A stretch of 37,671 bases of DNA, taken from Okeania sp. SIO2C9. Lineage in GTDB: Bacteria > Cyanobacteriota > Cyanobacteriia > Cyanobacteriales > Microcoleaceae. The DNA is taken from the NCBI RefSeq assembly GCF_010672455.1, contig NZ_JAAHGO010000070.1, forward strand, positions 1-37,671, read 5' to 3'. The stretch's first letter is position 1. Each line of letters starts with the position of its first letter. The position numbers and the translations under genes were made by a program. Under the pieces are notes generated by a model. That model ran no database searches, was not told the origin of the DNA, and saw only the letters and a program-made list of their open reading frames with translations. Shown here piece by piece: positions 1 through 37,671 of this stretch.

Positions 1-46
1 AATTTTGTCGAGCAACCCGGTTTCTGCGTAAGACGTAATAAAGATT

Positions 47-2713
47 TTATCCTCTGAGGAAGAAATCATTCTCACTAATAGATGCAATATTAGTCAGATT
101 AGCAAATTCACCACCACTGCCAAATTCTGGTTCTGTACCGTTAGCATTGTAGAACAATTTGCCATTGTTGCTATTGTAAACAATTACTGCTTCTGAGGTT
201 TCGGCATCAAAGTCACTGGTAACTATGGCAAATTCAGCATCGACACTAAAACCTGTTCCTGAGTCACTGGTAATAGCTGTAAATGTATCTTTGTCCAGCA
301 TAATTATATCTTGTCCTGGCACAAAGTCGGTGATCAGATCTAAACCTTCGCCAACAGCTAATTCAAAAATATCAGCATCCTCACCACCAGTCAGGGTATC
401 TATTCCTTGACCTCCAATTAACGTGTCGCTATCTAGATCGCCTGATATTGAATCGTTACCAAAACCCCCATCTATTAAATCACTATCTTTACCACCAAAA
501 GCAATATCGTTACCTTCCTGACCAAAAACTGAATCACTACCTCTATCTCCTCTGAGAAAATCTTCTCCTATATTGCCAAAAACTAAATCGTCATCTCTAC
601 CACCATATATTGTGTCGTTACCTGCATCTCCATTGAGAGTATCTAAATCTCGATTACCAAATAAAACATCGTCATCATCTAAACCATTAATAACATCGTT
701 ACCATCCAACCCAAAAATGCTATCTTGTTCTATTGTACCATTGAGAAAATCAGCTTCAGCAGTGCCCATAATTTCTTGTGTAGTCTGCAATTCTACAGCA
801 CCAATATCAACTCCTGCACCAGCAAATCGTGGTTCGCCTCGTTGGTCAGTGGTAAGGTTGTTGGGATTACTGCCTGCATCAATGGCAGGACTATTGGACA
901 GAGGTAAATGGGTTAAGGTAGGGCCACCATTGTCAGCTAGGTCTCCCAGTAGGGGGTCAGTGATGCCTATTTGGTCGCGATCGCCATTAAAGCTATTGAT
1001 AGCGAGACCGTCAACTGTGCCAATCAAGTTATTGTTGCCACTGGTGAAGATATCGGCACTTTGTGTAATGCCAACATCATCGTTAGCATTACCCGAGACA
1101 ATGCTAGAGGTTACTGTTGCGGTTCCACCAACTGTGATGCCATTAGCAGCAGAAACAGATGAGTTGCCAATGATAGTGCTGTTACTGATATTAGCTGTGC
1201 CGAAGATATAGATACCAGCAACTAATAAACCTGCTGAATTGCCACTTATAGTGCTGTTGTTAATACTGGTTATGCCTGAGATTAAAATCCCACCACCAAT
1301 ACCTGCTGAGTTACCACTAATAGTGCTATTATCAATACTGGCAGTGCCTGATAAGTTCCTGATACCACCACCATCGTTACTAGCTGAATTATCACTGATA
1401 GTGGTGTTATTGATATTAGTTGTACCCAAATTATAGATGCCACCACCAGAATCTGCTAAATTGCCAGTGATAGTGCTGTTAGAGATATTGATTATACCTA
1501 ACAAGTAATCTGTAGTGCCTAAGTTTTGGATACCCCCTCCACTACCACTATTAGCTGAATTATCACTGATAATGCTGTTGTTGATACTGACTGTACCTGT
1601 GTTGTTGAGAATGCCACCACCTGAAATTGCTGAATTATTACCGATCGTGCTGTCGCTGATATTAGCTATCCCCAAAAAGTTGTGAATGCCACCACCACCG
1701 CTATTATTTGAATTGCTAGTAATAGTGCTATTGCTGATACTGACTGTACCTGAGTTATTTATACCACCACCATTTACACTTGCCGAGTTACCACTAATAG
1801 TAGTATTAATGATATTAGCTGTACCTCTATTAAATAGACCACCACCTGAATCACCAGTTACCAACCCACCTGTAACTTCTACATTTTCCAACTGTAGAGC
1901 AGCACCTTCCAAAACATGGAACACCCTGTCATTAATTCCACTTTCACCCCCAGCATCAATAACAGCTTTTTCTTCTCCCTGTGAAATAACTGTTATTTCT
2001 CCACCACCAGCAACAATATCTAAATCTCCGGTAGCAGCAGCATTTTCGTCACTTCCTGAAATAGTCAGATTATACGTTTCTCCTGCCGTCAGTTGAATAG
2101 TGTCATTTTCTGGGGTACTGTTAGCTTCAATTATTGCTTCCCGCAAAGAAGTCACACCATCACTATCATCCACTACATCATTAGTAGTATCCACCACAAT
2201 ATTTGCCAATACTCCTGGATAACTTGCCCTAACTTCTGGAGTAAACGCCAATGCTGACTTAAGTTGACCAAATATTACTTCTAAATTCCAGTTACCACCT
2301 TTGTTAGCATTTCCCGTCAGTGTTTCCGAAGCAGCAATATTTGCTCCTGTGAGTTGATGTAGTTGTCTGATAAATTTTCGACCTGACTGACCACTTGCTA
2401 CCTGACAACCATAAATTAATATCTCCCCATCAGCAGATAAACATTTGCTCCACTTTTGAATACTCTCACTATATTGATGAATGTTGTTTAAACTCAGGAT
2501 ACTATTTCCCAAGTACAAAGTGCCTGTTTCTCCATGAGAAATAATATGAATTGTCTCTACATCTAGGCATTCACTCAGACTTTTAGATATTTGGTCTATA
2601 CCATTTTGATTGGGTTGTAGGATAACTGTTTTTGTCTGAGGGTCAACCTGTGAGATGAGGTAATTGTAATTTTCTACCTTGGAGTCGATAAATAATAGTT
2701 TGGTTTTATTCAT
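47..2713 (-). CDS. DUF4347 / beta-helix / RTX repeat surface or secreted protein
   Basis: An 888-residue protein. Domain order seen: DUF4347 (about residues 5-160, with SHG at 59-61 and YGC at 101-103), a CSLREA-like segment (SLREA at 189-193), a long run of imperfect NSTISGNSA-type repeats typical of a right-handed beta-helix (about 240-560), a choice-of-anchor-like segment (SPAIDAGS, then GAVEL), about ten GxDxDxIxGG RTX nonapeptide repeats (about 650-800), and a C-terminal segment nearly identical to that of the next gene. Families of this type are exported, usually by type I secretion, and RTX repeats bind calcium; the role here (adhesion, sheath or matrix) is inference. No N-terminal signal peptide is visible, which fits type I export. 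There is no clear Shine-Dalgarno upstream of the ATG. It is a tandem paralogue of the gene at 3865-7593. The His60/Cys103 pair resembles a clan-CD protease arrangement. Confidence 0.9.
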   Translation of the reverse strand: MNKTKLLFIDSKVENYNYLISQVDPQTKTVILQPNQNGIDQISKSLSECLDVETIHIISHGETGTLYLGNSILSLNNIHQYSESIQKWSKCLSADGEILIYGCQVASGQSGRKFIRQLHQLTGANIAASETLTGNANKGGNWNLEVIFGQLKSALAFTPEVRASYPGVLANIVVDTTNDVVDDSDGVTSLREAIIEANSTPENDTIQLTAGETYNLTISGSDENAAATGDLDIVAGGGEITVISQGEEKAVIDAGGESGINDRVFHVLEGAALQLENVEVTGGLVTGDSGGGLFNRGTANIINTTISGNSASVNGGGINNSGTVSISNSTITSNSNNSGGGGIHNFLGIANISDSTIGNNSAISGGGILNNTGTVSINNSIISDNSANSGSGGGIQNLGTTDYLLGIINISNSTITGNLADSGGGIYNLGTTNINNTTISDNSASNDGGGIRNLSGTASIDNSTISGNSAGIGGGILISGITSINNSTISGNSAGLLVAGIYIFGTANISNSTIIGNSSVSAANGITVGGTATVTSSIVSGNANDDVGITQSADIFTSGNNNLIGTVDGLAINSFNGDRDQIGITDPLLGDLADNGGPTLTHLPLSNSPAIDAGSNPNNLTTDQRGEPRFAGAGVDIGAVELQTTQEIMGTAEADFLNGTIEQDSIFGLDGNDVINGLDDDDVLFGNRDLDTLNGDAGNDTIYGGRDDDLVFGNIGEDFLRGDRGSDSVFGQEGNDIAFGGKDSDLIDGGFGNDSISGDLDSDTLIGGQGIDTLTGGEDADIFELAVGEGLDLITDFVPGQDIIMLDKDTFTAITSDSGTGFSVDAEFAIVTSDFDAETSEAVIVYNSNNGKLFYNANGTEPEFGSGGEFANLTNIASISENDFFLRG

Positions 2714-2747
2714 AGTTGATAAAGGTTTTCCAGTACAGAAAAAAAAT

Positions 2748-2860
2748 TATTATAGCGGTTTTCAATTAAGTAGAATAGAGTAGGGAAGTTCTATGGAACG
2801 TCTCTACAACAGTTTTTGTGATTAAGAGTATATTCCATCTTTCTGAAAACCGCTATAATA
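2748..2860. repeat. MITE-like element with 17-bp terminal inverted repeats
   Basis: The left end TATTATAGCGGTTTTCA is matched by its perfect reverse complement at the right end (TGAAAACCGCTATAATA). The whole is 113 bp with no coding capacity. It lies 35 bp upstream of the start codon of the 888-residue gene, so it occupies that gene's promoter region. A looser relative lies at 16703-16804. Confidence 0.7.
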
Positions 2861-2938
2861 CGCTAACACTTATGCAATAGCCACAAATTCCTTCTTTGTG
2901 AAAATTTTATATTTTTCGAGTCACACATAATCAGGACT

Positions 2939-3132
2939 TATATCATGTCCGGTTGAACAGTGATAAATAAATAACGACGGAGTCCTCAGGAGTCGTAGGG
3001 GCGATTCGCGTTTGCGGAGCATGACCTTAGGAAATCGCCCGTACAGGAGTCAGGAGGAAAGAGTGAAGGAAGAAGAAGAACTGGAGTTGAAGGAGAAAGT
3101 TTTTTATCACGCTATTATCCGGACATGATATT
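2939..3132. repeat. MITE-like element, TATCATGTCCGG family, copy 1
   Basis: The ends TATATCATGTCCGG and CCGGACATGATATTA form inverted termini of an element of about 194 bp. The subterminal sequence ATCACGCTATTATCCGG on the right and GATAAATAAA on the left are shared with the copy at 11087-11252. A degenerate GTAGGGGCGATT...AATCGCCC palindrome sits inside it. Confidence 0.7.
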
Positions 3133-3194
3133 ATATAGAACCAGATCGTATCTTCATAAATATGCGCGTTTTTTTTAGCTAGGAGACAGGAGTT

Positions 3195-3342
3195 GGCGTT
3201 GCTGAATTGAAGTATGAATGCGCGATTGTTTAGTTCTAGTAAAGCCCCCGCGCATCCCCAAACTGGGGGACTTTTAGAGTTTTATTCCCCCCAAAATTGG
3301 GGGGTTAGGGGGGCAAAATCATACCCAGAATCAGCAACGCCC
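3195..3342. repeat. MITE-like element, GGCGTTGCTGA ends
   Basis: GGCGTTGCTGA at 3195-3205 is matched by TCAGCAACGCC at 3331-3341, with further partial pairing inward (AGTATGA / TCATAC). The core is a GC-rich palindrome of CCCCCAAA...TTGGGGGG type. Possible 7-bp target duplications AGGAGTT flank it at 3188-3194 and 3343-3349. Confidence 0.6.
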
Positions 3343-3460
3343 AGGAGTTTAATAATGGATAATTGATAATTACCTATCCCTAAAAGGAAGAGTATTGAAT
3401 AAAAGGAAATTTTTTTTGTTTCTCCTTTAAAGGAGAGGTAATTATTAATTATTAATTATT

Positions 3461-3758
3461 AATTAGGGCTTGCTGATTAAATCTAAAAGCATTGACATAT
3501 AAAGACAAGTGCCTTTTTGGGGTCTAAAAAAGTGCGCCTATTTCAGCTCTTCATGCTCAAAAAATCAGTATTTTAGGCAAGAGCTAGACAGAAAATCTTG
3601 GGACAAAACGCCCGCTCCTACCTCCTCCCTCATTCCCATTTCTCCCCTCCTGGGAGGGGCCAGGGGTGGGTTTTCTCCTGTCTCCCCCTCCTGGGAGGGG
3701 CCAGGGGTGGGTTGTCTCCTACCCCTACTAAAAGACTAGTGAAGCGCAAACCCTAATT
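3461..3758. repeat. Inserted repeat element with AATTAGGGYTTGC ends
   Basis: AATTAGGGCTTGC at 3461-3473 and GCAAACCCTAATT at 3746-3758 are inverted with one mismatch. The related stretch at 8121-8160 (GGAGAGGTAATTATTAATT followed by GTTGAA) reads straight through and so looks like an unoccupied site. Inside are two direct copies of a 29-bp GC-rich unit (CCCCTCCTGGGAGGGG followed by CCAGGGGTGGGTT) near 3641 and 3684. Confidence 0.5.
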
Positions 3759-3782
3759 ATTAATTGTTGAAACACCCAAAGG

Positions 3783-3843
3783 AGAAACCGGGTTTATTGC
3801 CCTATTGTCAAATCGCAAAATTTTGTCGAGCAACCCGGTTTCT
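3783..3843. terminator. Inverted repeat just downstream of the 1242-residue gene
   Basis: AGAAACCGGGTT (3783-3794) pairs perfectly with AACCCGGTTTCT (3832-3843), 22 bp past the stop codon at 3865. It could end or protect the minus-strand transcript, but there is no good U-tract, so a classic Rho-independent terminator is not claimed. One arm and its flank recur at 10-24 after the paralogous gene. Confidence 0.35.
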
Positions 3844-3864
3844 GCGTAAGACGTAATAAAGATT

Positions 3865-6800
3865 TTATCCTCTGAGGAAGAAATCATTCTCACTAATAGA
3901 TGCAATATTAGTCAGATTAGCAAATTCACCACCACTGCCAAATTCCGCTTCTATACCGTTAGCATTGTAGAACAATTTACCGTTGTTGCTATTGTAAACA
4001 ATGACTGCTTCTGAGGTTTCGGCATCAGCATCACTGGTAACTATGGCAAATTCAGCATCTACACTAAAACCTGTTCCTGAGTCACTGGTAATAGCACTAA
4101 ACGTGGTTTTGTCAAGTAGAATGATATCTTGTTCCGGCACAAAATCAGTGATGGTATCTATACCGATATCATCGGAGTCAAATTCATCAGTTGTAGCAAA
4201 AATAAAACTGTCAATACTTGCTCCTCCAGTCAGAGTATCGTCGCCTGCACCACCATTGAAGCGATCGCGACCAATACCACCAACGAGAGAGTCTTCACCA
4301 TTTCCACCAAAGAGGTGATCGTTACCGAGACGACCTTCAAGGGTATCATTGCCATCTTTGCCATAGAGAGAGTCGCTACCTCGACTACCGATAATTTGGT
4401 CATCACCACCACGACCATCTATAATGTCATTACCTGCTAAACCTGTCATGGTGTCATTACCACCTGCTCCATTGAAGATATTGTCACCGCTGTCTCCAAT
4501 AATGGTCTGGTCTTCTGGTTCTGGGTCTGGAGTCGGTTCTGGAGTAGGCTCTGGAGTAGGCTCTGGAGTAGGCTCTGGAGTCGGTTCTGGAGTAGGCTCT
4601 GGAGTAGGCTCTGGAGTAGGCTCTGGAGTAGGCTCTGGAGTCGGTTCTGGAGTCGGTTCTGGAGTCGGTTCTGGAGTCGGTTCTGGAGTAGGCTCTGGAG
4701 TAGGCTCTGGAGTCGGTTCTGGAGTAGGCTCTGGAGTAGGCTCCGGAGTAGGCTCTGGAGTAGGCTCTGGCGTAGGTTCTGGCGTAGGCTCTGGTAAAAC
4801 TAATTCCACGGCACCAATATCAACCCCATCACCGACTAAACGTTGTTCCCCTCGTTGGTCAGTATCAAGGTCATCAGGATTACTGCCTGCATCAATAGCG
4901 GGACTATTGGGGAGAGGTAAATGGGTTAAAGTTGGGCCACCATTGTCAGCTAAGTCTCCAAGCAGAGGATCGATAATGCCTGTTAGATCGTTCTCACCGT
5001 CAAAAACATCAATGGCGTTACCTGTACCAATTAGATTATTATCACCACTGGTAAGGTTATCGTTACTTGCGGCATCAATATCACTGTTAACATTACCGGC
5101 AACAATGCTAGAGGTTATATCAGTAGAACCATCGTCGATGAAAATACCACTTCCTTGATTTGCAGGACTTTCATTATCAGTAACTGTACTATTGCTGATA
5201 GTAGCTGTACCTGAGAAGTTTAAGATACCTCCACCAACTACATTTGCTGAGTTACCACTAATAGTGCTGTTGCTGATATTAGCTGTACCTGCTAAGGAGA
5301 TGCCTCCACCTACATTTGCTGAGTTACCACTAATAGTGCTGTTGCTGATATTATCTGTACCTGCTAAGGAGATACCTCCAGCACCTAAATCTGCTGAATT
5401 ATCACTAATAGTGCTGTTGCTGATATTAGTTGTACCAAATGAGGAGATGCCTCCACCTAAATCTGCTAAATTATCACTAATAGTGCTGTCACTGATATTA
5501 GCTGTACCTGATGAGTAGATACCTCCACCAGAACTATTCTCAAAAGTTTCAGTAGAAAGTGCTAAATTCCCACTGACTGTGCTGTTGCTGATGGTAGCTG
5601 TACCAGTGTTTTGAATTCCTCCACCGTAAATTCCTGCGTTGCTACTAATAGTGCTATCGGTGACATTGAGTGTGCTTGAGTTGAATATGCCTCCACCAAA
5701 AGGTGCTAAATTACTACTAATAGTAGTACTGTCACTGATATTAGCTGTACCATTTATGTTGGAGATGCCTCCACCCAAACCTGCTGTATTCTCACTAATA
5801 GTGGTATCGCTGATATTAACTGTACCTGAGACAATAGAGATACCTCCAGCACCTAAATCTGATGAATTACCACTAATATTACTATCACTGATAGTGATGC
5901 TACCATCTGCTATGTTGGAGATGCCTCCACCATCACTATTCTCAACAGTTTCAGTAGAAATTGCTAAATTCCCACTAACTGTGCTGTTGCTGATGGTAGC
6001 TGTACCAGAGTTTTGAATTCCTCCACCGTAAATTCCTGCGTTGCTACTAATAGTGCTATCGGTGACATTGAGTGTGCTTGAGTTTAAGATACCTCCACCG
6101 AAAGGTGCTAAATTACTACTAATAGTAGTACTGTTACTGATATTAGCTGTACCATTTATGTTGGAGATGCCTCCACCCAAACCTGCTGTATTCTCACTAA
6201 TAGTGGTATCGCTGATATTAACTGTACCTGAGACAATAGTTATACCTCCACCGTCAAAATCTGATGAATTACCACTAATATTACTATCATTGATACTGAT
6301 GCTACCTACATTTAAGATGCCTCCACCAGCACTATTCTCAACAGTTTCAGTAGAAAGTGCCAAATTCCCACTGACTGTGCTGTTGCTGATGGTAGCTGTA
6401 CCAGTGTTTTCGATACCTCCACCGTAAATTCCTCCGTTGCTACTAATAGTGCTGTCGTTGACATTGAGTGTGCTTGAGTTGAAGATGCCTCCACCACCAT
6501 TAACAGCTATATTAATAGTAATAATACTGTTACTGATGTTGACTATACCTGATGAGTAGTTACCTATACCAGCACCTATGGTTGCTAAGTTGCCACCAAT
6601 AGTGCTGTCGCTAATATCAACAGTACCTGTGTTGTAGATGCCTCCACCAATCTCACCAAAATTACCAGTAATAGTGCTGTTGCTAATACCAACAGTACCT
6701 GAGTTGTTGATACCTCCACCATTTCCATTAAGTAAAAAACCACCACCACCAGTGATTTCTACATTCTCCAACTGTAGGGCAGCATCTTCCAAAACATGAA

Positions 6801-7593
6801 ACACCCTGTCATTAATTCCACTCTCACCTCCAGCATCAATAACAGCTTGTTCCTCTCCCTCAGAAATAACTGTTATTTCTCCACCACCAGCAACAATATC
6901 TAAGTCTCCTGTTGCAGCAGCATCTTCGTCACTCCCTGCAATAGTCAGATTATATGTTTCTCCTCCCGTCAGTTGAATAGTGTCATCTTCCGGGGTACTG
7001 TTAGCTTCAATAATTGCTTCCCGCAAAGAAGTCACACCATCACTATCATCCACTACATCATTAGTAGTATTCACCACAATATCTGCCAAAACGCCAGCGT
7101 AACTTGCCCTCACTTCTGGAGTAAATGCCAATGCTGACTTGAGTTGACCAAATATTACTTCTAAATTCCAGTTACCACCTTTGCTAACATTTCCAGTCAG
7201 TGTTTCCGATGCAGCAATATTTGCTCCTGTAAGTTGATGCAGTTGTCGAACAAATTCTTTACCTTCATTACCACTTGCCACCTGACAACCATAAATCAAT
7301 ATTTCCCCATCAGCAGACAAACATTTGCCCCACTGTTGAATACTCTCAACGTATAGATGAATATTTTCAGAATTGAGGATATTATCACCCAAGTACAAAG
7401 TACCTTTTGCCCCATGGGAAATAATATGAACGGCGTCCACATCACAGCATTCATCTAGACTTTCAGATATTTGGTCTATACCATTTTGATTTGGTTTAAG
7501 GATAACTACCCTTGTCTGAGAGTCAATTTGTGAGATTAGGTGATTGTAGTTGTCTACCCTGTAGTCTATGAATAAAACTTTAGCTTGATTCAT
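3865..7593 (-). CDS. Large DUF4347 / beta-helix / (TPEP)n / RTX surface or secreted protein
   Basis: A 1242-residue paralogue of the 888-residue protein at 47-2713, on the same strand. It has DUF4347 at the N-terminus (His60 in SHG, Cys103 in YGC), a SLREA segment, a longer beta-helix region, a proline-rich (TPEP)n linker, RTX Ca-binding repeats ([12 protein letters not shown]-like), and the same C-terminal tail ending in NDFFLRG. The beta-helix region has grown by duplication of blocks of about 130 residues. Export by a type I system and a cell-surface role are inferred from the RTX repeats and the absence of a signal peptide. The two genes share the coding ends and also at least 46 bp downstream of the stop, showing that the duplication extended past the gene. 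No Shine-Dalgarno is evident. The exact ligand and function are unknown. Confidence 0.9.
4525..4795 (-). repeat. 12-bp minisatellite coding the (TPEP)n linker
   Basis: About 22 tandem copies of a 12-bp unit on the plus strand, TCTGGAGTAGGC or TCTGGAGTCGGT, encode Thr-Pro-Glu-Pro on the minus strand. The two codon variants are interspersed in blocks (runs of three or four of one type), as expected from slippage or unequal exchange. The length is probably variable between strains. The tract forms a stiff spacer between the beta-helix and RTX domains. Confidence 0.93.
5561..6495 (-). repeat. Internal ~400-bp tandem duplications in the beta-helix region
   Basis: The stretch starting GCTAAATTCCCACT at 5561 recurs at 5963 and, with one change, at 6359, giving periods of 402 and 396 bp. 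The third copy is partial and diverges near 6495. Each unit encodes about 130 residues carrying the same series of beta-helix rungs ([24 protein letters not shown] and others). The near identity of the units points to recent domain expansion. Confidence 0.85.
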
Positions 7594-7637
7594 GGTTTGG
7601 ATTCTGTTTTTTTGTTGGAATTTATACTTAACATCGG

Positions 7638-7740
7638 CAGGACTTACGCATGAGTTACGAAAGACTAGGATTTAAGATTGCTTTCCGTTCTGGACTGCTC
7701 CGCAAACCCTGTAGATCCCTTCGGACGAAGATACGTTGTA
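7638..7740 (+). repeat. Dispersed ~103-bp repeat, copy A
   Basis: The stretch starting CAGGACTTACGCATGAG, with a CTTTCCGTTCTGGACTGCTC core, recurs in reverse complement at 11512-11614. It lies in the 7594-8833 spacer. The rest of that spacer is AT-rich and holds other repeats but no recognisable gene. Confidence 0.65.
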
Positions 7741-8187
7741 CTGCGCCTACTTATGGTAAATCTGGATTTTAGCAAGTTATGCAGATTTTGACAGTAGAAA
7801 TCTCCAGAAAAGAGATTGATGATTTCTGTAGGATAATTGATTTGACTTTTTATTATTGGAGATGTCTAATAGAAAGGCCAAAATTTACAGAATTTTTATT
7901 TTTTGAAATAGTAAGGTAATGTTCCATAGACAGCTACAAAATTCAAAAATTAAATCCATTCAAATCCATAAACTATCAAGTATTTATCTCTATTCCCTCT
8001 TTTGGAGGAGATGTCTTGTTATCTTTACTCTCTTAGCGAATAATTAAGGTAAAAATCCTCTCACTCGCTGTGGAGAAACAAGAAAAAATTTTCATTATTA
8101 GTCAATCCTATCCATTTTCAAGGAGAGGTAATTATTAATTGTTGAACCCACCAAATGAGAAACTTTGGCCTTATTGGAACTTATGTT

Positions 8188-8355
8188 TATAGAACCCATT
8201 TGATAGCTATATAATTATGGTAGTCAAGTCTTTTCGCGCATCAATTTTGAGGAAAAATCAGCTATAAGGAGTGTTTTTTGTATTATTTCTCCCCACATCT
8301 TCCCTTTTCCCTCTTACCAAAAAATGAGGGTATGTGCCTCCCCTTTTAAGGGGAT
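8188..8355 (+). repeat. Dispersed ~170-bp repeat, copy A
   Basis: The sequence from TATAGAACCCATTTG through GCGCATCAATTTTGAGGAAA and TTTCTCCCCACATCTTCCC to CTCCCCTTTTAAGGGG is repeated in the same orientation at 19023-19215. It is followed by tandem ACTGATA copies (8408-8440). No coding capacity is seen. Confidence 0.65.
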
Positions 8356-8830
8356 GAAAAAATATTTAACTCAGTATTTCAAGCCTCCGACTTTAGTCGG
8401 AGGTTCACTGATAACTGATAACTGATAACTGATAACTGAAATGACTATATTATGCTTGTGGCAATGCTGCCAAATTTAAACACTTCACGATCGCAACCCG
8501 GTTTTTCTTAATTAAAATTTTATATTTTTAAGAGCCACACATAATGATTAATTTTATTAACCTAATCTTAATTATAAGCACATTTACTCAACACCAAAAA
8601 ATTAATTTTTCTAACGTGGCATATTTAGTGTAAAAATGAAAGCAGAAACAATAGATTTCTTACAGAAGTAAGTTAAAAGTTAACACAGGGGGAGGACATC
8701 ACCTCTGTCAAAATTGCGGTTAGGTTCTCCCTAACTGAAGAATCCCGCGTTGTCGCGTAAGCGCAAGTTCGGGAGTATGTCAAGAGAAACTGATAACTGA
8801 TATGTAGATACAGTTGTTAAATTACAATAA

Positions 8831-10468
<1,638 letters not shown>

Positions 10469-10780
10469 AAAATTAGGTAGGAGGCAAGAGGTTGATTTAA
10501 TAGACATCTCCAAAAATCAAAAATAAAATCAATTATCGTACATAAATTATGGGGTTGCACATTAAAGAATGATAATAGATTTTCAACTGTACATATATTA
10601 TTGAGGATACGGGGATTGCATAATTGCGGGATGATTTTGTCACTCCTAGCAGAAACCATAATCCCCGTGCCTCCATGTCCCCGTGCCTCCATGTCCCCGC
10701 GTCCCCGCGTCCCCGTGGAGCGCCGAAATCATTCCTGATTGTGCAACGCCTAAATTATCAATTATTCCCCTCCCAGGAGG

Positions 10781-10999
10781 CAGGGCTGTTTTAAAGTATT
10801 GTAGATTAAAGATTTAGGGAGAACCAGAGATTAGGGGATAGTGGAACAGTGAAATTTGCCAAAATTTGCCGATTTTGAGCGCCAATAAGTGGCTTTAAGC
10901 TCTGAGAGGATATTTTGTTCAACGCCACTCAAAAGCCTCCATCCCCGTGTCTGGTGTGTCTGGTGCGTCCCCGTGTCTCTCGATAATGAAACAGCCCTG
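10781..10999. repeat. MITE with perfect 11-bp ends and 11-bp target duplication
   Basis: CAGGGCTGTTT (10781-10791) and AAACAGCCCTG (10989-10999) are perfect inverted ends. The element is flanked by CTCCCAGGAGG at 10770-10780 and again at 11000-11010. Removing the element plus one flank restores a GC-rich CCTCCCAGGAGGGG-type repeat like those at 3641 and 3684. At 219 bp it is non-coding. The long target duplication would suit mobilisation by an IS4-type transposase (inference). Confidence 0.8.
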
Positions 11000-11086
11000 C
11001 TCCCAGGAGGGGTTAGGGGTGGGTTTCCTGTTGCCTTCAGGAGCAGATGAGCTGTTGCCTCTTTTCTGGAGATGTCTAATAGGACT

Positions 11087-11252
11087 TATATTATGTCCGG
11101 TTGAATAGTTATAAATAAAAATGGAGGAGTAATGAGTAATGAGTTATGAGTTATGAGTTATGAGTTATGAGTTATGAGTTATGAGGAGGGAATTTTAAGC
11201 TATAAATGAAGAGAAAGTTTTTTGATCACGCTATTATCCGGACATGATATTA
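11087..11252. repeat. MITE-like element, TATCATGTCCGG family, copy 2
   Basis: The left end ATATTATGTCCGG and right end CCGGACATGATATTA enclose about 166 bp. The inner right part (GATCACGCTATTATCCGG) matches copy 1. The interior holds a tandem array of the 9-mer GAGTTATGA (about 11136-11183), which explains part of the length difference between copies. Confidence 0.7.
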
Positions 11253-11511
11253 CGCACCTGCAACGTAAGCATTCAGCCGTCAGCTAGCCTCCTGTCGGAG
11301 GAACTGCGGACTTCAGCATTTTCCTGCGGGATGCGCTCGCATTCAGCTATTGCTTTTAGTTTTAGATAAAAGCTTTACTAATTGAGGTAGATTTAAATCT
11401 TACTACCAAAGTCGGGTGAAACAGTCTATTTTCTATTTAAACCCCCTTATGAGAGCTGACAGCTGACAGCTAATAGCTGTTTGCGCAGCATTCCGCAGGA
11501 AATGCTTACCC

Positions 11512-11614
11512 TGCAACGTCTTTTTGTCCGAAGCGACCGACAGGGTTTGCGCAGCAGTCCGGAACGGAAAGTAATCTCAAGTCCTAGTTTTTCGTGTCTC
11601 ATGGGTAAGTCCTG
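11512..11614 (-). repeat. Dispersed ~103-bp repeat, copy B (inverted)
   Basis: This is the reverse complement of the repeat at 7638-7740, ending GGTAAGTCCTG. It lies 46 bp upstream of the cyclic-nucleotide-binding gene. The two inverted copies bracket the phosphoglucomutase gene, about 3.8 kb apart. The remainder of the 10469-11659 spacer holds the two MITEs above, cytosine-rich CGTCCCCGTG repeats and no gene. Confidence 0.65.
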
Positions 11615-11659
11615 TTTCTGTTAGTTTTCAAGATAATTTACATACGGAGATACAGAGTT

Positions 11660-12031
11660 ATGTTAGAACCAGCAAAAACTGTAGAGTTATTTCACAAACA
11701 TCTAGATCAAAAAACTTTTGCACCAGGAGAGGTGATTTTTGAAGATGGGCAAAAAGCTGATGTAATGTATGGAATTATGGAAGGAGTAGTCGAATTATTT
11801 GTTAATGGTCAAGTTGTGGAAACAATTAAAAAAGGTGATGTTTTTGGTGAAGGAGCGCTAGTTCACGAAGAACATACTCGAGCTTCTACTGCTATTGCCA
11901 AAACAGAATGTAAATTAGCTTATCTTGACCAAAAACGCTTTTTATTTGTAGTTCAAGAAACACCTTTATTTGCCCTGTCTGTAATTCGGAGTTATTCCAA
12001 TCGTCTTCGCAAACTTAAGCATTCTATCTAG
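11660..12031 (+). CDS. Small stand-alone cyclic-nucleotide-binding domain protein
   Basis: A 123-residue protein made almost entirely of one Crp/Fnr-type cyclic nucleotide-binding domain: FAPGEVIFEDGQKADVMYGI, then a VVETIKKGDVFGEGALVHEEHTRAS block matching the phosphate-binding cassette (GEGAL...RAS). There is no DNA-binding helix-turn-helix, kinase or channel segment, so it probably acts as a cAMP or cGMP sensor through a partner protein (inference). A GGAG at 11646-11649 sits 10 bp before the ATG. It has no operon partner: the nearest genes are over 800 bp away. The ligand and target are unknown. Confidence 0.88.
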   Translation: MLEPAKTVELFHKHLDQKTFAPGEVIFEDGQKADVMYGIMEGVVELFVNGQVVETIKKGDVFGEGALVHEEHTRASTAIAKTECKLAYLDQKRFLFVVQETPLFALSVIRSYSNRLRKLKHSI

Positions 12032-12297
12032 TCATTAAGCTATTTATCATAAACTTGGTAAATACTTAAAATAATTTTAGTTACGAGTTTTTTCAAATTA
12101 ACTGTATGCTATTAACAATAATATATTTGAAAAATTGAGAGTGTATGTTAAGGCACAGAAATCCAGAAGTTAATCTGGTAAGTTATCCATAAAGTCAAAC
12201 ACAAAACTAACGTACTGATAATTTCATCCATTCCATGATGAATTAAAAATTTGTTCTGAGATAATACTGAGGTTGTAATTAACTAAAAATACTCCGA

Positions 12298-12607
12298 ATG
12301 AGCAAGAAAAAACCACAATTAGACATTAGCGATTATTCAGTATCCAAATTGGTAATTGAACTGCATGAATACTTTAGAAATTCTCAAGCCTATTATGAAG
12401 TAATGCAGGGATAAATTATTAGGTAAACTAAGAACTTCAGATAATACTAAATAAGAAGGAGAATTAACTGAAGAAATGAAAATAGTTACTAAGAAAATGT
12501 CTTTTTTTGGCTATCTAAATGATGTTATCTCGGCTGCAGATAGATTAGTTTATGCTCAAAGTATGGTATCATAAATGGAATTGGATGAAGATTTGTATGG
12601 GAAATAG
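12298..12607 (+). pseudogene. Possible decayed small gene
   Basis: A 38-codon ORF (MSKKKPQLDISDYSVSKL...) ends in TAA at 12412-12414. A one-base shift there continues as DKLLGKLRTSDNTK up to an in-frame TAA at 12452-12454, then EGELTEEMKIVTKKMSFFGY... up to 12572, then a short MELDEDLYGK tail. The consistent, hydrophilic coding-like character across the breaks suggests one former gene of about 90-100 codons with a frameshift and stops. The family is not recognised. Nothing else is recognised in the 12032-12903 spacer. Confidence 0.35.
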
Positions 12608-12903
12608 TAGAAAATTAGTGCAAGTAGCCTTGTCCTAGTCTGGAAATATATTTTTGAATATTTTGAGCAGAAATAGTAAAAAGTCCCGCTAATTCCAGTA
12701 AAGAAAATTATATGGAATAGAGAACCATGCTATAATAGGTAGTGCATTGCCAGGTGTATAAACAGCAACTCCCCATGGAAGTTGAATAATCTCGCAGTGT
12801 CATGCCATGGGCAACATCGGGAAGATGTCAAAAATATATTGAATGCTAGGAAATGATCGACTAAATCAAAAGTAAGCAACTTAATTCTTAAACGGAGAAA
12901 TAA

Positions 12904-14073
12904 ATGGCTAAGAATTTACTCGAACAATTACGAGAAGTAACCATCGTTGTTGCGGATACAGGCGATATTCAAGCAATTGAAAAATTTCAACCACGGGATG
13001 CTACTACTAATCCCTCATTAATTACTGCTGCAGCTCAGATGCCACAGTATCAGGAAATTGTGGATGAAACCTTGAAAAAAGCAAGGGGAGAGTTGGGAAC
13101 AGATGCAACTCCTTCTGATGTGGCAAATTTAGCATTTAAGAGACTAGCAGTTGCTTTTGGACTCAAGATTTTACAGATTATTCCAGGGCGAGTATCTACA
13201 GAAGTTGACGCACGACTATCCTACGATACAGAATCAACAATAGCTCAAGGACGAGATTTAATCGCTCAATATGAAGCAGCAGGAGTTTCTCGCGATCGCA
13301 TCTTGATTAAAATCGCTTCTACCTGGGAAGGTATCAAGGCCGCCGAAGTGTTAGAAAAAGAGGGTATTCACTGCAACTTAACCCTACTATTTGGTCTGCA
13401 TCAAGCGATCGCCTGTGCTGAAGCTGGCGCAACTCTGATTTCTCCTTTTGTAGGTAGAATATTAGACTGGTACAAAAAGGAAACTGGGCGAGACTCTTAT
13501 CCTCCTGCGGAAGACCCCGGTGTATTATCTGTGACTCAAGTCTACAACTACTACAAGAAATTTGGTTACAAGACTGAAGTCATGGGAGCTAGTTTCCGCA
13601 ACATTGGTGAAATCACAGAATTAGCAGGTTGCGACTTGTTGACTATTTCACCTGGTTTGTTGGGTGAGCTAGAATCAACTACAGGGGACCTACCGACGAA
13701 ACTTTCTGTGGAGAAAGCGGCTGAGTCTGATGCCGAAAAAATTGCCTTAGACAAAGAGACATTTGATAAGATGCACGCTGAAAACCGGATGGCATCTCAA
13801 AAACTGGATGAAGGCATTAAAGGTTTCTCTAAAGCATTAGAATCATTGGAAAATCTGTTAGCAGAACGCTTGACTCGTCTAGAGGGAGTCACTCATGCAG
13901 CAGAAGATATTTTCCATATTTATGACCTAGATGGTGATGGTTTCATCACTCGTGAAGAGTGGGCAGGAACTGATGCTGTATTTGATGCTCTAGATATCAA
14001 TCAGGATGGTAAAATTTCTCCAGAGGAAATGGCGTCTGGTTTAGGAGCTGTGTTCCAATTAGCTAAGGTTTAA
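12904..14073 (+). CDS. tal: Transaldolase with C-terminal EF-hand pair
   Basis: A 389-residue protein; ordinary transaldolases are about 315-335 residues. Residues 1 to about 325 form the transaldolase: DATTNPSLI at 32-40, the Schiff-base lysine in [11 protein letters not shown] (Lys136), CNLTLLF and [12 protein letters not shown]. It transfers a dihydroxyacetone unit between sugar phosphates in the pentose phosphate pathway. Residues 335-389 add two canonical EF-hand loops, [12 protein letters not shown] (341-352) and [12 protein letters not shown] (364-375), suggesting calcium binding; regulation by calcium is inference. This transaldolase/EF-hand fusion is a known family in some cyanobacteria. 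A GGAG at 12894-12897 precedes the ATG by 6 bp. Confidence 0.96.
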
Positions 14074-14082
14074 TTCTACAGT

Positions 14083-14099
14083 GGGAGCATCTTGCTCCC
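14083..14099 (+). terminator. Hairpin after transaldolase
   Basis: GGGAGCA-TCT-TGCTCCC is a perfect 7-bp stem with a 3-nt loop, 10 bp after the tal stop codon. It is followed by only a short T run, so it is a plausible but weak terminator. A similar GGGAGCA palindrome is a common cyanobacterial dispersed repeat. Confidence 0.4.
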
Positions 14100-14113
14100 G
14101 TTTCCGCTGTGGG

Positions 14114-14430
14114 TAATATTATGTCCAGTTGAATAGTTATAAATAATACCAAGTGTGATAAATGTTTGTTACAAATGGTAGGGACGTTGCATAGTCCGTA
14201 CGAAAGAAGGAAGAGGGAAGAAGGAATAAGGGGGAAATATTGAAAAAAAGGGAAAAACGATAGAAATAACTATCTAAAATGAACTGGAGCAGCTATTTTT
14301 AAGCATATTCAATCAATATCTACCTTTTTGTAGCATTATTTTTTTAAATTGGTATAATAAGGGAGGAGTCAGGAGGGAAGAAGAGGGAGTTCTAATATCA
14401 TGTTCGGACGGGTCAGTTATAAATAAAATT
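14114..14430. repeat. Compound remnant of TATCATGTCCGG-family elements with a nested insert
   Basis: Left-end-like sequences occur at 14114 (TAATATTATGTCC...GTTATAAATA) and 14393 (TAATATCATGTTCGG...GTTATAAATA). Between them, ATACCAA (about 14149) and TTGGTAT (about 14349-14355) are inverted and appear to bound a second element of about 205 bp that interrupts the first copy. The inner end, read in reverse, ATACCAATTT...AATAATGC, resembles the end at 21006. The spacer 14431-14706 is AT-rich with CTCCTGA direct repeats and no gene. Confidence 0.45.
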
Positions 14431-14706
14431 TAAGGACTGACAGTACTGATTGTACTAAAGAAATACTGAAATTATCTTTACTTTCCTCCAATATTTCCTC
14501 CTGACTCCTGACTCCTGACTTCATTCCCTGTTCCCTAATTGACAAAAATTATCCCCACTCGAGCTAATTTTAAGAGTAGGGATTAATATTAGTTCCAATA
14601 TTTGGAAATATAGCACTTGCATTTAAAAGTTAAGTAGATTAACTAACCTTGAAAGCTGAGATATTTTCAGAGGAAGTAACAAACTAATAGCTAATTGCCA
14701 TCATAT

Positions 14707-14773
14707 TATATCATGTCCGTTTCATAGCGCTATCAAAAACTGTCTTCTTCTCCTCTTGCCGGACATGATATTA
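14707..14773. repeat. Short TATCATGTCCGG-family element overlapping a stop codon
   Basis: TATATCATGTCCG (14707-14719) and CCGGACATGATATTA (14759-14773) are inverted ends only about 40 bp apart. The terminal TTA at 14771-14773 is read as the TAA stop of the minus-strand protease gene. The stem could also serve as a transcript end for that gene. Confidence 0.7.
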
Positions 14774-16465
14774 CTTTCTTTTACGCTTTAGCAAAGAAAA
14801 TGCTCCAAAAACAGTACCAAATAATCCTATTGTTGTAGTGGGTTCTGGTGTGACAGCACTGGCAGTAAGCGTCACATTATCAACTGAAAGACCAGACAAA
14901 AATCCGAATTCATCTGCATCTGTAACTCCAAACCCTAAAGTATAAATTCCAGTTTCAGGAATCTCGAACGAAAAATTTTGATATCCTGTTTCTTTATCGA
15001 AGGCAGTTGGAGAATCAACAAATGTACTGGAGAAAACATCTGCTAATATTTCTAAGAAAGGATCGTCTAATACATCACTGGAAAGAGAGACAAAAGAAAA
15101 GTCATTTAAAGGATCGAAATCAAATTCTGGAGCTAGCAATTCATCTGTCAAAAAGTTGAAATCAAATGTTAAAATATCTCCTGCTTTTGCCTCAAAAGTT
15201 TGCTTGAGCGCAGATCCTTGAGTAACGAATTCAACGTCTGGTGATAAATCTGTTAGACTTTCTGGAGCTAACCCTAAGAATTCTTCAACCTCATCAGCAG
15301 GGACAGCAAGTGTATCGTTAATAATTAACCCTTTATAATCACCCTCTGGGAGTGGAGTACTAGCGTTACGACCCTGTCTCTGTTGTATAGTAGTAGCACC
15401 GATAAAACTCCAATCATCGAAACCATCATCAAAATTACCATTCTTGATTCCATATACAGGTTTAGGTTCAGGTGTGGGAGTAGGTGCAGGTTCAGGGACA
15501 AAATCACCAACAAACTCACCACCAAAATCTTCTATAAATTCGCGATGTTCTAAAACTCCAGTAAACCAGGAGATATCACCAAATTCACTGGTGTCATTCG
15601 TACCCCCAGAAAGAACTCCTGCAATCAATAATTCCCCACCTACTTCTACCAGAAGAGGACTACCACTATCTCCACCAGCAGTAGTACCTTCATTTTTGAG
15701 TGGCGAAGAACTACTACCAAAACTGGATAAAGTGTTATTGTCATCAGCTCCATCATCAAAGTCAAGGTTGAAAATGTTTGAGCCAAAGGTATCATTAAAT
15801 GCTGGGTCAAAACCGCCATCAAACAGATCGATTGTATTTTCAGCAGCCCAACGCAAGCCATCTGCAGTAAAGTCATGGCCGACACTGCCTAAACCATTGA
15901 AACCGAAACCAACTACACTTGCATCACTGCCAATGAAGTCTTCAGGGTTGTAACCAAATAGCTTTAAAGGATCGATTGAGTCTGGAGCAGCTTCCTCCAG
16001 TTCAAGTATAGCGATATCTGTACCATCCAATAGACCAAAGGTATCATCTTGAAAGATGTCAGTTACGGCAATATCTGCTAAAACACTGTTTTCAGGATCG
16101 TTACTGCGAAATAGTACACTAAAGTCTTCGGGGAAAAAATCCTGAACACAATGTTGGGCAGTAAGTATATAATTACTTGCAATCAGCGATCCAGTACAAG
16201 CACTTTCAAATTCATCTGTGTCAAGATTTAGTGATAAAATCTCGGTGACAGATGTAAAAGGAGCACCCAAGGCTTGAGCAGTGCTTGCTCCCGCAGTATC
16301 ATTTATTACTATACTTCTTACTGATGTTTGAATGCTCTGGCTAGCCACTAAACTAAGTATGCAACTAAGCCCTATTTTGCTCGTTTTTTTCATTTTAAAA
16401 AATTTGAGTATGGAATGATTGAATCTTGCTTTTAGTTTGTCATTGTTTGATAAGTAAATATGCAT
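14771..16465 (-). CDS. Secreted trypsin-like serine protease with PEP-CTERM anchor
   Basis: A 564-residue protein. The S1-type triad is visible: ILTAQHC with His105, GTDIAIL with Asp150 and GGDSGSP with Ser267; Cys90 and Cys106 could pair. A proline-rich linker (PEPAPTPTPEPKP) near residue 330 leads to a second domain of about 200 residues ending in a PEP-CTERM signal: PEP at 540-542, a hydrophobic stretch, then LLKRKRK. PEP-CTERM proteins are processed by exosortase for surface delivery. The hydrophobic signal segment starts after MKKTSKIGLS at residue 25; that Met would be a classical start, but the upstream ATG has a strong GGAGGA 8 bp before it, so the longer start is kept. The substrate is unknown. 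Confidence 0.88.
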   Translation of the reverse strand: MHIYLSNNDKLKARFNHSILKFFKMKKTSKIGLSCILSLVASQSIQTSVRSIVINDTAGASTAQALGAPFTSVTEILSLNLDTDEFESACTGSLIASNYILTAQHCVQDFFPEDFSVLFRSNDPENSVLADIAVTDIFQDDTFGLLDGTDIAILELEEAAPDSIDPLKLFGYNPEDFIGSDASVVGFGFNGLGSVGHDFTADGLRWAAENTIDLFDGGFDPAFNDTFGSNIFNLDFDDGADDNNTLSSFGSSSSPLKNEGTTAGGDSGSPLLVEVGGELLIAGVLSGGTNDTSEFGDISWFTGVLEHREFIEDFGGEFVGDFVPEPAPTPTPEPKPVYGIKNGNFDDGFDDWSFIGATTIQQRQGRNASTPLPEGDYKGLIINDTLAVPADEVEEFLGLAPESLTDLSPDVEFVTQGSALKQTFEAKAGDILTFDFNFLTDELLAPEFDFDPLNDFSFVSLSSDVLDDPFLEILADVFSSTFVDSPTAFDKETGYQNFSFEIPETGIYTLGFGVTDADEFGFLSGLSVDNVTLTASAVTPEPTTTIGLFGTVFGAFSLLKRKRK

Positions 16466-16702
16466 TACCTGGTTCCTCCAGATTATGAATGATATGGGGA
16501 TAAGACTAAGTTTGTCTAACCCATTGATTTTTTCTTATAGTATAGCAATTTTAACGAAGTAAGAGAATGAATTTTATATTCTTGTTAAGATGTATAAAAA
16601 ACTGAATATTATAATTTAAGACAATAGAGAATATACAGAGGAAAAAAAATCAAAATTCTTCATCAAAACTTTATATAAACTTCATCAAAACTTGGTACAA
16701 AT

Positions 16703-16804
16703 TTATAGCGCTTTTCACTTGAATGAAGCATATAATTTATGCTCTATGCTTTGTGAAATACACCTCTAAGGTCTCTTTGCTTTATCTGAATAAAACTGCT
16801 ATAA
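16703..16804. repeat. MITE-like element, TTATAGC ends
   Basis: TTATAGCGCTTTTCA at the left and, in reverse complement, TTATAGCAGTTTTAT at the right form imperfect inverted ends of a 102-bp element. This is related to 2748-2860. The rest of the 16466-17172 spacer is AT-rich with AGTAGTCA tandem copies near 16972 and no gene seen. Confidence 0.5.
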
Positions 16805-17172
16805 CTTACATAGGTAGTTTTTGAAACCAGCTTTGATTATGAATAGCGCTTTCTGTTTATTTACGTAAGAGGCAGGTTATTTTCTATGACGCTAAAACCT
16901 GCCTGTTAATATTGATAATTAATCAAGCAGAAAAAAATCATACTTTTTGCTGATAAAAATCTTTGAATAAGTAGTCAGTAGTCAATATTTAGTAGTCAAT
17001 AGTCAAAATTTTGAGAATGGGGTCTATGGGAATTCTCACGCCACCAACCCCATTGACATTTTCTGCAAGGTAGGGTATTAAGCCGATAAGGGAAAAGATA
17101 ATAATCTTTTTTTCTGTTTTTTACATCTAGTTAGTAAAAAAAAGTAACATATTATACTATTTTCTCCATTGA

Positions 17173-18678
17173 TTATCGGTTGTAAAGTTGAGTAAGTTGT
17201 AGTAAGCGATCGCTCAATTCTTGACTCAAAAGCTCTGAAGTGGTATAGCGCCAGCGCCAGTTACCAGGAGTAACACTAGGGTCATTCATGCGAGCGCCGT
17301 TATCTAAGGAAAGAATATCTTGGAGAGGGAATATTGCCATATCAGCAACGGAAGCAGAAGCTAAACGCATGAGTGACCAACTAATTTCATGGATATCACC
17401 ATCACTAGCATAACCCAAATACTGAGCAACGTGCTGTCTTACTGCCTCAGGAGCTTGTAACCACCAACCGACAGTAGTATCGTTGTCGTGAGTACCTGTG
17501 TAGACTATACAGTTGTTAATATAACTATGAGGTAAGTAGGGATGATCTGCCTCACCGCCAAAAGCAAACAATAATATTCGCATTCCCGGAAATTCAAAGC
17601 GATCGCGCATTGCTTCTACTTCTGGAGTAATAATTCCCAAGTCTTCTGCCAAAATAGGTAGAGTTCCTAGAGCTTCCTGTAATTTGGAAAATAATTTGTA
17701 TCCTGGTGCTTTTACCCATTCCCCATTAATAGCATTATCTTCCCCTGCGGGTACTCGCCAGAAAGCTTCAAAACCACGGAAATGATCCACGCGCACGACA
17801 TCTACATATTGTAAAGTTGCTCTAAATCTTTCGATCCACCAAGCAAAGTTAGTATTGATTAAATTTTCCCAGTTATAGACAGGATTTCCCCATAACTGCC
17901 CAGTTGCACTAAAATAGTCTGGTGGTACTCCTGCTTTCCATGCGGGTTCTAAAGTTTCTGGGTTGAGGTCAAAGTTTTCTGGATGACTCCAAACTTCTGC
18001 ACTATGATGACAGACATAAATCGAAACGTCGCCAATAATTTTGATATTTTTCCCATGACAATATCTGCGGACTTTTGTCCATTGTTCAAAAAACTGAAAT
18101 TGCAAGAACTTATGATATTCAATACTATCGTGTAATAGACTTGTTGCTATTTTTACTGCACCTGATTCTCGACGAGCTAAACCTGGTTCCCATTGATTCC
18201 ATGTTTTATCTGGGTTGGCCTCATGCAAAGCCATAAATAGAGCATAGTCATCTAGCCAATATGATTGTTGTTGGGAAAAAATTTCGTATTCTGGAGGAAT
18301 GGCTTGTTTGAAGCGATCGTAAGCTTGCTGGAAATATTTAGCTTTGTGGGGGATAACTTCTGCAAAGTTTACTCTAGCGTATGCTGGGTCACTTTCTGAT
18401 GGTAGAGGTGTGAGTTCATCAGGATTTAATAGTCCTTTTTCTGCCAATATATCCAGACTAATTAACAGAGGATTTCCCGCAAAGGCACTGAAATTCATGG
18501 TGTAGGGCGAATGTTCATAACCTGTTGGGCCTAGAGGTAATACTTGCCAAATTTTTTGTCCACTGCTGGCCAGAAAATCAATAAACTCATAAGCTGATTT
18601 GCCTAGATCCCCGATGCCGAATCTACTGGGTAAACTGGTAGGGTGTAGTATGATGCCACTTGCACGTTCAAAAGTCAT
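17173..18678 (-). CDS. malQ: 4-alpha-glucanotransferase (amylomaltase, GH77)
   Basis: A 501-residue protein, the usual length for bacterial GH77. It transfers maltooligosaccharide segments between alpha-1,4-glucans during glycogen or maltodextrin turnover. Seen: RASGIILHPTSLPS and GIGDLG at the N-terminus, VLPLGPTG, VPPDYFSATGQLWGNPVY, the nucleophile region VRVDHFRG (Asp298), the acid/base region ILAEDLG (Glu345), and THDND (Asp398/Asp400) for transition-state stabilisation. All catalytic residues are present. The position normally reading HDSADVW reads VCHHSAEVW, a minor deviation. No clear ribosome-binding site. It stands alone, with repeats on both sides. Confidence 0.96.
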   Translation of the reverse strand: MTFERASGIILHPTSLPSRFGIGDLGKSAYEFIDFLASSGQKIWQVLPLGPTGYEHSPYTMNFSAFAGNPLLISLDILAEKGLLNPDELTPLPSESDPAYARVNFAEVIPHKAKYFQQAYDRFKQAIPPEYEIFSQQQSYWLDDYALFMALHEANPDKTWNQWEPGLARRESGAVKIATSLLHDSIEYHKFLQFQFFEQWTKVRRYCHGKNIKIIGDVSIYVCHHSAEVWSHPENFDLNPETLEPAWKAGVPPDYFSATGQLWGNPVYNWENLINTNFAWWIERFRATLQYVDVVRVDHFRGFEAFWRVPAGEDNAINGEWVKAPGYKLFSKLQEALGTLPILAEDLGIITPEVEAMRDRFEFPGMRILLFAFGGEADHPYLPHSYINNCIVYTGTHDNDTTVGWWLQAPEAVRQHVAQYLGYASDGDIHEISWSLMRLASASVADMAIFPLQDILSLDNGARMNDPSVTPGNWRWRYTTSELLSQELSDRLLQLTQLYNR

Positions 18679-19726
18679 AGTATTTATAATTTATAAATCA
18701 AAAGTCAAAAGTCAAAAGTCAAAAGTCATATCAATTAATAATTTCTACATTAAAATTTCTGTGACTTTCAGCTTTGTAAGATATTACCAGATACAAAATT
18801 TCAAATTACCATTTATTGGGCTAAATTTATACAATCAGATTCCTACTTTGCCTAAAGTTATAGACTCTAAGATTGTGGACGATTATCATCAAAGCGTGAT
18901 TAACTACCTTAAATATTCAATATATGATTTAATTTATAATTTTCATATAGATACATTAATACTCCTAGATTTTTTGTTGCCTAAAATCCCAAGCTTTATA
19001 CTTCATAAAATCAATCAGTAGTATATAGAACCAATTTGAGTTCTATATAATTATGGTAGTCAAGTCTTTTTGCGCATCAATTTTGAGGAAAAATCTGCTC
19101 TGAAGTGTTGAATTTTTTGTATTATTTCTCCCCACATCTTCCCTTTTCCCTCTTCCCTCTTCCCTCTTCCCTCTTCCCGAAAAATTGTGGGTATGCGCCT
19201 CCCCTTTTAAGGGAATAATAAGCGGTCGTTTGCGCAGCATTCCGTAGGATGGGATGGCGAGGTCTCGGAGCCATATCCAATCGACCAAGAGAAAAAAAAA
19301 TTCATTATTAGTCAATCCTCTCCTTGAAAAGGAGAGGTAATTATTCATTATTCATTATTCATTATTCATTATTCATTGTTGAACTCCTGTCTCCTGTCTC
19401 CTGACTCAAGGCTAAAAAAACGCGCATATTTATGAAGATACGATCAGGGGTTCTATAAAGTTAATTTTTTTGAATTTTTTAATTATTTTTATCGAAAATT
19501 AACCTGATTTTAACCTAGTTTTAACTACTTAATTTTCAGAAAATATTTGCTGGAAATTATTAATATTTAATTAGATAATATTAGGTTAAATACTTATAGT
19601 ATTTTTGAAGGTCGGCAATGGGTAATTGGTAATTTGTACCCTTCTCAAACAGCTTCATTATCTGAACATGAGATTAATCAGTGAAAGTGGTAGTATATCA
19701 AAGAAAAATCATTAGGAATATAGTCC
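18679..19726. other. Gene-free spacer with tandem and dispersed repeats
   Basis: This holds an AAAAGTC tandem array (about 18697-18729), an AT-rich stretch 18730-19020 without a convincing gene, copy B of the 170-bp dispersed repeat (19023-19215, with a CCCTCTT tandem run), GGAGAGGTAATTATT followed by an ATTATTC tandem array (about 19329-19378), and further AT-rich sequence to the next gene. No promoter could be assigned with confidence. Confidence 0.6.
19023..19215 (+). repeat. Dispersed ~190-bp repeat, copy B
   Basis: This is a direct repeat of 8188-8355: ATAATTATGGTAGTCAAG, GCGCATCAATTTTGAGG, TATTTCTCCCCACATC and CTCCCCTTTTAAGGG occur in the same order. It is longer here because of extra CCCTCTT copies around 19145-19178. 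Confidence 0.65.
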
Positions 19727-20365
19727 ATGAGTTTGAAGTTGTATTTTATCCGACATGGAGAAACTACATACAGTAAAACTGGCGGTTACTGTGGCATTTT
19801 AGACCCAGAATTGACTCCAGAAGGGTTAGAAATGGCAGAACAATTTGCTAAAACTCATAGCTCATTAAATTGGACTGCCACCTATGTTAGCCCGAAGAAA
19901 AGAACAATTGCTACTGCAAAACCTTTGTGTGATGCAGTAGGATTAGAAATGCAAATACGGGATGGTTTGAAAGAAATTGCTTACGGAAAATGGGAAGGAG
20001 AAACTCCAGAAACAGTTAATCGCGACTACCATGATGAATATGTTCGTTGGTTAACAGATCCTGGTTGGAATGCACCTACTGGTGGAGAAAAAGGTATAGA
20101 TATTGCTCGTCGCTCTTCTCAGGTAATTCAAGAAATTCAAGACAACCATGAAACAGGTAATGTATTAGTTGTATCTCATAAAGCAACTATTAGAATTATG
20201 CTTTGTGATTTATTAGGAATTGATATTGGTAGGTATCGCGATCGCATTGCGATGTTGGTTGGTGGAGTCAGTATTGTAGAAATGGGTGATCATGGTCCAT
20301 TGCTACATTGTTTATCAGACCGTTGTTATCTTGACGAAAAATTACGGTCTTTACAGGGTACTTAA
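19727..20365 (+). CDS. Histidine phosphatase family protein (phosphoglycerate-mutase-like)
   Basis: A 212-residue protein of the branch-1 histidine phosphatase superfamily. It has the phosphohistidine motif FIRHGET (His10), the general acid in LKEIAYGKWEG (Glu83) and the second catalytic histidine in VVSHKATIR (His151). Members include 2,3-bisphosphoglycerate-dependent phosphoglycerate mutase and many small phosphatases; the short length and KAT in place of the usual GGT after the second His favour a phosphatase of unknown substrate over a mutase. It is not in an operon; an AT-rich tandem array (TTAATAA) follows the stop codon directly. Confidence 0.9.
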   Translation: MSLKLYFIRHGETTYSKTGGYCGILDPELTPEGLEMAEQFAKTHSSLNWTATYVSPKKRTIATAKPLCDAVGLEMQIRDGLKEIAYGKWEGETPETVNRDYHDEYVRWLTDPGWNAPTGGEKGIDIARRSSQVIQEIQDNHETGNVLVVSHKATIRIMLCDLLGIDIGRYRDRIAMLVGGVSIVEMGDHGPLLHCLSDRCYLDEKLRSLQGT

Positions 20366-20518
20366 AATAATTAATAATTAATAATTAATAATTAATAATT
20401 AATAATTACCTCCCCTTTAAAAGAAGAGGATTTACTCAAAGGAAAATTTTTCTTTTTATCCCCTTAAAAGAGGAGGCTTTAAACTACAATTTTTCGGCAA
20501 TTGGGAATTAGGAGATAA

Positions 20519-20689
20519 CTATAGCAATCAGGAATCAGTTGTGAGAATTCAAGTGTTCCTTAAAAGTATAGAATATAGCAATTATTACATTCATATGATA
20601 CGTTTTTTTCTTCTTCTCTGTTGCCTGTTGCCTGTTGCCTGTTGCCTAAAAGTTTCCAATATCTCACAACTCAAATCATATTGCTATAG
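20519..20689. repeat. MITE-like element, CTATAGCAAT ends
   Basis: CTATAGCAAT (20519-20528) and ATTGCTATAG (20680-20689) are perfect inverted ends, with a second paired block AGTTGTGAGA / TCTCACAACT inside. The element is 171 bp and contains a tandem GTTGCCT array (about 20622-20647). Confidence 0.65.
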
Positions 20690-20819
20690 GTTTTTTGAAT
20701 AGTTGAATACCCTTCCACTAGATGTATCATAAAATGAAATTTTCCTATAACTATTAGGAGGCTTTATAATCGAATTTAAGTTGATTTTTTTATCCTCTTT
20801 ATTCTGTGTTTCTTGGTGT

Positions 20820-20902
20820 AGAAGTCGAAGCAAAGATTAGGACATATTAAAAGCTTAAAACTCAGACAATACCAGATTTTCCCTTCTTCCTTCTGCTATA
20901 AA
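20820..20902 (+). repeat. TATAGCAG repeat, copy A
   Basis: The stretch GAAGTCGAAGCAAAGATTAG through AAGCTTAAAACTCAGA to CTTCTTCCTTCTGCTATA is the inverted counterpart of 21154-21252. Confidence 0.6.
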
Positions 20903-21005
20903 AAAGTAGATATTTATTGAAATTAGGTGACAAGGAACCTTTTAATTCTAAGTTTTCCAGGAAAAATATATATCAACTAATTGACTTTTGCAAGGAAATA
21001 TTGTT

Positions 21006-21280
21006 ATACCAATTCCCAAAAATAATGCGATACTTAATTAAAATTTCATTTATTAAGTAATAATAATAGTTCAGTAATGTTTGTAACGATTCTCGGTATT
21101 AAGCCAAGATATCTTATTTCTTTGAACCATACTCCCTACTCTCAAGGAGATGTATAGCAGAAGAAAGAAGGAAGAGGGAAGAAGGAAGAAGGAAAAGTAT
21201 TACGTTATCTGAGTTTTAAGCTTTTTATCTGTCCTAACCTTTGCTTCGACTGCTATAGCAATACTTTTGAGATTTGGTAT
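21006..21280. repeat. MITE-like element with ATACCAA ends and a nested TATAGCAG element
   Basis: ATACCAATTCCCAAAA (21006-21021) pairs in inverse with TTTTGAGATTTGGTAT (21265-21280), 14 of 16 bases matching. Inside lies a second element at 21154-21252 with TATAGCAG...CTGCTATA ends, which is copy B (inverted) of 20820-20902. The composite lies 57 bp upstream of acetate kinase and so occupies its promoter region. Confidence 0.5.
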
Positions 21281-21336
21281 TACTTGTATATTATTACCAA
21301 AAAATATAATTTAAAAAATAGAAATAATTATTAACT

Positions 21337-22554
21337 ATGAAAATTTTAGTTTTAAACGCAGGCTCTAGTTCCCAAAAAAGTTGCTTGTATGAAATTACTG
21401 GGGAAAAATTACCAGAAAATCCACCAAAACCAATTTGGGAAGCAGCAATTGACTGGACTGCTAATGATAATTATGGTCTGATGGAAATTGCAGCAAATGG
21501 AGTGGAAAAAGAGGTAAAACTTAACCCAGAAAAACGCCTAGAAAGCATTACTAAAATGTTAGAAACTCTTAGCAAAGGAGAAACTAAAGTTATAGAAAAA
21601 CTATCCGATATAGATGTAGTTGGTCATCGAGTAGTTCATGGCGGTTCAGATTATTCAGAAGCAACATTAATTACAGATAAAGTCAAGGCAACAATCAAAA
21701 ATCTTATTCCTTTAGCACCTACCCATAATCCCAATCATTTAGAAGGAATTGAAGCCATTGAAAAAACATTAGGAAATGTAGCTCAAATCGCAGTATTCGA
21801 TACAGCATTTCATAGCAAAATGCCAAAAAAAGCTGCTGTTTATCCAATTCCTTATGAATGGTTTGAAAAAGGAATTCGGCGCTATGGATTTCATGGCACA
21901 AGTCATAAATATTGTGCTCAAAAAACAGCAAAAATCTTAGGAAAACCACTAGAATCTTTGCGGATAATTACTTGTCATTTAGGTAATGGAGCTTCTTTAG
22001 CAGCAGTTCGTAATGGAATTAGTATTAATACTACCATGGGATTTACTCCATTAGAAGGATTAATGATGGGAACTCGTAGTGGCTCAATTGACCCGGCAAT
22101 TCTCATTTATTTAATGCGAGAACATGGTCTCGATGCAGAAAAACTCAATACAATTTTCAACAAAGAATCAGGGTTAAAAGGAATATCAGGAAAATCTGGA
22201 GATATGCGTTATATAACCACAGCGATGCAAGAAGGAGATGAACCTGCCCAATTAGCATTCGATATTTATATTCATCAACTTTGTTGTTGTATTGGAAAAA
22301 TGCTCCCTTCTCTTAGTGGTATAGACGTTTTAGTATTTACTGCTGGAATAGGAGAACATTCAGCAATTGTCAGAGAAAAAACTTGTGAAAACTTTGAATT
22401 TTTAGGGTTAAAAATAGACCGGAAAAAAAATATTAAACCAGGGATGGATACCGAAATTTCTACTTCAGATTCAAAAGTACGAGTATTGGTAGTACATACA
22501 GAAGAAGATTGGGCGATCGCTTGTGAATGTTGGCAGAAAATGAACCAAGCTTAG
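21337..22554 (+). CDS. ackA: Acetate kinase
   Basis: A 405-residue protein of normal length. It interconverts acetyl phosphate plus ADP with acetate plus ATP, relevant to dark fermentation in cyanobacteria. Family signatures seen: LVLNAGSSSQK at the N-terminus (Asn7), GHRVVHGG (Arg98), FDTAFH (Asp155), YGFHGTSHKY (His186), CHLGNGAS, GTRSGSIDP (Arg247), SGDMR, FTAGIGEHS and HTEEDWAIA near the C-terminus. The catalytic residues are intact. No phosphotransacetylase or phosphoketolase partner is adjacent, and no clear Shine-Dalgarno is seen. A HEAT-repeat gene follows 128 bp downstream on the same strand. Confidence 0.97.
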   Translation: MKILVLNAGSSSQKSCLYEITGEKLPENPPKPIWEAAIDWTANDNYGLMEIAANGVEKEVKLNPEKRLESITKMLETLSKGETKVIEKLSDIDVVGHRVVHGGSDYSEATLITDKVKATIKNLIPLAPTHNPNHLEGIEAIEKTLGNVAQIAVFDTAFHSKMPKKAAVYPIPYEWFEKGIRRYGFHGTSHKYCAQKTAKILGKPLESLRIITCHLGNGASLAAVRNGISINTTMGFTPLEGLMMGTRSGSIDPAILIYLMREHGLDAEKLNTIFNKESGLKGISGKSGDMRYITTAMQEGDEPAQLAFDIYIHQLCCCIGKMLPSLSGIDVLVFTAGIGEHSAIVREKTCENFEFLGLKIDRKKNIKPGMDTEISTSDSKVRVLVVHTEEDWAIACECWQKMNQA

Positions 22555-22682
22555 GTGATATTTGGACGAAAATTTTGACAAATAGTTAATTAATTTTTAA
22601 TTAATTCTGTCATAGTACTAATACAATTTCACAAAAGAAAGTAAAAAATTATAAAGTACATAAGTACAGTAAAATTACTGTT

Positions 22683-23420
22683 ATGGACAATCAAGACCTC
22701 AATCAACTCAATATTCAGCCAATGGAAGAAAGTCCTTTAGATCATTTAGGAGAAGATCCCCCAAAACCAGATCCAGAGGAAATGTTGCCATTGCTAACTT
22801 CTTCAGAACCCTCCCAAAGGATGATTGCAGCGCGAGCTTTCTGTGAACTCCAGGAAAAACGGGCTATTATTCCATTAATTAAATTATTAGAAGATGATTG
22901 TCCATTAATACGAGTGAGTGCTGCTTATGCTTTGGGCCGTAATCCTAGCCCAGATGCAGTAGAACCTCTAATTACACAATTGAATAGGGACTTCAATGGC
23001 TATGTCCGTAAAGGAGTGGTTTGGGCCTTGGGAAATTGTTGCGATCGCCGTGCTTTGGAACCTTTAGTTGATGTCCTCAGAACAGATATTTCTGCAGTGC
23101 GTTTATGGGCAGCAAGTTCTCTTGGGCAGATGGCCAAAGTAAGTTATGAAGTGGTAGTAGGGGCAATACCACCATTAATTGAAGGTTTGCGACGAGACTC
23201 AATGCCAGCAGTTAGGAGTAATTGTGCATGGGCCATTGGTCAATTATGTCGAGAATTACCTTCTAATGTGGTCTATGCAGGTGGAATTGATGCCTTAATT
23301 GAAGCATTAGAAGAGGAGCAAGATATGGGAGTGCGGGAAGATGCTAAATCATCTTTGTTACGAGTAGGAGACCCCAGAGGTCTGCAAGTTATTGAAGATT
23401 TAGCAATGGAAGGGCTTTAA
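22683..23420 (+). CDS. HEAT-repeat (PBS-lyase-like) protein
   Basis: A 245-residue protein built of about five HEAT-like alpha-helical repeats, for example RVSAAYALGRNPSPDAVEPL, VRKGVVWALGNCCDRRALEPL, VRLWAASSLGQ, VRSNCAWAIGQL and VREDAKSSLLRVGDPRGL. This repeat type occurs in phycobilin lyases (CpcE/CpcF-like) and in many scaffold proteins. Without phycobiliprotein neighbours, a lyase role is not supported. The N-terminal 40 residues are acidic and proline-rich. It is probably a protein-protein scaffold; function unknown. Confidence 0.88.
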   Translation: MDNQDLNQLNIQPMEESPLDHLGEDPPKPDPEEMLPLLTSSEPSQRMIAARAFCELQEKRAIIPLIKLLEDDCPLIRVSAAYALGRNPSPDAVEPLITQLNRDFNGYVRKGVVWALGNCCDRRALEPLVDVLRTDISAVRLWAASSLGQMAKVSYEVVVGAIPPLIEGLRRDSMPAVRSNCAWAIGQLCRELPSNVVYAGGIDALIEALEEEQDMGVREDAKSSLLRVGDPRGLQVIEDLAMEGL

Positions 23421-23435
23421 CGAAGTCAGAAGTCA

Positions 23436-23462
23436 GTAGGGGCGAATGGCATTCGCCCGTAC
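23436..23462. repeat. Palindromic GGGCGAATGGCATTCGCCC repeat
   Basis: This nearly perfect palindrome is 15 bp after the HEAT-protein stop. The same core recurs inside the two elements at 23555-23643 and 23921-24011. Confidence 0.7.
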
Positions 23463-23554
23463 AGAAGTTATTTTTGTAACGGGGATTTGAGCTTCGCTCC
23501 AAAAATATTTCGCCTGAAAAGGCGGGGTGGCGCGACCCATATTATTTTGATCGC

Positions 23555-23643
23555 GACTTACGCATAACCGCCATATATTGTAGGGGCGAATGGCATTCGC
23601 CCCCTACTGATAGCGTACTGTTTAAGAATTTGCGTAAGTTCTG
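23555..23643. repeat. GACTTACGCA-ended palindromic element, copy 1
   Basis: The ends GACTTACGCA and TGCGTAAGTTC enclose a GGGGCGAATGGCATTCGCC core. It has the same layout as 23921-24011. Confidence 0.65.
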
Positions 23644-23693
23644 TTGATAAAAAAAATATATACTGATAAGTTAAAGTAATAACAATTACTACT

Positions 23694-23872
23694 GGACCGA
23701 CACAGCTAAAACTGTGCATTAGATTATTGGTGCGGGGGCGGGTTTACCAAGTCCTGGGTAAAACCGGGGCGGGTTCACGCTCGTTGTTGGTAAAACCATT
23801 CAGTTAACGCGGAACCCGCCCCTACCGCGGAACCCGCCCCTACCCGATGCACCAAATTAGCTGTGTCACGCC
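23694..23872. repeat. MITE-like element, GACACAGCTAA ends
   Basis: GACACAGCTAA (23699-23709) is matched by TTAGCTGTGTC (23857-23867), with further inner pairing GGTGC / GCACC and GGGGCGGGTT / AACCCGCCCC. The outermost bases GG...CC and flanking ACTACT at 23688-23693 and 23873-23878 suggest a 6-bp target duplication. Confidence 0.6.
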
Positions 23873-23920
23873 ACTACTGTTAAAATTGTTTATGATTAAT
23901 ACAATTATAACAAAAAAAAT

Positions 23921-24011
23921 CAGGACTTACGCAGAGGCTCTACATATAGGGAGGGCGAATGCCATTCGCCCCTACATATGGTACTTTAAAAGTCAATTTG
24001 CGTAAGTCCTG
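23921..24011. repeat. CAGGACTTACGCA-ended palindromic element, copy 2
   Basis: The ends CAGGACTTACGCA and TGCGTAAGTCCTG are perfect inverses, with a GGGCGAATGCCATTCGCCC core. It is 91 bp with no coding capacity. Confidence 0.7.
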
Positions 24012-24136
24012 AAAATGTTTCGCGCTTCGCTCAGAGTATATTTTCGCCCTTGAAATTCATCTGCCGCTAAATCTCGCGATGATAACGGGAGTCCTCTTTC
24101 CACATTTTTTGATAGAGAATTGACTTAGTTAATAGC

Positions 24137-24338
24137 TTACGTCTTGACATCCTCCCGACGCTGCTCTACGAGACAGCGCGGGATTCCTAACCATCGCGCT
24201 CTTAGTTCTTTCTGCTTCAATGCACCAGCCTCCAAGGTCAAGCCTCTTTTCGGTCTAAAGGCGCGCTCCACAGACTGACACTGCTAGCCCAGCAGCCTTT
24301 TTTAAGTCTAACACACTATTGGCATGCGCCGCAAAATT
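24137..24338 (-). pseudogene. TnpB C-terminal fossil (IS200/IS605-type)
   Basis: On the minus strand two frames join into a TnpB-like C-terminus: NSVLDLKKAAGLAVSVCGA (upper part, to about 24268), then after a frameshift near 24256-24268 RPKRGLTLEAGALKQKELRA... to a TAA at 24137-24139. The CG(A)xxRP...EAGALKQ pattern is what I recall from tails of cyanobacterial TnpB proteins; this is recognition from memory, not a search. Everything upstream (nuclease domain, zinc finger) is missing. The sequence may also hold the transposon right end and an omega-RNA remnant. Confidence 0.55.
24154..24182 (+). repeat. Imperfect hairpin repeat, IS end, copy 1
   Basis: CCCGACGCTG...CAGCGCGGG forms a stem with a 10-nt loop; an identical 29-bp copy is at 24352-24380. 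Such subterminal hairpins are typical of IS200/IS605 ends. Confidence 0.6.
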
Positions 24339-24351
24339 GATTGGTTTTCAT

Positions 24352-24380
24352 CCCGACGCTGCTCTACGAGACAGCGCGGG
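24352..24380 (+). repeat. Imperfect hairpin repeat, IS end, copy 2
   Basis: Identical to 24154-24182. It lies 72 bp upstream of the first DUF4157 gene, at the point where the upstream homology between the three DUF4157 genes stops. Confidence 0.6.
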
Positions 24381-24406
24381 TCTTCAACCAACGTTGAGAT
24401 AACTTT

Positions 24407-24412
24407 TATTAT
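24407..24412 (+). promoter_or_regulatory. -10 box without its -35 (first DUF4157 gene)
   Basis: TATTAT here corresponds by alignment to the -10 of the second DUF4157 gene, and the downstream sequence (TTAGTATAGCAATTAAATAG) is shared. At the expected -35 position (24384-24389) the bases are TCAACC, not TTGACA, because IS-derived sequence adjoins. Confidence 0.4.
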
Positions 24413-24451
24413 GCTTAAAATTAGTATAGCAATTAAATAGAGCAGTCGGTT

Positions 24452-26266
24452 ATGATTAAAACTTCACTCAACAGAGCCACATCTTCATACCAACCCTTGA
24501 CAAAGGATAAAAGAAAAGCCAGTTTTCCAAAAACAGAACAACCAGTACAACCAAACAGAGAATATACCTCACCCGAAACTCTTGAATTACAGGGATACAA
24601 GCAGCCTAAGGTAGGGGCAATGATAGAAAATGTGATGGCTGCACAACTTGCGGGTATGAGCGATCGGCCTTCAACGAAAGATGAGGACTTTGGAAATCAA
24701 TTAAGAGTACCTCGCCCAGATAAGTTAGGTAGTATGAGCATCCAGCCAAAGCTAACTGTAGGACGACCCCCTACATTCAATGAAGGGGAGTTGGGAAATC
24801 AATTAAGAGCACCTCGCCCAGATAAGTTAGGTAGTATGGTCATCCAACCGAAGTTAACTGTAGGACGACCCCCTTCAAGGAATGTAGGGGAGTTGGGAAA
24901 TCAATTAAGAGCACCTCGCCCATTTAAGTTAGGTAGTATGACCATCCAGCCGAAGTTAACTATAGGAGAATCTAATGATGCTTACGAGCAGGAGGCGGAT
25001 CGGGTAGCTAGTAGGGTGGTAGATGAAATTAATGCCCCTGCACCAATACAACGTCAAACAGGGGAAGAAGAGTTACAGAGGGAACCCCAGTTAAGTGCCA
25101 TTAAGCTCCAAGGAAAGACAGGAGAGAAGGATTTAGGGTATAGTCCAAAAAAGCCGATAGTGCAATGGAAAGGGATAGAAGAGGGTGTGTTATTGAGAAG
25201 AGCTGCGGTAAACAGAATGAATGGGTACAGAGGTGGGGAAGCGACTGGGGACTTGGAATCATCAATCAATAGTGCACGCGGGAGTGGGCAACCGTTAGAT
25301 CAGGGCTTGCAGGAAAAGATGGGGCAGGCGATGGGGGCAGATTTTAGTGGGGTACGGGTGCATACCGATGCCCAGTCTGATCAGTTGAATCAATCTATAC
25401 AGGCGAAGGCGTTTACCACGGGGCAGGATGTGTTTTTTCGCCAGGGGGCGTATGAGCCTTCGAGTCGGGGGGGGCAGGAGTTGATTGCCCATGAGTTGAC
25501 CCATGTGGTGCAGCAGAATGGGGTCGCGGTGCAACGCAAGAGCCATTCCGAGGTAGAAACTACCGGGGATTTATCATCAGCGATAACCTCTATCCAGGAG
25601 TCGGTAAGCACAGGCGATCGCTCGAAGGAAGATTCATTACCACCAATACATAGGAAAGAAGCAACAACCCTAACCCAACGAAGGTTAAGAAGATTACAAC
25701 ACACAAGTAATATTTTAGTGGGACGTACCAGTGTTGCGCATACGATTCAACGGGGAAAAATGGCTATGGGCGAGGATCCACCGATTAAGGAAGGGACAAA
25801 ACTTTTGAATGAAGACACCGTTACTGTTAATTCTTTTGATGAGCAAAAAAAGAAGGGGGGCAAACGTCTTCACCTAGTCTCTCATATAGAAGCAGACGGG
25901 AAATTTGGAGGTTATACTTCCCAAGAAATGGCCGATGCAATGTTGCAAGCTCATCTGTTTGATGGTAAAACAACCACAAGTACAATAAAACTCCATGGAT
26001 GCAATTCGGCACCATTTGCGCAAGCGTTGGCGAATGCATTGGATGGAAATACAGGATACCTTACAGTATCAGTTATAGGAAGCAACGGACTAAATGTGAC
26101 AAAACCAAATGGAGAATCAGTTGTTCTAGATCCAGCAAAATGTGGAGGTGGAAGTACAGAAGACCAATGGAATTATTGGTCTAAAAAAGCGGACTCTTTG
26201 ACGAAAGAGCGATGGCTACAGGAGGTTGGAAAGCACTTACATTCCAACCCGTGGACGACGTACTGA
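24452..26266 (+). CDS. DUF4157 protein with C80-like cysteine peptidase candidate (eCIS cargo type)
   Basis: A 604-residue modular protein. Residues 1-80 are a leader shared with the next two genes; then three 34-residue repeats ([20 protein letters not shown] and variants, 82-183), the third continuing into [15 protein letters not shown], the usual start of DUF4157 proteins. DUF4157 spans about 275-356 and carries HELTH (347-351), an HExxH zinc-peptidase-like motif. The C-terminal domain (about 460-604) has LHLVSHIEADGKFGG (His478) and IKLHGCNSA (Cys517), a His/Cys order and spacing like clan-CD peptidases such as C80 (MARTX autoprotease). DUF4157 proteins are frequent cargo of contractile injection systems; effector status here is inference. 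The stop is followed by palindromic repeats. Confidence 0.85.
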   Translation: MIKTSLNRATSSYQPLTKDKRKASFPKTEQPVQPNREYTSPETLELQGYKQPKVGAMIENVMAAQLAGMSDRPSTKDEDFGNQLRVPRPDKLGSMSIQPKLTVGRPPTFNEGELGNQLRAPRPDKLGSMVIQPKLTVGRPPSRNVGELGNQLRAPRPFKLGSMTIQPKLTIGESNDAYEQEADRVASRVVDEINAPAPIQRQTGEEELQREPQLSAIKLQGKTGEKDLGYSPKKPIVQWKGIEEGVLLRRAAVNRMNGYRGGEATGDLESSINSARGSGQPLDQGLQEKMGQAMGADFSGVRVHTDAQSDQLNQSIQAKAFTTGQDVFFRQGAYEPSSRGGQELIAHELTHVVQQNGVAVQRKSHSEVETTGDLSSAITSIQESVSTGDRSKEDSLPPIHRKEATTLTQRRLRRLQHTSNILVGRTSVAHTIQRGKMAMGEDPPIKEGTKLLNEDTVTVNSFDEQKKKGGKRLHLVSHIEADGKFGGYTSQEMADAMLQAHLFDGKTTTSTIKLHGCNSAPFAQALANALDGNTGYLTVSVIGSNGLNVTKPNGESVVLDPAKCGGGSTEDQWNYWSKKADSLTKERWLQEVGKHLHSNPWTTY

Positions 26267-26307
26267 TCGGAGCTTGACCCCCGATATAGTGCGCTCGCCT
26301 GTAGTTG

Positions 26308-26360
26308 CGATCGCCGTTCTTGTAGGTTGGGTTGACGCAAGGAAACCCAACAATTTATCC
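26308..26360. repeat. HIP1-linked palindrome (GCGATCGC...GGTTGGGTTGACG)
   Basis: GCGATCGCCGTTCTTGTAGG leads into GTTGGGTTGACGCAAGGAAA and CCCAAC, a hairpin repeated at 33556-33602. The 26267-26797 spacer also holds a TGTAGGACGCG...GCCTTCATTAATATTAAC block (26658-26700) like those at 28993 and 32653. No gene is seen in it. Confidence 0.6.
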
Positions 26361-26729
26361 CAATTCTCCAAACAACCGAAACAAAAAAAAATCAACCCTT
26401 ATTCGCTTATTATTGGTTATTTGGGTTGGTTATCTGATAGGGTGTTGGGTTGCACGATCTTTAACCCTACCTAGTGGACTGTTTCATCTAAAGTAGTGTA
26501 TTAGAATTGTCATTGCGAACGATAGTGAAGCAATCTCTAGTAGATTTCCGATTGCATCATTTTAGTTGAAACGGTTCATTAGGGTGCATTAACGGAATGT
26601 AACACTCCGACCCAACCCCTAATACTACGACTCTATAATAATCAGTGCGATCGCTATTGTAGGACGCGAAATGTAACGTGCCTTCATTAATATTAACATT
26701 CGGTGCGTGACGCCAAAGCTAACACTTAG

Positions 26730-26758
26730 TTGACAACTTACGTCATTACCCTTATTAT
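26730..26758 (+). promoter_or_regulatory. Sigma-70-type promoter of the second DUF4157 gene
   Basis: TTGACA (26730-26735) and TATTAT (26753-26758) are separated by exactly 17 bp, placing the start site about 33 nt before the ATG at 26798. The block is conserved upstream of the third gene. Confidence 0.65.
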
Positions 26759-26797
26759 GCTTAAATTTAGTATAGCAATTAAATAGAGCAGTCTGTT

Positions 26798-28936
26798 ATG
26801 ACCAAAACTTCACTCAACAAAGCCACATCTTCATACCAACCGTTGACAAAGGATAAAGGAAAAGCTAGTTTTCCTAAAACAGAACAACCAGTACAAGCAA
26901 ACAGAGAATATACCTCACCCGAAACTCTTGAATTACAGGGATACAAACAGCCCAAGGTAGGGGCAATGATAGAGAATGTGATGGCTGCACAACTTGCGGG
27001 TATGAGCGATCGGCCTTCAACGAAAGATGAGGACTTTGGAAATCAATTAACAGCACCTCGCCCAGATAAGTTAGGTAATATGGTCATCCAGCCGAAGTTA
27101 ACTGTAGGACGACCCCCTTCAAGGAGTGTAGGGGAGTTGGGAAATCAATTAAGAGCACCTCGCCCAGATAAGTTAGGTAGTATGGTCATCCAACCGAAGT
27201 TAACTGTAGGACGACCCCCTTCAAGGAGTGTAGGGGAATTGGGAAATCAATTAAGAGCACCTCGCCCATCTAAGTTAGGTAGCATGAGCATCCAGCCAAA
27301 GTTAACTGTAGGACGACCCTCTTCATTATTGGAATCTGCGATCGCAAAGGAGCAGGTATCGGAAACAGAAGGTGGGAGCGAAACGCAGTTGCAAGCAGAT
27401 AGCTCTCAAGAAACTTCCTCAGCACCCATCCAAGCAAAAGTTGCAGAAACAGCGAACAAAACAGGTTTACCAGATAGCCTCAAAGCGGGCATTGAAAACC
27501 TCTCTGGTTATTCGATGGATGATGTGAAAGTGCATTACAATTCAGAGAAACCAAGTCAATTACAGGCACATGCTTATGCACAAGGAACAGATATTCATGT
27601 TGCTCCAGGACAAGAAAAACATTTGCCCCATGAAGCTTGGCATGTGGTGCAACAGAAACAAGGAAGAGTGAAGCCAACGATGCAACTGGAAAGCAAAGTG
27701 AATGTGAATAATGATGCTGAGTTGGAGAAAGAAGCGGATGTCATGGGTGGAAAGGCAATGATTGCCAACACATCCGAAAAGAATAACAAAAGTGCCGTAA
27801 ATCATTTAGAAAGAATGATTAATCCAAAACGTGATTATCATTTTAAAAGTAATACAGCACAATTGGGCAAACACACATTTACAAAGAAACAACAACAATA
27901 TTTTCAAAAAGCAAAAAAAATAGGGGTAGTGAAGAATTATCATCTTGGACATAAAAGCAAAAAAGTATCAAGAACTTTTAATGGGTTAAAAGACGAGTTT
28001 AAAATGCTGTTGCAGATAAAAGATCCCAAATTAAGCAAGAAAATCTCCGACGCTGATAAGAAATTCAAAGATTTACTTAAAGAATATGATGTTGTCTTAG
28101 AACCCTATAATGATAGTGGCGATCTACTGTTCACAAGAACCGAACAAAGAAATGCAGTAGAAGATGCAGAAATGTCGGATGGTTTTACGACCACAAAATT
28201 TCAAGAACAAGCAGGTGAGTTTATTCTGGGCACAATTCGGAACGAATTACAACCGGTTTATGACAGTGGCAATGATGAATTAATGGGTTTAGTGGAAGGG
28301 AGTGGTACTATTCATTGGTCTCACAATATAGATTTGAAGGCATATTCAAAAATTACTACTCCGTCTACAGTTCCGACTAAAACAGGTCCTTGGAATTGTG
28401 GTGCTATTAATCCCCTTACAGGTACAGCTAAAACTACCAATATTACAATTGTTAATCATACAGGTCCTAACGATCCGGAGGATTTGAAGGATATGCAAAA
28501 ATGGAAATCAAAAGGTATCTTAACCGATCCTAAGTCAGGCCATACGTTAACAAAAATGCATCAAATTCGAGCGCGTTTTGGGGGGCCTGGTGACAAAAGA
28601 AATATGTTTCTCGGAACACCTTTAAGTAACAATCATCATTTAAAATCTCACAATGCTGTTGTAGAGAGCAAAATAGATACTGCACTTGCGATTAAGGGCT
28701 ACAAATCTAATTGGGTTGAGTATAAAGTAAAACCTGGTTTTGGTACGATTGCAAATCACGTTCAAAGTAAAATCAATAGTAAGCTAACAGGTAAGGATAA
28801 AACCGATGCTGAAGCTTGGTGTAAAGAGGCTACACCTGCCAAGTATGACACTGAGTGGACTCATTACTTAACCGATGCTAGTAATGTAACTATATCAAAA
28901 ACATACAAAGATCGTCTTGATGCGGACATAACTTAA
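26798..28936 (+). CDS. DUF4157 protein with C-terminal nuclease candidate (eCIS cargo type)
   Basis: A 712-residue protein. Its first 170 residues nearly equal those of the neighbouring DUF4157 genes: the leader [20 protein letters not shown], then three 34-residue repeats. It carries a short-form DUF4157 (about 223-296: TGLPDSLKAGIENLSG, VKVHYNSEKP, HEAWH at 278-282, GRVKPTMQ). The long unmatched middle is lysine-rich. Near the end, GHTLTKMHQIRARFGGPGD, NMFLGT and SNNHH (581-613) give a His, then GG, then two Asn arrangement resembling non-specific endonucleases of the beta-beta-alpha-metal type; a nuclease toxin is a candidate only. It has its own promoter and starts 531 bp after the first gene's stop. 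Confidence 0.85.
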   Translation: MTKTSLNKATSSYQPLTKDKGKASFPKTEQPVQANREYTSPETLELQGYKQPKVGAMIENVMAAQLAGMSDRPSTKDEDFGNQLTAPRPDKLGNMVIQPKLTVGRPPSRSVGELGNQLRAPRPDKLGSMVIQPKLTVGRPPSRSVGELGNQLRAPRPSKLGSMSIQPKLTVGRPSSLLESAIAKEQVSETEGGSETQLQADSSQETSSAPIQAKVAETANKTGLPDSLKAGIENLSGYSMDDVKVHYNSEKPSQLQAHAYAQGTDIHVAPGQEKHLPHEAWHVVQQKQGRVKPTMQLESKVNVNNDAELEKEADVMGGKAMIANTSEKNNKSAVNHLERMINPKRDYHFKSNTAQLGKHTFTKKQQQYFQKAKKIGVVKNYHLGHKSKKVSRTFNGLKDEFKMLLQIKDPKLSKKISDADKKFKDLLKEYDVVLEPYNDSGDLLFTRTEQRNAVEDAEMSDGFTTTKFQEQAGEFILGTIRNELQPVYDSGNDELMGLVEGSGTIHWSHNIDLKAYSKITTPSTVPTKTGPWNCGAINPLTGTAKTTNITIVNHTGPNDPEDLKDMQKWKSKGILTDPKSGHTLTKMHQIRARFGGPGDKRNMFLGTPLSNNHHLKSHNAVVESKIDTALAIKGYKSNWVEYKVKPGFGTIANHVQSKINSKLTGKDKTDAEAWCKEATPAKYDTEWTHYLTDASNVTISKTYKDRLDADIT

Positions 28937-29062
28937 TTGATGCTAGTAATGTTAAGTATGTCAGTGTGATGCCGAGTTATAGCGATCGCTCTTGTAGGGT
29001 GCGTACATTTCGCACTTTCTTAATATTAACTTTCGGTGTCTGACGTTAAGGCTAACACTTAG

Positions 29063-29091
29063 TTGACAACTTAGGTCATAACTGTTATAAT
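29063..29091 (+). promoter_or_regulatory. Consensus sigma-70 promoter of the third DUF4157 gene
   Basis: TTGACA (29063-29068) and TATAAT (29086-29091), a perfect consensus with 17-bp spacing, 39 bp before the ATG at 29131. The preceding GGCTAACACTTAG and the following AGTATAACAATTAAATAGAG are shared with the second gene. Confidence 0.75.
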
Positions 29092-29130
29092 AATTAGATT
29101 TAGTATAACAATTAAATAGAGCAGTCGGTT

Positions 29131-32100
29131 ATGATTAAAACTTCACTCAACAGAGCCGCATCTTCATACCAACCGTTGACAAAGGATAAAGGAAAAGCCA
29201 GTTTTCCTAAAACAGAACAACCAGTACAACCAAACAGAGAATATACTTCACCCGAAACTCTTGAATTACAGGGATACAAGCAGCCCAAGCTAGGGGCAAT
29301 GGTAGAGAATGTGATGGCTGCACAACTTGCGGGTATGAGCGATCGACCTTCAACGAAGGATGAAGACTTTGGAAATCAATTAAGAGCACCTCGCCCAGAT
29401 AAGTTAGGTAGTATGGTCATCCAGCCGAAGTTTACTGTAGGACGACCCCCTTCAAGGAGTGTAGGGGAGTTGGGAAATCAATTAAGAGCACCTCGTCCAG
29501 ATAAGTTAGGTAGTATGAGCATCCAGCCGAAGTTAACTGTAGGTGAACCTAATGATGCCTATGAGCAGGAAGCGGATAGGGTAGCCAGGAGGGTGGTTGA
29601 TGAAATTAATGCCCCTGCATCGGTACAACGTCACACAGGTGATGAAGAGATACAAATGAAACCCCACTCAAGTGCCATCCAGCTCGAAAGAATGACAGGA
29701 GTTAGGGATTTTGGGTTTAGTCCCAAAGTGTCGATGGTGCAAAGGGAAGGGATGGAAGAGGGTGTGTTATTTAGAAGGGCAGTGGTAAACAGAATGGATG
29801 GGTACGCAGGAGGAGATGCGACTGGGGAGTTGGAAACAGCAATTGAAGGTGCGCGGGGAAGTGGGCAACATTTAGATCCGGGCTGGCAGGCGAAAATGGG
29901 GCAGGCGATGGGTGCGGATTTTAGTGGGGTGCGGGTGCATACGGATAGTCAGTCGGATCGGTTGAATCAATCAATTCAGGCGAAGGCGTTTACGACGGGG
30001 CAGGATGTGTTTTTTCGGCAGGGGGCTTATGAGCCTGGGATCCGAGGGGGGCAGGAGTTGATTGCCCATGAGTTGACCCATGTAGTGCAGCAGAATGGGG
30101 GGGTGGTGCAGCGGCAGAGCGATCTCGAAGAAGAGGAACCCTTGCAAGGCAAATTCGCCACCGATGTGATGCCGACTCAGCTCCAGACCACCGGCGCACC
30201 GGTTGAAAACCGCACTGGGATTCCAGATTCGTTGAAGGTGGGATTGGAACAGCTCTCAGGTCTGGACATGTCGGGTGTGCGTGTACATTACAACTCTGCC
30301 AAACCGGCACAACTTAACGCCCTCGCTTATACGCAAGGCCAGAACATTGAGGTGGGGCCGGGGCAAGAGCGTCATCTGCCCCATGAAGGGTGGCACGTGG
30401 TGCAGCAGATGCAGGGGCGAGTGAAGCCCACGATGCAGACCAAAGGGATGTCGATTAACGATGATGCGGCTTTGGAGTGCGAAGCGGATGTGTTTGGGCA
30501 GAAGGCTGCCGGTGATCGGTTTGTAGCTCGATCTCCTGCGGAACGCCGAGACGGAACAAACAAAAGCGGTTCGCAAATCCAATCTACACATGCCACTGAG
30601 GTATCCCCGCAGCCGCACGCTAGCGGAGTTGGCGGGGGTCACCGAAGCGTCATACAACGGCTTATCGAAATCGGCGAAGAGTCTCTCTCCGCGGCTCAAA
30701 TAAAACCGCGTCTTCAGTCGCCCCTCCGGCTTGAGAGACGGAACGAGGCGGGTAAGATCCCAAAAATCGACCTGTTTAACGCTGGCATTCTTGATGGCGT
30801 ACTGCCGGTTTATGACAAGCAGAACCGCCAATTTAATGACTGGATAGAGTTCGCACAAGCGATGAGTGTCATTGTCGAACCCTACTGGCTGCTGTGGAAT
30901 GTCGGAAGCAACGCCGCTGAGATCGTCAATAACCAGAAGAAGGTTCAGGCGTTGATTGTCAACAACCGCCCCGCCTTCTCCAGCTTGGTGACCACCCTGG
31001 GCTTCGAGCACGAGTTCGCCCAGATGAAGAACGGTCCCCTGCGCGGAGTCTCACACCTCGAGCTTACCCGTAGCAAAGAAACCTTACCGCTGACCAACCT
31101 CCCCTGGATCCTTGAAACTGACGCTGAAAGCACGCTGGAACTAGTCAGTCCGCCCTTTGCAGTCCCAACCGTGGGCGGTCGCCCCATGCCACATGCCGAT
31201 GTGGTTAATAAAATGGACAATATTTTGAAGACGGGGCTCGTCGGGGCTGTGAAGGGAATTACCGGCTGGATGAACTGGGGTAAGCTCCCGGAGCTGGTGA
31301 GTTCCCTCAACACTGCCCTTGGGATTGAATTCCAATCACTCCAGGAGCTGTCCATCGGGCCGGAGAACCTCTCGGCGAAGACCCAGCTAGACGAACTGCC
31401 TGGTCCTGCGATCACGGCTGGAAGACTAGGTGAAATCGAGGTTGGAGCGAGCAATAAGCACTCGGGAGGTATGGACTCGCAGATCAATTTCGCCGCCGAC
31501 ATCGAGACGCTAGATATGATTCAGGACCTCGGAAAAGGTTTGGCCGATAAATCGACCCAGATTCTGAAACGTATTGAGCGGAAGCTAGCCGAGGCCATGC
31601 CCGTGCCGAAAGATGCGTCAGGAGAACTTGCTAAGTTCTATCCCCTCCTCCACCGCAAGCTAGCTGGTTTATTCGCGATCCAGTCTCAGGCCAAAGTACG
31701 CGATTGGCAGAAGCAGGCCTATTCTTACCTCGCCGCCAAGCAGACAGAAGAGACAGTCGTTCAGCCACCGACTCCGCAAGACTTCGACTTCGACATGGAC
31801 GCTCTCCTGAGCAGTGTAGTCAAGGATGTCTCGCCTCTCTGGGTGAAGGATCATCTGGTCAGCCTGGCTAAAGGCATGTTGACGGAGGATGATCTTGCAG
31901 TTCTGGCTGATGATCTCAAAAAACATCTGAATCTTTCGCTCGATGTAGGTGTGAGGAAGAGCAAAACCGTGGGTATAGCAGAAGGCTTCGAAAAGCTCCT
32001 GGAAGAGCGACTCGATCAGTTTAATGCTGATCTGAAGCAAGCCATCAAGGTGCTCTATAGCTCCTTAAGTGAGAGAGACTTCACTAAAGCTGACGAACGC

Positions 32101-32283
32101 GCCGCGTCTGGGTTCCTTGAGCACGATCCTCAGTTCATTGGCGCACGCCAAGACACCTACCTGAATCCGAGCCATGTCCAGCAGGAAGGTCTTTGGAGCG
32201 GGCGACGCCTCCACGTAGCCGAGATCCGCAAGGGCAATGTAGGAATCCTCAGCGAGGGAAATCGTCGAGCCACAGAAGGATGA
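29131..32283 (+). CDS. Double-DUF4157 protein with C-terminal amidoligase-like candidate (eCIS cargo type)
   Basis: A 1050-residue protein. Shared leader (1-80), two 34-residue repeats, [18 protein letters not shown], then a long-form DUF4157 (about 245-325, HELTH at 313-317) followed by a short-form DUF4157 (about 362-436, HEGWH at 418-422). Residues about 500-1050 form a different C-terminal part: LGFEHEF (623-629) and [15 protein letters not shown] (662-676) resemble the glutamate-binding and core motifs of the glutamate-cysteine-ligase/amidoligase fold (GFExEF...DxSxxxElvSPp). From about 30,100 on, base composition is clearly richer in G+C than the neighbours, suggesting acquisition of the C-terminal module from elsewhere. 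Toxin or modifying function is inference. Confidence 0.85.
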
Positions 32284-33084
32284 GGAAAGCAAAAAGTGCG
32301 ATCGCAGCTTTTGTAGGGTGCGTTACACTTGGGTTAACGCACCAAGCAAAGCCCAATCGAAGCGATAGCACCCACGCAAAACCCCATAATGAGGCATAAA
32401 TTACAATTGCGATCTCTTCTGACGTGCCAGCTTGAATATAGATCGTCTTATATTTATTATTGTATCTTTTTGGGTCTTGGTGCGTAAGTCCTAGGAGTGT
32501 TAATTCGACTTGCACCAATGCGAACGCCATGAAATGTAAACCACCATCGGAGTGTTAATTGTAGAATGCGTTTATGGATTGTAACGTGTCATTTTTATGT
32601 TGATTCGGTGTTGGCGCTGTCGCGCTTCACACCCTAGTAGTTATAGTGCGATCGATCTTGTAGGGTGCGTTAATGAAATGTAACGCACCTTCAAAAGATT
32701 AAGATTGGGAGTGTTACGCCAAAGCCAACACACCATACTGCAAAGGCGATGCTGGATATGAAACCCAACAAACCCAAACCATTGAGCAGCTCATCCACCC
32801 CACACCTAACCCAAATCCCCCACCGCCGGACATATTCCTCAACACGGTTATCATCCGCGCCTTGCTCATAAATTAGAATTGAGAATTGAGAATTGAGAAT
32901 TGATTTTGAGCTTCTTTTAGTGCGATCGCTCTTGCAGGGTAGGCAAATGGAAATGAATCCAGATAATACGGACAAACATTGAAAAAAAGATACAATAACA
33001 AATGTTTTATATGTCTTGGGTTAAAATGATTGCGCATGAGCTAAATTAAGCTTAATTAATTGAACTTAATAAAAATCAGGAAAA
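32284..33084. other. Spacer packed with HIP1-linked and GTGCGTTA-type repeats
   Basis: This contains TTGTAGGGTGCGTTACACT (about 32312), GTAGAATGCGTTTATGG (about 32560), and TTGTAGGGTGCGTTAATG with TGTAACGCACCTTC (32658-32694). These are variants of a palindromic repeat that also lies at 26658 and 28993, often next to GCGATCG. A minus-strand stretch 32745-32880 reads as RVEEYVRRWGIWVRC...GFISSIAFAVWC and may be a gene remnant; it is not recognised. AATTGAGAATTGAG copies lie near 32876-32900. Confidence 0.5.
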
Positions 33085-33297
33085 ATGATGAAGGAAACCA
33101 ACAAATTAAAAGAGATAGAAAAAGCAATTAGCCAGTTGTCCCCCCAAGATTTAACCGAATTTCGTCGATGGTTTGCTGAATTTGACGCAGAAGCATGGGA
33201 TCAACAATTTGAAACCGATGTAACCACAGGTAAGCTAGATGGGTTAGCAGAAAAAGCGTTAAAACACTTACGAGAAGGAAACTGCACGGACTTGTGA
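33085..33297 (+). CDS. Antitoxin-like small protein (type II TA pair)
   Basis: A 70-residue protein, acidic, rich in helices, with SQLSPQDLTEFRRWFAEFDAEAWDQQ and a C-terminal GKLDGLAEKALKHL. This pattern is common in cyanobacterial antitoxins placed directly before RelE/ParE-like toxins. A second Met follows the first, so the true start may be 33088. Its TGA overlaps the GTG start of the next gene (33294-33297), implying translational coupling. Expected role: bind and neutralise the toxin and repress the pair. Confidence 0.8.
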   Translation: MMKETNKLKEIEKAISQLSPQDLTEFRRWFAEFDAEAWDQQFETDVTTGKLDGLAEKALKHLREGNCTDL

Positions 33298-33551
33298 AAC
33301 ATCGAGCAACCCCTGATTTTTGGTATTATTATCGACAATTGCCCCCCCATATTCAAGACCTTGCCGATAAATGTTATGATTTATTAAAACAAGATCCCTA
33401 TTATCCTTCATTACATTTTAAGAAAGTAGGTCGTTTTTGGACGGTTCGGATTGGGATACATTACAGAGCTATTGCAGTGGGAGATGGACAAGAAATGGCA
33501 TGGTTTTGGATAGGACATCATGCAGAATATGACAAAATATTAGGAAAATAA
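33294..33551 (+). CDS. RelE/ParE-superfamily toxin
   Basis: An 85-residue protein with the usual RelE/ParE core: FWYYYRQLPPHIQDLADKCYDLLKQDPYYPSLHFKKVG, then WTVRIGIHYRAIAV and a final WFWIGHHAEYDKIL. This family cleaves ribosome-bound mRNA (RelE) or poisons gyrase (ParE); which applies is not decided. The start is GTG inside the antitoxin's stop region (four-base overlap). The downstream sequence is an HIP1-linked palindrome. A complete, probably functional pair. Confidence 0.85.
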   Translation: MKHRATPDFWYYYRQLPPHIQDLADKCYDLLKQDPYYPSLHFKKVGRFWTVRIGIHYRAIAVGDGQEMAWFWIGHHAEYDKILGK

Positions 33552-33555
33552 GGGC

Positions 33556-33602
33556 GATCGCCGATCTTGTAGGTTGGGTTGACGGAGGGAAACCCAACAA
33601 TA
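33556..33602. repeat. HIP1-linked palindrome, second copy
   Basis: GCGATCGCCGATCTTGTAGG, then GTTGGGTTGACGGAGGGAAA and CCCAAC; same arrangement as 26308-26360. Confidence 0.6.
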
Positions 33603-33657
33603 TATCCCTATTCTCCAGACAACCGATCTTATGCTAAAATTCAGAATCCTATCTTGT

Positions 33658-33763
33658 ATATCTTTAAAATTTGCCATTTTTAGTTCGATTTCTTCTAAAT
33701 TCTCAATTATAACATATCTTTAAAATTTGCCATATTAGGTTCTACTTAATTCTAAATTCTGAA
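33658..33763 (+). repeat. Two ~50-bp direct repeats upstream of the first ligase
   Basis: ATCTTTAAAATTTGCCAT...TAATTCTAAATTCT-like sequence starts at 33658 and again at 33714, a 56-bp period with small differences. It directly precedes the ribosome-binding site AAGGAG (33765-33770). Confidence 0.65.
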
Positions 33764-33778
33764 AAAGGAGCATTCTGA

Positions 33779-35398
33779 ATGCCAAGTTATGAAGTTTCCT
33801 CTCAATTTCTTACTCCTCAAAGTTTCCTAGAACGCAGTCTAGCAGCATTTCACGACAAAGATGCTATAGTTTACCGCTCCTCTCGCTGGACTTATGCGCA
33901 GGTTGCCGCTAGAGTTAATCAACTGGCAAATGCCTTAAAAAATAGAGGTTTACAAAAAGGCGATCGCGTAGCTTTCCTTTGCCCGAATATTCCACCGATG
34001 CTAGAAGCACATTTTGGCGTTCCTTTAGCAGGAGGAGTTTTAGTCGCCATTAATATTCGATTAGCTGCTAAGGATATTTCTTACATCCTCAATAACTGTG
34101 GAGCGCGTCTATTATTTGTCGATACAGAATTATCTCATCTGGTAGCATCGGTGCAGGATGAGTTGGAAAGTGTAGAGGAAATTATCAATATAGTAGACAC
34201 TGAAATAGAAACAACAGGAGAAAAATTACCAGGAACAGACTATGAAACCTTTTTAACTACAGGTAGCTCAGACCCGATAATATCGACACTCACGGAGGAA
34301 AACGAACCAATTTCTATCAGCTACACCAGTGGCACCAGCGGTCAACCAAAAGGAGTAGTATATACTCACCGTGGTGCTTATCTCAATGCTTTAGGTATGG
34401 CATTAGAATTAGGAATGAATAACCGCAGTGTCTATTTGTGGACTTTACCCATGTTTCACTGCAATGGTTGGTGTTTTCCTTGGGGAGTCATTGCTGTGGG
34501 TGGTACTCATGTTTGTCTCCGAAAATTTTACCCCAGTACAGTAATTTCATTAATCATGGATGAGGGAGTGACTAACTTCTGTGCTTCTCCCACAATATTA
34601 ATAATGCTTACCAAGGAGCATCAAGTAATCAATAAATTACAACTTTCCCATACCGTTACAGTTGTTACTGGAGGTGCACCACCTTCCCCAACTCTGATTC
34701 AGAAAATGGAAGAGTTGGGAATTGAATTGATTCATGGTTACGGTTTAACTGAAACTTATGGTCCTCATTCTATCTGCGAATGGCAAGCACCATGGAATGA
34801 GTTATCACTTGCCGAACGCGCTCGTTTGAAAGCTAGACAGGGAGTTGCTTGTATTCATTCTTCTCAGATGCGGGTAGTAGATAAGGATATGCAGGATGTA
34901 CCTACTGATGGGGAAACTATGGGAGAAGTTGTGATGCGCGGCAATAATGTGATGCAGGGATATTTTAACGATCCAGAGGCGACTGAGTGGGCGTTTCGGG
35001 GTGGTTGGTTTCATAGTGGAGATTTGGCCGTGATGTATCCTGATGGTTATATGGAATTACGCGATCGCGCTAAGGATATTATTATTAGTAGTGGCACGAA
35101 TATTTCGACTATTGAGGTGGAGAGAGTTATTTATAAACATCCAGCAGTTTTGGAAGTGGCGGTTATTGCTATCCCGGATGAGAAACGAGGTGAAGTGCCG
35201 AAAGCTTTTGTTACTCTCAAGTCTGATGTTAATGTGAAGGCGCAGGAAATTATTGATTTTTGTCGTCAGCATTTAGCGGTTTTTAAGATTCCGAAAGCGG
35301 TTGAATTTATAGAGTTGCCAAAGACTGCTACGGGTAAGGTTCAGAAATATTTGTTGCGGGAGAAAGAGTGGGTCGGTTATGAAAAAAGGATTCACTAG
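33779..35398 (+). CDS. AMP-dependent acyl-CoA ligase (DmdB-like/long-chain type family)
   Basis: A 539-residue adenylate-forming enzyme (ANL superfamily). Motifs: P-loop YTSGTSGQPKGV, HGYGLTETYGPHS, the hinge region GWFHSGDLAVMYPDGYMELRDRAKDIIISSG, and PKTATGKVQKYLLRE carrying the C-terminal catalytic Lys. The N-terminal NIPPMLEAHFGVPLAGGVLVAINIRL block is typical of bacterial acyl-CoA synthetases near the DmdB/acyl-activating-enzyme group. It activates a carboxylic acid with ATP and links it to CoA; the substrate is not known. AAGGAG at 33765-33770 is 8 bp before the ATG. The stop codon TAG is the first TAG of an AGAATTTA tandem array. A close paralogue lies at 36338. Confidence 0.92.
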   Translation: MPSYEVSSQFLTPQSFLERSLAAFHDKDAIVYRSSRWTYAQVAARVNQLANALKNRGLQKGDRVAFLCPNIPPMLEAHFGVPLAGGVLVAINIRLAAKDISYILNNCGARLLFVDTELSHLVASVQDELESVEEIINIVDTEIETTGEKLPGTDYETFLTTGSSDPIISTLTEENEPISISYTSGTSGQPKGVVYTHRGAYLNALGMALELGMNNRSVYLWTLPMFHCNGWCFPWGVIAVGGTHVCLRKFYPSTVISLIMDEGVTNFCASPTILIMLTKEHQVINKLQLSHTVTVVTGGAPPSPTLIQKMEELGIELIHGYGLTETYGPHSICEWQAPWNELSLAERARLKARQGVACIHSSQMRVVDKDMQDVPTDGETMGEVVMRGNNVMQGYFNDPEATEWAFRGGWFHSGDLAVMYPDGYMELRDRAKDIIISSGTNISTIEVERVIYKHPAVLEVAVIAIPDEKRGEVPKAFVTLKSDVNVKAQEIIDFCRQHLAVFKIPKAVEFIELPKTATGKVQKYLLREKEWVGYEKRIH

Positions 35399-35490
35399 AA
35401 TTTAGAATTTAGAATTTAGAATTTAGAATTTAGAATTATTAGAATTTAGAATTTAGAATTATTAGAATTTAGAATTTAGAATTTAGAATA
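35396..35490 (+). repeat. AGAATTTA tandem array 1
   Basis: Repeats of the 8-mer TAGAATTT, broken by ATTAT spacers, begin on the stop codon of the first ligase and end 14 bp before the four-helix-bundle gene. Low-complexity slippage tract. Confidence 0.9.
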
Positions 35491-35504
35491 AATATCACCT
35501 ATAT

Positions 35505-35861
35505 ATGGTAAAAAAAAATATACAAGATAGAAGTTTAAATTTTAGCATCAGAATAGTAAAGCTTTGCAAGTTTTTGAGAGAAAATGGTGGGACAGGCTAT
35601 GATTTGAGTAAACAATTAATACGCTCTGGGACAAGCATAGGCGCGAATATTGAGGAAGCACAAAACGCAGAAAGTAAAGCCGATTTTATTCATAAAATGA
35701 ATATTTCTCTCAAGGAAGCTAGAGAGACTAATTACTGGTTAAAGATATTAATTGCAACAGAAAAAGAACTAGAACAAAGATTACTTCCTTTATTAAATGA
35801 ATCTAATGAATTAATTTCTATTCTTCATGCAATCATTAAAAATACTAAAGCTCAAAATTAA
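35505..35861 (+). CDS. Four-helix-bundle protein (S23/IVP family)
   Basis: A 118-residue all-helical protein with the family pattern LCKFLRENGGTGYDLSKQLIRSGTSIGANIEEAQNAESKADFIHKMNISLKEARETNYWLKIL. Members were first found as proteins encoded in 23S rRNA intervening sequences, but most copies are chromosomal orphans of unknown function. No ribosome-binding site is seen; AGAATTTA arrays flank it on both sides. The last 24 bp recur at 36252-36275 (one mismatch), so it seems to be part of a duplicated segment whose second copy is mostly lost. Confidence 0.88.
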   Translation: MVKKNIQDRSLNFSIRIVKLCKFLRENGGTGYDLSKQLIRSGTSIGANIEEAQNAESKADFIHKMNISLKEARETNYWLKILIATEKELEQRLLPLLNESNELISILHAIIKNTKAQN

Positions 35862-35872
35862 AAGAATGCAGA

Positions 35873-35966
35873 ATTTAGAATTTAGAATTATTAGAATTTA
35901 GAATTTAGAATTTAGAATTTAGAATTATTAGAATTTAGAATTATTAGAATTTAGAATTTAGAATTA
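35873..35966 (+). repeat. AGAATTTA tandem array 2
   Basis: The same 8-mer array in the same orientation, beginning 12 bp after the four-helix-bundle stop. Confidence 0.9.
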
Positions 35967-36171
35967 CGCTTTGCAACGGGGATTTGATATAGAATCCGGT
36001 TATACATATACAATATATGTTTATAATTCTATCTATACTTCAATATTCAACCTCCCCATCTTCCCATCTTCCCATCTCCCCACAGGGCGTTCTTCATTGT
36101 GGTCAGAGAATATTTTCCATTAAGTAACTTTGGCAAGATATAGGAGATTTCAAAGGATACAAATTTTCTCC

Positions 36172-36337
36172 GGATTAATTCTAAATTCTCAAAAAATTCT
36201 AAATTCTAAAGGATTTGATATTACCCCAACGCAAAACGCCCTGCATTCTCAAAAAATACCAAAGCTCAAAATTAATTCTAAATTCTAAATTCTAAATTCT
36301 AAATTCTCAAAAAATTCTAAATTCTAAATTCTAAATT
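36172..36337 (-). repeat. Inverted AGAATTTA array with four-helix-bundle gene remnant
   Basis: The plus strand reads AATTCTAAATTCT repeats at about 36175-36208 and 36274-36337, the reverse complement of arrays 1 and 2. Between them, 36252-36275 repeats the 3' end of the four-helix-bundle gene. The arrays run directly into the start codon of the second ligase. The 35967-36171 part is AT-rich with a CTTCCCATCTTCCC run and holds no gene. Confidence 0.75.
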
Positions 36338-37671
36338 ATGAAAGTTTCCTCTCAATTTCTCACTCCCCAAAGTTTCCTAGAACGCAGTGTGGGAGCATTT
36401 CGTGACAAAGAGGCCATAGTTTACCGCTCCTCTCGGTGGACTTATGCTCAGTTTGCCACTAGAGTAAATCAACTAGCAAACGCCTTAAAAAATTGGGGGT
36501 TACAAAAAGGCGATCGCGTAGCTTTCCTTTGCCCGAATATTCCACCTATGCTAGAAGCACATTTTGGCGTTCCTCTAGCAGGAGGAGTTTTAGTCGCTAT
36601 CAATATTCGATTAGCTGCTAAAGATATTTGCTACATCCTGAATAACTGTGGAGCGCGTCTATTATTTGTGGATACAGAATTATCTCACCTAGTAGCACCA
36701 GTGCGGGATGAGTTAGAAACTGTCGAAGAAATTATCAATATAGTAGATACTCAGATAGAAACAACAGGAGAAAAGTTACCAGGAACAGATTATGAAACCT
36801 TTTTAACTACAGGTACATCAGACCCTCTACCTTCCCCCCTAACAGACGAAAACGAACCAATTTCTATCAACTATACCAGTGGCACCAGCGGTCAACCAAA
36901 AGGAGTAGTATATACCCACCGTGGTGCTTATCTCAATGCTTTGGGCGAAGCTTTAGAATTAGGGATGAATAATAACAGTATCTATTTGTGGACTTTACCC
37001 ATGTTTCATTGCAATGGTTGGTGTTTTACCTGGGGAGTCATTGCTGTGGGTGGTACTCATATTTGTATGCGGAAATTTTTCCCTAATACTGTCGTCTCGT
37101 TAATTATGGATGAGAGAGTGACTCATTTCTGCGGTTCCCCTACAATATTAATTGCTCTTGCCAACGACCGCGCCATCAAAAAATTACAACTTTCCCATCC
37201 TCTTCGAGTTGCCACTGCTGGTGCACCACCTTCCCCCACTATTATTCAGACAATGGAAGAGTTGGGAGTTGATATTACTCATGTTTATGGTTTAACAGAA
37301 ACCTACGGACCCCATAGTGTCTGTGAATGGCAAGCACCTTGGGACGATCTACCAATGGCGGAAAGGGCAAAGTTGAAAGCTAGACAGGGAGTGCCTTATA
37401 TTCATGCTGCTCAAATGCGGGTAGTAGATAAGGATATGCAAGATATACCTGCTGATGGGGAAACTATGGGAGAAGTGGTGATGCGTGGCAATAATGTCAT
37501 GCAGGGATATTTTAACGATCCGGAGGCGACTGAGTTGGCGTTTCGGGGTGGTTGGTTTCATAGTGGAGATTTGGCCGTGATGTATCCTGATGGTTATATG
37601 GAATTACGCGATCGCGCTAAGGATATTATTATTAGTAGTGGCACGAATATTTCGACTATTGAGGTGGAGAG
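36338..37671 (+). CDS. Second AMP-dependent acyl-CoA ligase (partial, runs off the window)
   Basis: The open frame continues without a stop from the ATG at 36338 to the window edge (444 codons), closely paralogous to the enzyme at 33779. The P-loop YTSGTSGQPKGV, the VYGLTETYGPHS motif and the GWFHSGDLAVMYPDG region are present; the C-terminal lysine motif lies beyond the window. Compared with the first copy it starts at MKVSSQF, not MPSYEVSSQF, because an extra A makes an internal ATG in-frame; the original start and Shine-Dalgarno are replaced by the tandem array. Expression of this copy is therefore uncertain. The last 150 bp are almost identical to the first copy. Confidence 0.85.
   Translation, partial: MKVSSQFLTPQSFLERSVGAFRDKEAIVYRSSRWTYAQFATRVNQLANALKNWGLQKGDRVAFLCPNIPPMLEAHFGVPLAGGVLVAINIRLAAKDICYILNNCGARLLFVDTELSHLVAPVRDELETVEEIINIVDTQIETTGEKLPGTDYETFLTTGTSDPLPSPLTDENEPISINYTSGTSGQPKGVVYTHRGAYLNALGEALELGMNNNSIYLWTLPMFHCNGWCFTWGVIAVGGTHICMRKFFPNTVVSLIMDERVTHFCGSPTILIALANDRAIKKLQLSHPLRVATAGAPPSPTIIQTMEELGVDITHVYGLTETYGPHSVCEWQAPWDDLPMAERAKLKARQGVPYIHAAQMRVVDKDMQDIPADGETMGEVVMRGNNVMQGYFNDPEATELAFRGGWFHSGDLAVMYPDGYMELRDRAKDIIISSGTNISTIEVE

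Follow-up and report, generated by a model that had tools for sequence, protein, structure and literature searches.

The window, meaning the whole 37,671-nucleotide stretch of Okeania DNA that was analysed, holds three neighbouring forward-strand genes, g1 (24452..26266, 604 aa), g2 (26798..28936, 712 aa) and g3 (29131..32283, 1050 aa), whose reading frames are open over these coordinates. Each encodes a leader followed by 34-residue repeats, DUF4157 and a C-terminal tail. In g1, three repeats and DUF4157 precede a C80-like tail; g2 has three repeats, a divergent type of DUF4157 and a tail weakly resembling DNA/RNA non-specific endonucleases; g3 has two repeats, two DUF4157 copies and a tail without a named family. 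The 5' modules are 91.5 to 94.1% identical across the pieces aligned by blastn. Between g1 and g2 the common piece covers 562 bp at 94% identity, and beyond it blastn yields no alignment, a pattern far beyond chance. Blastp alignments among the three proteins are confined to their N-terminal parts. The initial annotation, which described a cassette of three genes with a common front and different C-termini, is confirmed in this respect.

The near-identical N-terminus that had been reported for the three proteins was recovered: over about 102 residues, identity to g1 is 92% for g2 and 93% for g3. The leader proper comprises residues 1-70 (24452..24661 in g1, 26798..27007 in g2 and 29131..29340 in g3) and is strongly hydrophilic. 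Hydropathy sums over the first 50 residues are -63.7, -60.8 and -57.1, compared with a range of -50.4 to 36.4 and a median of -13.75 for 48 ORFs from seven stretches, which overlap so that a few ORFs are counted twice. The repeats that follow (three copies at 24662..24967 in g1, three at 27008..27313 in g2 and two at 29341..29544 in g3) end in the previously noted IQPKLTVG or a close variant of it.

Conservation extends upstream of the coding regions. The last 40 bp before the ATG match at 35 to 38 positions among the three genes; over 100 bp, g2 and g3 match at 84 positions, g1 and g2 at 59, and g1 and g3 at 55. Promoter-like elements are located at -68/-45, reading TTGACA-17-TATTAT for g2 (26730..26797 with the conserved 5' stretch) and TTGACA-17-TATAAT for g3 (29063..29130, likewise). 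Since g1 retains only the -10 and the part downstream of it, in 37 conserved bp ahead of its ATG (24415..24451), and lacks the shared -35 region, the suggestion of a same promoter holds for two of the three genes. Ahead of g1 lies a forward-strand repeat resembling an IS200/IS605 end (24154..24380), with copies at 24154-24182 and 24352-24380; the second abuts the point where g1 loses the shared -35 region, and the 3' end of a TnpB gene at another locus (L056) matches the repeat.

DUF4157 (PF13699, eCIS_core in Pfam) was found in g1, g2 and g3 with E values of 4e-33, 2e-9 and 8e-42. The individual domains lie at 25292..25522 in g1 (118 bits), at 27467..27664 in g2 (41.5 bits) and, in g3, at 29872..30102 (g1-like, 115 bits) and 30220..30417 (g2-like, 37 bits). 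Over 126 aa, the second g3 copy has 57% identity with g2. All four copies contain HExxH, which bears out the earlier assignment of this domain and motif to all three genes and adds a second copy in g3.

The C-termini had been called unrelated, and neither tail-only blastp nor single-sequence hhalign found any relation among the three; by these two comparisons they do not form a single family. The individual labels fared unevenly. The g1 tail (25727..26263) has no direct match to the peptidase C80 profile, although a homologue in genome G324 does match it over the aligned stretch (E 1.8e-8) and, with a three-sequence profile, chains of MARTX cysteine proteases come up with E values of 0.0044, 0.042 and 0.11. 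One His and one Cys are invariant in all three aligned homologues; His and Cys are the catalytic residues of peptidase C80. The C80 label has its support by way of a homologue. For the g2 tail (27803..28933), the label nuclease-like reflects a weak resemblance to Endonuclea_NS_2 (E 0.037) that scores 14.7 bits against a cut-off of 27, and a search of 291 other genomes brought up no relative. The g3 tail (30901..32280), described as amidoligase-like, could not be upheld as such: neither it nor two homologues matched an amidoligase profile up to a limit of E 10, in a search where few matches above about 0.1 survive the HMMER filters. In two genomes of another family, relatives of this tail follow a different N-terminus. 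Predicted structures of the g3 tail (three sequences, pLDDT 40.5) and the g2 tail (one sequence, pLDDT 31.6) were too poor for a fold search. PDB sequence searches with the single tails and with the g3 profile gave nothing convincing. Plasmids searched with the g2 tail, the g3 tail and the leader gave no match, viral contigs searched with the g2 tail and the leader contained no relative, and comparing the window proteins with PHROGs and NCBIfam was uninformative.

In relatives, the leader is joined to other tails at the same site, a comparison that the initial annotation had proposed. The site is bounded on the left by a HEAT-repeat gene (22683..23420) and on the right by a gene for an AMP-binding enzyme (33779..35398), both on the forward strand. 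Between these flanks, G313 carries four leader genes, G285 two and G250 one that is truncated; in G312 the site is empty, the HEAT and AMP-binding genes adjoining directly. Among nine tails from this island, none of the 36 pairs was related by blastp or single-sequence hhalign. One G285 tail is a Tox-ART-HYD1 domain (E 4e-7) and one from G313 (G313c) is Endonuclea_NS_2 (E 5e-12). Since the G285 tail G285a also matches Endonuclea_NS_2 (E 5e-6, 27.2 bits against a cut-off of 27), the island tails are not all independent, and these two and, weakly, g2 may belong to one distant superfamily beyond the reach of single-sequence hhalign.

A contractile injection system (CIS) cluster is present in the same genome, where the earlier reading had proposed looking for sheath, tube and baseplate genes. 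On contig C212 it includes an AAA ATPase, Pvc16, four sheath genes, tubes, a spike, gp25, a spike tip and Baseplate_J. The cargo slot between gp25 and the spike tip is occupied by a 1337-aa DUF4157 protein whose leader is homologous to those of the window (38% identity), was recovered at E 5.8e-6 by a query built without it, and has the motif Y..PK.GAM..NVM in common with them. A homologous leader occupies the CIS cargo slot in four genomes (the window genome, G250, G285 and G320). The slot of G313 holds only a 109-aa ORF, which by eye resembles the 3' end of the cargo gene of the window genome. Island (C286) and CIS cluster lie on different contigs, as they also do in G250, G313 and G285, which counts against reading g1, g2 and g3 as cargo of this system; these assemblies are fragmented, and C212 ends not far beyond the CIS cluster. 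The separation would suit polymorphic toxins with a different export route or an intracellular action. We regard this alternative as very unlikely in view of the leaders inside the cargo slots of the four genomes, and of G312 and G314, which belong to the same genus, carry another CIS type and have no leader.

A leader profile was used to examine how far leader and injection system go together. It identified 4 of 291 genomes at the order level and 6 of 61 at the family level, both counts including the window genome and the latter including one broken fragment. In a separate scan of named genomes, leaders were found at no fewer than five loci in three Okeania MAGs, an undercount in which G084 and G320 are not listed. 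The five family genomes with intact leaders all carry genes of one CIS clade. Pvc16 was detected in 19 of the 61 family genomes, 15 of which have no leader. In each of the four that combine leader genes with Pvc16, one Pvc16 falls into the same clade (support 100/100), with 78-98% identity to that of the window genome as against 11-22% for the other rows; three of them have a second Pvc16 outside the clade. For these four against the 15 without a leader, Fisher p is 2.6e-4, uncorrected for kinship. The Pvc16 tree covers 20 of 26 places from 16 of 19 genomes, with G239, G315 and G302 left out; long branches separate its clades, and we therefore rely on it solely for how tight the leader clade is. 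In G320, Pvc16 was not found, and the leader gene is accompanied by CIS genes 87-95% identical to those of the window genome. G321, with a broken leader fragment and no Pvc16 or DUF4157 match, counts against the cargo reading, and so may G084, a genome of another family that also has a leader. The co-occurrence could also be joint inheritance within two related genera.

These data bear on which part is constant. DUF4157 itself might be the loading or processing module, with the leader common only because the genes are duplicates with replaced tails; the literature uses DUF4157 to mark such proteins (PMC8213781 and PMC11297309, in the parts drawn on here), and other DUF4157 sets of the family, compared by eye, keep the domain and vary in their N-termini. 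We consider this improbable. A PF13699 match is missing from three leader proteins, of which two occupy CIS cargo slots and one belongs to the island, so that constancy lies in the leader more than in DUF4157. Moreover, leaders of the island and of the CIS slots are only 27-30% identical and still alignable, which makes the leader older than a recent duplication, and leader and CIS clade co-occur. The proposal that a constant loading module is fused to new payloads is supported by the CIS cluster, the lack of a single tail family and the other tails in relatives, with the leader in the place first given to DUF4157.

We therefore interpret g1, g2 and g3 as a leader-addressed, swappable cargo island for one CIS clade, a reading to which, with DUF4157 as a common but dispensable second module, we assign a probability of about 75%. 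It has to accommodate the absence of an aromatic residue within the first eight positions of all three window leaders; such a residue is a tendency in the published model of eCIS effectors. From the genomic evidence we infer loading, ATPase recognition, injection, toxicity, recombination route and target. The three genes would encode effectors of the C212 system. The very hydrophilic constant leader of about 70 residues would serve as an address tag for the loading machinery, probably read by the CIS AAA ATPase by analogy with Pvc15; the repeats may be a spacer, DUF4157 a frequent yet dispensable second module, and the tail the active payload. Near-identical leaders and repeats would provide a substrate for homologous recombination, and leaders could therefore be rejoined to new tails and genes gained or lost at one site. 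More tentatively, and at somewhat less than even odds, each CIS clade of the cyanobacteria studied here may have its own sequence-defined leader address independent of DUF4157, a cell with several injectors would sort payloads by leader, and the HEAT/AMP-binding site would be the recombination island for one of them. By eye, other DUF4157 sets of the family do have N-termini that are common within the set.

The target of such cargo could also be the producer or its sister cells, in cell death or development, rather than a foreign cell, a role that has been put forward for other CISs in multicellular bacteria. The earlier statement that no immunity-like small ORF follows each payload agrees with our scan: among 4 of the 16 small gap ORFs (at least 25 aa) no immunity gene was recognised, the sole match being DUF6888 (E 6.6e-4, under its cut-off), and unknown immunity families are possible. 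This suits a self-directed role, as does the thylakoid-anchored CIS of Anabaena with its two DUF4157 proteins, for which ghost-cell formation is one of the authors' two speculations (PMC8894136, in the part drawn on here). Quick turnover of tails would suggest an arms race rather than a settled function in development, and we think self-directed action rather unlikely; it overlaps the cargo-island reading in all except the target. Separately, a ParE-like toxin gene preceded by a small ORF lies 0.8-1.3 kb downstream of g3 and is taken as a separate putative toxin-antitoxin-like pair.

That DUF4157 occurs with variable toxin domains, and that N-terminal loading signals exist, is already published. 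In the literature searched, we found no account of a conserved leader that goes with a single CIS clade, can be separated from DUF4157 and is situated on a gain/loss island. Being clade-tied, separable and findable by profile, the leader opens the loading signal to direct tests. It also provides a handle for cargo genes away from a CIS operon, such as surveys based on proximity may overlook, and draws attention to several tails that match no named family.

Our results can be compared with four known systems, each as described in the parts of the cited papers drawn on here. The eCIS-associated DUF4157 toxins resemble the window proteins in an N-proximal DUF4157, variable C-terminal domains that are toxins in the published set and putative toxins here, a hydrophilic N-terminus and, for many, no immunity gene seen (Geller 2021, PMC8213781; PMC11297309). 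The filamentous aquatic cyanobacterium Moorena producens has 18 predicted eCIS toxins, half of them with DUF4157 (PMC8213781, PMC11297309), and 88% of eCIS-associated effectors tend to lie within ten genes of the CIS operon (PMC11297309). In contrast, our set is linked by a sequence-conserved leader that also occurs without DUF4157, and its island and the CIS cluster lie, in a fragmented assembly, on separate contigs. According to the 2024 machine-learning survey, in its part drawn on here, no specific conserved signal sequence was detected (PMC11297309). The Anabaena CIS is likewise cyanobacterial and has DUF4157 putative effectors, Alr3311 and Alr3312, detected by mass spectrometry; their genes adjoin the cluster, and the likeness is one of description, not sequence (PMC8894136). 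PVC signal peptides or packaging domains are disordered N-terminal loading signals of 50-70 residues that group by sequence alignment, and a PVC payload pair with one toxin domain and different N-termini was proposed to be sorted to different particles (PMC11495950, PMC10097599). Our leader, with its presumed loading function, is of similar length at about 70 residues; it differs in being followed by repeats and usually DUF4157, and in belonging to a cyanobacterial CIS clade. Finally, the reconfigurable Sle1-type CIS effectors of actinobacteria also join a constant platform to diverse functional domains, although their platform is related to the tape measure and the CIS effector core domain resides in a partner protein with which they associate (PMC13277306).

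The three-gene cassette is real. The genes g1 (24452-26266, + strand, 604 residues), g2 (26798-28936, + strand, 712 residues) and g3 (29131-32283, + strand, 1050 residues) each run from a shared N-terminal leader through 34-residue repeats (three, three and two copies, respectively) and DUF4157, now eCIS_core in Pfam, to a long C-terminal tail. The leaders of g2 and g3 are 92% and 93% identical to that of g1 over about 102 residues, which bears out the near-identical leader described for the three genes in the initial annotation. DUF4157 occurs twice in g3, the first copy within a g1-like part and the second resembling that of g2 (57%, 126 residues). At E ≤0.001, PF13699 matches the window genome five times: four of these matches fall within the window, and the fifth is on a separate contig, C212.

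Sequence conservation extends upstream of the coding regions. Across ten island genes, the 37 columns directly preceding the ATG include 13 that are invariant and 32 on which eight or more genes agree. The proposal of a common promoter held for g2 and g3 but not for g1, which retains the -10 part and lacks the -35. Allowing at most one mismatch, a promoter-like TTGACA-17-TATAAT pair was found in four of the ten island genes. Three of these, g2, g3 and G313c, have it at -68/-45, and G313d has it at -70/-47; G313c and G313d are genes of the related genome G313. A hairpin-like repeat lies upstream of g1 in two 29-bp copies (24154-24182 and 24352-24380), and sequence spanning the second matches a TnpB gene at its 3' end (38 bp, 84%); that gene belongs to an IS200/IS605-type element of G313.

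Sheath, tube and baseplate genes, which an injection-system reading had called for elsewhere in the genome, are present in a contractile injection system (CIS) cluster on C212. Its products include an AAA ATPase, Pvc16 and four sheath proteins; the tube is represented by two gp19-type proteins and CIS_tube, and the cluster also encodes a spike, gp25, CIS_spike_tip and a Baseplate_J protein. The CIS cargo slot, flanked by gp25 and the spike tip, codes for a DUF4157 protein of 1337 residues, and this protein has a leader related to those in the window (38%, E 5.8e-6; motif Y..PK.GAM..NVM). In one CIS cluster (L018:2283-6849 and L017:14120-18896) the four sheath genes differ in size (556-888 aa), and the G313 and G285 clusters likewise contain four sheath-like ORFs, judged by their N-termini.

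A leader profile that included the C212 slot leader matched 4 of 291 sampled genomes of the order and 6 of 61 of the family, the window genome being in both counts; one of the six, G321, has a leader fragment with an in-frame stop. G313 and G250 belong to the window's genus and G285 to another, and one further leader gene was found in G084, from another family. That protein (L043:6978-9077) carries DUF4157 and a GGDEF-like tail slightly below the Pfam cut-off. The leaders fall into two classes with a mutual identity of 27-30% (compared with g1): the window class sits in the island, and the second class sits in CIS cargo slots (one in the window genome, three in G250, two in G285 and one in G320). 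The leader is more constant in these proteins than DUF4157, since G313c, G250c1 and G285c2 carry it and gave no match in a PF13699 search at E 0.5. G313c matches Endonuclea_NS_2 (E 5e-12), while G250c1 and G285c2 have a common tail (74%) of no named family.

Within the family, intact leaders also co-occur with one kind of CIS. Pvc16 was detected in 19 of 61 family genomes, and a tree covered 20 of its 26 places, from 16 of the 19 genomes. The sequences from C212, G313 (C26), G250 (C178) and G285 (C101) form a clade with support 100/100 and 78-98% identity to that of the window genome, against 11-22% for every other tree row. Its four members are exactly the four Pvc16 genomes carrying leaders (4/4 versus 0/15; Fisher p 2.6e-4, kinship ignored, the three genomes outside the tree being taken as other Pvc16 kinds based on longer frames). 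G313, G250 and G285 each carry one more Pvc16, of a different kind; G312 and G314, from the window's genus, have only another kind, and the leader is absent. In G320 the leader occurs with clade genes 87-95% identical to those of the window genome, and the Pvc16 search there was negative. In G313, the cargo slot of this CIS contains no more than an ORF of 109 residues, which by eye resembles the final part of the cargo protein in the window genome; the island genes are the sole leader genes detected in G313.

The island itself varies between relatives. Between a HEAT gene and an AMP-binding gene there are three leader genes in the window and four in G313. G250 has one shortened leader gene, followed by genes of MerR/resolvase and OrfB type, a pair labelled IS607. 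Two leader genes adjoin the HEAT gene in G285, with only a 97-bp AMP-binding-like remnant on the other side. The site is empty in G312 (182 bp from HEAT to AMP-binding gene), and in G314 it has no leader gene, and part of the AMP-binding gene is duplicated. Relatives with the same leader and other tails exist at the same site: no tail of the window matched any of the four in G313, despite flanking acetate kinase and HEAT genes 96.3% and 97.4% identical at the DNA level.

The C-termini of g1, g2 and g3, unrelated according to the initial annotation, showed no relation to one another by blastp or single-sequence hhalign; nor did any of the 36 pairs among nine island tails. For 18 tails (153 pairs, same methods) three pairs were related, two among CIS-slot proteins and one joining g3 to G034. 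Contrary to full independence, Endonuclea_NS_2 is matched by both G313c and G285a. The g1 tail, read earlier as C80-like, has no direct Pfam match, but its homologue in G324 (31% identity, E 9.5e-6) matches Peptidase_C80 over that stretch (E 1.8e-8), and a three-sequence profile searched against the PDB picked up chains of MARTX cysteine proteases (best E 0.0044). The nuclease-like character of g2 is retained as a resemblance to Endonuclea_NS_2 under the cut-off (E 0.037), and family profile searches assigned g3 to no family. Other tails of the set matched Tox-ART-HYD1 (E 4e-7) and, slightly under cut-off, GGDEF (E 8e-5). The g3 tail recurs in 2 of 387 other order genomes, G034 and G093 (another family), where the N-terminus differs from the window's; G034 matches DUF4157 (E 5e-9) and G093 has a similar HExxH region by eye. 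One tail behind another front inverts the arrangement seen in the window.

Arrayed DUF4157 genes in other family genomes seem by eye to have their own shared N-termini, different from the window leader, which points to leader plus variable tail as a general arrangement, in which leaders may be CIS-specific. G285 and G250 also carry a second DUF4157 set (L102, L110, L111), which begins MYTYANKTQDNK; a FQFVDNR-like piece of this set was also seen by eye within G313a, apparently a chimera of the two. In G126 (L104) and G190, five DUF4157 matches apiece share a large contig with the Pvc16 gene and lie over 1 Mb away from it, so cargo arrays distant from the CIS exist elsewhere in the family.

Other window genes include one with a ParE-like toxin domain (PF24732, E 1.2e-7; 33294-33551), preceded by a small ORF (33085-33297), a toxin-antitoxin-like pair (33085-33551) adjoining the island. 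A transaldolase with C-terminal EF hands (12904-14073) and a trypsin-like protease whose C-terminus weakly matches VPDSG/PEP-CTERM, under cut-off (14771-16465), were also found.

No description of this leader was found in the open-licence papers searched, none of which contained both 'Okeania' and 'contractile injection'. Published work already combines DUF4157 with variable toxin domains (PMC8213781, PMC11297309), describes loading signals at the N-terminus that alignment can sort into groups (PMC11495950) and reports that N-terminal signals suffice for loading into PVC particles (PMC10097599). Judged from sequence, g1-g3 most likely serve as cargo for a machine of known kind; in the variant they represent, the probable address tag is separate from DUF4157 and set in a gain-and-loss island.
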